Of a stretch of DNA of 64,000 bases, positions 1 through 64,000 are shown piece by piece (the stretch's first letter is position 1; each line of letters begins with the position of its first letter). The notes under the pieces are model-generated. The model had not been told where the DNA came from. It ran no database searches and saw nothing but the letters and a program-made list of their open reading frames with translations. This DNA comes from Marinobacter salicampi. Its GTDB lineage: Bacteria; Pseudomonadota; Gammaproteobacteria; Pseudomonadales; Oleiphilaceae. The DNA is taken from positions 248,001-312,000 of the forward strand of contig NZ_JAAMPF010000018.1 of NCBI RefSeq assembly GCF_011074795.1, read 5' to 3'. The position numbers and the translations under genes were made by a program.

Positions 1-675
1 ACCGACAATACCGATAACAGCCGATTCCCTGAAGTTGATGTCCAGCCGGTAAAGGGACAGGCCCACCAATCGGGGCATTACCTGGGGCTGTATCGCATAG
101 TTGACCACCTGCCACCAACCGGCGCCGGTGGCCCGGATGGCTTCGATCTGACTCGGGTCGCATTCTTCGATATCTTCCGCCAGCAATTTTGACAGAAAGC
201 CGATGCTGGTAAAGGCCAGGGTCAGGAATCCCGCGAAGGGCCCGAACCCGAACATGGCCACAAGAAGAATGGCAATGATGATTTCCTGAAACGAGCGCGA
301 CAGGGTAATGATTCCACGGCAAGCCAGGTAAACGGGCATGGGTGCCAGATTACGGGCGGCGCCGATCCCGATGGGGACGGAAATCAGGATGCCGGCAACC
401 GTCGAGGTCACGGTCATGGTGAGGCTCTCGGTCAACCCTTCCCGGATGTCACGCCAGCGGGTGGTGAAATCAGGAGTGAGGAAGCCTTCCACGAACTTCC
501 AGCCCCGGTCCAGGCCCAGCCAGACCCTCTGCCAGTCAATGTCTATGGTTTGGACTGCGAGCACCAGGTAGATAAGCGCACCGGTATAGATCGCCCAGCG
601 CCACAGGGTATGGGTGAAAATGACCGGGGGTCGTTTCCAGGTTGTTGGGCGCTGATGAGAGATTTGCGCCTGCAT
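1..675 (-). CDS. phnE: Phosphonate-type ABC transporter permease PhnE (3' end cut off)
   Basis: Inner-membrane permease of a phosphonate (or phosphite-like) ABC importer. The frame runs open from an ATG at 675 to the window edge, giving 225 residues without a stop. A hydrophobic segment lies near residues 25-40 (LIYLVLAVQTIDIDW), followed by a typical binding-protein-dependent permease domain. The cytoplasmic coupling loop near the cut end contains NFRESAVIGIVG, the PhnE version of the EAA motif that touches the ATPase. The ATG follows directly on the phnC stop codon, so phnE is the last visible gene of a phnD-phnC-phnE operon. More phn genes may lie to the left of the window. The substrate cannot be told from the permease alone. 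Confidence 0.93.
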   Translation of the reverse strand, partial: MQAQISHQRPTTWKRPPVIFTHTLWRWAIYTGALIYLVLAVQTIDIDWQRVWLGLDRGWKFVEGFLTPDFTTRWRDIREGLTESLTMTVTSTVAGILISVPIGIGAARNLAPMPVYLACRGIITLSRSFQEIIIAILLVAMFGFGPFAGFLTLAFTSIGFLSKLLAEDIEECDPSQIEAIRATGAGWWQVVNYAIQPQVMPRLVGLSLYRLDINFRESAVIGIVG

Positions 676-1491
676 CTATACTCCCTCCGCCAGGTCCACC
701 GTTGGCGTGCGGGTCTGCTCGCTGTCAGGTTCTTCACCTCGCATACGGGTCCAGTCCTCGTCGCCGAAAATACGGGTAAGAACCTGATCGGTCAGCGCTC
801 TGGGTGATCCATCAAAGACGACTTCCCCGGCCCGTAGTCCGATAATTCTGTCAGTGAACTGTTGCGCCAGCATCACGTCATGGATGTTGATGATGGCCGG
901 CAGGTTGCGTTCCCGGCAGGCACTACCGATCAGCCGCATGATCTGCCGGGACGTTTTCGGGTCCAGCGAGGCGGTCGGCTCGTCCACCAGCAGCAGTTCC
1001 GGATTCTGCTCCAGGGCTCTGGCAATGCCCACCCGCTGCCTTTGTCCCCCCGATAGGGCATCAGCCCGCTTGTTAAAATAGTCCGAAAGCCCGACCTTTT
1101 CCAGCAGCGAGAAAGCCTGGGACACATCCTCAGGTGAATAGCGACGCAGGAATGACCTCCAGGCGGGCACGTAGCCCAACCGCCCGGAAAGAACATTCTC
1201 CATAACCGTCAGACGCTCTACCAGGGCGTATTCCTGGAAAATCATTCCGATGCGCCGGCGGGCGCGGCGCAAGGCTCGGCCTTTGAGCCGCGCCAGGTTC
1301 GTATCCCCCAGAGTGATGGTGCCCTCAGAGGGCTCCACCAAACGGTTGATGCAGCGGATCAGGGTGGATTTCCCCGCACCTGAGGGACCAATCAGCCCCA
1401 CCACCTGGCCGGCAGTCACCTCGAAGGTGACCTGGCGCAGGGCAGTGTCGCCGGTGGCGTAGGTTTTGGACAGCTTGTCGAGTTTAAGCAC
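676..1491 (-). CDS. phnC: Phosphonate-type ABC transporter ATP-binding protein PhnC
   Basis: Cytoplasmic ATPase that powers the PhnDE importer, 271 residues. Walker [10 protein letters not shown] lies near residue 36, the ABC signature [15 protein letters not shown] near 145, and Walker [13 protein letters not shown] follows. The Q-loop [17 protein letters not shown] is also the form usual in PhnC. The start is a GTG 20 bases after the phnD stop. The gene abuts phnE, and the order D-C-E is the common one for phosphonate uptake cassettes. The C-terminal tail after the nucleotide-binding domain is short and charged. Confidence 0.95.
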
Positions 1492-1511
1492 GTTTAACGG
1501 TTACCACTTTT

Positions 1512-2462
1512 TTATTGGCAGTTGTATTCAACGTTATTAGCGGTGTCGATCTTGCGGATAACTTCCCAGTGTTCCTTGAAGGTGATGGGAATGAACTGTG
1601 CCTCGCCGGACTTGGAAAACTCTTCCTCCAGCGCCGTGCCTTCCCAGTCGAAGGAAAAGAATGCGTCCTGGATGGCTTCCTGCAATTCCGGTTTCAGGTT
1701 ATGGGCCAGGCCATAGCCGGTGGTGGGGAAGGTCTGGGATTTGTAGAGGGAGGCGATCTGGTCTTCGTCGACAACGTCTCTTTGCAGCATGCGATCCAGC
1801 ACTGAGTTGGCGATGGCGGCTGCAGGATAGTCCTGATTTGCCACACCAAGAATGGAGTTGTCATGCTTGCCGGAGAACACCGGCTCGAAGTCCTCGCCGG
1901 CCACCATGCCATAGTCGGCTTTGAGAATGGCCGATGGTGCTTTGAAGCCGGAGTTTGATGTTTGTGAGGTAAAGGCCATTTCCTTGCCGCGGATATCTTC
2001 CACCTCATCAATACCGGAATCCGGATAAGTGATAATTTCCATTTCATAGCCGAAAGAACCATCTTCCGATGCCATCATCGCAAATGGGCGAAAACCGGCG
2101 CAGGCTACCGCAAGAGGATTTGAACCGGTGTTAAACCCTGCAATGTGCAGACGACCCGCCCGCATCGCTTCTATCTGGGCAGCATTCGACTGGACCGGGA
2201 AGAACTGCACTTTTTTGCCAGTGGCGTCCGCCAGATGGTCGAGAAAATCAGACCAGACTTCCCGATAAACCGCAGGATCTTCTACCGGCGTATAGGCGAA
2301 AATCAGAGTAGAGGGGTCTGCCTGCTGGGATGGGTCCTCTGGAATATCAGCCATCAGATCGCCATTTTGGTCCTGATAGCGGCTGTCGAGGCGGAAATCT
2401 GCCTGAGCAGCGGTGAGCGGGAGCAGCAGGGAAATACAGGCCACTAACTTGAGCTTCTTCAT
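1512..2462 (-). CDS. phnD: Periplasmic phosphonate-binding protein PhnD
   Basis: Periplasmic solute-binding protein that delivers phosphonates, or related oxyanions such as phosphite, to PhnE, 316 residues. The start ATG at 2462 is preceded by AAGGAG and gives a clean signal peptide (MKKLKLVACISLLLPLTAAQA). An upstream in-frame ATG at 2510 is rejected because it would put 16 polar residues before the signal and overlaps the promoter. Family-typical stretches are FTSQTSNSGFKAPSAIL and FSGKHDNSILGVANQDYPAA, which form the anion site in PhnD/PtxB/HtxB proteins. It is the first gene of the operon and lies 53 bases downstream of a good Pho box, so it should be induced by phosphate starvation. Confidence 0.93.
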   Translation of the reverse strand: MKKLKLVACISLLLPLTAAQADFRLDSRYQDQNGDLMADIPEDPSQQADPSTLIFAYTPVEDPAVYREVWSDFLDHLADATGKKVQFFPVQSNAAQIEAMRAGRLHIAGFNTGSNPLAVACAGFRPFAMMASEDGSFGYEMEIITYPDSGIDEVEDIRGKEMAFTSQTSNSGFKAPSAILKADYGMVAGEDFEPVFSGKHDNSILGVANQDYPAAAIANSVLDRMLQRDVVDEDQIASLYKSQTFPTTGYGLAHNLKPELQEAIQDAFFSFDWEGTALEEEFSKSGEAQFIPITFKEHWEVIRKIDTANNVEYNCQ

Positions 2463-2514
2463 CGTCGGACTCCTTGTTTGCGAGAAAGTACTTTCCCGAA
2501 AATAAGGCAATCCA

Positions 2515-2532
2515 ATGATGGTTTTATGACAG
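2515..2532 (-). promoter_or_regulatory. Pho box upstream of phnDCE
   Basis: On the minus strand the 18 bases read CTGTCATAAAACCATCAT: a perfect CTGTCAT, the ANAN spacer, and a second half with 5 of 7 matches. A -10-like TATTTT at 2504-2499 follows after a 10-base gap, the distance expected when PhoB replaces a -35 element. The box lies 53 bases before the phnD start. Confidence 0.75.
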
Positions 2533-2576
2533 GCGGGACGAATCTCTACACAATCGCGACACTTACCCAGCGACTC

Positions 2577-2993
2577 TCACGTGTTGCTGGTGGCTTGCTG
2601 GTCCGGCACTTCCCTTATACGCCCGTTGTCATCAATAGCCACGAACACGAACTGGGCCTCGGTGACCTTCCGCGGCCTGTCCGCGTTACGGTCGAGGGTC
2701 CAGACTTCGACGTTGATCTTCATGGAGCTGCGTCCAATATCCCCCAGCTCACAGTAGCAGCCCACCTGGGAGCCAACCCGGAGCGGTGACAGGAACTCCA
2801 TCCGGTCAATGGCCACGGTAGCGTTACGCCCTTTCGAGATGCGCCCGGCCATGGTCGCGGCGGCCAGGTCCATCTGCTTGACCACCCAGCCCGCATAAAC
2901 ATCACCGTTGGCGTTGGTCTCGGAGGGAAGCGGAATCACCTGGATCATCAGATTCCCGCGGGGCCTGGGTTTGTCATCATCAAGCACTGTCAT
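2577..2993 (-). CDS. Acyl-CoA thioesterase, YciA-like hot-dog fold
   Basis: Cytosolic hydrolase of acyl-CoA esters, 138 residues, a single hot-dog domain as in YciA and the BACH family. Typical features are ETNANGDVYAGWVVKQMD near residue 25 (with the catalytic Asp-type motif), VAIDRMEFLSPLRVGSQV in the middle and a C-terminal AQFVFVAID strand. A GAGG ribosome site lies about 10 bases before the ATG. It is monocistronic between the divergent phn and pst units, and nothing in its promoter links it to phosphate. The physiological acyl chain length cannot be read from sequence. Confidence 0.85.
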   Translation of the reverse strand: MTVLDDDKPRPRGNLMIQVIPLPSETNANGDVYAGWVVKQMDLAAATMAGRISKGRNATVAIDRMEFLSPLRVGSQVGCYCELGDIGRSSMKINVEVWTLDRNADRPRKVTEAQFVFVAIDDNGRIREVPDQQATSNT

Positions 2994-3097
2994 CTACTGC
3001 TACCTCAGATTCTGGTCTTGTTGGAATTGTCTGCCTGCATGTTAATACGGCCTGCGCAGGCTGCAAGGAAAAACACGCAAGCGTAGGTTTTTTTCAG

Positions 3098-3115
3098 CTG
3101 TCACAGAGCTGTAAT
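3098..3115 (+). promoter_or_regulatory. Pho box upstream of pstSCAB-phoU
   Basis: The bases CTGTCACAGAGCTGTAAT match the PhoB consensus CTGTCATANANCTGTCAT in both halves with correct 11-base phasing. A -10-like TAATCT begins at 3126, 10 bases after the box. The pstS start is about 143 bases downstream. Confidence 0.85.
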
Positions 3116-3258
3116 ATAACCCGGGTAATCTCCAGACATCGGCTAGCACAGGCCGGTTCGCCTGAGGGTCAGGGGGTCATGGTATTGGTGACCTGTTTGG
3201 TCCAGTCAGCGCCCATAACGTAGCTAACCATAGCTCAAGTGAAGGATGGAGACTTAAC

Positions 3259-4308
3259 GTGATCAAATTAAAAGCAGCAGTCGCTAGTGTCGCAGTAGCC
3301 GGAGCCATGGCTGCCATGTCAACCCCGACCCTGGCCCGCGATACCATCAACATCGTCGGCTCTTCTACGGTTTACCCGTTCGCTACCGTGGTTGCCGAGC
3401 GTTTTGGTCGTAACACCGACTTCCCGACCCCCAAGCTCGAATCCACTGGTTCCGGTGGTGGTATGAAGCTGTTCTGTTCCGGTGTGGGCACCCAGCATCC
3501 GGATATTACCAACGCTTCCCGGCGCATGAAGAAAAGCGAGTTTGAGCTGTGCCAGTCCAACGGTGTTGAGAAAATAACCGAAGTTCGAATTGGCAGCGAC
3601 GGTATCGTCTTAGCCAACTCCAAAGATGCAGAAAAAATGGACCTCAGCCTGGAGCATATCTTCCTGGCCCTGGCCAAGGACGTTCCGGACCCTGAAGGTG
3701 GAGAAAAGCTGGTAGCCAACCCCTACAAGAACTGGAGTGACGTCGATTCCAGCCTTCCCGACAAGCCAATCACCGTCATGGGTCCTCCGCCTACCTCAGG
3801 CACCCGCGACGCCTTCGTGGAAATCGCGATGGAAGGTGGCTGCAAGCAATACGACTGGATCAAGTCCAAGGACAAGAAAGAGATGCGCTCCATCTGCCAT
3901 AATCTGCGCGAGGACGGTGCGTTTATTGAGGCCGGCGAAAACGACAACCTGATTGTTCAGCGTCTGGTCCGAGACAATGACACCCTGGGCATCTTCGGCT
4001 ACAGCTTCCTGGAAGAAAACCGCAGCAAGGTCCAGCCTTCTACCATCAACGGCGTCGAACCTACCCAGGAGACCATTGGCAGTGACGAGTACCCGGTAGC
4101 GCGCTCTATGTTCTTTTACGTCAAGAATGCCCATGTGGGTGTAGTGCCAGGCATCAAGGAATATGTTGAGGAATTTACCAGCGAAGGTGCGTGGGGCGAC
4201 AACGGCTATCTGGTCGATGTAGGCCTTATACCCAACCCCCGTGATGTGCGCATGAAAGCTGCCAAGAAGGCCAAGCAGCTGGAGCCAATGACAGGGGACG
4301 AGCTGTAA
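3259..4308 (+). CDS. pstS: Phosphate ABC transporter periplasmic binding protein PstS
   Basis: High-affinity periplasmic phosphate-binding protein, 349 residues with an N-terminal signal peptide (cleavage probably after STPTLA, residue 27). The mature protein begins with the phosphate-site strand INIVGSSTVYPFATVVAERF, and SGGGMKLFCSG and PPPTSGTRDAFVE form the rest of the anion pocket. It is longer than the E. coli type and belongs to the PstS form common in Pseudomonas and marine gammaproteobacteria. GGAG lies 9 bases before a GTG start codon at 3259. It heads the pst operon behind a Pho box, and a terminator-like hairpin follows, which usually makes pstS the most abundant product. Confidence 0.97.
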   Translation: MIKLKAAVASVAVAGAMAAMSTPTLARDTINIVGSSTVYPFATVVAERFGRNTDFPTPKLESTGSGGGMKLFCSGVGTQHPDITNASRRMKKSEFELCQSNGVEKITEVRIGSDGIVLANSKDAEKMDLSLEHIFLALAKDVPDPEGGEKLVANPYKNWSDVDSSLPDKPITVMGPPPTSGTRDAFVEIAMEGGCKQYDWIKSKDKKEMRSICHNLREDGAFIEAGENDNLIVQRLVRDNDTLGIFGYSFLEENRSKVQPSTINGVEPTQETIGSDEYPVARSMFFYVKNAHVGVVPGIKEYVEEFTSEGAWGDNGYLVDVGLIPNPRDVRMKAAKKAKQLEPMTGDEL

Positions 4309-4334
4309 CGCTGGATTTTTGACCCACAGTAATG

Positions 4335-4370
4335 AAGGAGCGCGGGCCGCCAGGCCCCCGTTCCTTTTGT
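4335..4370 (+). terminator. Attenuating terminator hairpin between pstS and pstC
   Basis: A 14-base arm AAGGAGCGCGGGCC pairs with GGCCCCCGTTCCTT across a GCCA loop, with one mismatch and one G-U pair, followed by TTTT. Its place in the 136-base gap suggests partial termination after pstS, with the rest of the operon read at a lower level. Confidence 0.75.
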
Positions 4371-4444
4371 TGTGTTTATGACTGCCGATGTTGAGGCTGG
4401 CACAATGCCTGATATTTCAATAGACCTTTCATATAGAGAATACT

Positions 4445-5833
4445 ATGCAAACCGGTAACCTCTTGCCCCTGGTTCTAGCTCTTGCGGTGCTGGCGTACGG
4501 CTTGGCGTATATGCGCTCCCGGGCTGTTGCGGCACCCTTGGGTGGCATCAGACATCTCAAGTCCCTGCCTTTCTACTATGCGGCTAGAGCCTCCCTGTGG
4601 TGCGGTCTTCCGGCCCTGATCGTGCTGGCACTCTGGGTCGCCTTTGAGGGCAAGGTGATTCAGGGTCTGGTGGTGTCGTCCCTGCCATCTGATCTGATGC
4701 CTGAATCGGAAGGACAGGCCAGCCTTATCCTGTCCCAGATCAGTAACGTAGCCGCCGGCAAGCTTGATCCCCAGTTCGTGCCGCCGGAAATCGCCCAGGC
4801 CGGCTCCCTGCTGGAAAATCTGAGAAACCAGAGCCAGACCTTCAAGGCGGTACTGGTTCTTCTTGTCGCTGTCCTTGGTGCAGCTTTTGCCTGGTCACGT
4901 GTCGCCCCGAATATCAATGCTCGCGAGAGCGTTGAGACTACGCTGAGGCGTATCTTTTTCGTCTGTGCCGCTGTAGCGGTACTCACCACTGTTGGTATCG
5001 TTTTTTCCGTCATCTTTGAAACCATCCGGTTTTTCGGAATGGTCTCGTTCTGGGACTTCGTGTTTGGTACCAGCTGGAGTCCGCAGACGGCCCTGAGAGC
5101 GGATCAGGTCGGTGCCGATGGCTCCTTCGGCATGATTCCCCTGTTTACCGGTACCCTGCTCATTTCCGCCATAGCTCTGCTTGTGGCTGTTCCGGTAGGG
5201 CTGCTGTCGGCCATCTATCTGTCGGAGTACGCCAGCAAGCGCATCCGGGCCACTGTGAAGCCGGCGCTGGAACTGCTGGCCGGCGTGCCAACTGTGGTGT
5301 ACGGGTTTTTTGCCGCTCTCACTGTGGCACCGTTCATTCGGGATCTTGCCGAAGCCATCGGGCTTGAGGCGTCATCACAGAGCGCTCTGGCAGCAGGTCT
5401 GGTGATGGGCATCATGATCATTCCTTTCGTATCGTCGCTGTCTGACGATGTGATCAATGCCGTGCCGCAGAACCTGCGGGATGGCTCCCTTGCCATGGGT
5501 GCGACCCAGTCCGAAACCATGAAGAACGTCATCTTTCCGGCTGCCTTGCCGGGCATCATGGGCGGTATATTGCTGGCGGCCTCCCGGGCTATCGGAGAAA
5601 CCATGATCGTGGTCATGGCGGCTGGGCTTGCGGCGAACCTGACGGCCAACCCGCTGGAGTCTGTGACTACGGTAACTGTGCAGATTGTCACCCTGCTGGT
5701 GGGCGATCAGGAATTCGACAGCGCCAAGACCCTTGCGGCATTTGCCCTCGGCATGATGCTCTTCGTCGTCACCTTGCTGCTGAACGTGCTTGCTCTGAAG
5801 ATTGTGCGCAAATATAGGGAACAGTATGACTGA
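4445..5833 (+). CDS. pstC: Phosphate ABC transporter permease PstC
   Basis: Inner-membrane half-channel of the Pst importer, 462 residues, clearly longer than the 319-residue E. coli protein. The extra N-terminal part has three hydrophobic segments (residues about 5-20, 50-70, 135-155) and a periplasmic stretch between them. The core permease domain follows from about residue 235 (LLISAIALLVAVPVGLLSAIYLSEYAS). The coupling motif DGSLAMGATQSETMKNVIFP lies near 345. The extended form is usual in Pseudomonas, Vibrio and Marinobacter. The stop codon overlaps the pstA start by 8 bases, pointing to translational coupling. Confidence 0.95.
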   Translation: MQTGNLLPLVLALAVLAYGLAYMRSRAVAAPLGGIRHLKSLPFYYAARASLWCGLPALIVLALWVAFEGKVIQGLVVSSLPSDLMPESEGQASLILSQISNVAAGKLDPQFVPPEIAQAGSLLENLRNQSQTFKAVLVLLVAVLGAAFAWSRVAPNINARESVETTLRRIFFVCAAVAVLTTVGIVFSVIFETIRFFGMVSFWDFVFGTSWSPQTALRADQVGADGSFGMIPLFTGTLLISAIALLVAVPVGLLSAIYLSEYASKRIRATVKPALELLAGVPTVVYGFFAALTVAPFIRDLAEAIGLEASSQSALAAGLVMGIMIIPFVSSLSDDVINAVPQNLRDGSLAMGATQSETMKNVIFPAALPGIMGGILLAASRAIGETMIVVMAAGLAANLTANPLESVTTVTVQIVTLLVGDQEFDSAKTLAAFALGMMLFVVTLLLNVLALKIVRKYREQYD

Positions 5834-7103
5834 CCAAACATCCCCAGCCGAGCTGGTGCGGCGGTCCCTCAAGCGTCGCTATCGCAAGGAACGCCGTTTC
5901 CGTGCCTACGGTATTCTCGCGATCGTTATAGCGCTGTCTGCCCTGCTGGTGCTGTTTGCTGACATTATTAGCAAGGGCTACACCGGGTTCATCAAAACCA
6001 CCATCACCCTGGACGTTACCCTGGATCCGGAGGTCATGTACCTGGAAGACCCTACCGACCCGGATGAACTGTCCATGGCGGATTTCACCGCCCCTATTGT
6101 ACGGGCGCTGCAGGAAGAGCTCCCCGACGCCCAGGACAAAACCGCCGAGCGTGAACTGGCGCGCATGGTGGGCACCTACGCGCCCAACCGCATCCGCGAC
6201 CTGCTCAAGGACAGTCCGGAGCTCCTGGGAACCACCCAGACCATGACCTTCCTGGCCCATGACAGGGTGTCTGTGTACGTCAAACATGCGGACAACGACA
6301 TGTACAGCATCCGCCTGTCAGAGCAGCAGATTGAGTGGGTCGACCAGCTGCGGGAACAAGGCATTATTGATACCGCGTTTAACGACGTACTGTTCTCTAC
6401 GGGCGACTCCCGGGAACCCACCAATGCCGGTATTCTGGGCGCAATCGTTGGCTCCCTGCTGACGCTGGTCGTGACCCTGGTTATTGCCTTCCCGGTGGGA
6501 GTCGCCGCTGCCGTCTATCTGGAGGAGTTTGCGCCCAGGAACAGGCTGACGGACTTTATTGAAGTCAACATCAACAATCTCGCAGCAGTGCCTTCCATCA
6601 TCTTTGGTCTGCTGGGCCTGGCTGTTTTTATCGGCCTGTTCGGGATGCCCCGCTCGGTGCCACTTGTCGGTGGTCTGGTGTTGGCGTTGATGACGCTTCC
6701 GACGATCATCATTTCCAGCCGTGCTGCCATCAAGAGCGTGCCGCCTTCAATCCGCGAAGCCGCCGAAGGCATCGGCGCCTCCAAGATGCAGGTGGTCCTC
6801 CACCATGTGGTGCCCCTTGCCATGCCGGGCATGATGACCGGTTCCATCATTGGCATGGCCCAGGCCCTGGGTGAAACCGCGCCTCTGCTGCTCATCGGCA
6901 TGGTGGCCTTTATCGTTGATGTACCCGAAGGGTTCCTGGACTCGGCAACCGCTCTTCCGGTCCAGATCTATCTGTGGGCCAGCAGCGCAGAGCAGGGCTT
7001 TATTGAGTTGGCGTCCGCCGGCATCATGGTTCTGCTCACGTTCCTGTTCACTATGAATGCACTGGCCATATGGCTCCGCAAGCGCCTTGAGCGCCGTTGG
7101 TAA
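5826..7103 (+). CDS. pstA: Phosphate ABC transporter permease PstA
   Basis: Second half-channel of the Pst importer, 425 residues. The ATG at 5826 sits inside the end of pstC behind AGGGAA. An in-frame start 8 codons upstream is less likely. One membrane helix near residue 30 is followed by a large periplasmic insert of about 150 residues. The permease domain then begins at [20 protein letters not shown] and contains the coupling loop [19 protein letters not shown]. The insert is characteristic of the long PstA found with long PstC proteins. It is followed by pstB after 11 bases. Confidence 0.95.
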
Positions 7104-7114
7104 GGAGATTACCC

Positions 7115-8002
7115 ATGACTAATCTGAAGCATCCCATCACCGCCAGTGCGGAAGTGAAATCTGAAAGCAAGCCTACGGTCGATCAGGAGGTCAGGACTGA
7201 GGAGGGCATCGCGTATGGCAAGACGGTTGGGAAGCCATATTCTGATAATGCCAAGTTCACCCTGCGCGATGTGAACGTGTTTTACAGCGACGTACAGGCC
7301 ATAAAGAACATCAGCCTGGACATTGCCAAAAACGAGGTCATCTCCTTTATTGGCCCGTCCGGGTGTGGCAAGTCCACGTTCCTGAGGTGCCTGAACCGCA
7401 TGAATGACAGTATTGATATCTGTAGTGTCCAGGGCCGCCTGGAACTGGACGGGGTGGATATCTATCAATCCAAACGGGATGTGGTGGAACTCCGGGCCCG
7501 GGTCGGCATGGTGTTCCAGAAGCCTAATCCGTTTCCCAAGTCGATCTACGACAACGTTGCCTACGGGCCGCGCATCCATGGCCTGGCTAACCGTAAGTCC
7601 GAACTGGATGACATTGTCGAAAGCAGCCTGAAGAAAGCCGGCCTCTGGAAGGAGGTCAAGGATCGTCTGGCTACGCCGGGTACTGGTTTGTCAGGTGGTC
7701 AGCAGCAACGTCTGTGCATCGCCCGTGCCATCGCAGTGAGCCCGGAGGTGGTACTCATGGACGAACCTTGTTCAGCGCTGGACCCCATTGCCACTGCCCG
7801 AATTGAAGAGCTGATTTCGGAGCTGTCACAGAGCTATACCATCGTGATCGTGACCCACTCCATGCAACAGGCTGCGCGGGTTTCTCACCGGACGGCCTAC
7901 TTCCACCTCGGGCACCTGGTGGAAGTCAATGACACCGACAAGGTCTTTACCACGCCCGAGCACGAACTGACCGAGTCTTATATTACAGGCCGCTTCGGCT
8001 AG
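7115..8002 (+). CDS. pstB: Phosphate ABC transporter ATP-binding protein PstB
   Basis: ATPase of the phosphate importer, 295 residues. TAAGGAG, overlapping the pstA stop, serves the ATG at 7115, so the ATG 18 bases upstream is rejected. Walker [10 protein letters not shown] lies near residue 80, the signature [15 protein letters not shown] near 200, and Walker [17 protein letters not shown] follows. The first 50 residues are a polar extension not found in E. coli PstB. PstB also takes part with PhoU in passing the phosphate signal to PhoR. Confidence 0.97.
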
Positions 8003-8029
8003 CCTAAGCAGGAACCCAGGAGCACGGCA

Positions 8030-8752
8030 ATGACAAAGAAAACAGAAGATGTATATGGCGACCATATTTCTCACCAGTTCAATGACGATCTGGCCGACCT
8101 CAAGGCGAACTTCCTTGAGATGGGCGGCATGGTTGAACAGCAGCTCAACAGTGCCATCATTGCCCTGATGGAAAACGATGGCGAACTGGCTGATGAGGTT
8201 CGGGCAAAAGACAAGGAAGTGGACCGGATGGAGGTCGAGATTGACGAGGAGGCCACCCGGATCATCGCCAAGCGCCAACCGGCGGCCCGGGATCTGCGTC
8301 TTGTCATTTCGGTCATCAAGATGGTGGCGGATCTGGAGCGGGTAGGGGATGAGGCCAAGAAAATCGCCAAGTTCGCCATCGGCCTGGTGGAAGAAGGCCA
8401 GGCCCCGCGGGGGTATATCGAGGTCAGGCACATCGGTCAGCATGTGGGAAGCATGTTGAGGGATGCGCTTGATGCCTTTGCACGCCTTGACTCGGAGCAG
8501 GCCCTGCGGATTATGAAGGAAGACAAACGGGTCGATGAAGAGTATCAGGCTGCCACCCGCAGCCTGATCACCTTTATGATGGAAGACACCCGCAATATCT
8601 CCCGGTGCATGGCGGTGATGTGGGTGCTGAGGGCGCTTGAGCGTGTCGGTGACCATGCCTGTAACCTGGCAGAAAATGTCATCTTCATGGTCAAGGGCGA
8701 GGACGTCAGGCACACGCCGGTGGAAGAAGCGGAGCGCATCGTCGGCCGCTGA
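8030..8752 (+). CDS. phoU: Phosphate signalling protein PhoU
   Basis: Negative regulator that links Pst transporter state to the PhoR kinase, 240 residues. It has two three-helix PhoU repeats; each carries a metal-binding acidic cluster, for example EVDRMEVEIDEEATRI near 65 and RVDEEYQAATRSL near 170, followed by LERVGDEAKKIAKF and LERVGDHACNLAEN. CAGGAACCCAGGAG precedes the ATG. It is the last gene of the pst operon, 27 bases after pstB. The cognate phoB and phoR are 33 kb away in this window rather than adjacent. Confidence 0.97.
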   Translation: MTKKTEDVYGDHISHQFNDDLADLKANFLEMGGMVEQQLNSAIIALMENDGELADEVRAKDKEVDRMEVEIDEEATRIIAKRQPAARDLRLVISVIKMVADLERVGDEAKKIAKFAIGLVEEGQAPRGYIEVRHIGQHVGSMLRDALDAFARLDSEQALRIMKEDKRVDEEYQAATRSLITFMMEDTRNISRCMAVMWVLRALERVGDHACNLAENVIFMVKGEDVRHTPVEEAERIVGR

Positions 8753-8847
8753 CCGAAGATGTCATTTTCGTATAGATCGACGCCTTGTTCTTGAGCCGGG
8801 CTCGTGGCATAAGGAGGCTCCGTTTTTTCTGTCGCCAGGAGTGCCCC

Positions 8848-9690
8848 ATGTTATCGAGCCGTTCCATTTCCTATCGGGTAGCAGGTGCGCTGCTGTGCCT
8901 GTCACTCCTGCTTGCCGTCACCACGCGGGTCCAGGCCTCAGAGTTGGCCCAATCGGTGGTTCGTCATTCAGCCCTGGGCACCGTTATTGATCAATACCCG
9001 CAGATGCTCACCGAGGGCATCAGCCAGGGTCTGCAGCAAACCGGCAACCTGGACCCCCTGGTCAAGGGCGCCATCACCGGCATGGTGGGTCAGGCTTTCA
9101 GCAGTGACAAGATCCGTACCCGTGTGGTGGGCGACCTGTCCAGCAATCTTTCTGACTCCACATTGAAAACCGTGGACAGCTGGTATCAGTCCGGTCTCGG
9201 CCAGAAAGTCACTGAAGCCGAAACCAAGGCTGCCTTGCCGTCGGCCTGGCGGGAGATCGAGCAACAGGGCCCGAAGCTGATCGAGCAGTACAAAGGCAGT
9301 GAGCGGGCGGAACTGTTTTCCAGTTTTGACCGCGCTTCCCGCGCCACCGACAGCGCTGTGGACACGGCTATTGCCATCCAGACCGCGTTCGGAACAGCCA
9401 TGGCTGCTTTCAACGGCGGAGTGGTGGATGTGGATGCCATCCGCAACCGGGTCGAGAGCCAGCGCACCATGCTGCGGGGTATTGTTGAGCAGCAGGTTTA
9501 TGCCGGTTACCTCTACACCTACAAGGACCTATCAGACCAGCAGATGCGCTCCTACATCCAGTTCATGGAATCCGAGGATGGCAGCCGCTTCAACGAGGTG
9601 GTCACCGGATCAGTCCAGCGGGCAATCATCGAGCCCATCGAAAGTGTCGGGGCCGGGATTGCCCGGTTGTTTGGCCCGGGTAAATCCTGA
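8848..9690 (+). CDS. Exported protein of DUF2059-like type
   Basis: Predicted periplasmic or secreted protein of unknown function, 280 residues. AGGAG lies 6 bases before the ATG at 8848, which gives a good signal peptide (VAGALLCLSLLLAVTTRVQA). A longer frame from 8785 would bury the signal and is rejected. The mature part is mostly helical. Its C-terminal third (GYLYTYKDLSDQQMRSYIQF followed by SEDGSRF) resembles the DUF2059 pattern. The gene runs alone on the plus strand and ends convergently with hinT. Assignment to DUF2059 is from memory of the motif, not from a search. Confidence 0.7.
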   Translation: MLSSRSISYRVAGALLCLSLLLAVTTRVQASELAQSVVRHSALGTVIDQYPQMLTEGISQGLQQTGNLDPLVKGAITGMVGQAFSSDKIRTRVVGDLSSNLSDSTLKTVDSWYQSGLGQKVTEAETKAALPSAWREIEQQGPKLIEQYKGSERAELFSSFDRASRATDSAVDTAIAIQTAFGTAMAAFNGGVVDVDAIRNRVESQRTMLRGIVEQQVYAGYLYTYKDLSDQQMRSYIQFMESEDGSRFNEVVTGSVQRAIIEPIESVGAGIARLFGPGKS

Positions 9691-9734
9691 TTCCCTACCA
9701 AGCAACCCAGTAATCCGGGCCCGGGCCAGGCAGT

Positions 9735-10100
9735 TCAGGCCTGCTTTTGCCGGTCCGTGTAAGGCGGCCAGCCCAGCGGTTTTCCCGCCAGCAGGTGCAG
9801 GTGAATATGGAACACCGTCTGGCCTGCCTGCTCGTTGCAATTCATGACGACCCGGTAGCCGTCATCATCGAACCCCATGTCTTTGGCAAGCTTTGATGCC
9901 ACCAGAAACAGATGCCCTACCACTTCCCGGTCTTCCGGCTCGATATCATTGATTGTGGCGATCTGCTTTTTGGGAATGATCAGCAGATGAACGGGGGCCT
10001 GCGGATTGACGTCCTTGAAGGCCAGGCAGAGCTCGTCTTCATGGACTATGTCTGCCGGAATCTCGCGATTGATGATCTTGCTGAAGAGTGTCTCTGCCAT
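9735..10100 (-). CDS. hinT: HIT-family nucleotide hydrolase, HinT-like
   Basis: Purine nucleoside phosphoramidase, 121 residues, the usual length for HinT. The histidine triad VFHIHLHLLAG lies at about 97-107, and the N-terminal MAETLFSKIINREIPADIV is family-typical. The enzyme hydrolyses AMP-lysine and adenylated intermediates in the cytosol. The ATG is three bases after the stop of the upstream ubiquinone hydroxylase gene, so the two are co-transcribed. Confidence 0.93.
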   Translation of the reverse strand: MAETLFSKIINREIPADIVHEDELCLAFKDVNPQAPVHLLIIPKKQIATINDIEPEDREVVGHLFLVASKLAKDMGFDDDGYRVVMNCNEQAGQTVFHIHLHLLAGKPLGWPPYTDRQKQA

Positions 10101-10103
10101 TGC

Positions 10104-11402
10104 TTAAGGTCCTTTTGGCTGTTTCATAAACCCGGGGCGGGGCAGGCTGGCCAGCAGTCCTGCCACGCTCCGGGTGCGTCCATCTTCAAGACCCATAGCG
10201 TAACGGGCCACCTGGTTGCGGGCAAACGGCAGGTGTTGGGCCAGCCCCAACCCCAGATTCCGTAGCAGGTGAACGGGCGGCAGGCGATTGCTGAACAGAT
10301 AGTAGAAGGCATCCATGGCCAGCATCATGCGCCGATTGGCCGGCCTGCGTTTGATCTCATAGCGGCCCAGCCAAAATGGCTCTGCCAGATCGCTTCCGGC
10401 ACGCCGCGCTTCCCGAAGCTGAGACTCGAGTTCCTCCGCGTCCTGAAACCCCAGGTTGACCCCCTGGCCGGCCAACGGATTGATGGTGTGAGCAGCGTCA
10501 CCCACCAGAACCACCCGGCCTTCCACATAGCGAGATGCATGCTGTTTGGCGATGGGAAAGCTGGCTCTTGCCTCGACATGGGTCAGGGTGGGAAGGTCCT
10601 CGGGGAATGCCGACTGGACAGCTGCCAGAAACTCGGTACCTGAAAGACTTTTTAGCCTTGCCAGCACATCCGGCGCATCGTACCAGACCAGCGAAGCCCA
10701 GCTTTCTTCTCCGTTGGCATGCAGCGGCAAAAAAGCCCGTGGGCCGCTGGGAAAGAAGGCCTGCCAGGTAATGTCCTGAACCGGGCCGCGGTATCTTACC
10801 GAGGCGACCAGGGCCTGCTGGGCATACTGGTCACGGCTTACCCCAATGCCTGCCAGGGTCCGTACCCGGGACTGGGCGCCATCGGCGCCTATGACCAGCT
10901 GGCAGGTCAGTTCCAGTCCGCTTTCCAGTGTCACCCGGGCGTCGTCAGTACCGTTATGAATCGCCCTGACGCTGTCGCCCGCGTGAACCTGGACATTTTC
11001 AATGTTCTTCGCGCACTCCCACAAAGCACGTTGAGTCACCTGGTTTTCGACGATATGCCCCAAATGACTGCAATCAAGCTCACGGGCACTGAACGTCGTT
11101 CGCGCGGGTTGGGGCTTGAACCCGGATAGCGGATAGGGAGACTGGTCCCAGACGGACAGCCGCCGGTAGGGGGTCAGGCGCTGCTGCTCCATTCGGCTCC
11201 AGGCGCCAAGCTTGCGAAGGTAGCGCTCGCTGCCAGCGCTTATGGCGGACACCCTGAGGTCGGGCGCAGTAGTGGACGCCATATCAGGCTCTGATGCCCT
11301 GTCCACCAACGCCACCCGGAATCCTGACTGGCCCAGTCCTGTTGCGAGCGCAGCGCCGACCATGCCTGCGCCGATTACCACGATGTCTGCCTGCTGTGTC
11401 AT
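10104..11402 (-). CDS. FAD-dependent ubiquinone-biosynthesis hydroxylase (UbiH/UbiF/VisC family)
   Basis: Flavoprotein aromatic hydroxylase acting on a polyprenyl-benzene intermediate of ubiquinone synthesis, 432 residues. It has an N-terminal Rossmann motif VVIGAGMVGAALATGL, the middle DG motif VIGADGAQSRVR near 195, and the C-terminal FAD motif VLVGDAAHTINPLAGQGVNLG near 300. The family contains UbiF, UbiH, UbiI and UbiM, which differ in which ring carbon they hydroxylate. I lean to a UbiF/UbiH-like role but cannot separate them. The protein is about 30 residues longer at the C terminus than the E. coli members. It is first in a two-gene unit with hinT. Confidence 0.85.
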   Translation of the reverse strand: MTQQADIVVIGAGMVGAALATGLGQSGFRVALVDRASEPDMASTTAPDLRVSAISAGSERYLRKLGAWSRMEQQRLTPYRRLSVWDQSPYPLSGFKPQPARTTFSARELDCSHLGHIVENQVTQRALWECAKNIENVQVHAGDSVRAIHNGTDDARVTLESGLELTCQLVIGADGAQSRVRTLAGIGVSRDQYAQQALVASVRYRGPVQDITWQAFFPSGPRAFLPLHANGEESWASLVWYDAPDVLARLKSLSGTEFLAAVQSAFPEDLPTLTHVEARASFPIAKQHASRYVEGRVVLVGDAAHTINPLAGQGVNLGFQDAEELESQLREARRAGSDLAEPFWLGRYEIKRRPANRRMMLAMDAFYYLFSNRLPPVHLLRNLGLGLAQHLPFARNQVARYAMGLEDGRTRSVAGLLASLPRPGFMKQPKGP

Positions 11403-11473
11403 GTCACCTTCCTGTCTTGGGGGTTCAGTCTACCCCCTGGGCGCTGACAGGCAAATCCCCGGGCTTGACTGTG

Positions 11474-12052
11474 TTAGCCGGAGGAGTAGACGCGGGCAGG
11501 GCTCTTGGCCCGGGCTTCGGGCTGCACTACATCGACCCGGGGCCGGCGGTTGCTGCGGCTGAGCCAGGCCGGCTTCTTGCCGCCCGGCTTGATGAAGCCC
11601 TGCTGGATAACCACAGGCTGCACCAGTTGCAGGAAGTCCCGGGTTTTCATATGTATGGATTCAGTATGGGTGCCGGCCGCAAAGGCCAGTTCAGGTTGGT
11701 TGGTGAGCGCCTCACAGCAATAAACGGACATACCGAAGAGATTGCCGAAGGGCGGCATTGCCCCGACCTCACAATCCGGGAAACTGTCCTGGAACTCCTG
11801 CTCATCTGCAAGCTGCACGAAGTCAGTGTCAAGTACCTGGGTCAGCCGTTCCCAGCGAACGCGCCAGGTTGCCGGCATAACCAGCATGGCCATTTTGCCA
11901 TCAAGCTCCACGATCACGGTCTTGGCGACCTGATCACCGGCTACCTGAATGTGCTGGGCTAGCTCCTGGGCGGTGAAGGCGGGTGGATGGGACAGACACA
12001 GATATTCCGTACCTGAAGCGTCGAGAAACTGCTTTAACTGCTGTACCGGCAT
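11474..12052 (-). CDS. YbaK/ProX-domain aminoacyl-tRNA deacylase-like protein
   Basis: Protein of 192 residues with a YbaK/EbsC-type domain, a family that hydrolyses mischarged aminoacyl-tRNAs in trans. AGGAGG at 12062-12067 fits the ATG at 12052; a GTG three codons earlier would overlap it. Typical stretches are KTVIVELDGKMAMLVMPATW near 50 and EVGAMPPFGNLFGMSVYCCE near 105. The last 40 residues are basic and unstructured (PGGKKPAWLSRSNRRPR) and are not part of the domain. The exact tRNA substrate is unknown. It stands alone. Confidence 0.8.
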   Translation of the reverse strand: MPVQQLKQFLDASGTEYLCLSHPPAFTAQELAQHIQVAGDQVAKTVIVELDGKMAMLVMPATWRVRWERLTQVLDTDFVQLADEQEFQDSFPDCEVGAMPPFGNLFGMSVYCCEALTNQPELAFAAGTHTESIHMKTRDFLQLVQPVVIQQGFIKPGGKKPAWLSRSNRRPRVDVVQPEARAKSPARVYSSG

Positions 12053-12293
12053 AGTGACCACCTCCTACCAGCAATGACAGCGTATCCCGGGTTAGTATCG
12101 GTTGCCCGGGGACAATGTCCGCATGCATGACGACCTTGTTTATCAAGGTTTGGTCTTAGCTTAGTCGAGGTTTTCGGTAAAGCGAAAGTGAAGTTTGTCC
12201 ACTGAGACTCAGGTCAGAAAAGCGGGCGGCGGGGAAAGCGCTTCTGTCAGGGCGGGAGCCGTAAATTAAAACTCTGTCAGACCGGACAGGGGA

Positions 12294-12321
12294 AAAATAC
12301 CAGTGCGCCATGGCGCACCGG
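12294..12321 (-). terminator. Rho-independent terminator after mscS
   Basis: On the minus strand CCGGTGCGC, a CATG loop and GCGCACTGG form a 9-pair stem with one G-U, followed by TATTTTT. It begins 11 bases after the mscS stop. A second weaker hairpin (CTGTC...GACAG, then GTTTT) lies just beyond, near 12264-12285. Confidence 0.75.
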
Positions 12322-12331
12322 CCGGGGCTGG

Positions 12332-13165
12332 TTATTTTGCCTGGTACAGATGAACGTCGCGCTGGGGGAAGGGGATGGTGATGCCTTCTTCGTCAAAGGC
12401 CTTCTTGACCTTCTCCTGCATGTCCCAGTAGAAGGGCCAGAGATCGTCGGTGGCTACCCAGGGGCGCACAATGAGGTTTACTGAATTGTCGCCCAGGCTG
12501 CCGACGGAAATCCTTGGCGCCGGATCGGCCAGGGCCCGTCCGTCCTCCTCAACCAGGCGTTTGCAGATGGCTTTGGCCTTGTCGATATCGTCGTCGTAAT
12601 GAATGCCGAAAGTGAGATCACAGCGGCGGGTATCGTAGATGCTTACGTTCACCAGACTTGAGTTGGCAAGCTCGCCGTTGGGAATGATGACGCGACGGTT
12701 GTCGAAGGTATTGACGATGGTATAGAGGATCTGGATTTCCAGCACAGCGCCGAGGAAGCCCTGGGCCTCAATGGTATCGCCTACCTTGAATGGCTTGAAT
12801 ACCAGGATGAGGACACCACCGGCGAAGTTGGCCAGGCTGCCCTGGAGCGCCAGGCCGATAGCCAGACCGGCGGCACCGATCACGGCGATAAAGGAAGTGG
12901 TCGCAATGCCGATCATGGAGGCGACAGAAATAATCAACAGGATCTTGAGAATCGCGCTGGCCAGCCCGCAGACGAACTTGTTCAGGCTGGGGTCTTTTGC
13001 GCCCAGCTTGCGGTCCATGACATTGATCAAGCGCTTGATCAGCCAGAGGCCGACAATCAGAGTTGCAATCGCCAGCAGCACCTTGGGCGCATAGGTCATG
13101 ACCATTGTGATGGCCTGCTGGATCAGTTCCGATGCCTGGCCATCATCCGCGAAAAGGTTCTCCAT
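12332..13165 (-). CDS. mscS: Small-conductance mechanosensitive channel MscS
   Basis: Pressure-relief channel of the inner membrane, 277 residues, close to the 286 of E. coli MscS. It has three transmembrane segments; the pore-lining third helix is the glycine/alanine-rich stretch FIAVIGAAGLAIGLALQGSLAN near 90-112, followed by FKPFKVGDTIEAQGFLG at the start of the beta domain. The C-terminal alpha-beta domain ends in TIPFPQRDVHLYQ, the family ending. AAGGAG lies 6 bases before the ATG. The gene has its own terminator. Confidence 0.95.
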   Translation of the reverse strand: MENLFADDGQASELIQQAITMVMTYAPKVLLAIATLIVGLWLIKRLINVMDRKLGAKDPSLNKFVCGLASAILKILLIISVASMIGIATTSFIAVIGAAGLAIGLALQGSLANFAGGVLILVFKPFKVGDTIEAQGFLGAVLEIQILYTIVNTFDNRRVIIPNGELANSSLVNVSIYDTRRCDLTFGIHYDDDIDKAKAICKRLVEEDGRALADPAPRISVGSLGDNSVNLIVRPWVATDDLWPFYWDMQEKVKKAFDEEGITIPFPQRDVHLYQAK

Positions 13166-13261
13166 GATTACTCCTTCTGTGTTCGTTATTTAGCTGAGTT
13201 GTAATGGTTGGGTCCTGTGACCTTATAGCAGAGAACCTCGTTCCCTGGTTGTGGGATCGGG

Positions 13262-14386
13262 TCAACCGTGTGCGTAGATGCCCTGGCGCGGGGCGGAGCA
13301 CGCCCACGCCCGTAGCTCTTCGTGGCTGCCTCGCTTTACGATCGGATTCTGTTTCTGGCTCAGTTGGTAGTCGTACATGGGGTCGTAGTAGTCCGTGAGC
13401 AGTACCTGGATCCAGGCGTCGTGGCCGCTGAGATCCCGGTGCTGTTCCTGCGCATCAAGTGCAGCCAAAAGGATATTACGCAGCTGGCTGTGGCGCTCTC
13501 CGCCCAGACGCTTGCGGATGCGGTCCAGGGCGCTGAGCAGGTAGTCGCGGAAATTCAGCCAGCCGGCTGCCACGCCGTCCCTTTCGCAAAAGTTCTCTTG
13601 CATGGCTTCCACATAATCCTCGCGAATGATGCTGGTGCGTTCGGCAAGGGTCCGCTCCAGCATGACCGCCGGTGCCGCGGCCATGCGTTGGCACAGGGAT
13701 TCCGGAAGGTAGCAGCGGCCCACGAGCCGGCTCTCATCTTCAAGGTAGATGGGGCCTGAGCTTTTATGGCCCGCTTTCAGGAGGGCAATGGCCAGGCGGT
13801 TTTCAAAGTCGATCTGACTGGGTTGTGGCGTTACCTGTCGACCAAAGCTTGAGCCCCGGTGGTTGGCGATGCCCTCCAGATCGACGTGACTTGGGAGATC
13901 CTGTAAAAGCCGGGTTTTGCCACTACCGGTGCGCCCGCTTATGACTACAAAGTCTGCCGACTCAATCTGTGTCTCCAGCTGGTCAAGCAGGAAGCGACGT
14001 AGCGCCTTGTAGCCGCCTTTCACCAGCGGATAGTCCAGGCCGGCTTCAGCCAGCCATTGCTGGCTTAATCGCGAACGCAAACCGCCTCGAAAACAGAACA
14101 GGTAGCCCTCGGGGTTGCATAGGACAAACCGGGTCCAGGCCGCCATACGGTCAGCTTTGATGTCCCCGCAGACCAGCTGGTGTCCCAGCTCGATCGCGGC
14201 GTCCTGGCCCTTTTGTTTGTAGCACAGGCCGACCCGGTGGCGTTCTTCGTCGTTCATCAGGGGGGCATTGACTGCCTGGGGGAAGCTGCCTTTGGAGAAC
14301 TCCACAGGGGCCCGGACATCCATCAGCGGTGTATCGTTCAGGAATAGGGACAAATAGTCCGTGGTGTCAGTTCTGGACATCATCAT
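13262..14386 (-). CDS. mnmH: tRNA 2-selenouridine synthase MnmH (SelU/YbbB)
   Basis: Enzyme that replaces sulfur by selenium at U34 of Lys, Glu and Gln tRNAs through a geranylated intermediate, 374 residues. The N-terminal rhodanese domain has its catalytic cysteine in YLFCFRGGLRS near residue 97, and a P-loop GRTGSGKTRLLQDL follows near 150. Three consecutive ATG codons make the exact start uncertain by up to two residues. The enzyme needs selenophosphate from SelD, whose gene is not in this window. It is monocistronic here. Confidence 0.92.
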   Translation of the reverse strand: MMMSRTDTTDYLSLFLNDTPLMDVRAPVEFSKGSFPQAVNAPLMNDEERHRVGLCYKQKGQDAAIELGHQLVCGDIKADRMAAWTRFVLCNPEGYLFCFRGGLRSRLSQQWLAEAGLDYPLVKGGYKALRRFLLDQLETQIESADFVVISGRTGSGKTRLLQDLPSHVDLEGIANHRGSSFGRQVTPQPSQIDFENRLAIALLKAGHKSSGPIYLEDESRLVGRCYLPESLCQRMAAAPAVMLERTLAERTSIIREDYVEAMQENFCERDGVAAGWLNFRDYLLSALDRIRKRLGGERHSQLRNILLAALDAQEQHRDLSGHDAWIQVLLTDYYDPMYDYQLSQKQNPIVKRGSHEELRAWACSAPRQGIYAHG

Positions 14387-14514
14387 TACGCATCCGATCG
14401 CTCTTGGGATGGGGCAGGAGTATACCGGAGCTGGCTATTTTTTGCCCGCAGAGGCCGGAAACGAGCGGGAAAAAAGGCTAGAATGCTCTTCTTTTCAGGA
14501 GGTAATCAATAGAC

Positions 14515-15162
14515 ATGACGAGGGAGGTGCTTGACCAGCTGCTGCAACAGACCCTGCCTCACGGTCGAGTGAAGGCCAGCCGCCCGGCCGGGTGTCGCGA
14601 TGTGGCGCTGTATCTTTTCGACCCGGCGGTTCTACAAGGTCCGCTGAGCCATGAAGAGGCCCAGGCGGTCGTGGATGAGCCCGCCTACTGGTCGTTCTGC
14701 TGGGCCAGTGGCCAGGTGCTGGCAAGCTATCTTTTGTCCAACCCGGAGCTGGTGGCCGGCCGGCGGGTACTGGATTTTGGCTGTGGCTCAGGGATAGTGG
14801 CCATTGCTGCAGCAATGGCAGGGGCCAGCGAGGTGATAGCCTGTGATTCGGACCCTGCAGCCTTGCAGGCAACCCGAGCCAATGCCGCCCTGAACGGCGT
14901 CAGCCTCGGGTTCTGCGACAGCTGGGAACACAGGCCATCCCGACTCGATCTGATACTTGCAGCCGATGTGCTCTACGACGCGGAAAATCTGCCCTTGCTG
15001 GATGCTTTCTGTGTCGCAGCGAAAGGGGTCCTGCTGGCCGATTCACGGATACGGAACCTTGGCGATGCCCGCTACTGCCTGCAGTCGACCGTTGAGGGGC
15101 GGACCTGGCCGGACCTTAACGAGTTCGAGGAGTTCAACCGGGTGAGAATCTATAAGGCATAA
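14515..15162 (+). CDS. Class I SAM-dependent methyltransferase, protein-methyltransferase-like
   Basis: Seven-beta-strand methyltransferase, 215 residues. The SAM motif [21 protein letters not shown] lies near 84-103, with motif [23 protein letters not shown] after it and [20 protein letters not shown] as the post-II strand. The layout, with an N-terminal helical cap and the DVLYD motif, is close to the ETFB-lysine/METTL20 and Nnt1 group of protein methyltransferases, so a protein lysine substrate is possible but unproved. AGGAGGT lies about 11 bases before the ATG. Its stop codon overlaps the T-run of a minus-strand terminator belonging to the small RNA next door. Confidence 0.8.
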
Positions 15163-15189
15163 AAAAAAGGACAACCTGAGTTGTCCTTT
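15161..15189 (-). terminator. Intrinsic terminator of the GGA-rich small RNA
   Basis: A perfect 10-pair stem AAAGGACAAC / GTTGTCCTTT closes a TCAG loop (minus strand) and is followed by a run of T. On the plus strand the stem has only a short T run, so it is a minus-strand terminator first, though it may also slow plus-strand read-through from the methyltransferase gene. Confidence 0.9.
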
Positions 15190-15393
15190 GTCGGAACAGA
15201 GTGTCGCGTCCCTGCGAGCTGTGCGACAGCCGTGTCGCGCCCTCATCCTTGTGCCTTCTCCGTGGAGCCGGCATCCTAGCCAGCATCCGGAAAGGTTTCC
15301 CTTAAGCGATGCATCCGATGCTCCTTGCTTCCCCCCACGATCCTGTGGGGAAACATCCCTTTCTTCGTCCTGATCCCTGTCATCCCTGACGAC
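15161..15393 (-). ncRNA. CsrB/RsmZ-like small RNA (CsrA/RsmA-binding)
   Basis: No protein is supported here, but the minus strand carries all parts of a CsrA/RsmA-sequestering RNA of about 230 bases. It has 15 GGA triplets, against about 4 on the other strand. Several sit in six-base hairpin loops: GUC-AGGGAU-GAC (15379-15390), CCCCAC-AGGAUC-GUGGGG (15333-15350), GCUGGC-UAGGAU-GCCGGC (15267-15284) and UCGC-AGGGAC-GCGA (15204-15217). This is the classic CsrA target form. A -10 element TATAGT at 15402-15397 predicts a start at 15390-15393, where the RNA would begin GUCGUCAGGGAUGACAGGG, similar to the start of E. coli CsrB (from memory). A strong terminator closes it. By family knowledge such RNAs are switched on by GacS/GacA and titrate the translational repressor CsrA/RsmA. 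Confidence 0.85.
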
Positions 15394-15396
15394 GCC

Positions 15397-15402
15397 ACTA
15401 TA
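15397..15402 (-). promoter_or_regulatory. -10 element of the small RNA promoter
   Basis: TATAGT on the minus strand is 7 bases before the predicted first base at 15390. No good -35 hexamer is found at 16-18 bases (CAACAA at 15425-15420), as expected for an activator-dependent promoter. Confidence 0.65.
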
Positions 15403-15464
15403 CCAAGCAGGCTGTGACATTGTTGTGACTTCCACGCAATAATTCCGCAAGGCGAATATGCTTA

Positions 15465-15482
15465 TGTAACATTTTGTATACA
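15465..15482 (-). promoter_or_regulatory. Possible GacA upstream activating site
   Basis: TGTATACAAAATGTTACA on the minus strand matches the GacA/UvrY consensus TGTAAG-N6-CTTACA at 9 of 12 defined positions, with the correct 6-base spacer. It is centred about 83 bases before the predicted start of the small RNA. The bases from 15483 to 15614 hold nothing else I can name. Confidence 0.5.
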
Positions 15483-15614
15483 AAACAGCACCGTGGGCTG
15501 GGGAAGTTTTTATCTGCTGCTGTTTCTGGCTACTTTTTCGGACGTAACCTACACCGTTGTGCGATATGTCTCACAAGTATAATGGCTGATCTCCTAAAAG
15601 CTGCGATCGCCCCA

Positions 15615-16016
15615 TCACCGCTGATCCGCCTTGTCAGCAGCCCATCGCCGCGCCAGCACCTTGAGCCAGGGTGACACCAGCAGACCAACAGCCATGCCAG
15701 TGGCATCGGCGAGCAGATCCATGAAAGAAAAGTGGCGATGGGCCAGCGGCGCCTGCACAAGCTCGATCAACAGGCCCAAGCCCATTACCAGTAATATGGC
15801 GGTCAGCCAATGCGCCCGGGGCCAGCCCAGCCTCACCAGGATCGTCAACTCAGTGAAGGCAATAATGTGATTGAACTTGTCGCTGAAGGTGGCCTGAACG
15901 GTGTAGGTCTGGCTGGTGGTGGCCAGATAGACAATGGCCAGAACGGACGCAGCAAAAAACACCCGCCATAATGTTCTGGCACCAAGCAGGCGGGCGATCT
16001 GGTTTTTTAGGGACAT
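15615..16016 (-). CDS. VanZ-like membrane protein
   Basis: Small integral membrane protein, 133 residues, of the VanZ-like family. It has four hydrophobic segments: VFFAASVLAIVYLATT, FNHIIAFTELTILVRLGW, WLTAILLVMGLGLLIELVQA and FSFMDLLADATGMAVGLLVS. The last two carry the family core E-x-x-Q and D-x-x-x-x-x-G. I chose the ATG at 16016; a longer frame to 16112 would overlap the start of the divergent cysZ gene. The job of chromosomal VanZ-like proteins is generally unknown, and teicoplanin resistance should not be assumed. Confidence 0.8.
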   Translation of the reverse strand: MSLKNQIARLLGARTLWRVFFAASVLAIVYLATTSQTYTVQATFSDKFNHIIAFTELTILVRLGWPRAHWLTAILLVMGLGLLIELVQAPLAHRHFSFMDLLADATGMAVGLLVSPWLKVLARRWAADKADQR

Positions 16017-16110
16017 AATGCGAACCCGACTGTGGCGGAAACTCGCGACATGATATGCTCTGCGGCCGTTGAGTGCCAAAAAACCACGGCAAACCGGAGG
16101 CTTGGGTGCC

Positions 16111-16863
16111 ATGCCAGCAGGTGGATTCTTGTCAGGACTGGGTTACTTAGGTGAGGGGTTCCGGCTTATCCGCCAGCCCGGGCTTCGCCTCTTCGTCGTT
16201 ATTCCCCTGGTGCTGAACATTCTGTTATTCGGCATATTTTTTCTGTTCCTGGCTGAAATCTTCGGTGCCATGATTGCTGCCGCCATGGGCTGGCTCCCGG
16301 ATTGGGCCTGGCTGCAGAGTCTCGACTGGCTGTTCTGGATCCTCTACGGCGTGGTTATATTGCTGATGCTGGCCTACGGGTTCGTGATTGTCGCCAATTT
16401 GATCGGATCGCCCTTTTACGGCTACCTGTCGGAGCTCACAGAGAAGCATCTGACCGGACAGGTGGTTGTTAGTGATGGCGGCTGGGCGCAGATTATCCGT
16501 GATATCCCGCGCTCGCTCTGGCGGGAAGTTCAGAAGATCGCCTATTACCTGCCCCGGGCGCTGGGTCTTCTCATTCTGGGTCTCATTCCAGTGGTGAATC
16601 TGGTGGCTGCGGTGCTCTGGTTCGGTTTCAACAGCTGGATGATGGCCCTGCAGTACGTCGACTATCCGGCGGATAACCACAGGCTGAGTTTCCCCGGCCT
16701 GAAACAGCGCCTCAGGCGTAACCGCCCAGCGGCCCTGGGTTTTGGCCTGCCGATTGCACTGGCTTCGATGGTGCCGGTGCTTAACCTTGTGGTCGTGCCT
16801 GCGGCAGTATGCGGCGCTACCGCCTACTGGGTAAGGGAGGCTGAAGCCTCGGCCACACCTTGA
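16111..16863 (+). CDS. cysZ: Sulfate transporter CysZ
   Basis: Inner-membrane protein of the CysZ/EI24 family, 250 residues, mediating sulfate entry for cysteine synthesis. The N-terminal GGFLSGLGYLGEGFRLIRQPGLR is the family opening, followed by long hydrophobic helices and the signature NLIGSPFYGYLSE near 110. GGAGG lies about 8 bases before the ATG at 16111, and an earlier in-frame ATG at 16069 is less likely. It is divergent from vanZ and 25 bases upstream of rapA, so the two may share a transcript. No other cys gene is nearby. Confidence 0.9.
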   Translation: MPAGGFLSGLGYLGEGFRLIRQPGLRLFVVIPLVLNILLFGIFFLFLAEIFGAMIAAAMGWLPDWAWLQSLDWLFWILYGVVILLMLAYGFVIVANLIGSPFYGYLSELTEKHLTGQVVVSDGGWAQIIRDIPRSLWREVQKIAYYLPRALGLLILGLIPVVNLVAAVLWFGFNSWMMALQYVDYPADNHRLSFPGLKQRLRRNRPAALGFGLPIALASMVPVLNLVVVPAAVCGATAYWVREAEASATP

Positions 16864-16888
16864 ACCCATTGAACTTTGTGGAGGCTTT

Positions 16889-19738
16889 TTGGATATTTCG
16901 GATTTTGTCATTGGTCAGCGATGGGTAAGCCACAGCGACACCAGTCTGGGCCTGGGAATCGTCACTGAAGTATCCGGGCGCCGCGTGACCCTGGGCTTCC
17001 CGGCCGCTGATGAAGAGCGAACCTATGCCATGGAAAATGCCCCTCTGGCGAGGGTCCAGTATCAGCTTGGTGAACGGATCGAGACCTTCGAGGGCGAGAC
17101 GCTTACCGTCCGGGCACTGGAAGAGGTCGGGGGAGTAATCCTTTACCATGCCGAAGATGAGAATGGCGACCTCAAGGTCATCTCTGAGGTTCGTCTCAGC
17201 AGCTTTGTGCATTTCACAACACCCCAGCAGCGGCTCTTCGCCGGACAATTCGAGCGCAATGGTGCCTTCCGGCTGCGCTTTGCCACGATTCATGCGCAAG
17301 AGCGGCTGCGGGCATCTCCGGTGGAGGGGCTGATCGGTGCCCGAACCCAGCACCTGCCGCACCAGATCTATATTGCCCATGAGGTTGCCCGCCGCCATGC
17401 TCCGCGGGTACTGCTGGCGGACGAGGTTGGCCTGGGAAAGACCATCGAGGCCGGGCTGATCCTGCACTATCAACTGCACACCCAGCGTGCGCAACGGGTT
17501 CTGATTGTGGTACCGGACTCGTTGATCCACCAATGGCTGGTGGAAATGCTCAGACGGTTCAATCTGCGGTTCAGCATTGTTGATCAGGCCCGCTATGAAG
17601 CGGATCAGTCCGATGGCATTGATGACGAGCTGGATCAGGAGCGCGCCGGCAATCCCTTTGAGGATGAACAGCGGGTGCTTTGCAGCTTGAGCTTTCTGAC
17701 CAATAACCCTGACGCCAGGGCAGATGCGCTGGCAGCCGGCTGGGACCTGATGGTTGTGGATGAGGCTCACCACCTGGCCTGGTCGCCGGCCGAGGCGAGT
17801 CCGGAATACCAGGCGATCGAGTCCCTCGCGGCCCAGACCAGGGGCCTTTTGCTGTTGACTGCAACACCGGAGCAGGTCGGGGTTGCCAGCCATTTTGCTC
17901 GGCTGCGGCTGCTGGACCCGGCCCGGTTTCATGATCTGGAGGCCTTTCGCCAGCAGGAGCAGAACTACGAGCGAATCAACCAGGTGGTGCGCGCCCTTCT
18001 GGGCCAGAACACTCCGCCAGATCAGTCACAGCAGGAAGTCCTGCGGGAATGGCTGGGGTCGGAGCTGGACCTGCTGCTGACCGATGCTGATCCGGTTCAG
18101 GCGATCGTTGACGCCCTGCTCGATCGCCATGGCACGGGACGCGTGCTGTTTCGTAACACCCGGGCGGCGATTCAGGGTTTCCCGGAGCGACGGCTCCATC
18201 CGGCGCCTTTGCCGTGTCCGGAACTGTATTCCGAAGCTCAGCGTTTCGGTCCGGAAGGCCTGAGCCCCGAACAAGGGGTGGATGACGAGCGCTGGCTGGC
18301 GGAGGATCCCCGGGTCGCCTGGCTGGAAAAAACGCTGACCGGCCTGCGTCCCGCCAAGGTGGTGGTGATCTGCGCCCGGGCAGAGACGGCGATGGCACTT
18401 GAGTTTCACCTGCAACTGCGTGCCGGCATCCGCAGCGCCGCATTTCATGAGCACCTGAGCCTGATTGAGCGGGACCGGGCCGCAGCCTACTTCGGCGAGA
18501 GCGGCCAGGGCGCCCAGGCTCTGATCTGTTCAGAGATCGGCAGCGAGGGCCGTAACTTCCAGTTCGCCCATCATCTTGTACTGTTTGATCTGCCGGCCAA
18601 TCCTGACCTGCTGGAGCAGCGCATCGGCCGCCTGGACCGGATCGGTCAGGCTGATGTGATCGATATTCATGTACCTTACCTGCAAGACACTGCCCAGGAA
18701 GTGCAATACCGATGGTTTGGCGAGGGCTTGCGGGCCTTTACCGAGAGCAATTCTGTGGGTATTGCAGTGCGGGATCATGTTCGGCCTGAGTGGGAGCAGG
18801 CCCTGGCAGGCGACGAGGAGAAGCTCGAGCTGCTGATTGAAGCAACTGCCGAGGAAGCGGGTCGGCTGCGCGCCGCGCTGCAAAAAGGCCGCGATGCGCT
18901 TATCGAGCTCAACTCCTGTCGCAAGGACCGGGCCGCTGAGCTGATCCGCCAGATAGAGTCGGAAGAGGCGTCGTCGCAGGTCAGGGACTATATGCTGGAA
19001 GCCTTCGACATTTTCGGCGTTGAACTTGAATATCATTCGGACGACTCCGATGTGCTCAGGCCCAGCGATCACATGCTCACCGCCCACTTTCCGGAATTGC
19101 CTGAAGAAGGCGTTACGGTGACCTGGAGCCGTTCCCAGGCGTTGGAGCGGGAGGATCTGGAATTCCTCAGCTGGGAGCATCCGATGGTGACAGGAGTCAT
19201 GGATTCGGTCGTCAGCTCTGAGCTGGGTAAAGCGGCGCTGGCCAGTCTGTCTGTGAAGAGTCTGCCCCCGGGCACGCTCATGCTGGAAGCACTCTATATC
19301 GTGCACTGTCCGGCCCCTGCTTCGCTGCAGCTGGCCCGCTCGTTACCATCGTCGCCCCTGCGCCTGCTGGTGGACCTTAACGGCCGTGATCTGTCAGCGG
19401 CCTTGCCCCACGATCGGCTCAACGAATTGTGCGCCAATATCAGGCGTCGAACTGCCCAGGCGGTCGTTCCCAGGATACGAGCTGAAGTGGAAACCATGGT
19501 CGACCATGCGGACGGCATGGCAGCGCAACAGCTTGAGCCTTTGCAGAAGGCAGCTCTTGAGCGGGTACGGGGTCTGTTTGAGCCGGAGATACGACGGCTG
19601 AAGGCCTTGCGTCAGACGAATCCCGCCATTCGTGAGGAAGAGGTCGCATTTTTCCGCGATCAGCTGGCCGCCAGCGAGACCGCGATCGAGCGGTCCAGCC
19701 TTGCGCTGGAAGGCATCCGGGTGATTGTTACGTCCTAG
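16889..19738 (+). CDS. rapA: RNA polymerase-associated SWI2/SNF2 ATPase RapA (HepA)
   Basis: ATPase that binds RNA polymerase and helps recycle stalled polymerase, 949 residues (968 in E. coli). An N-terminal Tudor-like region of about 110 residues (VIGQRWVSHSDTSLGLGIVTE) is followed by the helicase core. Motif I LADEVGLGKTIEAGLI lies near 177, and motif II MVVDEAHHLAW has its DEAH near 290. The second RecA domain includes SEIGSEGRNFQFAHHLVLFD and RIGRLDRIGQ near 550-590. The start is TTG behind GTGGAGG. The C-terminal third is the RapA-specific part. Confidence 0.95.
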   Translation: MDISDFVIGQRWVSHSDTSLGLGIVTEVSGRRVTLGFPAADEERTYAMENAPLARVQYQLGERIETFEGETLTVRALEEVGGVILYHAEDENGDLKVISEVRLSSFVHFTTPQQRLFAGQFERNGAFRLRFATIHAQERLRASPVEGLIGARTQHLPHQIYIAHEVARRHAPRVLLADEVGLGKTIEAGLILHYQLHTQRAQRVLIVVPDSLIHQWLVEMLRRFNLRFSIVDQARYEADQSDGIDDELDQERAGNPFEDEQRVLCSLSFLTNNPDARADALAAGWDLMVVDEAHHLAWSPAEASPEYQAIESLAAQTRGLLLLTATPEQVGVASHFARLRLLDPARFHDLEAFRQQEQNYERINQVVRALLGQNTPPDQSQQEVLREWLGSELDLLLTDADPVQAIVDALLDRHGTGRVLFRNTRAAIQGFPERRLHPAPLPCPELYSEAQRFGPEGLSPEQGVDDERWLAEDPRVAWLEKTLTGLRPAKVVVICARAETAMALEFHLQLRAGIRSAAFHEHLSLIERDRAAAYFGESGQGAQALICSEIGSEGRNFQFAHHLVLFDLPANPDLLEQRIGRLDRIGQADVIDIHVPYLQDTAQEVQYRWFGEGLRAFTESNSVGIAVRDHVRPEWEQALAGDEEKLELLIEATAEEAGRLRAALQKGRDALIELNSCRKDRAAELIRQIESEEASSQVRDYMLEAFDIFGVELEYHSDDSDVLRPSDHMLTAHFPELPEEGVTVTWSRSQALEREDLEFLSWEHPMVTGVMDSVVSSELGKAALASLSVKSLPPGTLMLEALYIVHCPAPASLQLARSLPSSPLRLLVDLNGRDLSAALPHDRLNELCANIRRRTAQAVVPRIRAEVETMVDHADGMAAQQLEPLQKAALERVRGLFEPEIRRLKALRQTNPAIREEEVAFFRDQLAASETAIERSSLALEGIRVIVTS

Positions 19739-19801
19739 CCTGGTACCTGTGTGCTCTGGCCACACGACATCCGATAGGGTACTTTTGTCGTAGTTGTTAA
19801 C

Positions 19802-19811
19802 GTAAATTTAC
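19802..19811. promoter_or_regulatory. Small AT-rich palindrome before fadE
   Basis: GTAAATTTAC is a perfect 10-base palindrome 25 bases before the fadE start, inside the AT-rich stretch that probably contains the promoter. It may be an operator or simply AT-rich promoter DNA. Confidence 0.3.
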
Positions 19812-19836
19812 AAATGATGGAAGACAGAGAAAGCCT

Positions 19837-22287
19837 ATGATGACCTTTATTCTGTTCATAATTGCCGTGGCCGGGTTGCTGACGATCATGCGACGCGAAG
19901 CCGGGGCCAAGCCCGCGATTGCCCTAATGGTCGGCGTTGGCTTGCTGTCGTGGATATTCGCTTCGGGCTGGCTCGCACTGGTCCTGTTCCTCGGCGCTGC
20001 TATTACCGCTGCTTGCGGCATGCCCGAGTTACGGCAAGGCTGGCTTACGCCCCGGGTGTTTGCCATGTTCAAGAAGGTGGCGCCGAAAGTATCAGCCACC
20101 GAAAAAGTGGCCCTGGAAGCCGGCACTGTGGGCTGGGACGGCGAACTCTTCACCGGCCGCCCGGACTGGCACAGCCTGCTGTCCAACCGGAATACCGGTC
20201 TTACCCAGGAAGAGCAGGCGTTTATTGATAACCAGTGCGTAAAAGCTGCCTCCATGTGCAATGCCTGGGATATTGCCATGAACCGTGCCGACCTGCCGCC
20301 GGAGCTATGGAAGTTCCTCAAGGAGGAAGGCTTCTTTGGAATGATCATTCCCAAGGAATACGGTGGTCTGGGTTTCTCAGCCAAGGCCCAGTCTGCGGTT
20401 TTGCAAAAGTTGTCTTCCAATGAGGCGCTGATGGTCTCCGTCGGGGTTCCGAACTCTCTCGGCCCTGGTGAGCTTCTGCTGAAGTACGGCACCGATGAAC
20501 AGAAAAATCATTACCTGCCACGTCTGGCCGATGGTCGCGAAATTCCCTGCTTCGGTCTTACCGGCCCGCGAGCTGGCTCAGACGCCACCTCGTTGCCCGA
20601 TACCGGCATCGTGTGTAAGCGCAAGATCAAAGGCAAGGAAGTGCTGGGTCTCAAGCTCAACTTTGAGAAGCGCTGGATTACCCTGGCGCCTATAGCCACG
20701 GTCGTTGGCCTGGCATTCCGGATGTTCGACCCTGACAATCTGCTGGGCGAGGAAAAAGACCTGGGCATTACCTGTGCACTGATCCCCCGTAACACCAAGG
20801 GCATGGAAATTGGCCGTCGGCACTTTCCCATAGGCACGCCGTTCATGAACGGTCCGATTGTAGGCAAGGACGTCTTCATTCCTCTGGACTACATTATCGG
20901 CGGTCCGGAAATGGCCGGGGAGGGCTGGCGCATGCTGGTAGAATGCCTGTCCGTGGGCCGCTGCATCACCCTGCCGTCCGGCGCAGCGGGTGCTGCAGCC
21001 TATTCGGTCGGCACCGCTGGCGGCTTTACCCGGGTTCGGCGTCAGTTCAATACGCCAGTGGCTGACATGGAAGGTGTCCAGGAACCTTTGGCCCGTATTG
21101 CCGCCCACACCTACATTGCCCAGGCTGCTGTCAATCAGACCGCCAACATGGTCGACAAGGGCGAGAAGCCTGCGGTGCCTTCGGCCATCCTCAAATACCA
21201 CCTCACCGAAATGCAGCGCTCGGTGCTCACCGATGCCATGGACGTCCACGGCGGCAAGACCGTCACCTTGGGCCCCCGTAACTATCTGGGTATCGGCTAT
21301 TCCGGTGCGGCGGTCTCCATTACGGTGGAGGGTGCCAACATCATGACCCGCAGCCTGATGATCTTCGGTCAGGGTGCGATTCGCTGCCATCCCTATGTCC
21401 TGCGCGAGTTGGACGCCAAGGACCGCGATGATATCGACGCCTTCGACAGTGCCTTCTTCGGCCACGCCGGCCTGATCTTTGGCAATGCTGCCCGGGCCTT
21501 TACACAGGCGCTGGGCATCGGTCGCACGGACGTACCCTTCGACAGCTCCTCCAGCCGGTACGCCCAGGGCGTAGCGCGGTTTAGCGCCGCCTTCGGTCTG
21601 TGTGCCGACGCTGCTATGACCACGCTGGGTTCAGAACTGAAGATGCGCGAGCTTATTTCAGCACGCCTGGGTGATATTCTTTCCAACCTGTATCTGGCGT
21701 CCATGGTTTTGAAGAACTGGCACGAGACCCAACCAGTCCAGGGTGAAAAAGAGCTGATGGAGTACAGTCTCGGGCTGCTACTGTTCCGGGCCGAGCAGGC
21801 GCTGGATGACTTTCTCCACAACCTGCCGAATCGTGCCGTTGCTATCGTACTGCGTGCGGTGACCATGCCCTTAGGCCGTCGCTGGGACAAGCCTCACGAT
21901 AACCGCACCCGTGCCTTGGCCAGGGCGATGTCCACGGATACGCCGGTTCGCAACAAGCTGTTGTCGCCGATCTGGCACAGCGAGAGCGAAAGCGAATTCC
22001 CGAACCCGGTGGCCCAGTACAATACCTTGCTCAAGGACTACGAGCGGGCTGAGGTGCTGTATCGGAAGGCGACCAAGGCCTATGCCAAAGGCGAGCTGCC
22101 CATGGAAGTACTGCACCCCGAGGCTCGTTTTGAGGCTGCCCGTAAGGCCGAGATCTTTACTCAGGAAGAGTACGAGTTCATGGAGGCCTATGAGGCCAAG
22201 GTGCTGGAAATGCTGTCAGTGGATGATTTTCCGTTTGACGCTTTTGCCCATGACAAGGAGTCGCTCATAGAGCACAACGCAGCGTAA
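19837..22287 (+). CDS. fadE: Acyl-CoA dehydrogenase FadE
   Basis: First enzyme of fatty-acid beta-oxidation, converting acyl-CoA to 2-enoyl-CoA with FAD, 816 residues (814 in E. coli). Two hydrophobic segments at the N terminus (ILFIIAVAGLLTIM and the next one near residue 45) mark membrane association, as in E. coli FadE. The dehydrogenase core contains FGLTGPRAGSDATSLPDTG near 245 and ITVEGANIMTRSLMIFGQGA near 500. The large C-terminal extension is FadE-specific. A strong terminator follows. Together with tesB, aidB and the rubredoxin pair this suggests active lipid or hydrocarbon use. Confidence 0.95.
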   Translation: MMTFILFIIAVAGLLTIMRREAGAKPAIALMVGVGLLSWIFASGWLALVLFLGAAITAACGMPELRQGWLTPRVFAMFKKVAPKVSATEKVALEAGTVGWDGELFTGRPDWHSLLSNRNTGLTQEEQAFIDNQCVKAASMCNAWDIAMNRADLPPELWKFLKEEGFFGMIIPKEYGGLGFSAKAQSAVLQKLSSNEALMVSVGVPNSLGPGELLLKYGTDEQKNHYLPRLADGREIPCFGLTGPRAGSDATSLPDTGIVCKRKIKGKEVLGLKLNFEKRWITLAPIATVVGLAFRMFDPDNLLGEEKDLGITCALIPRNTKGMEIGRRHFPIGTPFMNGPIVGKDVFIPLDYIIGGPEMAGEGWRMLVECLSVGRCITLPSGAAGAAAYSVGTAGGFTRVRRQFNTPVADMEGVQEPLARIAAHTYIAQAAVNQTANMVDKGEKPAVPSAILKYHLTEMQRSVLTDAMDVHGGKTVTLGPRNYLGIGYSGAAVSITVEGANIMTRSLMIFGQGAIRCHPYVLRELDAKDRDDIDAFDSAFFGHAGLIFGNAARAFTQALGIGRTDVPFDSSSSRYAQGVARFSAAFGLCADAAMTTLGSELKMRELISARLGDILSNLYLASMVLKNWHETQPVQGEKELMEYSLGLLLFRAEQALDDFLHNLPNRAVAIVLRAVTMPLGRRWDKPHDNRTRALARAMSTDTPVRNKLLSPIWHSESESEFPNPVAQYNTLLKDYERAEVLYRKATKAYAKGELPMEVLHPEARFEAARKAEIFTQEEYEFMEAYEAKVLEMLSVDDFPFDAFAHDKESLIEHNAA

Positions 22288-22353
22288 AAACTTGAGCCTT
22301 CCACTGGCCTCGGCTACGCTCGAGGCAGTTGCCCGGCATCAGGTATGTCCAAA

Positions 22354-22383
22354 GGCCCACAGCGAGCGCTGTGGGCCTTTTTT
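22354..22383 (+). terminator. Rho-independent terminator after fadE
   Basis: GGCCCACAGC, a GAGC loop and GCTGTGGGCC form a perfect 10-pair stem followed by TTTTTT. Its position decides the crcB start, since any start further left would place the terminator inside that gene. Confidence 0.9.
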
Positions 22384-22407
22384 ATGCAGTTCAGGAGTTC
22401 CAGAGTC

Positions 22408-22788
22408 ATGTGGTTATCAATGTTGGCTGTCAGTCTTGGGGCAATGCTGGGAGCGAACCTGCGATGGGGCCTGAGCCTCTGGCTGAATACCTCCGGTAGC
22501 GCTGTCCCTCTGGGCACACTCACTGCCAACCTGATCGGTGGCGGACTCGTGGGCCTTTTGATGGGCTATTTCACCCATACGGCTTCATTGTCTCCGGAAT
22601 GGCGGCTGTTTGCGGTCACGGGTCTGTGCGGGGCGCTCACCACGTTTTCCACGTTCTCCCTCGAGATCCTGTCGCTCCTACAAGGGGGTAAGTGGACGCT
22701 GGCTCTGGCAGGGGTTCTGCTTCACGTAGTCGGTTCGGTTCTGATGACTGCAGTTGGCCTGCTCGGTTACACGTTGTTAAGAGGCTGA
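22408..22788 (+). CDS. crcB: Fluoride channel CrcB/Fluc
   Basis: Small dual-topology fluoride exporter of the inner membrane, 126 residues, the usual Fluc length. Four helices are visible; GAMLGANLRWGLS near residue 10 and CGALTTFSTFSLEIL near 75 are the pore signatures. I use the ATG at 22408 because the fadE terminator lies just upstream; the in-frame ATGs at 22345 and 22384 fall in it. There is no room for a fluoride riboswitch in the 24 bases between terminator and start, so expression is probably not switched in that way. A perfect tandem 16-base repeat overlaps its stop codon. Confidence 0.9.
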   Translation: MWLSMLAVSLGAMLGANLRWGLSLWLNTSGSAVPLGTLTANLIGGGLVGLLMGYFTHTASLSPEWRLFAVTGLCGALTTFSTFSLEILSLLQGGKWTLALAGVLLHVVGSVLMTAVGLLGYTLLRG

Positions 22789-22806
22789 ACTGTTAAGAGG
22801 CTGAAC
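22775..22806. repeat. Perfect 16-base tandem duplication over the crcB stop
   Basis: The unit TGTTAAGAGGCTGAAC occurs twice head to tail. The first copy contains the crcB stop codon; the second lies in the non-coding leader region of the cold-shock gene. It looks like a recent slippage or duplication event. Confidence 0.9.
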
Positions 22807-23069
22807 GGAAGGCCAAAACATCGCCAGTATGATCTTTTTACTCAGGAACTTTACTTATTCGGCGAAAAAACTATTTGCTTTCTTCGTAACAAGGAGTAAA
22901 GTTCTTTGGCAAGGAAAGATAAGTAAAGCATTTCATGAATAAGACGTTTCCCGCCGTAGTACGTAGTGCATCGTCCTGTTTTTGATTACGCCAGTATTGT
23001 TTTTCCGTAAACGCTGATTGCTCATGTCGAGCAGCGGCAGATAAATTATTGAGTTCAGGAAATTTAAGT
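22789..23069 (+). promoter_or_regulatory. Long non-coding leader of the cold-shock gene
   Basis: About 280 bases without a credible protein precede the csp start. A TATGAT at 22828-22833 could be a -10 element, giving a leader of roughly 230 bases. The region is notably AT-rich compared with its neighbours. Long structured leaders of cspA-type mRNAs act as cold sensors; that this one does so is inference. Confidence 0.45.
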
Positions 23070-23276
23070 ATGTCTACTACTACCGGTACTGTTAAGTTCT
23101 TCAACGAAGCAAAAGGCTTTGGTTTCATCACTCGTGAGTCCGGCCCGGACGTTTTCGTTCACTACAGCGCCATCACCGGTTCAGGATTCAAGACCCTGGC
23201 TGAAGGCCAGCAGGTTGAGTTCACCGTGACTCAGGGCCAGAAAGGTCCTCAGGCGGAGAACGTAGTTGCTCTGTAA
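23070..23276 (+). CDS. Cold-shock protein, CspA family
   Basis: Single-stranded nucleic-acid binding protein with one cold-shock domain, 68 residues. RNP1 KGFGFIT and RNP2 VFVHYSAI are intact, and [20 protein letters not shown] is the classical opening. CAGGAA lies 8 bases before the ATG at 23070; a start 7 codons upstream would have no ribosome site. The long leader and the strong terminator downstream make it a stand-alone unit. Whether it is cold-induced or constitutive cannot be told. Confidence 0.95.
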
Positions 23277-23300
23277 ATAACAGACAGCTTCTCTAAGAAA

Positions 23301-23323
23301 GGCAGCCAAGGCTGCCTTTTTTT
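23301..23323 (+). terminator. Rho-independent terminator after the cold-shock gene
   Basis: GGCAGCC, AA, GGCTGCC form a 7-pair stem, extended by AAA/TTT, followed by seven T. It starts 25 bases after the stop codon. Confidence 0.9.
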
Positions 23324-23486
23324 GTGCCCGTTTTTCTGTATTCATCTGGCGAATGCGGAGGGATAAGTAATATGTATTTCACGCATTTATGGGAACCCGG
23401 TAGACTCTGCTGAATGCTGCTTCAACAACAATAACGCACTGTCACTTCCCCGGCGTCTCTGATCGGCCTGGGGCCGAGGAGATGCC

Positions 23487-24401
23487 ATGAGCCCTGAACA
23501 ATTGATCAATATTGTTAACGTCCAGGTAATACCAGTCTGTCTGTTCCTGATTATGCTCGGAATGGGGCTATCGCTGGTGCCGGACGATTTCCGGCGTGTG
23601 CTGGCCTACCCGAAAGCGGTCGCCATTGGTCTCACCTGTCAGTTGATCATTCTGCCGCTCATCGGTTTTGGCCTGGCCAACGTCATGCCTCTTTCCCCGG
23701 AGCTGGCAGTCGGTGTGATGTTGCTGGCGGTGTGTCCCGGGGGTACAACGTCCAATCTGTACGCGCATCTGGGTCGCGGCGACGTCGCGCTCTCTGTGAC
23801 GCTGACCGCGGTGGCGAGCATTGTCACGGTGCTCACTATTCCTTTCATTATCAATGCGTCGCTGCTGCACTTCATGGGCGAGACGGAAGTGCTGAATCTG
23901 CCGGTGGCAAAGACCATGATCAGTCTGTTGGCGTTGACGGCCATTCCGATCAGCATCGGCATGCTGGTGAGGCATTTCAAAGCGGACTTTGCCATTGCGG
24001 TGGAACAGCGGGTGAAATATTTCGCGGTTATCTTCCTGATACTGCTGATCGCGTTTCTGGTCTACCAGCAGATGGATGTGTTCCTGGATTCCGTGGTCCG
24101 GGCTGGTCCTGTTGCCCTCATCCTTAACCTCTCGACTATGGCCATTGGCTACTACGGCGCCCGGGCTTTCGCTCTGAACCGGGCCCAGAGTATTTCCGTG
24201 ACGCTGGAAGTGGGCCTGCAGAACAGCAGTCTCTCCATGGTGCTTGCGCTGGGCATGCTGAGCAACTACGCCATGTCGCTGACACCGGCCATCTATACTG
24301 GTGTCATGTTCATTACCGCCGGCATACTGGTTTACTTCACCAGCCGGTGGCTCCCTGCCCGGGATGCCCGTGCAGGGCAGCTGCAATCCCAGAACGGATG
24401 A
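23487..24401 (+). CDS. Bile acid:sodium symporter family (BASS) transporter
   Basis: Integral membrane transporter, 304 residues, with nine or ten helices of the BASS fold. Family marks are the early LFLIMLGMGLSLVPDDFRR, the crossing-region CPGGTTSNLYAHLGRGDVAL near 90-110 and LEVGLQNSSLSMVLA near 240. Bacterial members move a wide range of organic acids with sodium, so bile acids are not the expected substrate here. A hairpin TCGGCC-TGG-GGCCGA (23463-23477) sits directly before the GGAG ribosome site and could influence translation. It ends convergently with the dienelactone hydrolase gene. Confidence 0.88.
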   Translation: MSPEQLINIVNVQVIPVCLFLIMLGMGLSLVPDDFRRVLAYPKAVAIGLTCQLIILPLIGFGLANVMPLSPELAVGVMLLAVCPGGTTSNLYAHLGRGDVALSVTLTAVASIVTVLTIPFIINASLLHFMGETEVLNLPVAKTMISLLALTAIPISIGMLVRHFKADFAIAVEQRVKYFAVIFLILLIAFLVYQQMDVFLDSVVRAGPVALILNLSTMAIGYYGARAFALNRAQSISVTLEVGLQNSSLSMVLALGMLSNYAMSLTPAIYTGVMFITAGILVYFTSRWLPARDARAGQLQSQNG

Positions 24402-24407
24402 TGGCTT

Positions 24408-24433
24408 GCTCTGCCCCGGCCCGGGGGCAGAGC
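24408..24433. terminator. Hairpin between convergent BASS and dienelactone hydrolase genes
   Basis: GCTCTGCCCC pairs perfectly with GGGGCAGAGC across a six-base loop. There is no clear T run on either strand, so it may be a weak bidirectional terminator or an mRNA end protector. Confidence 0.5.
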
Positions 24434-24442
24434 GTACCTGGC

Positions 24443-25240
24443 TCAGTCTGAAAACAGGTTCTGGTAAAACGTCTTCGTGCCTTCCCAGGCGCGATCGGCG
24501 GCTTCCTCGTCATAGGCCATGGGCAGGTCGAACCTGGCCCCCAGCTTGTCTGCCTCCGGCGACATGAACGAATGCTTCACGCCAGGGAAAGAGACCAGTG
24601 TCAGGTCGGCTTGTGCCTTCACCATTTCCCCCACAAACCCGGTTACCTGATCGGCCGGCACGAAGGGGTCAGCGCCCCCTGTGTAGACGAGAATCCGGGC
24701 GGAGATACCGCCTTCTTCAGGCTGGATGTCAGACCCAAGGGAGCCATGGAAGCTCACGACGCCCTCCAGGTCCATACCGAGTCTTGCCATGTTGAGCACG
24801 ACGGCACCGCCGAAGCAGTAGCCTTGGGCGGCGATCCTGTCTGCGTCCACGGACTCATGGTTCTGCAGCAGTTCCATGGCGGCGCGGAACCTTGCCTCCA
24901 GGGCACCTTTGTTGCCCATGGCGGCTTGCATGAATTTCTTGGCATCGTCAGGATGGTCGGCGAGCTTGCCGCTTCCGTACATGTCCAGAGCAAAAGCGGT
25001 ATAGCCTTCGCTGGCCAGTTTTTCGGCCTGGTCGCGGGCAAACTCGTTGTGGCCCCACCATTCATGAACCACCAAGACCCCGGGTCGCTTGCCCTGAAGG
25101 TCATCATCGTAAGCCAGGTAACCGGTAAAGGATTCACCGTTAACCTCGTATTCCACGGTTTCGGTTTTAAGTTCGGCCTGCACCGAAACGCTCAGCAGGG
25201 ATAAGGTGAAAGCAGACGCTAGAGGAAATACAGTCTTCAT
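24443..25240 (-). CDS. Exported dienelactone hydrolase family protein
   Basis: Alpha/beta hydrolase, 265 residues. AGGAG 5 bases before the ATG at 25240 gives a signal peptide (MKTVFPLASAFTLSLLSVSVQA), so the enzyme is probably periplasmic. The fold is of the DLH type: VVHEWWGHNEFARDQAEKLA near 45, nucleophile cysteine in AAQGYCFGGAVVLNMARLG, and the catalytic histidine in FPGVKHSFMSPEA. Classical dienelactone hydrolase opens the lactone of chlorocatechol breakdown, but exported homologs of this kind mostly have unknown substrates. Monocistronic. Confidence 0.88.
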   Translation of the reverse strand: MKTVFPLASAFTLSLLSVSVQAELKTETVEYEVNGESFTGYLAYDDDLQGKRPGVLVVHEWWGHNEFARDQAEKLASEGYTAFALDMYGSGKLADHPDDAKKFMQAAMGNKGALEARFRAAMELLQNHESVDADRIAAQGYCFGGAVVLNMARLGMDLEGVVSFHGSLGSDIQPEEGGISARILVYTGGADPFVPADQVTGFVGEMVKAQADLTLVSFPGVKHSFMSPEADKLGARFDLPMAYDEEAADRAWEGTKTFYQNLFSD

Positions 25241-25474
25241 GATCTCTCCTTGAGAAGAATGGGTCAGCAACTACTCAGGTGCCGGCGCTTATGACGACTA
25301 CCGAATTGATGAATCTCATACGGCGCGGGGGTGGCCACGGATTAATGACTATGGGTCAGCTTGCCGGTCGTGTCGAGGTCTGGTGGAGTTTGTCCACGGG
25401 CACAACGGTTTTTTCCTGCTAAGCTCAGAATCGACCAAAACCGTTCTTCAAACTATCCAATTTCCGGAGGTATC

Positions 25475-26047
25475 ATGCAACTGATCGGTTCCACCACATC
25501 CCCTTACGTGCGACGCGTCAGACTCCTGCTGCAGGATCAGCCCTATGATTTCGTGAATCTGGATATTTATGGCCAGGGTCGTGACGAGCTGCGACGGAGG
25601 AACCCGGCACTGAAGATTCCCATGCTGATTGATGGTCAGCAGGAGGTCTACGACTCCCGGATAATTGCGCGCTACCTCCATGCGAAAATGAATGTGGCCG
25701 GGCTCACCTGGGACCAGGAAAACCAGCTGACCCTGATTGATGCCGCCAATGACTCATGCGTGACACTGCTGCTCTCCAAGCGCTCAGGTCTGGATGTTGA
25801 GCAGGACATACTGTTTTACAACCTGCAGCGGGAAAGGATCATGACCACCCTGCGTACATTGGCCGCGATGGTAGACGAGGGTCAGTTCGGGGCCTGGAAT
25901 TACCCGGCCATGTGTCTCTTTTGTCTGGTGGACTGGGTGGAGTTTCGTGACCTGGTGGACTTTACCGGCATCGAAAGTCTGATAACCCTCCGGGATCACT
26001 ACACGACCCAGGCCATGGTTGCCGAGACCGATCCCCGGCAGGCGTGA
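25475..26047 (+). CDS. Glutathione S-transferase family protein
   Basis: Cytosolic protein of 190 residues with a thioredoxin-like N-terminal half and a short helical C-terminal half. The opening QLIGSTTSPYVRRVRLLLQD holds the position of the GST active-site serine or cysteine (STTSPYVRR), and KIPMLIDGQQEVYDSRIIARYL near 55 is the glutathione-binding NVP-DS element with Ile for Val. CGGAGG lies 5 bases before the ATG. It is divergent from the hydrolase gene. Substrate unknown. Confidence 0.85.
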   Translation: MQLIGSTTSPYVRRVRLLLQDQPYDFVNLDIYGQGRDELRRRNPALKIPMLIDGQQEVYDSRIIARYLHAKMNVAGLTWDQENQLTLIDAANDSCVTLLLSKRSGLDVEQDILFYNLQRERIMTTLRTLAAMVDEGQFGAWNYPAMCLFCLVDWVEFRDLVDFTGIESLITLRDHYTTQAMVAETDPRQA

Positions 26048-26088
26048 AATGTGGCGGGTGCGTTACCCGGACCGCCACAAACCGGCGT

Positions 26089-27081
26089 TTACAGGGCCTT
26101 CGCCGCCGCCAGTATGTCGAGAGCCTGTCGGCGTTTTTGTGGGTCGTAAAGATCGATAGCAAACATCATTTCATCCACCTCCACACTGGCGAGCAGTTGG
26201 TCCAGCTGGGCGCGAATGCTGTCCCGGTCTCCAATCACCTGCAGTGCCAGAAAGTCCCGCACAGCAGCCTCTTCTCCAGCTGACCAGAGCCCTTTCATGG
26301 ACGCTACGGGGGGCTTCAGCCACAACGGCTCACCACGGAACAGGGCAACAATCCGCTGGTAGCTGGTGGTGGTGAGCCACTGGGCCTCTTCATTGGTCTC
26401 CGCCGCCACAAGAGGCACGGTAAGCATGGCGTAGGGCTCGCTGAGGGTTGCTGAAGGCTGAAAGTCGCGCCGGTAGATTCCGATGGCCTCCCGGTAGAGC
26501 CCGGGCGCGAAGTGGCCGGCAAACGCATAGGGCAGGCCTTTATGGGCTGCAAGCTGGGCACTGTACAGGCTGGAACCAAGTAGCCAGATGGGAACTTCCG
26601 TGCCCGCGCCGGGGATAGCCTTGAGCCTCTGGCCTGGCTGCAGAGGGCCCAGCAATGACTGAAGCTGTGCGACATCCTGCGGGAACTGTTCAGCACCAAG
26701 GCCTTCCCGACGCAGCGCGCGGCTGGTGATGGGGTCGGTTCCCGGCGCTCGTCCAAGACCGAGGTCTATGCGATCCGGATAAAGACTGGCAAGCGTGCCG
26801 AACTGTTCGGCAATCACCAGTGGCGGGTGGTTTGGCAGCATAACGCCCCCGGATCCTACCCGCAGGGTCTGGGTAGCGCCGGCCAGGTGACCGACCAGTA
26901 CGGAAGTGGCCGAACTGCTGATGCCTTCCATGTTGTGATGCTCTGCCAGCCAGAACCGTCGGAATCCTAGACCTTCGGCGTGCTGCGCGTACTTCACGGT
27001 ATTGGCGAGCGTCTGACCCACTGAATCGCCTTCGCGAACGGACGCCAGTTCGAGGAGTGAAAAAGGCTGATTGATCGTCAT
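26089..27081 (-). CDS. LLM-class (luciferase-like) flavin monooxygenase
   Basis: FMN/F420-type luciferase-like protein, 330 residues, with the bacterial luciferase TIM-barrel pattern: [20 protein letters not shown] near 40, [20 protein letters not shown] near 78 and [18 protein letters not shown] near 100. Homologs are often annotated as alkane- or luciferase-like monooxygenases (YhbW-type). Substrate cannot be inferred. The CGGAG ribosome site lies 6 bases before the ATG. It is transcribed divergently from the Yip1 gene. Confidence 0.88.
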
Positions 27082-27230
27082 GAAGACTCCGGAATTGGCT
27101 ACTATACTTGATTGATGGAGGGCGAGTCGGGCGTTTCAATACCCTGATCAGCTCGACTGAAGCTTCTGTGAAAAGTCCGTGAGAGGTACCACGGCGTATT
27201 GTACCTATGAACCCATCCGGAGATAGAACA

Positions 27231-27836
27231 ATGCTTTTAAACCACGCCTTTGGACTGTTCACCCATCCCGACCAAGAGTGGGCGTCGATCCGCAGAGAGC
27301 ACGAGACCCCGCGTCGAGTGTATGTGGCCTACGTTTTGGTGTTGGCCGCAATTGGTCCCATCTGTGGCTATATATCAACAGCTTATTTCGGCTGGAATGT
27401 TGGTGACAGGGTAATCAAGTTCACGGAGATAAGCGCTCTGCAACTGAGTGTGCTGACCTATATTGCCATACTTGTAGGTGTGTTTGCCTTGGGCTATGCC
27501 ATTAATTGGATGGCCAAGACCTTCGGTGCCAAAGAAGAGGTCAGTCGCTCCAACGCTATTGCTCTGGCGGCCTATAGCTGCACTCCCTTATTTCTGGCCG
27601 GTTTTGCATTGCTATACCCAGTACCGTGGTTCAACGCCCTGGTATTCCTGTTGGCTGCCCTTTACGGCGCCTACCTGATGTACGATGGCCTGCCCATTGT
27701 GATGGGTATCCCAAGGGCCCAGGCGGCCATGTATGCGGGGGCCCTCCTGACCGTAGCCCTGGTCATACTGGTTGCCACCCGGGTGGGCTCGGTTCTGCTC
27801 TGGAGCATGGGGTTTGGTCCCGAATACACGGACTGA
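27231..27836 (+). CDS. Yip1-domain membrane protein
   Basis: Inner-membrane protein, 201 residues, with five hydrophobic helices of the Yip1 domain. The opening NHAFGLFTHPDQEWASIRRE is typical of the gammaproteobacterial family, in which a short amphipathic DP-x-W-x-x-I motif precedes the helices. GGAG lies 9 bases before the ATG at 27231; the ATG 8 codons upstream has no ribosome site. Function in bacteria is unknown. It is 148 bases upstream of the P-type ATPase gene, in the same direction. Confidence 0.8.
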   Translation: MLLNHAFGLFTHPDQEWASIRREHETPRRVYVAYVLVLAAIGPICGYISTAYFGWNVGDRVIKFTEISALQLSVLTYIAILVGVFALGYAINWMAKTFGAKEEVSRSNAIALAAYSCTPLFLAGFALLYPVPWFNALVFLLAALYGAYLMYDGLPIVMGIPRAQAAMYAGALLTVALVILVATRVGSVLLWSMGFGPEYTD

Positions 27837-27984
27837 TACCGGCTTTCGGGGGAGCTGGGGTCGGTAGCTGGGGCCGGAACAAGACAATGGTATCAGTCTC
27901 ATACTGGGAATTGATCTGTCTCAACGCACGATTGCGATGATCCGGGTTGAATAGTGGCATGCTATTTTTCCCGGAGTCCTCATC

Positions 27985-30690
27985 ATGAAAGCCAGTAACG
28001 GTCGCCCGTCTGAAACCGTCGAAGCCCGGCAGTGGCACGCCCTTGACGTCGACGCGGCGCGGCAATCCCTTGATGCTCGCGCTCCCCTGTCCGCTGCCGA
28101 GGCCGGTGATCGCCTGAATCGTTTTGGCGTCAACAAGTTGCCCGAGGCCGCCTCCCGGGGGCCGCTCAAGCGTCTCGCCGCGCAGCTCAGGAATACCCTC
28201 ATTTATGTTCTGCTCAGCGCCGCCCTGGTAACGGCCGTGCTCGGCCATTGGGTCGATACCGTTGTGATCCTGGCCGTTGTCGCGCTGCAGACACTGATTG
28301 GCTTCTTCCAGGAAGGCCGTGCAGAGCATGCGTTGGCCGCGATCGGCCACATGCTTGCTCCCACGGCCACGGTAGTGCGCAGCGAAGGGCAGACCCGTGT
28401 GCCTGCCGCACAGCTGGTACCGGGGGACACTGTGATACTGGAGGCCGGTGACCGGGTTCCAGCTGACATGCGGCTTGAACGATGCCATGGCCTGAACATT
28501 GATGAATCTGCCTTGACAGGGGAATCACTGGCAGTCGAAAAGAGCATCAGCAGCCAGCCCGAATCGGCCATTATCGGCGATCAGTACAGTATGGCCTTTG
28601 CCGGCACCCTGGTCACCTCTGGCACCGCCCGCGCTATTGTGGTTCGCACTGGCATTCATACCGAGCTGGGGCGCATTTCCGGCATGCTACGGCAGACGGT
28701 TTCGCTGAAAACGCCGTTGATTGCACAGGTAGACAAGTTTGCCCGTTACCTGTCGCTGGTAATCCTGGTCGTGGCGCTTGCGATTTTCGTCGTGGGATCC
28801 GTTGTGGGTGCTATGCCCCTGGCCGACCTGTTCATGGCTGTGGTCGGGCTGACGGTGGCCGCCATACCGGAGGGTTTGCCCGCGGTCCTGACCATTACCC
28901 TGGCCATCGGAGTGAGGCGGATGGCGGCCCGGCAGGCGGTGGTGCGGCGCATGCCGGTGATCGAGAGTATCGGGGCGGTGTCGGTGGTCTGTTCGGACAA
29001 GACCGGCACCCTTACCCGCAATGAGATGATGGTCACCAAGGCCTTCGCAGGCGGGCAAACGTTGGAAGTAACCGGCGAAGGTTACGGGCTGGCCGGCAGC
29101 ATCAAAGATACAGAAGTGACTGGCCCTTGCCTAGAGCAACTGGCCCGGGCAGCCATGCTCTGCAACGACGCAGTGCTGGTACGCCGGGACACAGAGGTCG
29201 AAGTGCAGGGTGATCCCATGGAAGGGGCCTTGAAACTGTTTGGCCATAAAGCCGGGCTGGATATCGAGTCTTTTTCCCGGCAGTGGCCGCGCCTTGACGA
29301 GGTGCCCTTTGATACCGCCTACCGCTTCATGGCGACCCTCAACCACGACCATCATGGCAACAAGATGGTTTACCTCAAGGGTGCCCCTGAACGGGTGATC
29401 GCCATGTGCGATACGGTCATGGGCGATTCGGGGCCTGAGCCGCTGGACGCCGATGCCGTGCACAAGGTGGTGGACATCCTGGCAGCAGATGGGCTCAGGG
29501 TGCTGGCCTTTGCCCGCCAGCCTCACGCCGGACAGGTTACTGTGCTTGATATCGGTTCCCTGCAGCAGGGGCTTGAGTTGATTGGTCTGGTTGGCATGAT
29601 GGACCCACCCAGGCAGGAAGCCATCAAAGCGATTGCCGACTGCCACAGTGCCGGCATCGACGTCAAAATGATTACCGGCGACCACGCTCTGACTGCCTCG
29701 GCCATAGCTGTCAGGCTTGGGCTCAAACACACTGCACGGGTCGTAACCGGCGCCGAGCTGGATACGTTGGGCGCGACGGATCTGGTGGCCCTTCTGGATG
29801 AGGTCGATGTATTTGCCAGGACCAGCCCGGAACACAAACTCAGGCTGGTTGAGGCGATTCAGGCCCGTCGCGGCGTGGTTGCCATGACTGGCGATGGAGT
29901 CAATGACGCCCCTGCCCTGAAACGGGCGGATGTGGGTATCGCCATGGGCATTAAAGGCTCGGAGGCGGCGCGGGAGGCGGCGTCCGTTGTGCTGCTTGAT
30001 GACAATTTCGCCAGTATCGCAGCGGCAGTGCGGGAAGGACGTACGGTGTACGCCAATCTCAAGAAAACCATTGCCTTCATTCTACCCGTTAACGGTGGCG
30101 AATCCGTAAGCCTTATCGTGGCTCTGCTTCTGGGCCTGACCCTGCCGATTACCGCGCTCCAGATTCTCTGGGTAAATATGGTCAGTTCCGTTCTGCTGGC
30201 CATGACCCTGGCGTTCGAACCCCCGGAGCCAGGTGTCATGTCACATCCGCCGAGGGCGAAGTCGGAATCATTGCTGGCGCCATTTGTGATCTGGCGGGTA
30301 GCGCTGGTGTCGTTGCTGTTTCTCGGCGGGATCTTTGCAGCATGGTACTGGTCCATGGCCCGGACCGGGGATGTGGAAACCGCACGTACCCTTGCGGTCA
30401 ACACCCTGGTAGCGATGGAAATCTTCTATCTCTTTGCTGTACGGTATCTGGATTCGGCTTCGATCACACTCCGGGGCGTGCTGGGAACACCCATTGTGCT
30501 GGGCGCCGTGGTCTGCGTATTAGCTGTCCAGCTCCTGTTTACCTATACGCCCCTGTTTAATGACACATTCGGCACCCGCGCCCTTGGTCTTGCTGAGCTC
30601 GGATTTGCTGCGGTTGCGGGGGTCTTGCTGTTGCTGATACTGGAGCTGGAAACCTTCCTGCGCACCAGGCTACGGGCCCGAACCGCCTGA
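27985..30690 (+). CDS. P2-type cation-transporting ATPase
   Basis: P-type ATPase of 901 residues of the SERCA/Na-K-ATPase-like subgroup. An N-terminal cation ATPase domain (residues about 15-85) is followed by the actuator domain with LTGESLAVEKS near 177. The phosphorylated aspartate is in SDKTGTLTRNE at residue 338, and the hinge is MTGDGVNDAPALKRADVGIAM near 633. The membrane motif AAIPEGLPAVLTITLAIGVRR near 290 is the ion-binding PEGLP of calcium and sodium pumps. Calcium or another divalent/monovalent cation is likely; heavy-metal CPx motifs are absent. A hairpin separates it from the convergent phosphoketolase gene. Confidence 0.9.
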   Translation: MKASNGRPSETVEARQWHALDVDAARQSLDARAPLSAAEAGDRLNRFGVNKLPEAASRGPLKRLAAQLRNTLIYVLLSAALVTAVLGHWVDTVVILAVVALQTLIGFFQEGRAEHALAAIGHMLAPTATVVRSEGQTRVPAAQLVPGDTVILEAGDRVPADMRLERCHGLNIDESALTGESLAVEKSISSQPESAIIGDQYSMAFAGTLVTSGTARAIVVRTGIHTELGRISGMLRQTVSLKTPLIAQVDKFARYLSLVILVVALAIFVVGSVVGAMPLADLFMAVVGLTVAAIPEGLPAVLTITLAIGVRRMAARQAVVRRMPVIESIGAVSVVCSDKTGTLTRNEMMVTKAFAGGQTLEVTGEGYGLAGSIKDTEVTGPCLEQLARAAMLCNDAVLVRRDTEVEVQGDPMEGALKLFGHKAGLDIESFSRQWPRLDEVPFDTAYRFMATLNHDHHGNKMVYLKGAPERVIAMCDTVMGDSGPEPLDADAVHKVVDILAADGLRVLAFARQPHAGQVTVLDIGSLQQGLELIGLVGMMDPPRQEAIKAIADCHSAGIDVKMITGDHALTASAIAVRLGLKHTARVVTGAELDTLGATDLVALLDEVDVFARTSPEHKLRLVEAIQARRGVVAMTGDGVNDAPALKRADVGIAMGIKGSEAAREAASVVLLDDNFASIAAAVREGRTVYANLKKTIAFILPVNGGESVSLIVALLLGLTLPITALQILWVNMVSSVLLAMTLAFEPPEPGVMSHPPRAKSESLLAPFVIWRVALVSLLFLGGIFAAWYWSMARTGDVETARTLAVNTLVAMEIFYLFAVRYLDSASITLRGVLGTPIVLGAVVCVLAVQLLFTYTPLFNDTFGTRALGLAELGFAAVAGVLLLLILELETFLRTRLRARTA

Positions 30691-30710
30691 CTGATCCGCT
30701 TGAGCAGTAA

Positions 30711-30732
30711 CCCAGGCCCATCGGAGCCTGGG
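30711..30732. terminator. Hairpin between convergent ATPase and phosphoketolase genes
   Basis: CCCAGGC pairs with GCCTGGG across an eight-base loop. No T run follows on either strand, so termination strength is doubtful. Confidence 0.45.
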
Positions 30733-30742
30733 ACTTCCCCGT

Positions 30743-33154
30743 CTAACCCGCCAGGCAGCCGGGGTTGCCTCGACCTTCTGCCGCAGCCAGTTCTTCCGGG
30801 CTGAGCCATTGGCTGGCCGGTCTGTCCAACAGCTCAGCACAGGCAAGCAGTGCATGTGCCCAGGTGCACCGGTTCGCGAACAGCATGCCGGCCTCGTTGA
30901 AGGTGCCGCCGCGGTTCACATAGCCCAGCACACGGCTTCGGCCGGCCTCAGGGCACAGGCGCCAGACATGGCCTCGAAATGCTTCCGGGCGCATATGAGT
31001 CATCAGGACCCGATGTTTCATCCGTGACGGACACAGCCGTTCTATTTCGAATTCTGACAGACAGGTTCCGCTTTCCCACTCGTCCCTTGGCATCCGGAAG
31101 CGACCGGGTTCCTGAACGTAGACCAGCCGGAAGGGCGTGTTGGCGTCGTGCAGGCGCTCCGATGCCCTGATCATCTCGGACAGCTGATAGGCCCCATTGG
31201 CGATCAACAGGATGGGATCGCCGGCTGAGGTGTCTTCAGCGACAACCAGAGCGCCGTCCCGGGCCAGTTGCTCGGCCTCGGCCCTGTCAAAAAGCAAGGG
31301 GCGCGAGCGTTTTGGCACCACCAGGCAGCTTAGTAGGCCCCGGGCGCTGTAGATTGAAGGAAGCAGTGCCAGGGTGCTGTTGTAGTCCGCTGGAAACAGA
31401 ACCCGCACCCCATCGTTCATTTCAGCCAGTAACGCTTCGCAAAAGGTGGTGTCCTGATGGGACTGCTCGTTCTTGCCGTTCTCCCAGGTATGAGACGTTG
31501 CGACAATGGGAAACCCGAGCCAGCCTGCAGGTCTGCCCACCTCCTTCTGGTGACGCGCAAAGATCACCTCCTGGCGAATGGCGCCGAGCATCTTCACGCA
31601 GAAAGCTTCGTAGCTGGCAACCAGGTTCAGACCGGCCTTGTTCCCAAGGCAGGCAGATACCACGGCTTCTTCATTCAGTGCAGTGATAATACAACCATGG
31701 ATGGACTCCAGCTCGTTTTCGGGTTCGGTTACCCGGTGCTTGAGTGTCGCCAGCACCCCCGAGAGCTTATTGCTTGCCAGTTCATCGGGGTTGCCAACCC
31801 GGGGTCGCAGGTCAGGGTTGGCCGCGACCAGGGCTTGAAAGTAATCATCCACAGCAAGCATGGGCGAGCATGCGCTCTCAACGCAGGGGAGTTCGGGCAG
31901 TTCGGGCGCTTTCGGGTGGCGTCGACCAAGCGGATGATCGCGCTCCCTTGGTCGGCTCTGGGCCTGGTGCTGGCTTAACAGACTACAGGCAGAGGCCAGC
32001 AGCTCGGGGGGTACCCACAGATCACTGGTGGCGCTATTGAACAGCTCCCGGGAGCGCGCATCCACGCGGGGATTGCCCGGCAGTGGCAGATTGTGCGCCT
32101 CGTTTTGGCCAGCCCCATAAAATCCATACCCTTTCACCGTCTCGGCTATGCCGTAGGGAATGGGCACGGGATAGCTTCGCTGGCCGGCAGCTTCTTCCTG
32201 GCTGTATCGGGCCAGTCGGCGTTCCATTTCGTACAGGGTACATACAAAGGCCGCCGGATCCCGGCCATCGAAACGAATCGGGTCAAAACCGCTGTGCTTC
32301 AGGTGATGAATGAAGCCATCCAGGCCCGCTCGGGTGCCAAGTTCTGTGCGCTGCTCAATACGGCGGCCATTGGCAATCATCACGGGCAGTGCCGGGCCGC
32401 AATCCTGACTCCGCCACCAGCGCGGTACCCAATCGCTGCCTCGTTGCTCTTCTGCCGCCCCATCTGACAGAAACGCGACCAGGGTTTCTCCGGGCATGGG
32501 CATGTGAGCGTACTGAAGCTCTGCGAAACCCAGGTAGCCACCCTCCAGGATGCCGCCGGCGGTATGGGCATTAACGTGACTGCCCAGGGGAGTTGCGTTG
32601 CGGCCATTGGCCTCCTGTCGATAGCTGTAGAAGTCCCTTACCAGCTGGGTAAGCCCCGAAGTGCCGCAGTAACGGGCTTCCTGCTCCGGGTGCAGGTTAC
32701 CGGTCAGCACGTTCAGGGCGTCAATCGCAGCGACGCAGTGGCCCTGACCCATGAGCCAGCTTCGAGTTTTCTCAGTCAGACTGTTCAATGCCAGGTAGGC
32801 TGCATAGGCGGGCACCATGTTGAGGGCGCCTCCGGTATGGCCCTCAGGGCTCACCTTGAAATCCTGTACATTGAGCGCCGCCCCGTCGGTACGGACGACG
32901 TTGGCATAGGTCATGTGGGCAACCAGCCACAGGCCGGCGCAGGTAAGGTGATCCAGAGCGCTGAGTTGCTGGTAGACGTCGCTGACTTCCACGACATGAC
33001 CTGCTTTTACCAGTTCTTTGGCCAGTTTGACGACCTGTTCCTGGGTTTCAGGCAGATGCCGGATTACGCCGTAGCCATCGCGCCACTGGCGAAAGTCGGC
33101 ATTGGCAGCGGCGTGCTCGTCCAGCGAATGCAGGTCAGCGAAAGATGAGTTCAT
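30743..33154 (-). CDS. Divergent phosphoketolase family protein (Xfp-like)
   Basis: Thiamin-diphosphate enzyme of 803 residues in the xylulose-5-phosphate/fructose-6-phosphate phosphoketolase family, which cleaves sugar phosphates to acetyl phosphate. All three Xfp regions can be followed: an N-terminal part with FKVSPEGHTGGALNMVPAY and MGQGHCVAAIDAL, a middle with SHVNAHTAGGILEGGYLG, and a C-terminal part with NEQSHQDTTFCEALL and GYVNRGGTFNEAGML. The cofactor motif, usually GDGEAETG, is SDGAAEEQRG here, while the later Asn (MIANGRRIEQRT) and several histidines are kept. A linker around residue 400 is low in complexity and unlike Xfp. It may be a distinct subfamily with another substrate. Confidence 0.75.
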   Translation of the reverse strand: MNSSFADLHSLDEHAAANADFRQWRDGYGVIRHLPETQEQVVKLAKELVKAGHVVEVSDVYQQLSALDHLTCAGLWLVAHMTYANVVRTDGAALNVQDFKVSPEGHTGGALNMVPAYAAYLALNSLTEKTRSWLMGQGHCVAAIDALNVLTGNLHPEQEARYCGTSGLTQLVRDFYSYRQEANGRNATPLGSHVNAHTAGGILEGGYLGFAELQYAHMPMPGETLVAFLSDGAAEEQRGSDWVPRWWRSQDCGPALPVMIANGRRIEQRTELGTRAGLDGFIHHLKHSGFDPIRFDGRDPAAFVCTLYEMERRLARYSQEEAAGQRSYPVPIPYGIAETVKGYGFYGAGQNEAHNLPLPGNPRVDARSRELFNSATSDLWVPPELLASACSLLSQHQAQSRPRERDHPLGRRHPKAPELPELPCVESACSPMLAVDDYFQALVAANPDLRPRVGNPDELASNKLSGVLATLKHRVTEPENELESIHGCIITALNEEAVVSACLGNKAGLNLVASYEAFCVKMLGAIRQEVIFARHQKEVGRPAGWLGFPIVATSHTWENGKNEQSHQDTTFCEALLAEMNDGVRVLFPADYNSTLALLPSIYSARGLLSCLVVPKRSRPLLFDRAEAEQLARDGALVVAEDTSAGDPILLIANGAYQLSEMIRASERLHDANTPFRLVYVQEPGRFRMPRDEWESGTCLSEFEIERLCPSRMKHRVLMTHMRPEAFRGHVWRLCPEAGRSRVLGYVNRGGTFNEAGMLFANRCTWAHALLACAELLDRPASQWLSPEELAAAEGRGNPGCLAG

Positions 33155-33432
33155 GACGGCCTCCAGTGCAGTCTTCGGTTGGCTGCCAGTTTAGAGGGTT
33201 TGCCGGAGGCCGGGTTTGACGCATGTCAGAGGTTCTGTAGCCCGGGAATAATCGATTGTCCCTTGCCGCTTCTGTAAAATTTACTAATGCTTTAAATTCA
33301 GAGAAGTTTTACCCTGTTTTAACCATTTTGCATTTCGTCATCGGGTCCGCTTGCTTGCAGTACCCGATCAAACCAACAATGCTGTGAAGTGAATCACCAG
33401 CCATGACGGCGCTTAGGCAGAGGAATACACTG

Positions 33433-35109
33433 ATGACTGACGACAAACGACGCCGATTCTCCGCACCCGTAGTCGATGGAATTGGCAAGTCGGCCAGTCG
33501 GGCCATGCTTCGGGCAGTCGGTTTTACCGATGCGGATTTCAAGAAACCCCAGGTAGGGATCGCATCCACCTGGAGCAATCTTACGCCCTGCAATATGCAC
33601 ATCAATGGGCTCGCGGAAGAGGCCGGACATGGCGCCGATGAGGCCGGCGGTAAAAGCCTGATTTTCAACACCATCACCGTGTCAGATGGTATTGCCAACG
33701 GCACCGAAGGCATGAAGTACTCGCTGGTGTCACGGGAAGTTATTGCCGACTCGATAGAAACCACCGCTGGGTGCGAAGGCTTTGATGGGCTGGTTGCCAT
33801 TGGCGGTTGTGACAAGAACATGCCGGGCTGCGTCATGGGTCTTGCCCGCCTGAACAGACCTTCGGTCTTTGTCTACGGTGGTACGATCCAGCCGGGTGAG
33901 AACCACACCGATATTATTTCCGTGTTTGAGGCCGTCGGTGCCTACGCCAAGGGCGACATGGACCTTATTGAGGTCAAGCAGATCGAGGAGACCGCGATTC
34001 CGGGGCCCGGGTCCTGTGGTGGCATGTATACCGCCAACACCATGGCTTCGGCCATTGAAGCCATGGGTATGAGTCTGCCGGGAAGCTCCGCACAGAATGC
34101 GGTGTCTCAGGTGAAAATGGATGATTGCCGGGCCGCCGGTGCCGCCGTGATGAACCTGCTTGAAAAGGACATTAAGCCCAGGGATATCATGACCCGGGAG
34201 GCCTTCGAGAATGCCATTGCCGTGGTGATTGCCCTGGGAGGCTCTACCAACGCGGTGCTCCATCTGTTGGCCATGGCCAGCACTGTTGACGTCGACCTCT
34301 CCCTGGACGACTTTACCCGGATAGGCGAACGGGTGCCGGTGCTGGCGGACCTTCGGCCCAGCGGTCACTACATGATGTCCGAATTGGTGGCGATTGGTGG
34401 CATTCAACCCCTAATGAAAATGCTTCTGGATGCGGGGCTGCTGCATGGCAACTGCCTGACCGTGACCGGGCTCACTCTGGCCGAGAATCTGGCGGACGTT
34501 GCACCTTATCCGGCCAGCCAGACCATCATTCATTCCCTGGCTGACCCCATCAAAAAAGACAGTCACCTGCGTATACTCTATGGCAACCTGGCCCCCACAG
34601 GTTCAGTCGCCAAGATTACCGGCAAAGAGGGGGTTCGCTTCAGTGGTCGCGCCCGGGTTTTCCACTCCGAAGAGGAAGCCCAGGAGCGCATTATGGATGG
34701 AACAGTGGTTGCCGGCGATGTGCTGGTCATCCGCTACGAAGGGCCGAAGGGCGGTCCCGGCATGCGGGAAATGCTCACCCCTACGTCCGCCATTATGGGC
34801 AAGGGCCTGGGCAGTGATGTGGCGCTGATTACCGACGGTCGTTTTTCCGGCGGCAGTCATGGTTTCGTGGTGGGTCATATCACTCCGGAGGCGGCCGATG
34901 GCGGGCCGATTGCTTTGGTGGAAAATGGTGACGAGATTACGATCGACGCGGAAACCAACAGCATTACCGTGGCGCTAAGCGAGGAAGAGCTGATCCGCCG
35001 TCGGGAACAGTGGCAGGCGCCGGCACCCCGTTATCCGCGGGGCGTGTTGGCCAAATACGCGCATACCGTGAGCTCAGCTTCCGAAGGCGCAGTAACGGAC
35101 AAATTCTGA
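33433..35109 (+). CDS. ilvD: Dihydroxy-acid dehydratase IlvD
   Basis: Iron-sulfur dehydratase of valine, leucine and isoleucine synthesis, turning 2,3-dihydroxy acids into 2-keto acids, 558 residues. Cluster cysteines are visible in [22 protein letters not shown] and [15 protein letters not shown], and [13 protein letters not shown] and [17 protein letters not shown] are family motifs. GAGGA lies before the ATG at 33433; the ATG ten codons upstream has no ribosome site. The length is of the shorter (558-residue) IlvD type rather than the 616-residue E. coli type. Possible promoter bases TTGCCG and TAATGC lie near 33260-33290, but this is weak. Confidence 0.95.
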
Positions 35110-35155
35110 GCACCGGGCGTCACCATTCCGGCCACCAAAATAAAGAGAGTAACTG

Positions 35156-35611
35156 ATGAGTTTAATGATTGCGTTGCACACCCTCGCCGCCGTGATTTGG
35201 GTCGGCGGTATGTTTTTCGCGTATATGGCCCTGAGGCCGGTCGCCGCGAAAGTCCTGGAGCCGGGCCAGCGGGCTCTGCTCTGGTGTCATACCCTGTCCC
35301 TGTTTTTTCTCTGGGTCTGGGTCAGCATCGTCACGCTGCTGGTAACGGGCTACGGGATGATCGGCATGTATTTCGGAGGCATGGCCAACACGGGTTGGCA
35401 CATCCATGCCATGCAGGCAGGTGGTCTGCTGATGATGCTGCTGTTCCTGCACGTCTACTTTGCCCCCTATCGCCGCCTGAAAAAGGCAATTACGGCCGAC
35501 GATACCGCGGAGGCGACCCGCAGGGTGGGGCAGATACGAAAGCTGGTCGGTATCAACCTCATCCTGGGTCTGATCGTGGTCATCCTGGGGTCCGGCGGGC
35601 GTTATCTCTGA
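35156..35611 (+). CDS. CopD-like membrane protein
   Basis: Integral membrane protein of 151 residues with four helices. LHTLAAVIWVGGMFFAYMAL and WHIHAMQAGGLLMMLLFLHVYF place conserved histidines inside the membrane, as in CopD-type and related haem or copper membrane proteins. Tail: LVGINLILGLIVVILGSGGRYL. It is 46 bases after ilvD and 12 bases before pbpG, so it may be in a shared transcript. Function unknown; a role in copper or haem handling is only suggested by the family. Confidence 0.75.
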   Translation: MSLMIALHTLAAVIWVGGMFFAYMALRPVAAKVLEPGQRALLWCHTLSLFFLWVWVSIVTLLVTGYGMIGMYFGGMANTGWHIHAMQAGGLLMMLLFLHVYFAPYRRLKKAITADDTAEATRRVGQIRKLVGINLILGLIVVILGSGGRYL

Positions 35612-35623
35612 AGGGTCGAAAAA

Positions 35624-36562
35624 ATGCGTAGTATGGTTGTAGCGGCGTATCTGGTCTTGTTTTCAGGGCTACCTGTAGTGTCCCAGGCACAACAGCTCGC
35701 GGCCAACTCGGCGATTAATCCGGACGGTCTGATGCTGGCGTCGGTGAGTGCCGCGGTGGCGGTGGTGGGGGAGGATGAACTGCTCCACGACAAACACGCC
35801 GACCGCCTGGTGCCAATCGCCTCCCTGACCAAGCTGATGACGGCTCTGGTGGTGATGGAGTCAGGCCAGGCGATGGACGAGTGGCTGGAGGTCTTCCCCC
35901 GGCATATTCCGGCGGAAGCCAATGCTTATTCCCGCATCCGCAAGGGCTCGGAATTGCGGCGTCGGGACCTGCTCAGGATCTCGCTGATGTCTTCCGAGAA
36001 CCTGGCAGCCTACACCCTCGCCCGCCACCATCCCGGAGGCTACGACGCGTTTGTCTCGGACATGAACGCCACAGCCGCTCGGATCGGCATGGCCCAGAGC
36101 AGGTTTGTCGACCCGACGGGGCTGTCTGCCGGCAACCAGTCCACCGCCAGGGATCTGGTCAGGCTGGCCAATGCACTGCTGGCCTATCCTGAGGTGGGCG
36201 AGATGTCGGCGTCCCGCTACTTCACCGCCCGGTTCCGCCAGCCAAGGTATTCCCTGGCGTTTGGCAATACCAACGCCCTGGTGCACAGCCAGAGGTGGAA
36301 CGTTGCCCTGACCAAGACCGGCTTCCTGGACGAGGCAGGGCGATGCCTTCTGATGGTTTCCACCATTGACGGCAAGCCGATGGTGACTGTCATGCTCGAC
36401 TCCTTTGGCTCGCGCTCGCCTATCGGCGATGCCGGTCGCATTCGACGCTGGCTTGTCACCGGCGACAGTGGCCGCGTGGCTGGGGCCGCCTATCAATACG
36501 AAAGGAAGAAAAACGCCCACCATGCTGCCCGTGGGGGCACCTCGACAGCATCGAGCCAGTGA
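35624..36562 (+). CDS. pbpG: D-alanyl-D-alanine endopeptidase, PbpG-like (PBP7)
   Basis: Low-molecular-weight penicillin-binding protein that cuts peptidoglycan cross-links in the periplasm, 312 residues with a signal peptide (LVLFSGLPVVSQA). The three active-site motifs are in order: SLTK near residue 67, SSEN near 125 and KTGF near 231. The layout matches S11-family peptidases of the PBP7 type rather than PBP5, since the long C-terminal amphipathic anchor is missing. AGGG precedes the ATG. Confidence 0.92.
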   Translation: MRSMVVAAYLVLFSGLPVVSQAQQLAANSAINPDGLMLASVSAAVAVVGEDELLHDKHADRLVPIASLTKLMTALVVMESGQAMDEWLEVFPRHIPAEANAYSRIRKGSELRRRDLLRISLMSSENLAAYTLARHHPGGYDAFVSDMNATAARIGMAQSRFVDPTGLSAGNQSTARDLVRLANALLAYPEVGEMSASRYFTARFRQPRYSLAFGNTNALVHSQRWNVALTKTGFLDEAGRCLLMVSTIDGKPMVTVMLDSFGSRSPIGDAGRIRRWLVTGDSGRVAGAAYQYERKKNAHHAARGGTSTASSQ

Positions 36563-36590
36563 CCTGAAACCTGACCTGGAGTAGCCGGCA

Positions 36591-37070
36591 ATGATCCAGA
36601 TTTTCACCACCGGGGGCACCTTCGACAAAGTCTATTTTGACGCCAATAGTGAATTCACCATTGGTGAGTCGACCCTACCGGCGATCCTGGCAGAGGCTAA
36701 TATTACCGATCGCTACGCCATCACGGACCTGATGAGAAAAGACAGCCTCGAGTTGACCGATGCTGACCGGGAACAGATCCGCCAGGCGGTAGTGGCCTCC
36801 AGTGCGGCACGGATTGTGATCACTCACGGCACCGACACCATGCCCCAGACAGCACAGGCCCTGGCATCGGTCGGCGACAAAACCATTGTACTGACAGGCG
36901 CCATGCAGCCGGCCCGTATGCGCTACAGCGACGCCATTTTTAACGTGGGTTTTGCCTGGGCTGCGGCCAAGCTGCTGCCGCCAGGGATCTACCTGGCGAT
37001 GAACGGCGAGGTGTTCGAAGCCGGGTCCGTTCGCAAGAATCTGAAGGCCCAGCGCTTTGAACGAACCTGA
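36591..37070 (+). CDS. Single-domain asparaginase-like protein
   Basis: Protein of 159 residues equal to only the N-terminal domain of L-asparaginase, which is normally about 330 residues. The catalytic elements of that domain are present: TTGGTFDK near residue 6 with the nucleophile threonine, and THGTDTMPQTA near 79 with the second Thr-Asp pair. TGAMQPARMRYSDA follows near 103. The stop is intact and the 3' bases show no continuing C-terminal domain, so this is a genuine short form or an old loss, not a recent frameshift. I recall short asparaginase-domain proteins from other gammaproteobacteria; activity is uncertain because the full enzyme uses both domains and a tetramer. Confidence 0.8.
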   Translation: MIQIFTTGGTFDKVYFDANSEFTIGESTLPAILAEANITDRYAITDLMRKDSLELTDADREQIRQAVVASSAARIVITHGTDTMPQTAQALASVGDKTIVLTGAMQPARMRYSDAIFNVGFAWAAAKLLPPGIYLAMNGEVFEAGSVRKNLKAQRFERT

Positions 37071-37107
37071 GGTTGGCCGCTTCTCGAATCATGTCGGCGC
37101 CGTCCGC

Positions 37108-37806
37108 CTAACGGACGCTGTTGATCTCGTGGTCTGATAGCGGGCGGAATTGCCCCGGGGCCAGGCTGGAATCCAGATAAATATCTCCGATCCGGAGCCG
37201 GTGCAGGGATTCCACATGGTTGCCCACGGCTGCCAGCATCCGTCTTACCTGATGGTAGCGTCCTTCCGTAATGGTCAGGTCCACCGTGCGGGGGCCCCGA
37301 AGCTCCGCCCGTGCGGGCGCGGTTGGCCGGTCCTCGTCTCTCAGTCTGACGCCGTTCTCCAGGTGGTGGCTAGCCTCCGGGGTCAGGGGCTCTGCGAGCT
37401 CCACACGGTAGGTTTTTGCGCACGCGGACCGAGGTGCGGTGATCCTGTGTGACCACTGGCCATCAGTCGTCAGTAACAGCAGCCCGGTCGTGTCCTTGTC
37501 CAACCGGCCAACAATATGCAGGCCCTGGCGGGCCTCAGTTGGTAACAGGCTAAGCACGGTCATGTGGTCACTGTCGATGGTGGCGCTGACAACGCCCCGG
37601 GGCTTGTTCAGCATGAGGTATCGGTCACCCTTAATGGACAGCAGTGCGCCCTGCCAGGTGACCGCCTGACCGGGCTGTATATGGGTCGACGTCTTGCGGC
37701 AGGGTATGCCGTCCACCTTGACCTCACCGGCATGGATGGCTCGCTTGGCTTCTTTGCGGGACAGCTCCGTACTGTTGGCGACAATAAAATCCAGGCGCAG
37801 GCTCAT
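37108..37806 (-). CDS. rsuA: 16S rRNA pseudouridine synthase RsuA family
   Basis: Makes pseudouridine 516 in 16S rRNA or a similar site, 232 residues. An N-terminal S4 domain (LDFIVANSTELSRKEAKRAI) is followed by the synthase core with LMLNKPRGVVS near 85 and the catalytic aspartate in HIVGRLDKDTTGLLLLT near 119. ITEGRYHQVRRMLAAVGN is the RsuA motif. The ATG at 37806 overlaps the upstream stop as ATGA, so a longer start at 37884 is rejected. It is translationally coupled to the membrane hydrolase gene. Confidence 0.9.
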   Translation of the reverse strand: MSLRLDFIVANSTELSRKEAKRAIHAGEVKVDGIPCRKTSTHIQPGQAVTWQGALLSIKGDRYLMLNKPRGVVSATIDSDHMTVLSLLPTEARQGLHIVGRLDKDTTGLLLLTTDGQWSHRITAPRSACAKTYRVELAEPLTPEASHHLENGVRLRDEDRPTAPARAELRGPRTVDLTITEGRYHQVRRMLAAVGNHVESLHRLRIGDIYLDSSLAPGQFRPLSDHEINSVR

Positions 37807-38840
37807 GAGCAGCTCAACCCCACTGGCCCGGTTTCGAGGGTAGCGAGACAGAGCACCGGAGAGGCGCCGGTTATGCGTTGCCACAACGCACTGAACAGGC
37901 CGGGCCGCATGGCAGGCTGGTCGGTTTTATAACTGCTGACCGGTGTCCACCCAGCGTCTTCAGGCTGAGCTTCGGCAAGGACAAAGGTAAACGGATGGGC
38001 GCCCGGTACACCAAGGCGGATATCGGTGGCCGCCAGCTTGTCCCCAAGACGTTCGTAGGCCAGGAATCCGTCAGTGAACCAGATCAGGCGACGGCCTTCG
38101 GCCAGGCTTGCGACCACGGATTCGAGCTCGCGACTGCGCGGGAAGCGTTCGATGGTCAGCGGAATCTCGCCATCGAGGAAGCCGGTGACGATTTCCAGCC
38201 GTTCATCTGGGGCAAGCACCGTCACCCGCCATAAAAGGGTAGTCAGCGGCATGGGCTGGACAAGTCGGGGCGCGTTTTCCAGGCCTTCTTCAGCCAGGGC
38301 TGGCATTACCCGCGCGGTAATGACCTGTTGGGCCGCCAGGCTCCAGCCCAGATAAAGGGTCGAAACCACCAGGGCAGTCCCGAAAACCGCAGACTTACGG
38401 GGGCGCCAGAGAGCAATGCCAATGGCAAGCAACAGAGGCAGAGTATAAAGTGGGTCGATAATGAAGATGCTCGTCATGGCGACTGGTTCACCCAACGGCC
38501 AGAACAGCTGGGTACCATAGGTGGTCAGGCAGTCCAGCAGGGTGTGGGTAACGAGGACCAGGCCGGTAAATGTGAGCCAGCGTTGCAGGCTGATGTCCGG
38601 CCGCCAGCGGTGACCGCCCCACGCAAGTACGACCGCAAGCGGTACGAGTATGAACAGAGAGTGGCTGAAGCCGCGATGCTGGCTGAAGTTTGCCACTGCC
38701 GTGCCATAGTCGAGGACCACGTCCATATCCGGCAGTGTGCCCAACAATGCGCCGACCAGCAGAGCTTTGCGACCCAGGGGCCTGGCAAGAACAGCACCGC
38801 CGATTGTGGCTCCAAGCGCTGCCTGTGTTATTGAATCCAT
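37803..38840 (-). CDS. YdjM/DUF457-type membrane-bound metal-dependent hydrolase
   Basis: Membrane protein of 345 residues. MDSITQAALGATIGGAVL and LVGALLGTLPDMDVVLDY are the signature of the YdjM-like family, followed by the metal motif HRGFSHSLFIL near 54. Several helices follow up to about residue 185, then a soluble C-terminal part of about 150 residues. In E. coli YdjM is LexA-regulated; no LexA site is visible here. Substrate unknown. It overlaps rsuA by four bases and is divergent from arfB. Confidence 0.85.
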   Translation of the reverse strand: MDSITQAALGATIGGAVLARPLGRKALLVGALLGTLPDMDVVLDYGTAVANFSQHRGFSHSLFILVPLAVVLAWGGHRWRPDISLQRWLTFTGLVLVTHTLLDCLTTYGTQLFWPLGEPVAMTSIFIIDPLYTLPLLLAIGIALWRPRKSAVFGTALVVSTLYLGWSLAAQQVITARVMPALAEEGLENAPRLVQPMPLTTLLWRVTVLAPDERLEIVTGFLDGEIPLTIERFPRSRELESVVASLAEGRRLIWFTDGFLAYERLGDKLAATDIRLGVPGAHPFTFVLAEAQPEDAGWTPVSSYKTDQPAMRPGLFSALWQRITGASPVLCLATLETGPVGLSCS

Positions 38841-38881
38841 AGAATTTTTTCCAGCTCGGGCCGAAACAGGTTGTTAACAGT

Positions 38882-39298
38882 ATGCTCAGAATAACCGATC
38901 AGATCACCATTCCCGAGGCCGAACTCGAATTCCAGGCCATCCGTGCCCAGGGATCCGGCGGACAGAACGTGAACAAAGTGTCCTCCGCAGTGCATTTGCG
39001 CTTTGACATCAGTCAGTCGGTGGTCCTGCCGGAGTATCTGAAAGCCCGCCTGCTGGCCTTGTCCGACAGCCGGATTACGTCCGATGGCGTGCTTGTCATC
39101 AAGGCTCAGAAGTTCCGGAGTCAGGAGAAAAACCGTGCCGACGCCCTTGAGCGTCTGAAGGAGGTCATCCAGGAGGGCCTGGTGGTGCAGAAAGCCAGGC
39201 GCGCAACCAGACCAAGCCTGGGCGCAAAGAAGAAGCGCATAGAAAAAAAGAAGCAGAGAGGCCAGAAGAAGCAACTGAGGGGCAAGGTTGACCTCTGA
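38882..39298 (+). CDS. arfB: Alternative ribosome-rescue factor ArfB (YaeJ)
   Basis: Peptidyl-tRNA hydrolase that frees ribosomes stalled on mRNA ends, 138 residues. The catalytic GGQ lies in AQGSGGQNVNKVSSAVHL near residue 26. The positively charged C-terminal tail (KKKRIEKKKQRGQKKQLRGK) that enters the empty mRNA channel is complete. This small size and tail separate ArfB from true release factors. It stands alone behind a short divergent promoter region. Confidence 0.95.
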   Translation: MLRITDQITIPEAELEFQAIRAQGSGGQNVNKVSSAVHLRFDISQSVVLPEYLKARLLALSDSRITSDGVLVIKAQKFRSQEKNRADALERLKEVIQEGLVVQKARRATRPSLGAKKKRIEKKKQRGQKKQLRGKVDL

Positions 39299-39380
39299 TC
39301 CGGTTGAGGTCCTGACAGTCCTGCCGGAGCCGGACCATCGGGCCCCAGCAGGAACAGCTGGTTAGCTTGTCAGCGCAGGT

Positions 39381-40652
39381 TCACCCCGATGCCGACGCGA
39401 GTGTTATTTCCAGCGCCTGGAAAAGATCGGCGCCGGGATAGCCGTCAGCGATCATGTCGTGGTCCTGCTGGTAGTTACGAATCGCCGCCCGAGTGGCAGG
39501 CCCCATGATGCCGTCAGGCTCGCCGGTGTCATAACCGGCTTCGGTCAGCTTGCGCTGCAATGCCTGGATGTCATCCCGGGCCAGGTTGGGCGTGTCTTCC
39601 GGCGGTGGCTGTTGCAGTGTCCCGGCACCGGCAATGCGGTCGGCCAGATGCCCGACTGCGATCGCATAGAATTCGGAGCGGTTCCAGCCCATGATGACGT
39701 TAAAGTTCTTATAGGCCAGAAAGGCCGGGCCTTCATGGCCTGCGGGGACGACCAGCGCCGCCTTGATGTCGTCGTTGGCGAGGGGCCTGCCGAAGGCATC
39801 GGTGAGCCCCAGCTCACGCCATTCCGACAGCGGCAGGCGACGACCATCGGCGAGGCTGTAATCGAAGCCGTCAGGCAGGCTGACTTCGCGACCCCAGCGA
39901 TACTCGCTGTCCCAGCCCAGGTCCTCCAGGAATTTACCGGCAGACATCATGGCATCGTCGAGACTGTTCCAGAGGTCCCGGCGGCCGTCATTGTCTGCAT
40001 CCACTGCGTACCGCAGAAACACCGAGGGCATGAACTGGACGTGCCCCATGGCGCCCGCCCATGAGCCTTCCATTCGCTCGGCACTGATAGCACCTTCATC
40101 AACGATGTGAAGCGCAGAAATCAGCTCACCGGTGAAATAGTCACTTCGACGCGGGTCGCAGGCCAGCGTCGCCAGCGAACTGGGCACCGCCATCTTGCCA
40201 AAATAGCTGCCGAAATTGGTTTCCAGCCCCCAGAAAGACACCAGGTAGGGTGCCGGTACACCGGTCTCCCGAGTGACTCGGGCGAGCAGATCACTGTGGG
40301 TTTCAAGTAGCTCCCGGCCCCTGGTGACGCGGTCGTCGTTGACCCGACGGTTAAGGTAGTCAGCAAAGGTCGTGGTGAATTCCGGCTGACGGCGATCAAG
40401 CTCGATCACCCGCTCTACATACCTGGCGTCGGCGAGCACAGACTTTGCCGTGTCCGATGACACGCCCGCCTCAACGGCCTTGGACTCAATCTTGGCAAGA
40501 CAGGCGGCAAACTCTTCCTCAGAGGGAGCATCCGGTGCGGTTTGCGCCAGGGCTGGCACGGATAAAAACAGGGTAAAAGCGCCAAGCCACACACGTCGGA
40601 CAAAGGGCGCGGCCAGGGGTGAAAACGGATTACAGAGCACGGCAAGCCTCAT
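39381..40652 (-). CDS. Lytic murein transglycosylase, MltB family with peptidoglycan-binding domain
   Basis: Periplasmic transglycosylase that cuts the peptidoglycan glycan chain, 423 residues. A signal peptide (AFTLFLSVPALAQ) is followed by the MltB catalytic domain: the catalytic glutamate is in FWGLETNFGSYFGKM, and SWAGAMGHVQFMPSVFLRYA is the second core motif. A C-terminal peptidoglycan_binding_1 domain begins at DIQALQRKLTEAGYDTGEPD and ends in ATRAAIRNYQQDHD. There is no lipobox cysteine, so it is soluble rather than a lipoprotein. The start is uncertain (ATG at 40652 or 40679; neither has a good ribosome site). Confidence 0.9.
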   Translation of the reverse strand: MRLAVLCNPFSPLAAPFVRRVWLGAFTLFLSVPALAQTAPDAPSEEEFAACLAKIESKAVEAGVSSDTAKSVLADARYVERVIELDRRQPEFTTTFADYLNRRVNDDRVTRGRELLETHSDLLARVTRETGVPAPYLVSFWGLETNFGSYFGKMAVPSSLATLACDPRRSDYFTGELISALHIVDEGAISAERMEGSWAGAMGHVQFMPSVFLRYAVDADNDGRRDLWNSLDDAMMSAGKFLEDLGWDSEYRWGREVSLPDGFDYSLADGRRLPLSEWRELGLTDAFGRPLANDDIKAALVVPAGHEGPAFLAYKNFNVIMGWNRSEFYAIAVGHLADRIAGAGTLQQPPPEDTPNLARDDIQALQRKLTEAGYDTGEPDGIMGPATRAAIRNYQQDHDMIADGYPGADLFQALEITLASASG

Positions 40653-40822
40653 GGGTAGAATAGAGCGTCTGGCAGCCATGGTAGCCTGTTTCCGACCCTA
40701 CAAAACAGCCAATATGGACGCCTTCCATGACATTTCATTAACCCCGGTCACGAGCTGTCACAAACATGGAAGTGACTTTCAACTATAGTGGCGTGCAGCA
40801 GATAAAAAGAGTCGGTCTAACT

Positions 40823-41641
40823 ATGGCAACATTGAAAGCACTGGTAGTCGATGACGCCAGTTTCGTTCGGGATCTGGTCAAGCGCACGGTACGACAGCGC
40901 TTTCCGGTGATTGAGCTGGCCGAGGCGCCGAACGGCAGAAAGGCACAGACCCTGATCAGCCGAAACCACTTCGACCTTGTCCTGTGTGACTGGGAGATGC
41001 CGGAAATGTCAGGGCTGGAGCTTTTACAGTGGATGCGCCAGCAGGACGCTCACCGCAAAACGCCGTTCATCATGATTACCAGCCGTGGCGACAAAAGCCA
41101 TGTCGTGGAAGCGGTCCAGGAAGGGGTGTCAGAATATCTGGGCAAGCCCTTCAGCCCAGAGGGTCTGAGCAACAAGATCATCAAGGTCATGGGCAGTCGC
41201 CTGCGCTCAGCTATGGGCAAAAGTGGCCAGTCGATGGATGGCCCGGCTGAGGCCTTTCGTGAGTCCGCCAACCTGCTCACCAGGAAGCGCGATCCGGAGC
41301 CGGAAGTCGCCAGGCGGGCGACCCCTGCGCAACGCAGTGTGGCAGCTGTAAGGTTCGCAGACAGCGTGTTGCGATCGGTGGTGAAGGACATCAACCTGAC
41401 CGAGGTGCGGGTAATCGCCAAGCGGGACCAGGTGTTCCCGGGTATTCTCGACCAGGCTGTGGTCGATATGGAAATTGCCGAGGGCCAGGTGGCCAGGCTG
41501 AATGGCTATGTCCACCAACTGCAGGCGGTGGACAAGCGCCAGGATACGGATTTTGTCAGCCTGGTTATCCGCTTCGTGGACGAAGACCCCCAGAAGCTGG
41601 AGGATCTTTCCCGTTTCATTGCCCGCTTCAATTCCGGCTGA
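40823..41641 (+). CDS. Response regulator with unknown C-terminal domain
   Basis: Two-part protein of 272 residues. Residues 1-125 form a CheY-like receiver: acidic pair in VVDDASF, phosphorylated aspartate in LVLCDWEMPEMSGLELLQW near 56, threonine/serine in MITSRGD and lysine in LGKPFSPEG. The C-terminal 140 residues (AVRFADSVLRSVVKDINLTE and AEGQVARLNGYVHQL) have no DNA-binding or output domain I know. No histidine kinase partner is adjacent; phoR converges on it from the other side and already has phoB. The ATG at 40823 starts the receiver cleanly; a longer frame from 40766 is unlikely. Confidence 0.85.
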   Translation: MATLKALVVDDASFVRDLVKRTVRQRFPVIELAEAPNGRKAQTLISRNHFDLVLCDWEMPEMSGLELLQWMRQQDAHRKTPFIMITSRGDKSHVVEAVQEGVSEYLGKPFSPEGLSNKIIKVMGSRLRSAMGKSGQSMDGPAEAFRESANLLTRKRDPEPEVARRATPAQRSVAAVRFADSVLRSVVKDINLTEVRVIAKRDQVFPGILDQAVVDMEIAEGQVARLNGYVHQLQAVDKRQDTDFVSLVIRFVDEDPQKLEDLSRFIARFNSG

Positions 41642-41657
41642 TTTCGGCCAGTGCGGG

Positions 41658-42980
41658 TCAGATAAAGTCTTCTGGTTCGTACGGCGACTCGGCAATCCTC
41701 TCGCGGGGGAAATGGCAGATGAACTCGCTGCCTTTACCCATATCACTCCTGATTTCCAGCTTGCCATCGTGATTGAGTAGCACGTGCTTGACGATGGCCA
41801 GACCCAGGCCGGTGCCCCCGGTGTCCTGGTGCCGGCTGGGATCGGCCCGGTAGAATCGCTCCGTCAGCCTCGGAATATGGACAGGGTCGATACCCATGCC
41901 GGTGTCGCTGACGCTCAGGTGGGCGCCTTGGCGGTCGGTACTCCAGCGGATGGCTATCCGGCCGCCGGCCGGGGTGTATTTGACTGCGTTGAAGATGAGG
42001 TTGGAAAACGCGCTACGCAACTGGCTCTCGTCACCATGGAGGTAGGCGCCAGGGTCCACTTCAACGGTAAATTCATGGTGTTTTTCGCCACTCAGCGCCT
42101 GTGCGTCATGGTGAATATCTTCTATCAGCCCCGAAATATCGGTCACTGCATCGTCGGATATATGCTCATCTGTCTCCAGCCTCGACAACAGAATAAGGTC
42201 TGTGATCAGCGCTTCCATGCGGGCCGACTGCTGGGCCATGGTATGGATCGCACGGCGCCACTTAGGTGGCAACTCCTCGGCATGGTCCACCAGGGTTTCC
42301 AGGTAGCCACTGATGACCGTCAGGGGCGTGCGCATCTCATGGGACACGTTGCCCACGAAATCCCGCCGCATCTGTTCCAGCTGGAAAAGCCGGGTAACGT
42401 CTTTCGCCACGATCAGGCGGTCATTGTCGGCGAACAGGCTGATCTGGATCTGCAGGTGGAGGTGGGGCTTGGAGGGGGAGTTGATCTCCAGCGCTTCCCG
42501 GTAGTCGGCCCTGTCGAAGTAACTCTTGAAGGCCGGTGCACGGATCAGGTTGTGGATGAACTGGCCCCGGTCGGTCTGGCGGCGAAAGCCCAGCAGGTAC
42601 TCAGCCGAGCCGTTCCACCACTCCAGCACGCCCTGGGCGTCCGTCATGATGACGCCATCCCGCATGGCGTTGGTCGACTCCTGAACCCGGTTGACCTCGG
42701 CCTGCAGGCGGTCTCTGGTGTGCAGGTGCTGTTGCTGTAAACGATGGAGGGCATCGAACAGATCGCCCCACAGGCCGATACTCTGGGGGGGCTCCTGTCC
42801 GGTGTCGGGCCCATTCAGCCACTGATAGAGTTTTCTGGTCTGGGTCAGGGTCCAGCAGAGGTAAAGCCCGAGGGCGGCCAGCAAACCCCATAAAGGCTGG
42901 CCAAAATAGAAGCCCAGGCCGGTACTGACCAGAAGCAGAATAAAGATTTGGCGCACATAACGGGGCCAGCTGTAGTGCAT
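41658..42980 (-). CDS. phoR: Phosphate-regulon sensor histidine kinase PhoR
   Basis: Membrane kinase/phosphatase of PhoB, 440 residues. Two short hydrophobic segments at 10-45 have almost no periplasmic loop, as expected for PhoR, which senses the Pst-PhoU complex rather than phosphate outside. A cytoplasmic PAS domain (MRDGVIMTDAQGVLEWWNGS) precedes the H-box FVGNVSHEMRTPLTVISGYL with phospho-acceptor histidine 214. The ATPase domain contains NLIFNAVKYTPAGG, DTGMGIDPVHI and GTGLGLAIVKHVL. It is 39 bases after phoB in the same operon. Confidence 0.96.
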   Translation of the reverse strand: MHYSWPRYVRQIFILLLVSTGLGFYFGQPLWGLLAALGLYLCWTLTQTRKLYQWLNGPDTGQEPPQSIGLWGDLFDALHRLQQQHLHTRDRLQAEVNRVQESTNAMRDGVIMTDAQGVLEWWNGSAEYLLGFRRQTDRGQFIHNLIRAPAFKSYFDRADYREALEINSPSKPHLHLQIQISLFADNDRLIVAKDVTRLFQLEQMRRDFVGNVSHEMRTPLTVISGYLETLVDHAEELPPKWRRAIHTMAQQSARMEALITDLILLSRLETDEHISDDAVTDISGLIEDIHHDAQALSGEKHHEFTVEVDPGAYLHGDESQLRSAFSNLIFNAVKYTPAGGRIAIRWSTDRQGAHLSVSDTGMGIDPVHIPRLTERFYRADPSRHQDTGGTGLGLAIVKHVLLNHDGKLEIRSDMGKGSEFICHFPRERIAESPYEPEDFI

Positions 42981-43019
42981 GCAATTACCTGTTCGGACTG
43001 CTCTGTGACTTCAGGAACC

Positions 43020-43718
43020 TCAGGCTGCGCGGGTAGAGAACCGGTAACCGGAGCCGCGGACTGTCTGTATAAGGTGGTCGTATTGTGGCCCGAGGGCCTT
43101 TCGCAGGCGGCGTATATGGACATCCACCGTGCGCTCCTCGACATAGACGTTGCCTCCCCACACCTGGTCAAGCAGTTGTGAGCGGGTATAGACCCTTTCC
43201 TGATGCGTCATGAAGAACTGCAGCAGGCGGTATTCCGTTGGCCCCATGGTAACCGCACCGTCGGGGGTTGTTATACGGTGGCTGACCGGGTCGAGGGTGA
43301 GACCGTCCACCTCAAGGACGGACTCCACACCCGGCGGTGTGGTCCGGCGCAGGACGGCCTTGAGTCTGGCCACAAGCTCGCGGGGGGAGAAGGGCTTTGT
43401 GATGTAATCGTCCGCACCCACTTCCAGGCCCTGGATCTTGTTGTCTTCCTCGACCTTCGCCGTCAGCATGATAATGGGGATTTCGGCAGTGCCCTCATCT
43501 TTTTTCAGCCGGCGGGCCAGTTCGACACCGCTGGTGCCGGGCAACATCCAGTCAAGCAGCACCAGATCCGGCTTGCGGTCTACGATCAGGGCGTGGGCAG
43601 TTCTGGCATCTGCGGCCTCAAGGCATTCGTAGTCTGCCATTTCGAGGGCAATGGCAATCATCTCGCGAATGGACGCTTCATCATCAACAATCAGGACAGT
43701 TTTTCCGGACATGCGCAT
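43020..43718 (-). CDS. phoB: Phosphate-regulon response regulator PhoB
   Basis: DNA-binding activator of the Pho regulon, 232 residues. The receiver has VDDEAS, phosphorylated aspartate 56 in LVLLDWMLPGTSGVE, and KPFSPRELVARLKA. The C-terminal winged helix ends in ERTVDVHIRRLRKALGP and VRGSGYRF. A second ATG two codons in (43712) is equally possible as start. Its own Pho box lies about 50 bases upstream, pointing to autoregulation. The order ubiC-ubiA-phoB-phoR is also that of Pseudomonas. Confidence 0.97.
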   Translation of the reverse strand: MRMSGKTVLIVDDEASIREMIAIALEMADYECLEAADARTAHALIVDRKPDLVLLDWMLPGTSGVELARRLKKDEGTAEIPIIMLTAKVEEDNKIQGLEVGADDYITKPFSPRELVARLKAVLRRTTPPGVESVLEVDGLTLDPVSHRITTPDGAVTMGPTEYRLLQFFMTHQERVYTRSQLLDQVWGGNVYVEERTVDVHIRRLRKALGPQYDHLIQTVRGSGYRFSTRAA

Positions 43719-43767
43719 AAGCCTGTATCAGTCGAAGTTTGTTGCTGCCTCATTACAACCTGCGCGT

Positions 43768-43785
43768 GTTACAAGTATATGACAG
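43768..43785 (-). promoter_or_regulatory. Pho box upstream of phoBR
   Basis: The minus strand reads CTGTCATATACTTGTAAC: a perfect first half, the ANAN spacer (ATAC) and a second half with 5 of 7 matches. It ends 50 bases before the phoB start. Confidence 0.7.
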
Positions 43786-43830
43786 ATCCCGGCACCCACC
43801 AGGGCGAGAGGGAGCGGCGGGCATTTTCTG

Positions 43831-44715
43831 CTACCAGAGATAGTCCAGTACCAGGCCGGCAAAGACCGCCAGGCCGGCCCAATTGTTATTGAGGAAGGCG
43901 GCAAAGCAGGCGTCCCGCTTGCGGTATCGCACCAGGTGTTGCTGGTAGATGAACAGGCACGCCATGACGACGAGCCCAGTATAGTAGAAGCCTCCCAGAC
44001 CGGCCTGGTGCCCGATCATGGCCAGTACAAGAATGACCAGGCTCTGGAGGATGGCGATAATGGCGCGATCGTTCTCGCCAAACAGAATGGCAGTCGACTT
44101 GATGCCGATCTTCAGATCATCGTCCCGATCGACCATGGCGTAGAGAGTGTCGTAGGCGACCGTCCACAACAGGTTGGCAGTGAACAGTAGCCAGGCAAGC
44201 CGTGCCACTTCCCCTGCCTCTGCAGCCCAGGCCATGGGGATGGCCCAGGAAAAGGCCGCGCCCAGGAAAAGCTGGGGCAGGTGGGTATAACGCTTCATGA
44301 ACGGGTAGATGAAGGCCAGAACAAGACCTCCAATAGACAGGTACAGTGTGAGCGTGTTGGTAAACAGCACCACCATGGCAAAGGCGGCCAGGGCCAGGCC
44401 CAGGAAAAGTGCCACGGCTTCAGCAGGCTTGACGCGACCGGAGGCCAGGGGCCGGTCTTTGGTCCGTTTGACATGGCCGTCCACCTTGCGATCGGCAAAA
44501 TCATTGATGGCACAGCCTGCGGCCCGCATCAGGAAAACACCGAGGGTGAAGATGACCAGGTTGGCCAGGCTTGGCATGCCTTCGGCAGCCAGCCACAAGG
44601 CCCAGTAGGTGGGCCACAAAAGCAGAAGAGTGCCGATCGGACGATCTAGCCGCAAGAGGCGGGCGTAGTCCGTGAGCCGGGTCCGAAGGTCAGGGGGAAG
44701 AACAGTCGTGGTCAT
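43831..44715 (-). CDS. ubiA: 4-hydroxybenzoate octaprenyltransferase UbiA
   Basis: Integral membrane prenyltransferase that attaches the polyprenyl tail to 4-hydroxybenzoate, 294 residues with eight or nine helices. The two aspartate-rich motifs that hold the prenyl diphosphate are visible: [20 protein letters not shown] near 69 and [20 protein letters not shown] near 189. [20 protein letters not shown] near the N terminus is a UbiA mark. It lies 81 bases after ubiC in the same direction. Confidence 0.96.
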
Positions 44716-44796
44716 AAAGCGAGCCTGGTTTGCTGTCCGGTATGTAAAGGCCGGCCTGAAGTATAGCGGGCCCCACTGCTTCGGTTAAGGGTAGTG

Positions 44797-45378
44797 TCAG
44801 TCGGTACCTGCCAGGGGGCCCTTTTCCAGCAGGGCGGGCAGAAAATACTCCCCTACCAGCAACTGGTCCTGTTCTGAGTAGAAATGCGAGCGTCTGGCCA
44901 CGGGAGGAAGCTGCTGGTCGCCGGGCTGGACTTGGCAGATTCCGGCCTGGAAGCGACCCCGCTGCCATTCAGGCCGACTGAAAAGGTAGGCGCCCAGGGG
45001 CTGGCGTCCCAGGTGTCTCAAGCGCCGGCCGGGACCGCGCAGGGTGGCTTCTGGAATGATTGTGCGGGCCATGACCCAGGGCTGGCCATCGCCGCACAAC
45101 TGCACTTCACGGACCCAGGCCAGCTTGCGGGGGGCCAGGCCCAGGGCACCGCTTTCCTCCGGGGAGGGCGCTGCAAAGCCTTCGTTCAGGACGTCCACAT
45201 GGAAGCTTTCCCGGCACTGCAGCTGCAGTGCCCGGGTCAAGGAGCCCTCGAGAGTCAGCCAGTACCTGCCCCAGCCGGGAACCAGCGAGGCATGCAATCC
45301 TGCAGAGGCCAGGGACGGGTACCAGCGAGTGGGAGGGACCTGCTGACCTGGTGCGGCGTTAAAGCCCCTTAACCGCAT
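44797..45378 (-). CDS. ubiC: Chorismate lyase UbiC
   Basis: Makes 4-hydroxybenzoate and pyruvate from chorismate, the first committed step of ubiquinone synthesis, 193 residues. WYPSLASAGLHASLVPGWGR is replaced here for the usual W-L-T-D-x-G-S-L region, and the core LTLEGSLTRALQLQC and VREVQLCGDGQPWVMARTII with its arginine are typical. The start at 45378 overlaps the hpt end by 20 bases with GGGG before it; an ATG 15 bases earlier is possible. Together with ubiA it forms the head of the ubiquinone pathway. Confidence 0.9.
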   Translation of the reverse strand: MRLRGFNAAPGQQVPPTRWYPSLASAGLHASLVPGWGRYWLTLEGSLTRALQLQCRESFHVDVLNEGFAAPSPEESGALGLAPRKLAWVREVQLCGDGQPWVMARTIIPEATLRGPGRRLRHLGRQPLGAYLFSRPEWQRGRFQAGICQVQPGDQQLPPVARRSHFYSEQDQLLVGEYFLPALLEKGPLAGTD

Positions 45379-45916
45379 ATATCCCCGGCGCATTGCGCCA
45401 GTAGCCTTTGTAATCCATACCGAAACCGAACAGGAAGCGGTCTTCTACCACCATGCCCGTAAAATCAGCCTTGAGCCCGGGGCGGGCCTTGCGGTCATGC
45501 TGCTTGTCCACCAGGACCGCAGTGAGCACTTCCCGGGCGCCATGGGCGCGGCAGTAGTCGACAATGGCATCCAGCGTGGTGCCTTCGTCCAGGATGTCGT
45601 CAACGATCAGTATCGTGCGATCAGTCATGGACGCCTCCGGCCGAAGCTTCCACTCCAGGATACCGCCGGTGGTTTCCTGGCGGTAACGGGTCGCATGCAG
45701 GTATTCCGCCTGAACCGGAAACTTCAGTTGCGGTAATAGTTGGCCGGTGAGGATGAGGCCACCATTCATGACACAGAACAGCAGCGGATTGCTGCCTTGA
45801 AGACGCGCTGAAATGGCATTTGCCATGGCTTTGACGGCAGCATGAACCTGATGCTCGTCCGCAAGGCAGTCGGCCTCAGCAAACACTTGGTTCATCTCGG
45901 CGACGGTGTCGGTCAT
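45359..45916 (-). CDS. hpt: Hypoxanthine-guanine phosphoribosyltransferase
   Basis: Purine salvage enzyme turning hypoxanthine or guanine plus PRPP into IMP or GMP, 185 residues. The PRPP motif is TILIVDDILDEGTTLDAIV near 100, and FCVMNGGLILTGQL and KADFTGMVVEDRFLFGFGMD are family regions. It is upstream of ubiC and overlaps it by 20 bases, which is an odd functional pair but may give coupled translation. It is divergent from the rubredoxin gene across 238 bases. Confidence 0.9.
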   Translation of the reverse strand: MTDTVAEMNQVFAEADCLADEHQVHAAVKAMANAISARLQGSNPLLFCVMNGGLILTGQLLPQLKFPVQAEYLHATRYRQETTGGILEWKLRPEASMTDRTILIVDDILDEGTTLDAIVDYCRAHGAREVLTAVLVDKQHDRKARPGLKADFTGMVVEDRFLFGFGMDYKGYWRNAPGIYAVKGL

Positions 45917-46030
45917 AGTGATCAGATCCTGTCGTAAAACGCCGGATTATACCGAAGCTGGTGCGGGGAAGGGAGAGTTGTGTAATAAGTCTTGTTACAG
46001 CATGCAGCGCCAAAGGTGTCCCGTCGGGCA

Positions 46031-46059
46031 TTGGTCAATCAACGCACAATGCGTATTAT
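46031..46059 (+). promoter_or_regulatory. Probable sigma-70 promoter of rubredoxin operon
   Basis: TTGGTC at 46031-46036 and TATTAT at 46054-46059 are separated by exactly 17 bases. The start would be near 46066, about 90 bases before the rubredoxin ATG, leaving the palindrome at 46109 in the leader. Confidence 0.5.
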
Positions 46060-46108
46060 GGTCGGCCTGCTTTTCACCGTGGATGGCCCTTTTGGCCTTG
46101 CATGATAG

Positions 46109-46121
46109 ATTGTCGGACAAT
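46109..46121. promoter_or_regulatory. Operator-like palindrome upstream of rubredoxin
   Basis: ATTGTC-G-GACAAT is a perfect 13-base inverted repeat. It fits the TNGTNNNACNA pattern of operators of the FadR-type GntR regulators. It lies 33 bases before the rubredoxin start and downstream of the likely promoter, a fitting place for a repressor. Confidence 0.5.
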
Positions 46122-46154
46122 TATTATCTGTCCCCCAGTGACCGGAGGTAACAC

Positions 46155-46322
46155 ATGAAGAAGTGGCAGTGCGTGGTTTGTGGCTGGATTTATGACGAAG
46201 CCATGGGTTGGCCCGAGGATGACATTGCGCCGGGAACGGCGTGGGAAGACGTGCCGGAGGATTGGGTTTGTCCTGACTGTGGCGTCGGCAAGGAAGATTT
46301 CGAAATGATCGAGATTGGTTGA
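46155..46322 (+). CDS. rubA: Rubredoxin
   Basis: Small one-iron electron carrier, 55 residues. The four iron-binding cysteines are in the two CxxC motifs [13 protein letters not shown] and [19 protein letters not shown] lies 7 bases before the ATG. Electrons pass from NADH through the reductase encoded next to alkane hydroxylase or other acceptors such as oxygen-detoxifying enzymes. Only 16 bases separate it from the reductase gene, so the two form an operon. No alkB gene is in the window. Confidence 0.95.
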
Positions 46323-46338
46323 ACCAGGAGCGCAGAAG

Positions 46339-47493
46339 ATGAGTACAGAAGCCCCCATTGTTATCATTGGTACCGGCCTTTCAGGCTATTCCCTGGCGCG
46401 GGAGATCCGCAAGCAGGACAAGGATTTGCCGGTAATCATGGTGACCGCTGATGACGGCTTCAGTTACTCCAAACCCATGCTGTCCACCGGTTTGACCAAA
46501 GGCAAACAGGCGGATGAGCTTGCCCAGGCAACGGCACAGGCCATGGTCGACCAGCTCGGTGTGGAGATCCGTACCCATACCACGGTCACTGGTATTGATG
46601 CCGAAGCCCATGAAGTGATTATCGGCGATGAGCGCCTGTCTTATTCAAAGCTCGTACTGGCCTGGGGCGCGGATGTGATCCATCTGGCCATCGCCGGGGA
46701 CGGTCAGGAACATGTGTTTTCCATCAACGACCTGATGGATTACCGCAGATTCAGGGATGCGCTGGCAGCCAGTCGGAGGGTGGCCGTTATGGGTGCTGGC
46801 CTGATCGGATGTGAGTTTGCCAATGACCTGCGCAATGGCGGCTATGAGGTTGATGTCATAGCGCCCTCTGACACGGTGATGCCGGGTCTGCTACCCGCGA
46901 CAGCCGCCGAGGCCGTCAAGGACGGGTTGGCCGAGGCGGGTGTTCGCTTTCATCTCGAGACAGTGGTGGAACGCATCGATTCCGCGGGGTCCGGAGTTCA
47001 GCTTGCCCTGGCCAATGGCGAAACCTTGTCAGCGGATATTGTCATTTCAGCGGTGGGCCTGCGGCCCCGTACCGACCTTGCCCGGGCTGCAGGGCTGGAG
47101 GTCAATCGGGGCATTTGTGTCGACCGTACCCTGGAAACCAGCGCCAGGGATGTCTATGCCCTCGGTGACTGCGCCGAAGTGGATGGCCATGTTTTGCTCT
47201 ACGTGCTGCCACTGATGGCCTGTGCTCGGGCGCTAGCCAAAACGCTGGTTTCGGAGCCGACAAAGGTCACCTATGGCGCCATGCCGGTCATGGTGAAGAC
47301 GCCTTCCTGCCCTACTGCTGTCTGCCCGCCACCGGCAGGTGCCGAAGGGCAGTGGCAGGTGGAGCGACAGGGGAATAGCGTACGGGCACTGTTCCGGAAT
47401 GAAGATGGCCAGACCCTGGGTTTTGCGGTCACTGGGGACTACGCTATAGAGAAACAGGCGTTGGCCAAGGAGATGCCGCCCCTGCACGGCTAA
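46339..47493 (+). CDS. alkT: Rubredoxin-NAD(+) reductase
   Basis: FAD enzyme that reduces rubredoxin with NADH, 384 residues. The FAD motif IVIIGTGLSGYSLAREIRK lies near residue 6 and the NADH motif VAVMGAGLIGCEFANDLRNGG near 145; VYALGDCAEVDGHVLLYVLP near 270 is the second FAD contact. Length and layout match the short AlkT/RubB type of Pseudomonas and Acinetobacter. CAGGAG lies before the ATG at 46339; an earlier in-frame ATG overlaps rubredoxin and is rejected. Confidence 0.92.
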   Translation: MSTEAPIVIIGTGLSGYSLAREIRKQDKDLPVIMVTADDGFSYSKPMLSTGLTKGKQADELAQATAQAMVDQLGVEIRTHTTVTGIDAEAHEVIIGDERLSYSKLVLAWGADVIHLAIAGDGQEHVFSINDLMDYRRFRDALAASRRVAVMGAGLIGCEFANDLRNGGYEVDVIAPSDTVMPGLLPATAAEAVKDGLAEAGVRFHLETVVERIDSAGSGVQLALANGETLSADIVISAVGLRPRTDLARAAGLEVNRGICVDRTLETSARDVYALGDCAEVDGHVLLYVLPLMACARALAKTLVSEPTKVTYGAMPVMVKTPSCPTAVCPPPAGAEGQWQVERQGNSVRALFRNEDGQTLGFAVTGDYAIEKQALAKEMPPLHG

Positions 47494-47522
47494 AGGCTGA
47501 TTTTGCCGGATCGGTCGATCTT

Positions 47523-48149
47523 TCAGAAACGGAACTCGATCCCGAAGTCCACATGGTAATTGAGGCCCTGAAGCTGATCCGGCAGAACCTCCGCGCCAGG
47601 AGGAGTCGGGGCGGATTTTGCCAGGGCCTCGGTCTGGCGCTGCGCTGCAATCTCTACAGCGGTCCGGTCTTCATCATAAGTCGTCAGCTGGTCACTGGTC
47701 CCGAAGCTGGGTTCTTTCCAGTGCCAGCCCCAGTCTTTTCTCCGGTCCACCTCCTCGGGCCAGCTTTGCTGAGGCAAGACCACCGGTCCGGGGTCCTGGT
47801 TAATGGCGGGTTCCGTGTCCAGGGCCAGGGCTTCAGCAGGCACCAGTAACCTGTCTGCGGTTTCGCCGGTTCCTGCTGGCTTCTCTGGTCGCTCCTCTCC
47901 TGTAAACGAATCATCACAGCATGCCAGTCCCGGTTCATAGCGCCAGTCGACTCCCTGACCAGCTGGTTGCTGGGCAAAACCAGGGGTCAGAGGAGCGATT
48001 GCCAGCAGAAAAACTCCGGCGCCACTACGCAGCGAACGTTTTGAACCGTGGGATTTGACAATCCTGCCATTGCGCCCGGCTTTGCTCTGGGGTAGAACAA
48101 CGCTTCGTGAGCTAATTACTTTATTTGGAGAAGGCATGCTGGATATCAC
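47523..48149 (-). CDS. Unknown secreted or cell-envelope protein
   Basis: Unrecognised protein of up to 208 residues. After a basic stretch (SKRSLRSGAG) comes a hydrophobic segment VFLLAIAPLTPGFAQ ending in a plausible signal-peptide cut. The real start may be well inside the frame, since the first codons overlap the divergent tesB start. The mature part is acidic and proline-rich, has two adjacent cysteines (LACCDDSF) and ends GLNYHVDFGIEFRF, an aromatic-ended strand like the last strand of outer-membrane proteins. Codon use is in keeping with its neighbours. I cannot name a family. Confidence 0.6.
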   Translation of the reverse strand: MISSMPSPNKVISSRSVVLPQSKAGRNGRIVKSHGSKRSLRSGAGVFLLAIAPLTPGFAQQPAGQGVDWRYEPGLACCDDSFTGEERPEKPAGTGETADRLLVPAEALALDTEPAINQDPGPVVLPQQSWPEEVDRRKDWGWHWKEPSFGTSDQLTTYDEDRTAVEIAAQRQTEALAKSAPTPPGAEVLPDQLQGLNYHVDFGIEFRF

Positions 48150-49005
48150 CAGAGCACTGGTTGAATTGCTGGATCTGGCCCCGGTCGGGGACGATCATTT
48201 TCAGGGCGAAAGCGAAGATCTGGGCTTTCCCAATGTCTTCGGCGGGCAAGTGCTTGGCCAGGGTCTCATGGCTGCCAGCCGGACCGTTGAACACCGGCTG
48301 CCCCACTCGATGCATGCGTATTTCCTGCGGCCGGGCAACCACCGGTTTCCCATTGATTACGAAGTCCAGCGGGTACGTGACGGCGGTACCTTCTCCGTGC
48401 GTCGGGTTATCGCCCGACAGGAAGGCAAGGAAATACTCACCGGTTCGGTCTCGTTCCAGGTCGAGGAAGATGGCTTTGAGCATCAGATTGACATGCCTCC
48501 TGCTCCGTCCGTGAATGATCTTACCTCTGAACAGGAGTATAGCGAGATGCTCCGGCCATACATACCCGAAGCGCTGCAGAAAACCCTGACCCGGGAGCGC
48601 CCTATCGAAATACGTCCGGTCGACCCCGTCAATCCGCTCAAGCCGGAGCCGCGGTCGCCCCATAAGCAAAGCTGGCTGAGGGCCCAGGGAAAACTGCCGG
48701 ACGATCCGGTTCTGCATCGGTGCCTGCTGGCCTACGCCTCGGACTTCAGTTTTCTGGGTACCTCGCTGCATCCCCATTCGGTCACTTTCATGAACCGTGA
48801 TATGCAGGTGGCAAGCCTCGACCATGCCATCTGGTTTCATCAGAACTTCCGCATGGACGACTGGCTTTTATACGACATGGACAGCCCCAGTGCTTTTGGC
48901 GGACGGGGCTTTAACCGTGGCAATGTATTCAGCCGGGATGGGCGCCTTGTCGCTTCCACGACCCAGGAAGCGTTGATCCGCAGGAAGCCCAAGTCCGAAA
49001 AATGA
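48136..49005 (+). CDS. tesB: Acyl-CoA thioesterase II TesB
   Basis: Double hot-dog thioesterase that hydrolyses medium and long acyl-CoA, 289 residues (286 in E. coli). GFPNVFGGQVLGQGLMAASR near residue 33 and the second-domain LAYASDFSFLGTSLHPH near 195 are typical. The catalytic Asp-Thr/Gln set includes the aspartate of this second motif. FNRGNVFSRDGRLVASTTQEALIR is the conserved end. AGGC-ATG with GGAGAAGG precedes the start at 48136. It is divergent from the unknown envelope protein. Confidence 0.93.
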   Translation: MLDITRALVELLDLAPVGDDHFQGESEDLGFPNVFGGQVLGQGLMAASRTVEHRLPHSMHAYFLRPGNHRFPIDYEVQRVRDGGTFSVRRVIARQEGKEILTGSVSFQVEEDGFEHQIDMPPAPSVNDLTSEQEYSEMLRPYIPEALQKTLTRERPIEIRPVDPVNPLKPEPRSPHKQSWLRAQGKLPDDPVLHRCLLAYASDFSFLGTSLHPHSVTFMNRDMQVASLDHAIWFHQNFRMDDWLLYDMDSPSAFGGRGFNRGNVFSRDGRLVASTTQEALIRRKPKSEK

Positions 49006-49068
49006 CAACAAGGACTCAGTCAGCCAAGCCGTCGTGCCTGTGGTGTTTCCTGGTTCGCCAGCCCGACC

Positions 49069-49518
49069 TCAGGGCAGCTGATGAAGCCACGCCTCGAACC
49101 AGAGAATGGCCACTGTTTCAGGTTCTGTGACCTCCAGGGCATCAATGCGCAGGGTTTCTCCAACCTTGACGGCGGCCACCTCGAGCAACGCTTCTTCCAT
49201 CAGATCTCCGGCACCGCAGTAGGTGTCGCCGTAGGAGCTGTCGCCCAGCACAATGATGCCAAAAGGGCGCCCCTCCTGCATGGGCATCTGGTCGCGCAGG
49301 CCCAGATAGAGCGGCAACAGTCCCGGCGGGACCTCGCCCTGGCCGGTGGTGGACGTGCAGATGAGCACCGGATCCCGGTTTGCCGTCAAATCCTCCAGTT
49401 CTGGCTCCTCCACGACCCTGATGCAGTGTCCCTGGGCTCGGAACTGCTTGCTGAGTTCGCGGGCTGTCTGTAATGCCCCGCCATAAACACTGCCCACCAG
49501 CACGGTAACCGCTGTCAT
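49069..49518 (-). CDS. MioC-like flavodoxin
   Basis: Short FMN electron carrier, 149 residues. The FMN phosphate loop VLVGSVYGGALQTARELSKQ lies at the N terminus, and ICTSTTGQGEVPPGLLPLY and FGIIVLGDSSYGDTYCGAGD are the other FMN loops. This matches MioC-type flavodoxins and flavodoxin domains of sulfite reductase. Its redox partner is unknown. Monocistronic. Confidence 0.88.
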   Translation of the reverse strand: MTAVTVLVGSVYGGALQTARELSKQFRAQGHCIRVVEEPELEDLTANRDPVLICTSTTGQGEVPPGLLPLYLGLRDQMPMQEGRPFGIIVLGDSSYGDTYCGAGDLMEEALLEVAAVKVGETLRIDALEVTEPETVAILWFEAWLHQLP

Positions 49519-49597
49519 TTAGGTTTCTCTTGTCTGCGACTGAGCGGGCTATGTTAGCCCCCGCTCCGGCCTCGCTCAAGCCGAACTGGACGCCGAG

Positions 49598-50698
49598 CTA
49601 GGCAGAGGAGGCCGCGCCCGGCGAGCTCGTGCTTCTGACCCGTGGAGCAATCCGGTTTCGACCGGCACCCTTGGCTTCATACAGATTGGCGTCGGCCTGT
49701 TTCAGTATCTGTTCGATGCTTCCTACCTGGGAAATGGAGCACACACCAGCACTGATAGTAACTGGCAAGCGCTTGCCCCCAAGTGTGAAGGCCATCTGCT
49801 CGACCTGCTCCCTTACTCTTTCCGCCAACGTCAGTGCCTGCAGCAGGGAGGTGTCGGGCAGCAGAATGAGGAACTCCTCCCCGCCCCAGCGCGCTGGCAC
49901 ATCCGATTCTCTCAGTGCGGTCTTGAGAAGGTCGGCAAACTGTTTCAGAACCAGGTCACCGGCGTTATGGCTGAATTCGTCATTGATCCGCTTGAACAGG
50001 TCAAGGTCGATAAGAACAATGGAAAAGTGGCGTCCGGAACGCTGGAAGCGCTGGAACTCGGCACTCATCCTTTGGTGCATGTCGCGCCGGTTGGCCAGAC
50101 CGGTCAGCTCGTCGGTGCGCGCGGCGCGTTCATGCATAATGGCGAGGCTGACCAACTCGTAACGGGCCTTGCGCCGGCTGGCTTCGAGTACAAAACAGAA
50201 AATCGACTCAAAGGCGATGGTGGCAAAGAAGCGGATCTTGAAATCGCTGCCGTACTCGGCCGTCACGAAAGGCAGCTGGGGAAACTGGAAGACAATGCCG
50301 GCAAATATCAGGCAGGCGCTCAGTAACAGCGTGCCTGTCTTCAGGTCGGTCAGGTAAAAGAGCAAGGGTGGAAATACGTAGAACCATAGCGGGCCGGTAT
50401 TGCTCTCCCCGCCGGATGCAATCAGGTAGGCGAACAGAGCCGCCACCGTGGCTATCATGCCGGTCTTGTTGGCGGTCCGGTTCCGGGTGCGCCAGAACAC
50501 TAGAAGATTGATCGTAATAACGCCGGCAAAGGCCCAAAGGGCATAGGCATGGCCGGCGTGGCTTGAGGCCATCGCCTTGGCGCCGATGCCCAGCAGAAAC
50601 ACGATCGCCATCAATGAGAGCCAGGTGAGCACCCGGGAAACCCGGATCTCTTCCTGCTCTTCGGCGGTGTCCAGTCGTGCCTTTGCAAACTCATTCAT
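49598..50698 (-). CDS. Membrane diguanylate cyclase
   Basis: Makes the second messenger cyclic di-GMP, 366 residues. Five or six membrane helices fill residues 20-180, then a GGDEF domain with the active site written GGEEF (RWGGEEFLILLPD). The inhibitory I-site RESD is intact five residues upstream, so product feedback is likely. DELTGLANRRDMHQRM opens the catalytic domain. The sensor part has no family I can name. No EAL or PilZ gene is nearby. Confidence 0.93.
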   Translation of the reverse strand: MNEFAKARLDTAEEQEEIRVSRVLTWLSLMAIVFLLGIGAKAMASSHAGHAYALWAFAGVITINLLVFWRTRNRTANKTGMIATVAALFAYLIASGGESNTGPLWFYVFPPLLFYLTDLKTGTLLLSACLIFAGIVFQFPQLPFVTAEYGSDFKIRFFATIAFESIFCFVLEASRRKARYELVSLAIMHERAARTDELTGLANRRDMHQRMSAEFQRFQRSGRHFSIVLIDLDLFKRINDEFSHNAGDLVLKQFADLLKTALRESDVPARWGGEEFLILLPDTSLLQALTLAERVREQVEQMAFTLGGKRLPVTISAGVCSISQVGSIEQILKQADANLYEAKGAGRNRIAPRVRSTSSPGAASSA

Positions 50699-50823
50699 GC
50701 ACGCGCCGTCTCGTTGTTATTAAAATGACGTCTAGCCAGTCGATTATGCGTCAAAATCTCAGGTTTTAATATAGAGGTGCAGGTCTGGCGGGGAAGCAGA
50801 GTCCGCACTGAACGCCTCTATTA

Positions 50824-50852
50824 TTTCAATCCCATGACAAAAATCTTATAGT
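50824..50852 (+). promoter_or_regulatory. Possible promoter of the Pit permease gene
   Basis: TTTCAA and TATAGT are separated by 17 bases. The first is a weak -35. No Pho box is seen, as expected for a low-affinity permease. Confidence 0.35.
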
Positions 50853-50888
50853 GGCCGCCTGAGATCCTAACCCAGGGCAAGATCTGTT

Positions 50889-52454
50889 ATGGCGAAGAGC
50901 AAAGGCTTTTTCGAGAAGGCGCTGACCAGCCGGTCGACCGAGCGTTTCCGTATAGGTATCTGTCTTTTATTTTTGCTCGGCGTCTGGCTCTATGTGGGCC
51001 AGTTGAGCGCTGACCTCCCCTCCAGCATGCTTTTGATGGCTGCGGCTGTGATCGGCGGCTACATGGCCATCAACATTGGTGCCAATGATGTCGCCAATAA
51101 CGTTGGGCCAGCGGTCGGTGCAGGTGCTCTGTCCCTGGGTGCGGCGGTACTGCTGGCTGCGGTGTTTGAAGCGGCCGGTGCCATCATTGCCGGGGGCGAC
51201 GTGGTGTCCACTATAAAGGGCGGTATTATCGCCCCGGAACGCCTGCCCGACGTCAGCTCGTTTGTCTGGCTAATGACCGCCGCCTTACTGGCGGGGGCAC
51301 TGTGGCTGAATCTGGCCACCTGGATGGGCGCCCCGGTTTCCACCACCCACTCCATTGTTGGTGGTGTGCTCGGTGCCGGCATCGCAGCCGGGGGCTGGGG
51401 GATTGCCGACTGGAATGTGATGGCAGCGATTGTGGCGAGTTGGGTTATCTCCCCGGTACTTGGGGGCGTGTTTGCCGCCCTGTTTCTCTACCTTATCAAG
51501 CGCACGGTGCTTTATCGCCAGGATGTGGTGGCGGCTGCCCGCAAATTCGTTCCCTGGGTTGTGGCCATCATGGCGTGGGCGTTCGGCACCTACCTGATGG
51601 TCAAGGGGGTCAAGAAACTCATACAGGTGGATTTCCTGGGTGCCTCGCTGGTAGGCCTTGCTGTGGCAGCGGTAGTGCTAATCATCATGCGCATGCTGGT
51701 GAACAGCAAGGCGGCCACCATGGAAAGCAACGCCGCTGGTGTCAACACGCTGTTTACCTGGCCATTGATCTTTGCGGCCGCCCTGTTGAGCTTCGCCCAC
51801 GGGGCCAACGACGTAGCCAATGCCATCGGGCCTCTGGCCGCTATCAATGATGCGCTCGCGGGGGGAGATATCGTTGCCAGCGCCAGCATTCCGCTCTGGG
51901 TGATGCTGGTGGGGGCGCTTGGCCTGGCGGTCGGCCTGATGCTCTTTGGCCCCCGCCTGATACGCACAGTCGGCAGCGAGATTACCGAACTCGACAAAAC
52001 CCGGGCCTTCTGTATCGCACTTTCTGCTGCGCTGACGGTGATTATCGCGTCACAGTTGGGTTTGCCGGTCAGCTCAACCCACATTGCCATTGGCGGTGTC
52101 TTCGGTGTCGGGTTCCTGCGGGAGTATCTCAAGTCCAACTACGCCAGCCAGATCCACAACATCATCCAGGAACATGATGAGGTGGAGCGGGCGCGTCTGC
52201 AGCCTTTCCTGGACGACTTCCGGAATGCCTCGGTGGAAGAGATGGAGCAGCTGCTCAAACATGCCCGCAAGCAGAAGAAAGAGCTGCCCCTTTCGAAGCG
52301 CGAACGTAAGCGTCTGAAGAAGATCTACCGGGAGGAACTGGTCAAGCGCTCTCACCTGACCCGGATTATCGCGGCCTGGGTTATTACTGTTCCGGCCTCA
52401 GCTGGCATGGCTGCCTTGCTGTTTTTCACCCTCAGGGGGCTGCTGATCGACTAG
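50889..52454 (+). CDS. Inorganic phosphate transporter, Pit family
   Basis: Low-affinity proton- or sodium-coupled phosphate permease, 521 residues. The two signature repeats of the Pit fold are GANDVANNVGPAVGAGALSL near 62 and HGANDVANAIGPLAAINDAL near 306. A long charged helical stretch without membrane character (about 425-490, ERARLQPFLDDFRNAS and KRERKRLKKIYREE) sits between the last helices, typical of larger Pit proteins. It stands alone, separated from Pst by 42 kb; unlike some Pit genes it has no PhoU-like (DUF47) neighbour. Arsenate would also pass. Confidence 0.92.
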   Translation: MAKSKGFFEKALTSRSTERFRIGICLLFLLGVWLYVGQLSADLPSSMLLMAAAVIGGYMAINIGANDVANNVGPAVGAGALSLGAAVLLAAVFEAAGAIIAGGDVVSTIKGGIIAPERLPDVSSFVWLMTAALLAGALWLNLATWMGAPVSTTHSIVGGVLGAGIAAGGWGIADWNVMAAIVASWVISPVLGGVFAALFLYLIKRTVLYRQDVVAAARKFVPWVVAIMAWAFGTYLMVKGVKKLIQVDFLGASLVGLAVAAVVLIIMRMLVNSKAATMESNAAGVNTLFTWPLIFAAALLSFAHGANDVANAIGPLAAINDALAGGDIVASASIPLWVMLVGALGLAVGLMLFGPRLIRTVGSEITELDKTRAFCIALSAALTVIIASQLGLPVSSTHIAIGGVFGVGFLREYLKSNYASQIHNIIQEHDEVERARLQPFLDDFRNASVEEMEQLLKHARKQKKELPLSKRERKRLKKIYREELVKRSHLTRIIAAWVITVPASAGMAALLFFTLRGLLID

Positions 52455-52489
52455 ACTGGCAGGCACAGCGATGAATCCGTCATACTGAA

Positions 52490-52513
52490 CCGGCCGGGCA
52501 TAGGCCCGGCCGG
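52490..52513. terminator. GC-rich hairpin after the Pit permease gene
   Basis: CCGGCCGGGC pairs perfectly with GCCCGGCCGG across an ATAG loop, 35 bases after the stop. There is no T run, so it may terminate weakly or protect the mRNA end. Confidence 0.5.
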
Positions 52514-52537
52514 CAGCCAATTAATCAGGAGTTCAGC

Positions 52538-52804
52538 ATGAGCAATGCTTCAGAGGGTCGTCAGGCTCGAATCATTGATGAGTTGCGGGTTTTTATCAAA
52601 AAGGTCATGAGTGACCCCACCATTGCGGTGAAGTCTGTTGAAATTGCCCGCAAATACCGTGGTCAGCCAAATGCCGACGAATTGATTGCACGGGAGATAA
52701 GCGCTAATACCAACGTTCGCATTCCTGAAAACTGGAGCGAAGCGGACCATATGTTCCTCGAAATTCTGCACGACGTGCTGGATGACGAAGAGGCCATGTA
52801 CTAG
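52538..52804 (+). CDS. Small protein of unknown function
   Basis: Unrecognised soluble protein of 88 residues, clearly a gene: AGGAG precedes the ATG by 7 bases, the stop is one base from the convergent panP stop, and codon use is normal. It is mostly helical and acidic at the C terminus (EADHMFLEILHDVLDDEEAMY). The middle contains VEIARKYRGQPNADELIAREI, which hints at a helical hairpin. No cysteine or membrane segment is present. Confidence 0.7.
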   Translation: MSNASEGRQARIIDELRVFIKKVMSDPTIAVKSVEIARKYRGQPNADELIAREISANTNVRIPENWSEADHMFLEILHDVLDDEEAMY

Positions 52805-52805
52805 C

Positions 52806-54482
52806 TCAGGCCTCCCGGGTCTTTGGTAACTGTTCCGCCAGGATGGCCCGTGCCTGCTGCAACAGAATGGCAAGCTCGTCCTGGATATCAGGCTCTGTGG
52901 CCAGCACCTGTTGCTCGTCCAGTATGTCCCGCAGGATGTCGGTGGTCGTCAGCGGATTGGCCAGCACCACCCGAAAGACGATGCAGGGGAAGTGATGGTG
53001 GCGGGCAGGCTCGAGCCTGGTCCGTGAAACGAACGCCTTGCCGTGCTCACGCTGGGTCTTCTGGATGAACTTGGTGATCCGGTTGAGGCTGGTGTTCAGG
53101 CGCTCGGCCTGAAGCGGGTTGGCCACGTCCAGCGCCTGTTGCGCAAGTTCCGGGCAGTAGCGATAGGTAAGAATGTTCAGTTCGGGTTTGGTGACCAGTT
53201 CGAAGTCCGGTCTCTGTTCGATCATGCCGGCAAAAGTCTGGGCCTTCTCTATACCCTGGTCGATCAATATCTCGTAGCCTTCCCGAGCCAGAATCTTCAG
53301 CCCCGAGTGGATCAGCATGGCCATGCCGGGGCGTGACCCTTCCAGCGTGTTACTGCCCAGATCCCGTGACCCCTTACGGATTATATACTGCGCGTGGTGT
53401 TCTACAGCTCCTGCCAGGGCCGGGTCGCGGAACACAACGAGCCCCGAGCCCATGGGAACATACAGCTGCTTATGGGCATCAAATGTGACCGAATCGGCCT
53501 GTTCAATGCCCTTGAGCAGATGGCGGTGTGAGCGCGAGAAGAGTGTCGGCCCGCCCCAGGCCCCATCAACATGGAAGTGCGCGCCAAACTCCCGCGCTAT
53601 GTCTGCCATGGCATCCAGCGGATCAACATTGCCTGTTTCCGTGGTACCGGCAATTCCACAGATGGCCAGCACCTTGATTTTCTGCTTCTGCAAGGCCCGG
53701 CACCGGTCCCGCAGGGCATCGGTCTGTATCCGATTATCGTCATCGGTATCAATGGCAATCAGGAATTCCCGGCCCAGGCCGAGCACATCCGCAGCTTTGC
53801 GCAGGGAGTAGTGGCCACGCCGGGAAACGAGGATGGCGGCACCCTCGTAACCATAATATTTCAGGGCCCGGAAAAGACCTTCCTGGTGCAGCCCGCGGAA
53901 ACTCCCCTCCGCAGGAAATGCATGGTTACGGGCTACCCACAGGGCCGTCAGATTGGCAATGGTGCCGCCGGAGCACATGACGCCCAGGGCATGGCTGGGG
54001 TCGTGCATCCACTTGCGGTAAAACGCCCCGTCCTGCTGGTAAACCAGCCGGTGGATCATGCCCAGTACCTGGCGCTCCAGGGGCGTGAAGGCCTTGGATG
54101 TTTCGGTTTTGACCAGGTTCTGGTTCAGGGCAATCATGATCTTGGATAGCGGCAGCATGAAGTAGGGCAGCGCTGACGTCATGTGACCGATAAAACTGGG
54201 CGAGGCGGTGTGAACGGAGTTGGCGACCAGCTTGTCGAGCAGGAACTGGGCCTGCTCCGAGACAAAAATGGGTTTTTCGGGCACGGAGGATTCCGAGAAG
54301 TTCTTCTCGACATCGCTCAGGTCGCGTTCGACCGCAACAATATGCTCTTGCAGGAATCCGGCAAGGTTGCGGGAAATGTCCTGGTCAACACGGCTCAGCG
54401 TGGATTCCGGTGCCTCGGGCACCGTGAATACACGGTACATCGCCTCGATCGAAGCCTGAGCGGTTTTTTTCTTACCGGTCAT
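52806..54482 (-). CDS. panP: PLP-dependent aspartate 1-decarboxylase PanP
   Basis: Makes beta-alanine from aspartate for pantothenate and CoA, 558 residues. PLP is held by the lysine of VTFDAHKQLYVPMGSGLVVF; the ring-stacking and aspartate contacts are in HFHVDGAWGGPTLFSR. The N-terminal PSFIGHMTSALPYFMLPLSK is a strong mark of the PanP subgroup, which replaces pyruvoyl-type PanD in Vibrio and related bacteria. The related glutamate and cysteine-sulfinate decarboxylases are the alternatives. The start at 54482 (ATG) or 54491 (GTG) has no clear ribosome site. Two perfect palindromes lie upstream. Confidence 0.9.
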   Translation of the reverse strand: MTGKKKTAQASIEAMYRVFTVPEAPESTLSRVDQDISRNLAGFLQEHIVAVERDLSDVEKNFSESSVPEKPIFVSEQAQFLLDKLVANSVHTASPSFIGHMTSALPYFMLPLSKIMIALNQNLVKTETSKAFTPLERQVLGMIHRLVYQQDGAFYRKWMHDPSHALGVMCSGGTIANLTALWVARNHAFPAEGSFRGLHQEGLFRALKYYGYEGAAILVSRRGHYSLRKAADVLGLGREFLIAIDTDDDNRIQTDALRDRCRALQKQKIKVLAICGIAGTTETGNVDPLDAMADIAREFGAHFHVDGAWGGPTLFSRSHRHLLKGIEQADSVTFDAHKQLYVPMGSGLVVFRDPALAGAVEHHAQYIIRKGSRDLGSNTLEGSRPGMAMLIHSGLKILAREGYEILIDQGIEKAQTFAGMIEQRPDFELVTKPELNILTYRYCPELAQQALDVANPLQAERLNTSLNRITKFIQKTQREHGKAFVSRTRLEPARHHHFPCIVFRVVLANPLTTTDILRDILDEQQVLATEPDIQDELAILLQQARAILAEQLPKTREA

Positions 54483-54578
54483 ATGCGCCACGCACGGTCA
54501 GTGGTGTGCCGTTCGCATCGATCCTGATACGCTAACGGTCAGAAAACAGGAAGTCATGGACTGCCTCTCAGTCAGTCT

Positions 54579-54593
54579 GGCACACGGTGTGCC
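54579..54593. promoter_or_regulatory. Perfect palindrome upstream of panP
   Basis: GGCACAC-G-GTGTGCC, 7-base arms around one base, 97 bases before the panP start. Possible operator. Confidence 0.45.
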
Positions 54594-54617
54594 GAAAAGC
54601 TCCGTGCCAGCTGTGTT

Positions 54618-54637
54618 CGCGTCCCCGCGGGGACGCG
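54618..54637. promoter_or_regulatory. Perfect 20-base palindrome between DUF503 and panP genes
   Basis: CGCGTCCCCGCGGGGACGCG reads the same on both strands. It lies between the DUF503 stop and the panP start, 25 bases from the smaller palindrome. It has no T run, so an operator or an mRNA hairpin is likelier than a terminator. Confidence 0.5.
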
Positions 54638-54685
54638 TAGTATACGGTGTCATCCCCCGGCTGCCAACGTCCCCCATGGGCAGTG

Positions 54686-55024
54686 TCAGAGTATCTCCCT
54701 CTGGACATCAAGCACGGGGGCGTCAATTCGCTCGGCGATGGCCTTCTCGACCTGGTCAAGCCGTTCCTGGATCTGGCGTGAAGAGGTACCCAGGGTCGCC
54801 ACAGTCCAGGTGGCGGAGTCCAGGGCGTCGATATCGGCGGTTTCCGCGACGGCCAGATCCGGCTCCTTGCCCCAGATGGCTCGCATAGGCGTGAACGCCT
54901 TGCGCTTGGCTTTCAGGTCATTACACCCGTACACCTGGAAGTGTAGTGTCAGGACGCCCACATGGGGCGTGATGGCAGGGCCATGGTCTGGCGTGGCCAG
55001 CAAGCGTCTCAGAGCATCAGACAT
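54686..55024 (-). CDS. DUF503 (YlxP-like) protein
   Basis: Small protein of 112 residues with the DUF503 pattern: VGVLTLHFQVYGCNDLKAKR followed by FTPMRAIWGKEPDLAVAETADI. In firmicutes the family (YlxP) sits next to translation genes and resembles a ribosome-binding fold; its function is unknown. The C-terminal helix QIQERLDQVEKAIAERID is typical. AGG precedes the ATG by 8 bases. It may be read together with panP, though the 203-base gap and palindromes argue for separate control. Confidence 0.8.
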   Translation of the reverse strand: MSDALRRLLATPDHGPAITPHVGVLTLHFQVYGCNDLKAKRKAFTPMRAIWGKEPDLAVAETADIDALDSATWTVATLGTSSRQIQERLDQVEKAIAERIDAPVLDVQREIL

Positions 55025-55162
55025 AACAGAACCTGAAGTTTTGAAATCAACTGCCCCGACCGGAGCACGCGGAAAAGCTACGGGGGCACTTGGGCACCCC
55101 GTTGAGTTGAGTCTACTATTTCAACTTTTATTGCGCTATTGCGTGATCGGCGCCGCCCGGGG

Positions 55163-56878
55163 TCAGTCCCGGATCGGGGTAGCGCGCTCTATGATGGCGC
55201 GGGGGTCGGTGCCTGTCGGCAGGTTGCCGTAGTTCAACCCGCCCTGGCTTTCCAGCCGGGACGCGCAGAAAGCGTCAGCGACGGCAGCGGCCGAGTGACG
55301 TATCAACAACGAAGCCTGCATGCTCAGCGCCAGCCGGTCAACAAGATTGCGGGCGCGGTATTCAAAGTCACTGATGTCGGAGAAGTCGCTCTGCAACTGC
55401 GCCAGGAACCGGTCAAATCGACGATCGCTGCCCCTGGCTTCGGCCACTTCGCTGAAGAACGCCTGCAGGACATCGGGTTCCTTCTGCAGGGCGCGCAAGG
55501 TGTCAAGACACTGTACGTTGCCACTGCCTTCCCAGATGGCGTTGACCGGAGACTCCCTCAGCAGTCTTGGCATGATGCAATCCTCCATGACGCCGCTTCC
55601 GCCTATGCACTCCATGGCCTCGTAGGCGTGATTGGGGACGCGTTTACAGACCCAGTATTTGCCTACAGGGGTAGCCAGCCGGGCCAGAAGCCGCTCGTGG
55701 GTCACGTGCTGGTTGTCCAGTGCCCGGGCGATACGCAGTGTGAAGGCAAGGGCAGCTTCGCTTTCAAGGGCCAGATCCGCCAGCACATTCTGCATCAGGG
55801 GTTGCTGGTTGAGGTGGTTGCCGAAGACTTTCCTGTGGCGGCAATGATGCAGCGCCTGGGCTGTGGCCTGCCGCAGCCCGCCGGAGCTTCCGATCATGCA
55901 ATCGAAGCGGGTCATGGCAACCATTTCAATAATGGTGGGTACGCCCCGGCCCTCTTCACCCACCATCCAGGCCAGGGCCCCCCGAAGCTCTACTTCGCTG
56001 GAGGCATTGGACGCATTGCCCATCTTGTTCTTAAGGCGCTGTATCTGCCAGGGATTCTTGGTTCCGTCCGGACGCCAGCGGGGCATCAGGAAACAGGACA
56101 ACCCCATGTCGGTCTGGGCGAGCACCAGAAAAGCATCACACATCGGAGCCGACACGAACCACTTGTGACCGACCAGCTCATAGGCCTGACCCGGTCCCGG
56201 AGTGCCTGCCGGGTAGGCCCTGGTGCTGTTGGCTCTGACATCAGTACCGCCCTGCTTCTCGGTCATGGCCATGCCAATGGTGACCGAGGCCTTCTGGCTG
56301 TCAGGCACGTTGCGGGGGTCGTAACTGGTAGCAAGGATGCGCGGCTCCCAGATGGCGGCGAGCTCAGGCTGTTTGCGAATGGAAGGAATGGCGGCAAAGG
56401 TCATGGTGATCGGGCAGCCATGTCCGGCCTCAACCTGGGAGTGCATGTAGTACCGTGCGGCCCTGGCGACCTGGGCGCCAGGACCTGGATCTGTCCAGGG
56501 GCTGCTGTGCAGGCCGTGTTCCATGGCGATGGTCATCAGTTCATGGTAAGCGGGATGGAAATTGACTTGGTCAATACGGTGGCCGAAGCGGTCATGGGTG
56601 TGGAGTACAGGCTTGTACTCGTTGGCCTGGAAGCCGAGATCAATGGTGCTGGCCTTACCGGCAAGCTCGCCAAAGCGGCTCAGGTCCGCTTCTGCCCAGC
56701 TGGCGCCCTCCCGCGCGACCCCTTCCTGAAGCGCCTGATCCTGCCCGAACAGGTTGTAGTCCTGTAGAGCTGGAGGCTGGTTGACCACTTCATGGGTCAC
56801 TGCCAGATAGGGGTCGCGGTTCGGGCTCTCGTTATCCTGACCGGCAGTGTTTGCGGGCATGGGCTGGCGGGCGTTCAT
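55163..56878 (-). CDS. aidB: AidB-type acyl-CoA dehydrogenase homolog
   Basis: Flavoprotein of 571 residues, related over its whole length to E. coli AidB, a DNA-binding acyl-CoA dehydrogenase relative of the alkylation response. Shared parts are CPITMTFAAIPSIRKQPELA, IGMAMTEKQGGTDVRANSTR, LVGHKWFVSAPMCDAFLVLA and RESPVNAIWEGSGNVQCLD. The C-terminal part, DNA-binding in E. coli, is present but diverged. GGAGG lies 6 bases before the ATG at 56878. It directly follows a tetR gene (2 bases), not an ada-like regulator, so a role in lipid breakdown or stress under TetR control is at least as likely as DNA repair. Confidence 0.88.
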   Translation of the reverse strand: MNARQPMPANTAGQDNESPNRDPYLAVTHEVVNQPPALQDYNLFGQDQALQEGVAREGASWAEADLSRFGELAGKASTIDLGFQANEYKPVLHTHDRFGHRIDQVNFHPAYHELMTIAMEHGLHSSPWTDPGPGAQVARAARYYMHSQVEAGHGCPITMTFAAIPSIRKQPELAAIWEPRILATSYDPRNVPDSQKASVTIGMAMTEKQGGTDVRANSTRAYPAGTPGPGQAYELVGHKWFVSAPMCDAFLVLAQTDMGLSCFLMPRWRPDGTKNPWQIQRLKNKMGNASNASSEVELRGALAWMVGEEGRGVPTIIEMVAMTRFDCMIGSSGGLRQATAQALHHCRHRKVFGNHLNQQPLMQNVLADLALESEAALAFTLRIARALDNQHVTHERLLARLATPVGKYWVCKRVPNHAYEAMECIGGSGVMEDCIMPRLLRESPVNAIWEGSGNVQCLDTLRALQKEPDVLQAFFSEVAEARGSDRRFDRFLAQLQSDFSDISDFEYRARNLVDRLALSMQASLLIRHSAAAVADAFCASRLESQGGLNYGNLPTGTDPRAIIERATPIRD

Positions 56879-56880
56879 TG

Positions 56881-57513
56881 TTACCTCCGGGTGCCAGTGA
56901 GCCCCTGTATGCAAAAGCAGACGATGGACTCGACCAGCTGTGTCTGAGTAGTTTGGCTAAGGGCCTGGCTGTTTCCGCTCTGTGCGGGTGACAACGGCCC
57001 AACCAGGCTTTCCGCAATGGCGCCCACCAGGCAGGTGCTGCTCTGTCGCGCATTCTGCGTGGGCAGGGCGTCGCTCTCTATTCCTTCGTTTATGGCCTTT
57101 TCGAAGTGTTCGGCGTAGGCCTGTCGGTAAAGCAACCGCTCTGCCTCGACCCGTGGATCCACCGGCTCGGCAATAAGTGACCATGCCATGGTTGGCCCGC
57201 GCAGGGCGCGTGCGGCGAACTGCCGCAAAGCGGCTTCCAGTCGGGCAACCGCATCCCCGGGTCCGGCCAGGGCCTCGGCCACCTTGTCCACTTCCCGCTG
57301 GGTCGCGGTGCGAAAGATCTCTGCGAAGAGTTCTTCCTTGGACTCGAAATGTCGGTAAATGGTTCCTGTTGCCACGCCCGCCGCTTTGGCCACATGCGTG
57401 ATCTGGGCGCTTCTGAACCCGCCACTGGTTACGCGCTCGAATGCGCACTCCAGAATACGCTTGCGGGTCTGGACCTTCCGGTTGCGCATTTTTTCAGTTT
57501 CACGGTAGGCCAT
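56881..57513 (-). CDS. TetR-family transcriptional regulator
   Basis: Repressor of 210 residues. The N-terminal helix-turn-helix is ILECAFERVTSGGFRSAQIT, followed by VAKAAGVATGTIYRHFESKE at residues 25-65. The C-terminal ligand part is not recognised. AGGAG lies 6 bases before the ATG at 57513; an ATG 9 codons earlier overlaps the operator and is rejected. It is co-transcribed with the aidB homolog 2 bases downstream, which is the obvious target besides itself. An operator-like palindrome lies 20 bases before its start. Confidence 0.92.
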   Translation of the reverse strand: MAYRETEKMRNRKVQTRKRILECAFERVTSGGFRSAQITHVAKAAGVATGTIYRHFESKEELFAEIFRTATQREVDKVAEALAGPGDAVARLEAALRQFAARALRGPTMAWSLIAEPVDPRVEAERLLYRQAYAEHFEKAINEGIESDALPTQNARQSSTCLVGAIAESLVGPLSPAQSGNSQALSQTTQTQLVESIVCFCIQGLTGTRR

Positions 57514-57532
57514 GGCCACTCCTGATAATAAG

Positions 57533-57546
57533 TGAATCATTATTCA
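57533..57546. promoter_or_regulatory. Likely TetR operator upstream of tetR-aidB
   Basis: TGAAT-CATT-ATTCA is a perfect inverted repeat 20 bases before the tetR start. The wider site TGAATCATTATTCATTTC resembles the operator of the TetR-type fatty-acid regulator FadR of Bacillus (TGAATGAMTANTCATTCA, from memory) at about 13 of 18 positions. Confidence 0.55.
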
Positions 57547-57787
57547 TTTCTTGTGTCAACCTGTTCGACAGCGCTTATAGCGGGCCGTGCAGCTCCTGTC
57601 ATGGACGCAGAAGAGAACGGTTACAAAAAATTACAAAATATCTGTTCCATGCAAATAGCGCTGTCATCAAAACCGGATTATAAAGACGCCAAGGCGAGTA
57701 TGCTCGTAGGTCACTCGCCGAGACAGAGCGCCATTCTCCTGGAATGCTGTGCTCTTGGTAAGGATTTCGCTGATGGGGAGCAAAGCC

Positions 57788-58009
57788 ATGAGTGAATTCG
57801 ATGAGAGCAGTCTGGAACGATCCGTTAGTTGGGGGAGCGACGGCGAGGATAACCATTCCATCGCAGGCCGTGCCCGTGTCCGGGCCCAACTGGCAGCGGA
57901 TATTGAAGCCTTTCTGAGTCAGGGTGGCACCATCAAGGAAGTTGACACAACCCTGCGTTCCGAGCCCCCACGCAAGGTCGAGACGGGTTTTAACAACCGT
58001 TCCATCTGA
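57788..58009 (+). CDS. sutA: SutA-like RNA polymerase-binding regulator
   Basis: Protein of 73 residues whose C-terminal half matches Pseudomonas SutA: IEAFLSQGGTIKEVDTTLRS followed by EPPRKVETGF and NRSI (SutA: MEEFLSRGGKVQEIEP, then DPPKK and SRPI, from memory). SutA binds RNA polymerase in slow-growing cells and favours ribosomal and housekeeping promoters. This copy has a much shorter and less acidic N-terminal tail than the 105-residue Pseudomonas protein. AAAGCC-ATG is a weak ribosome site, so a start at 57749 cannot be excluded. The 5' region has a possible TATAAA (57679-57684) and a hairpin GGCGAGT/ACTCGCC (57693-57719). Confidence 0.72.
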   Translation: MSEFDESSLERSVSWGSDGEDNHSIAGRARVRAQLAADIEAFLSQGGTIKEVDTTLRSEPPRKVETGFNNRSI

Positions 58010-58264
58010 GTTGCGAGTCAGTGGCGCCCTTCAAGTGGATGGCGCCGTCTTCCAGCCTTTCTTCTATTGAGAGCGGGATATTTGTACCGATGCCCGATCT
58101 GCAGTCATGCCGCAGCCAGAGCAGCCGTGTATGATGAACAGGATTGACTGCTGATCAGCGATTCTCCCTCAAATTGTCATAGGGCAGCGACACTATGTCA
58201 GTGTCAAAACCAAGGTTCGCTCCGGGCTGTAGGCCGGGGTTGGCAGGTCAGAATCGTCCGTTAA

Positions 58265-59302
<1,038 letters not shown>

Positions 59303-59362
59303 CGCCTTGCCACTGAGGCTCCGGCAGGTCGGAAACCTTGTATTAAAAGGATCTGCAACGTC

Positions 59363-61489
59363 ATGAGTACGGACTCGAATAGCACCCTGAGCCAGGAAGT
59401 TGGCACCACCCAGGCTTTGCCGGAATTGTTGCCACCTCTGGACCCGGCGGCCCGGGAGCATTATCTGAATCGCGAGCTCAGCCATATCCAGTTCAACTTC
59501 CGCGTACTTCAGCAGGCTCTGGACGAAAACATTCCGCTCATCAATCGTCTGATCTTCTGCTGCATATTCAGCAGCAACATGGACGAATTTTTCGAGATCC
59601 GGGTGGCTGGGCTGCGCCAGCAGATGAAGTACGGGCGCGAGAGCGTCGGCCCTGATGGACTTTTGCCGGAGCAGCTGCTGAACGAGATCAGCAAGGTCGC
59701 CCACGAGTATATCGACGCCCAGTACGACATTCTCAACAATGAGCTGATTCCGGCCATGAAGCGGGAAAACATCCATTTTGTCAGGCGCCGGGAGTGGACC
59801 CCGGCGCAGGCAGCCTGGGTTCAGCGTTACTTTGAGGATGAGATACTGCCGGTTGTGAATCCGATCGGGCTTGACCCCTCGCACCCGTTCCCCCGACTGG
59901 TTAACAAGAGTCTCAATTTCATCGTCGAACTGGACGGCAAAGACGCGTTCGGGCGGGAAACCGGCATGGCCATTGTGCCGGCGCCAAGGTCTCTGCCGCG
60001 GCTGGTGCGCCTGCCTGACGATGTGTGTGAGGGCGGGGAGAACCTGGTGTTCCTGTCGTCGATGATCCACGCCCACACCGACGAATTGTTCCCGGGCATG
60101 GAAATCAAGGGCTGCTACCAGTTTCGCCTGACCCGGAACGCAGATCTGGAGCTGGAGGACGATCTGGAGGACCTGGCCTCGGCCTTGCGGGGCGAGCTGC
60201 TCAGCCGCCGCTTTGGCGATGGGGTCCGGCTCGAGGTGGCGGATAACTGTCCGGACGAGCTGATGCAGTTTCTGCTCAAGGAGTTCGGGCTTTCCGAGAG
60301 GGAGCTTTACCGGGTCAATGGCCCGGTCAACCTGACGCGACTGATGGCGGTCGGTGGTCTGGTCGACCGGCCGGATCTGACCTACCCGGGCTTCTCCCCG
60401 GCGGTGCCCAAGCAGATACGCAACAAGGAGCTGATTTTCGATGCGATCCGCCAGCAGCCGGTGCTGCTGCTGCATCCCTACGAAAGTTTTACCCCGGTAA
60501 TAGATTTTCTGCGTCAGGCTGCCAAAGATCCCCAGGTCCTTGCGATTCGCCAGACCCTATACCGTACCGGTGCTGACTCTGAGATTGTCGAGGCGCTTAT
60601 GGACGCCGCCCGCCGGGGCAAAGAGGTCACCGCGGTCATTGAGTTGCGGGCGCGCTTTGATGAGGCCGAGAACCTGGAGCTGGCAAGCCGGCTCCAGGAG
60701 GCAGGCGTTATCGTCGTTTACGGTGTCGTGGGTTACAAAACACACGCCAAGATGATCCTGATCGTGCGCCGCGAGGAGGGCCGTCTGAAGCGTTATGTGC
60801 ATCTCGGCACGGGCAATTACCATGCCGGCAACGCGCGGCTGTATACCGACTACAGCCTGCTGTCCTGTGACGATGCCCTGGGGGATGATGTCAACAAGCT
60901 CTTCCAGCAGCTCACCGGCATGGGCAAGGCGCTGAAGATCAAGAAACTGTTCCATGCGCCCTTCACCCTGCACCGCAGACTGATTGAACTGATTGACCGC
61001 GAAGCTGCCCATGGTGAAGACGGTCACATCATATTCAAGATCAATGCCCTGACTGACCCTGATGTCATGCAGGCTCTTTACCGGGCCTCCCAGGCAGGTG
61101 TGAAGATAGATCTGATCGTCCGGGGCATCTGCTGCCTGCGCCCAGGCATCGTGGGGCTGTCCGAGACCATCCATGTGCGATCCATCATCGGCCGTTTTCT
61201 GGAGCATTCCCGGGTCTATTACTTCTGCAACAACGGCAAGGTGGAAGTCTTCTGCTCCAGCGCCGACGCCATGGTCCGTAACCTGGTCAACCGGGTTGAA
61301 GTGGCTTTTCCCATTGAAGACAAGGACCTTGCCGCCAGGGTGAGGGACGATCTGGATGCCTATCTTGCCGATAACTGCCAGAGTTGGGTGTTGCAGGCCG
61401 ATGGTCGTTACGTCCAGAATCAGCCGGCGCCGGAAGAGGAGCGGTTCGCTTCCCAGACAGCGCTGCTGGACCGTCTGACCACAAAATAG
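59363..61489 (+). CDS. ppk: Polyphosphate kinase Ppk1
   Basis: Reversibly makes inorganic polyphosphate from ATP, 708 residues (688 in E. coli). The N-terminal opening HYLNRELSHIQFNFRVLQQA, the autophosphorylated histidine in VVGYKTHAKMILIVRREEG and the second catalytic histidine region YVHLGTGNYHAGNARLYTDY are all intact. The C-terminal phospholipase-D-like fold follows. It is 60 bases after hemB, as in Pseudomonas where hemB and ppk also adjoin. No Pho box precedes it, so phosphate control, if any, is indirect. No ppx gene is visible. Confidence 0.96.
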   Translation: MSTDSNSTLSQEVGTTQALPELLPPLDPAAREHYLNRELSHIQFNFRVLQQALDENIPLINRLIFCCIFSSNMDEFFEIRVAGLRQQMKYGRESVGPDGLLPEQLLNEISKVAHEYIDAQYDILNNELIPAMKRENIHFVRRREWTPAQAAWVQRYFEDEILPVVNPIGLDPSHPFPRLVNKSLNFIVELDGKDAFGRETGMAIVPAPRSLPRLVRLPDDVCEGGENLVFLSSMIHAHTDELFPGMEIKGCYQFRLTRNADLELEDDLEDLASALRGELLSRRFGDGVRLEVADNCPDELMQFLLKEFGLSERELYRVNGPVNLTRLMAVGGLVDRPDLTYPGFSPAVPKQIRNKELIFDAIRQQPVLLLHPYESFTPVIDFLRQAAKDPQVLAIRQTLYRTGADSEIVEALMDAARRGKEVTAVIELRARFDEAENLELASRLQEAGVIVVYGVVGYKTHAKMILIVRREEGRLKRYVHLGTGNYHAGNARLYTDYSLLSCDDALGDDVNKLFQQLTGMGKALKIKKLFHAPFTLHRRLIELIDREAAHGEDGHIIFKINALTDPDVMQALYRASQAGVKIDLIVRGICCLRPGIVGLSETIHVRSIIGRFLEHSRVYYFCNNGKVEVFCSSADAMVRNLVNRVEVAFPIEDKDLAARVRDDLDAYLADNCQSWVLQADGRYVQNQPAPEEERFASQTALLDRLTTK

Positions 61490-61521
61490 CCAACAGAGCC
61501 CTTTCATCGGAGTAATCAGTA

Positions 61522-62814
61522 ATGAAAAAATGGATAGTCGCAGCGCTGCTGGTTCTCGCTGTTGTCATGGTCGCGCCCTGGGGTGTTGGCGTGCTTACGG
61601 AGCAACAGTGGGCTCAGGCGGAAGCCCAGATGAATGCCCAGCAGGAAATGCTGGCAATGGATACCAGGACTTATGAACGCAGTTACTTTGGCGCCGACGT
61701 GGCAGGCGTCCTGCGTATACAGGACCCCAGCTCGGGCGACATGGTAGACGTTCCCTATCAGGGCGAGGTCAGCCATGGCCTGCTCAGTAGCCAGATCGAC
61801 CTGCAGCTTGGTGATCCAGGGTCTGAACTGATGCAGCAGCTGTTTCCGGAAGACCAGCCCAGCATTTCCACGACCGTTAACGCCTGGGGTACGGCAGATA
61901 TCGTGTTTACGGTGCCAGCCATCGATGCCCGTGACGAGGAGACCGGCGAATCCCTGAAAGCATTCGAGCTGATCGGCCGGCTTGTTATCGCGGATAAAGG
62001 GGGCAGTTTTGAGCTTGATGTTGACTGGCAGGGCATGGTTGCCCTCGGCCCCGATGCCGGTTTCACGGTAAACAATCTGCTGCTGCACCAGTCAATGGAG
62101 CGCCTGAGGGGCGATGTCTGGACCGGTACCGGCACCATCGAGATTGATACCGTCACGGCCCGTCTGGAGGGTCAGCCCGAGCTGAGCCTGCAGGGCCTGT
62201 CGCTGGACAGCACAACCCGGGCCGGGGAGGGAGGTGATAGCTTCAGCACCGATACTGCCATAGAAATCGGCCAGGCCACTTCAGCCGCGGGCGAGTCAGG
62301 ACCTTACCGGGCCCGTTTTGCCATGGAGGAGCTTGATGTGGATGCCTGGAATGGCCTATTGGCTGCTTTTGCCGAACTTCAGATGCTCAACGCCGCCTCC
62401 TCCCAGGAGCAATCCCAGCAGCAGCTGATGGAGCAACAGATGCAGGCCATTGACAGCCTGAACGCCAGTCTCAGGCGTCTGGCTGCCGGCGGCTTTGCCA
62501 TCGGATTCCCGGAAGTAGGCCTGACCTTCCCGGAAGGCCGGGTCACGGGGGAACTCATGCTGCGCCACCCGGAGTTGAGCCAGCAGGAGGCGGAAGATAT
62601 GGCCCTGGTCATGGAGCGCCTGACAGGCAACCTGGATCTGCGCCTGCCGGCCGAGTTGGTCAGCTCGCAGCCTGCCCTGTTGAACCAAATGGCACCGCTG
62701 ATCGAGCAGGGCCTGATTACCCCGGATGGCGAAGATTACGTTCTGGATGCGGAGCTCGAAAACCTGCAGTTGGACGTCAACGGCACACTGATTCCCCTGC
62801 CGCCCATGATCTGA
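61522..62814 (+). CDS. DUF945 / YdgA-like protein
   Basis: Protein of 430 residues with a single N-terminal membrane anchor (IVAALLVLAVVMVAPWGVGV) and a long exported part, the layout of the YdgA (DUF945) family. YdgA-like features are the opening MKKWIVAALLVLAVV and the final repeated strands. A glutamine- and methionine-rich stretch (SQEQSQQQLMEQQMQA, residues about 293-308) is low in complexity. Function unknown, probably in the periplasm. It follows ppk by 32 bases, perhaps in the same transcript. Confidence 0.8.
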   Translation: MKKWIVAALLVLAVVMVAPWGVGVLTEQQWAQAEAQMNAQQEMLAMDTRTYERSYFGADVAGVLRIQDPSSGDMVDVPYQGEVSHGLLSSQIDLQLGDPGSELMQQLFPEDQPSISTTVNAWGTADIVFTVPAIDARDEETGESLKAFELIGRLVIADKGGSFELDVDWQGMVALGPDAGFTVNNLLLHQSMERLRGDVWTGTGTIEIDTVTARLEGQPELSLQGLSLDSTTRAGEGGDSFSTDTAIEIGQATSAAGESGPYRARFAMEELDVDAWNGLLAAFAELQMLNAASSQEQSQQQLMEQQMQAIDSLNASLRRLAAGGFAIGFPEVGLTFPEGRVTGELMLRHPELSQQEAEDMALVMERLTGNLDLRLPAELVSSQPALLNQMAPLIEQGLITPDGEDYVLDAELENLQLDVNGTLIPLPPMI

Positions 62815-62857
62815 CAGGTAACGACTGGCATAGAGCCGGCAAGTCCTAGAAGTTCTG

Positions 62858-64000
62858 TCAGTTGTCAGGAAGGGGAGGTGGTCCGACGCTGCCCGCGCCC
62901 CCGCCCCGGGGGTCGGAAACCGCCAGGCTGGTCCGGTCGGGTTTGACCACGATAAGCTGCATGTTGCCATACTCCCTGCCGACATCGTCCAGTTCATGGC
63001 CCAGGGACCTGAGCTGGTCCAGTACGGAGTTGCTCAGGCTTCCAGGTTCATACTGAATCACATCGGGCAGGTATTGATGATGGAAACGGCCGGCCTGAAC
63101 CACTTCTGGCGCAGTCTTGCCGTCGATCAGATCAAGCAGGCCAAGATAGACCATGGTGATAATCCTGCTTCCGCCGGGCGTGCCTATGATGGCGCTTCGG
63201 CCACCGTTTGCGTCGGACATCAGGGTCGGCGTCATGCTGGAGAGTGGGCGTTTGCCCGCCTCAACCTTGTTTGCCTCGCCGCCCACTAGGCCGTACGCAT
63301 TGGGCACGCCCGGTTTGATGGCAAAATCATCCAGTTCATTGTTCAGCAGGACGCCGGTCTGTGCTGACAGAAACGCCGATCCGAAGGGCAGGTTAATGCT
63401 CAGGGTGGCGCTGACGCGGTTACCGTCGCGGTCCAGCACGGAAAGATGTGTGGTATGCATGCCGGCGCCAAGATCGCCATCCAGGTCCTCACTTGGTGTC
63501 GCCGACGACATGGAAATGGTGCTCGCCAGTTCAGCCAGGTAGGCTTTAGCCGTCAGTTTTGCCAGGGGTATATCGGTAAAATCAGGGTCGCCCAAATACA
63601 GGGCCCGGTCACGATAGGCCCGGCGCATGATCTCAGCAAGATAATGCACCCGGGCGGCTTCCGGGGACAGATCGCCCTGCTCAAGCTGTTGCCGGGGCAC
63701 CGCCGCCATCATGCCAAACATCTGGGCCAGGGCAATACCTCCAGACGAGGGCGGTGGCGCGCTCCAGAGCTGGCGGTCACCGACCTGAATCCGGATGGGT
63801 TCGCGCTCGATCACCCGGTAACCCGCCAGGTCTTCCCGGCTCCAGATGCCTCCCGCCCGCCTGACATCCTCCACCAGCTCGCGGGCGACCCGCCCTTCAT
63901 AAAACCCTTCATGGCCATCGCGCGCCAGCTGGCTCAAGGTATTGGCCAGGGCCGGTTGACGTATGGTGGCGCCCTCTTCAGGGATCTGCCCGTCGCGCAG
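62858..64000 (-). CDS. ggt: Gamma-glutamyltransferase (5' part beyond the window)
   Basis: The last 380 residues of a periplasmic gamma-glutamyltransferase that transfers or hydrolyses gamma-glutamyl groups of glutathione. The frame is open to the window edge (LRDGQIPEEGATIRQPALA at the cut). After the large-subunit part with WSAPPPSSGGIALAQMFGM comes the self-cleavage site MHTTHLSVLDRDGNRVSATL, whose first threonine of TTH is the nucleophile of the small subunit. LNNELDDFAIKPG, SSMTPTLM and GTPGGSRIITMVYLGLLDLI are the small-subunit substrate motifs. The signal peptide and start are outside the window. Confidence 0.93.
   Translation of the reverse strand: MRDGQIPEEGATIRQPALANTLSQLARDGHEGFYEGRVARELVEDVRRAGGIWSREDLAGYRVIEREPIRIQVGDRQLWSAPPPSSGGIALAQMFGMMAAVPRQQLEQGDLSPEAARVHYLAEIMRRAYRDRALYLGDPDFTDIPLAKLTAKAYLAELASTISMSSATPSEDLDGDLGAGMHTTHLSVLDRDGNRVSATLSINLPFGSAFLSAQTGVLLNNELDDFAIKPGVPNAYGLVGGEANKVEAGKRPLSSMTPTLMSDANGGRSAIIGTPGGSRIITMVYLGLLDLIDGKTAPEVVQAGRFHHQYLPDVIQYEPGSLSNSVLDQLRSLGHELDDVGREYGNMQLIVVKPDRTSLAVSDPRGGGAGSVGPPPLPDN

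Follow-up and report, generated by a model that had tools for sequence, protein, structure and literature searches.

The window analysed here (a 64,000-nucleotide stretch of the Marinobacter salicampi genome) carries, on the minus strand at positions 30743–33154, an uninterrupted open reading frame encoding a protein of 803 residues. This protein belongs to a large proteobacterial family, for which the name XFPL is used here. The features recognised at the locus are as follows:

27985..30690, plus strand: cation P-type ATPase (P2 type), convergent with XFPL, assigned from the window ORFs and linkage in relatives
30743..33154, minus strand: XFPL coding sequence, 803 aa, a phosphoketolase-superfamily protein, with its ATG at 33152–33154
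31457..31459, minus strand: codon of H566, counterpart of B. breve Xfp His553 by alignment (H553A mutant structure 3ahj)
31670..31672, minus strand: codon of E495, counterpart of B. breve Xfp Glu479, a residue kept in 109 of 112 family members
31862..31972, minus strand: inter-domain linker, residues about 395–431, supported by family-conserved residues and pLDDT
32444..32467, minus strand: codons of SDGAAEEQ (residues 230–237), counterpart of GDGEAETG in phmmer alignments, with D231 the expected Mg-ThDP ligand
33160..33164, minus strand: GGAGG ribosome-binding site, read from the sequence, 5 nt before the XFPL start
33216..33229, no strand assigned: weak palindrome of FNR/Anr type, CTGACATGCGTCAA, with 3 mismatches to the FNR/Anr consensus TTGATNNNNATCAA, located 75 nt upstream of the XFPL start

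A pseudogene or chance ORF was ruled out, as chromosomal copies of 67–73% identity (58–59% for three of them) are found across Marinobacter. The GGAG upstream of the gene is conserved in at least 90% of the rows in an alignment of 40 upstream regions, mostly from Marinobacter. It had been remarked in the first-pass annotation that no phosphotransacetylase or acetate kinase gene adjoins XFPL; indeed, neither ackA nor pta was found among the translated ORFs between positions 24000 and 40000. The genome has ackA and pta as a neighbouring pair at another place, as well as a beta-CASP RNase gene, all unlinked to XFPL. An AMP-phosphorylase-like enzyme (TP) gave no match in this genome.

The window protein passes the Pfam cut-offs for XFP (139.6 bits; gathering cut-off 22) and XFP_N (33.5 bits; cut-off 23.7), but XFP_C, which was matched in a canonical control, gave no match at an E-value of 0.001. 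All NCBIfam phosphoketolase cut-offs (the PRK05261 subfamilies) are missed by hundreds of bits, the best score being 120.8 against a cut-off of 777, whereas a canonical Marinobacter Xfp used as control scored 1529 against 962. The protein shares only about 18–28% of its residues with canonical Xfp, and approximately 20% with the characterised enzymes. The earlier description of the protein as following Xfp over its length is too generous as regards identity and the unmatched XFP_C. In a phylogenetic tree with 27 rows for XFPL and 11 for canonical Xfp, the two are split by one very long branch with support of 100/100; the protein does not group inside the known Xfp clade, and the suggestion that it represents a subfamily is upheld. 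On sequence grounds, XFPL is a distant sister family of phosphoketolase.

The protein was modelled as a monomer with AlphaFold, using an input of 39 sequences at ≥65% identity to it; confidence was low in the active-site loops. The predicted fold is best matched by phosphoketolases, which fill VIA ranks 1–13 (Z 34.4–38.8) and Foldseek ranks 1–20, the top VIA match being 3ahg (Z 38.8, rmsd 3.6, 718 aligned residues). XFPL would thereby have the three-domain ThDP fold of canonical Xfp (PRK05261 models; B. breve 3ahc) along some 718 residues. What had been taken for a foreign linker near residue 400 turned out to be the inter-domain linker of the XFPL family itself, in which R401, E404, R405, D406, R412 and P420 are invariant (39 alignment rows) and residues 391–430 have pLDDT block means of 78–91; an insertion was rejected, the linker being family-wide.

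Other ThDP enzymes have the superfamily fold in common with XFPL at lower VIA scores (Z about 30 for pyruvate dehydrogenase E1 and about 29 for transketolase). An epimerase or a transketolase-like carbon–carbon transferase, which would produce no acetyl phosphate, agrees with the fold shared with transketolase and with the RefSeq name of the family, ‘xylulose 5-phosphate 3-epimerase’, which 14 of its 15 plasmid records bear. It is nevertheless an improbable activity: phosphoketolase matches stand about nine Z units above transketolase, the phosphoketolase histidine set is retained, and the literature under the epimerase name seems, from titles and abstract starts, to concern other enzymes and apparently never XFPL. 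The epimerase label is probably wrong. The 15 plasmid relatives are 47–55% identical at >90% coverage, and the stretches fetched around them covered every match except H11, H12 and H14; five viral stretches fitting a search pattern held no relative. Literature searches with the epimerase name or with PA3613 (a P. aeruginosa protein that we take to be XFPL by its name, its neighbour PA3614 and the locus numbers and order, not by sequence) found no enzyme study or assay, mostly at the level of titles, abstract starts and passages. Searches joining phosphoketolase with AMP phosphorylase, with His-553/Glu-479, or with thymidine phosphorylase, acetate kinase and universal stress protein together likewise found nothing.

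Residue conservation was counted over 112 distinct sequences (≥40% identity over ≥650 aligned residues) from the loci collected here. The cofactor motif had been described as altered, and SDGAAEEQ does replace GDGEAETG, as placed by phmmer (MAFFT sets that stretch two residues off). This was overstated, since only the first Gly of GDG is changed; all 112 sequences have the Asp and Asn expected to bind Mg/ThDP, which rules out a broken motif. The S-D-G is itself invariant in all 112 sequences and hence a family hallmark; a mutation private to this protein was excluded on the same count. The claim that the histidines are kept was confirmed: the window protein retains the counterparts of His64, His97, His142, His320, His553, Glu479 and Lys605, which have active-site roles in phosphoketolase, Glu479 being the cofactor-activating residue. 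Structures of the mutants H64A, H142A, H320A and H553A have been solved. Of the 112 members, 109–112 retain these seven counterparts, those of Ser440 and Asn549, and the Mg ligands. Three Marinobacter members have lost the counterparts of Glu479, Lys605, Ser440 and other residues with the ORF still open; all come from genomes with a canonical Xfp, and as they lie in one clade they count as one event. These copies are what speaks for XFPL as a non-catalytic, regulatory or structural remnant, a reading that is very unlikely given that Glu479, Lys605, Ser440 and the five histidines have counterparts in 109 of 112 members, the window protein included.

In 111 of 112 members Asn stands in place of Gln546, and the Arg442 position is variable; the site for phosphate or sugar may therefore not be the same as in canonical Xfp. 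Like SDG and an ENGKNEQ loop, these two positions are marks of the family. For a new sugar or aldehyde substrate, as originally proposed, the changed residues are the sole positive evidence. In sum, XFPL resembles canonical Xfp in its active-site His/Glu/Lys set and Mg ligands, and differs from it in having SDG for GDG, Asn for Gln546 and no XFP_C match, as well as in its separate clade, identity of about 20% and scores far under the family cut-offs.

XFPL is matched in 99 of 124 Marinobacter genomes and in many Pseudomonadaceae, and the window protein is 67–73% identical over nearly its full length to the XFPL of most of these Marinobacter genomes. Canonical Xfp, of which there is none in the window genome, is matched in 16 Marinobacter genomes; XFPL is also present in 15 of them, at 67–71% identity in 12. 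Of the 25 genomes without XFPL, 24 lack canonical Xfp too. These figures give no support to the idea that canonical Xfp generally replaces XFPL within Marinobacter.

The two families interchange within one operon, which encodes a beta-CASP RNase (MBL), the AMP-phosphorylase-like TP, a PRPP synthetase (PRPPsyn) and a phosphoketolase. The order MBL-TP-PRPPsyn-XFPL is found on plasmids of Paracoccus sediminicola and Sulfitobacter faviae, and MBL-TP-PRPPsyn followed by canonical Xfp on a plasmid of Legionella fallonii; in Marinobacter, canonical Xfp accompanies the operon genes in genomes G002 and G024, and XFPL takes its place in G028 (ORFs in part of the compared loci were called mechanically). 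Acetate kinase adjoins XFPL in Alteromonas and in G028, and is separated from it by three genes in Acidovorax. In a phylum-wide sample of TP loci (40 of 41 places, G240 being left out), acetate kinase was present within the 18-kb stretch in 3 of 4 XFPL-bearing loci vs 1 of 36 others, and 35 of the 40 had no phosphoketolase in the fetched stretch. The operon TP is matched by TIGR02645, its nearest solved structures being 4ga5/4ga4. AMP phosphorylase yields ribose 1,5-bisphosphate, which in the archaeal pentose bisphosphate (AMP) pathway is processed by an isomerase and Rubisco. The XFPL operons of relatives resemble that pathway in carrying an AMP-phosphorylase-like enzyme, and differ in that a phosphoketolase replaces isomerase and Rubisco; the window genome differs further in having no TP match.

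XFPL might be a phosphoketolase-type enzyme that still makes acetyl phosphate but prefers another ketose phosphate, for instance ribulose 1,5-bisphosphate derived from ribose 1,5-bisphosphate, and the family would have split off because of this preference. The very long branch, the family marks, the retention of XFPL in most Marinobacter genomes with canonical Xfp and the resemblance of the partner TP to AMP phosphorylase are consistent with such a donor. Set against them are the occupation of the same operon place by canonical Xfp, the gene tables of the plasmid stretches (themselves incomplete), which name no ribose 1,5-bisphosphate isomerase, and the position of gnd, a source of ribulose 5-phosphate, next to XFPL in Phenylobacterium. 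We regard a different preferred donor as unlikely, and the ordinary phosphoketolase reaction is favoured because XFPL and canonical Xfp swap at the same operon place.

Regulation by oxygen is suggested by the region upstream of the gene, where most relatives have, at the homologous position, a better site than that of the window. Sequences with at most two mismatches to TTGATNNNNATCAA occur at 96 of 112 XFPL loci vs 9.1 in single-letter shuffles, over 300 nt upstream and 45 nt inside the gene; the loci are mutually related and some genomes enter twice (e.g. L020 and L050). A relaxed pattern gave 93 of 112 vs 1.7 in random windows, and the first count is the fairer because this pattern was set after it had been seen. 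The window genome also has an FNR match above the profile cut-off, likewise unlinked to XFPL. In P. aeruginosa, PA3613 and PA3614 are listed as induced by low oxygen, the PA3613 entry having only ‘Low O2’ marked and the Anr column empty (PMC8575079); in a Bradyrhizobium proteome study, microoxia-induced genes carry no FixK2-target mark (PMC6515984). The box, strong in the family and weak in the window, suggests that XFPL may be under FNR/Anr-type control.

The reading we favour, with some reserve, is that XFPL is an oxygen-controlled phosphoketolase that splits a ketose phosphate, the acetyl phosphate being converted to ATP via acetate kinase. A low-oxygen-sensing FNR/Anr-type regulator would switch on XFPL, which would convert a ketose phosphate, probably xylulose 5-phosphate, and inorganic phosphate to acetyl phosphate and glyceraldehyde 3-phosphate. 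Catalysis would run from the ThDP carbanion through dihydroxyethyl-ThDP, loss of water and acetyl-ThDP to phosphorolysis, and ATP would then be made by acetate kinase, whose gene lies at another place in the window genome. The box and the gene neighbours suggest that XFPL helps bacteria to make ATP at low oxygen. The acetate kinase genes near XFPL, the gnd neighbour in Phenylobacterium, the occurrence of all three degraded copies in genomes with canonical Xfp and the low-oxygen induction listed for PA3613/PA3614 also speak for the favoured reading. We infer the reaction, substrate and regulation in the window strain; the direct basis is the family, the fold, the kept catalytic residues, the separate clade and the operon exchange, along with the box conserved in relatives and ackA, pta and FNR in the window genome. 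Several observations weigh against an oxygen-controlled phosphoketolase: the identity of about 20% to characterised Xfps, the missed NCBIfam cut-offs, the changed Gln546 place and the variable Arg442 place; the coexistence with canonical Xfp in 15 of 16 genomes, with degraded copies that amount to one event; the lack of a TP match, the unlinked RNase and ackA-pta, and the weak box in the window genome; the 35 of 40 TP loci without phosphoketolase; the empty Anr column for PA3613 (PMC8575079); and the microoxia-induced Bradyrhizobium genes that carry no FixK2-target mark (PMC6515984).

If XFPL is a low-oxygen phosphoketolase, it would provide an unrecognised anoxic route to acetyl phosphate and ATP in bacteria without canonical Xfp, that of the window included, and metabolic models that use the epimerase label would be wrong; a family so widespread in Marinobacter and the Pseudomonadaceae probably bears the wrong name. 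A wider and rather doubtful proposal puts XFPL at the end of an RNA-to-ATP route that is mobile and controlled by oxygen, with RNA serving as an energy store under anoxia. The beta-CASP RNase and other nucleases would degrade ribosomal and other RNA to nucleotides, the AMP-phosphorylase-like enzyme and the special PRPP synthetase would convert these to pentose phosphates, and acetate kinase together with XFPL or canonical Xfp would make ATP from them; Marinobacter and Pseudomonas would have retained only the RNase and XFPL ends of the route. XFPL and its partners pose a directly testable question, namely whether these bacteria ferment their own RNA.

The P-type ATPase is linked to XFPL in many Marinobacter loci and in some from Pseudomonas/Halopseudomonas, a relative at ≥48% identity being present at 23 of 80 named genome loci, and it is a possible functional partner of XFPL. 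The upstream region of the ATPase gene itself (260 nt) has an FNR-type box at only 1 of 33 loci. In Marinobacter G028, a canonical Xfp has an ATPase relative of 50% identity two genes away, past ackA.

The gene in Marinobacter salicampi encodes a member of a proteobacterial phosphoketolase-like family (termed XFPL here), and its surroundings in the window are as follows.

27985-30690, plus strand: cation P-type ATPase, the convergent neighbour of XFPL
30743-33154, minus strand: XFPL, a single open frame of 803 codons filling the interval, with GGAGG upstream of its start
33216-33229: upstream box CTGACATGCGTCAA
33403-35109: ORF diverging from XFPL, probably a dihydroxy-acid dehydratase as judged from sequence

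The genome holding the window is 4.35 Mb in size, and its closest named relatives, among the matches listed in a scan of GTDB genome contigs, are Marinobacter. The XFPL protein passes the Pfam gathering scores for XFP (139.6 bits) and XFP_N (33.5 bits), with no match to XFP_C in the same search, whilst a canonical Marinobacter Xfp used as a control matched all three. Likewise, it misses the NCBIfam phosphoketolase cut-offs (best score 120.8 versus 777), the canonical control scoring 1529 against a cut-off of 962; in the PDB, the nearest sequences belong to phosphoketolases, with E-values of 1e-21 or weaker. When 27 XFPL and 11 canonical sequences were placed in a maximum-likelihood tree, one branch with a support of 100/100 set all canonical rows apart from XFPL, with 4.68 and 3.71 changes per column on either side of the drawn root. 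XFPL falls outside the clade of canonical Xfp proteins, and this phylogeny supports the subfamily suggested in the first-pass annotation.

The family is widespread. Relatives with 47-55% identity over 92-98% coverage are carried by 15 plasmids of alpha-, beta- and gammaproteobacteria (H1-H15), where the RefSeq product name is ‘xylulose 5-phosphate 3-epimerase’ in 14 cases and phosphoketolase in one; the former name, found on records H2-H15, is probably a misannotation of the XFPL family. On GTDB genome contigs, at least 588 relatives were confirmed among at least 592 matched stretches, and 80 of these, among the matches listed, come chiefly from Marinobacter, Pseudomonas, Stutzerimonas and Halopseudomonas. 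Amongst 124 Marinobacter genomes, a match at E 1e-40 or better was found to XFPL in 99 and to canonical Xfp in 16, fragments and island copies included. A second XFPL copy (53-55% identity to that of the window) occurs beside a 67-73% copy in Marinobacter genomes G009, G354, G368, G379, G341, G383, G356, G394 and others.

Active-site residues were numbered by the B. breve mutant structures 3ahg, 3ahh, 3ahi and 3ahj (H64A, H142A, H320A and H553A; chain number minus 20), and their catalytic roles are those which we take from structure work on the B. breve and B. longum enzymes. His106, His193, His354 and His566 of the window protein stand at the four mutated places and His139 is the counterpart of His97, such that all five active-site histidines are kept, as had been noted at first pass; Glu495, Lys615, Ser461 and Asn562 correspond to Glu479, Lys605, Ser440 and Asn549. 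The same annotation had described an altered cofactor motif: the change from GDG to SDG is indeed present, but it is not private to this protein. Ser230-Asp231-Gly232 and Asn262, together with His106 and His139, are invariant in all 112 distinct XFPL sequences, and the change is therefore a mark of the family that spares the metal ligand. At the other catalytic places, only three loci (L036, L037 and L038) deviate. XFPL differs from canonical Xfp at Gln546, which is Asn in 111/112, and at Arg442, where the residue varies (Arg 96, His 8, Lys 6, Gln 2). An AlphaFold2 model built from a 39-row alignment (mean pLDDT 78.5) retrieved phosphoketolases at all of Foldseek ranks 1-20 and aligned best to 3ahg using VIA-align (Z 38.8, rmsd 3.6, 718 aligned), above pyruvate dehydrogenase E1 (Z 30.2) and transketolase (Z 29.3); several active-site residues lie in stretches of the model with pLDDT below 50, e.g. 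188-192, 201-216, 351-354, 473-498, 559-565 and 749-757. As far as sequence and predicted structure can tell, XFPL would work like a phosphoketolase.

Upstream of XFPL, a search was made for TTGATNNNNATCAA, which we take to be the FNR/Anr-type consensus. It was found with up to one mismatch at 34/112 loci (shuffles 0.75) and with up to two at 96/112 (shuffles 9.1). A relaxed pattern, picked after these mismatch counts, occurs in the 150 nt upstream of XFPL at 93/112 loci versus 1.66 in random windows and 0.38 in shuffles, and in only 1/33 regions (260 nt) upstream of the P-type ATPase. The window carries its own box at the corresponding position, where it departs from the consensus by 3 mismatches, and an FNR encoded in the genome has an N-terminal cysteine cluster and scores 240.5 against a model cut-off of 228. 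In Stutzerimonas the gene order is recA, a recX-like gene, a third gene, a beta-CASP RNase gene and XFPL (recA identified by test, recX by position), an order which the locus PA3617 to PA3613 presumably fits. Both PA3613 (‘D-xylulose 5-phosphate phosphoketolase’) and PA3614 (‘metallo-beta-lactamase superfamily protein’) are listed as up at low oxygen with an empty Anr column, and for ackA and the P-type ATPase PA1429 the same table shows an increase in one of its two columns (Table 1, PMC8575079). A transposon mutant of PA3613, tested in mice, formed the exception in a set of eight mutants with lower lethality (PMC4676916). When Bradyrhizobium diazoefficiens was kept at 0.5% oxygen, the phosphoketolase bll2518 (XFPL or canonical) was among the microoxia-up proteins and transcripts, and the neighbouring bll3115 (MBL), bll3116 (PRPP synthetase) and bll3117 (thymidine phosphorylase family) appear in the same table, all four lacking its FixK2-target mark (PMC6515984). 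The best reading of XFPL is that it supplies acetyl phosphate under oxygen control, by a reaction and from a substrate that we infer.

In L036, L037 and L038 (genomes G019, G001 and G012), the frame is open and the counterparts of Glu479, Ser440, Lys605 and others are lost; these loci form one clade, and so the loss is a single event. The same genomes carry, elsewhere, a canonical Xfp adjoining a P-type ATPase that is only ~30% identical to the ATPase of the window, with an RNase-type MBL between the two in 2 of the 3. G015 has a canonical Xfp and no XFPL match at E 1e-40, only a 47-residue remnant with a stop (G015:C12:231662-231802). The genome counts argue against a general replacement of XFPL by canonical Xfp: XFPL is also matched in 15 of the 16 Marinobacter genomes with canonical Xfp (12 at 67-71% identity, read residue by residue in part; of the canonical matches, one is a fragment and another has stops), and canonical Xfp is likewise absent from 24 of the 25 genomes in which XFPL is missing. 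Further fragments were seen in L042 (10941-11760) and L043 (7931-8261), which have neighbouring gene clusters in common; along with that of G015, they suggest repeated gain and decay in Marinobacter.

Elsewhere, XFPL is found with a set of partner genes. Across 12 of the 15 plasmid neighbourhoods (flanks of 12 or 14 kb), an AMP-phosphorylase-like gene of the ‘thymidine phosphorylase family’ (TP) and a PRPP synthetase are both present in 10, an annotated MBL-fold gene in 9, acetate kinase in 2 and type II glyceraldehyde-3-phosphate dehydrogenase in 4; in Acidovorax the TP block is at least 8 kb from XFPL on the opposite strand. Two contigs of G028 carry the order TP, PRPP synthetase, MBL, small ORF, acetate kinase and XFPL, the last truncated by the contig end in one. 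The TP protein passes TIGR02645 and falls below the AMP phosphorylase model (479 versus 535 bits); its closest solved structures are 4ga5 and 4ga4, which we take to be the Thermococcus AMP phosphorylase. By domain search, the MBL protein belongs to the beta-CASP group and contains an RNA-specificity domain. Its gene lies within 3 kb of XFPL, usually divergently, in 30/80 named genome loci, one from Marinobacter (L049) and the rest from Pseudomonas, Stutzerimonas, Denitrificimonas, Serpens or gammaproteobacterial bins. In the window XFPL sits without module partners, alone between the P-type ATPase and the ORF at 33403-35109; the same RNase is encoded on a different contig (79% identity), and a search of the genome gave no match to TP. 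In Marinobacter G002 and G024, this gene set has canonical Xfp where XFPL would otherwise stand, and canonical Xfp also replaces XFPL on a Legionella fallonii plasmid with the gene order of Paracoccus sediminicola and Sulfitobacter faviae. TP was detected in 38/299 sampled Pseudomonadota genomes (E 1e-60 or better), and 40 stretches from its 41 places contained PRPP synthetase in 37, MBL in 20, XFPL in 4 and canonical Xfp in 1, which makes phosphoketolase an optional part of the module; its absence nearby in 35/40 argues against an obligatory link with TP. An acetate-kinase relative was present in 3/4 TP stretches with XFPL versus 1/36 others. On the Rhizobium rosettiformans plasmid (L220), genes for arginine deiminase, ornithine carbamoyltransferase, carbamate kinase and adenylate kinase, another oxygen-free source of ATP, lie a few genes from the module, and on that of P. 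sediminicola (L218) BREX defence genes are found a few kb away (21494-26352).
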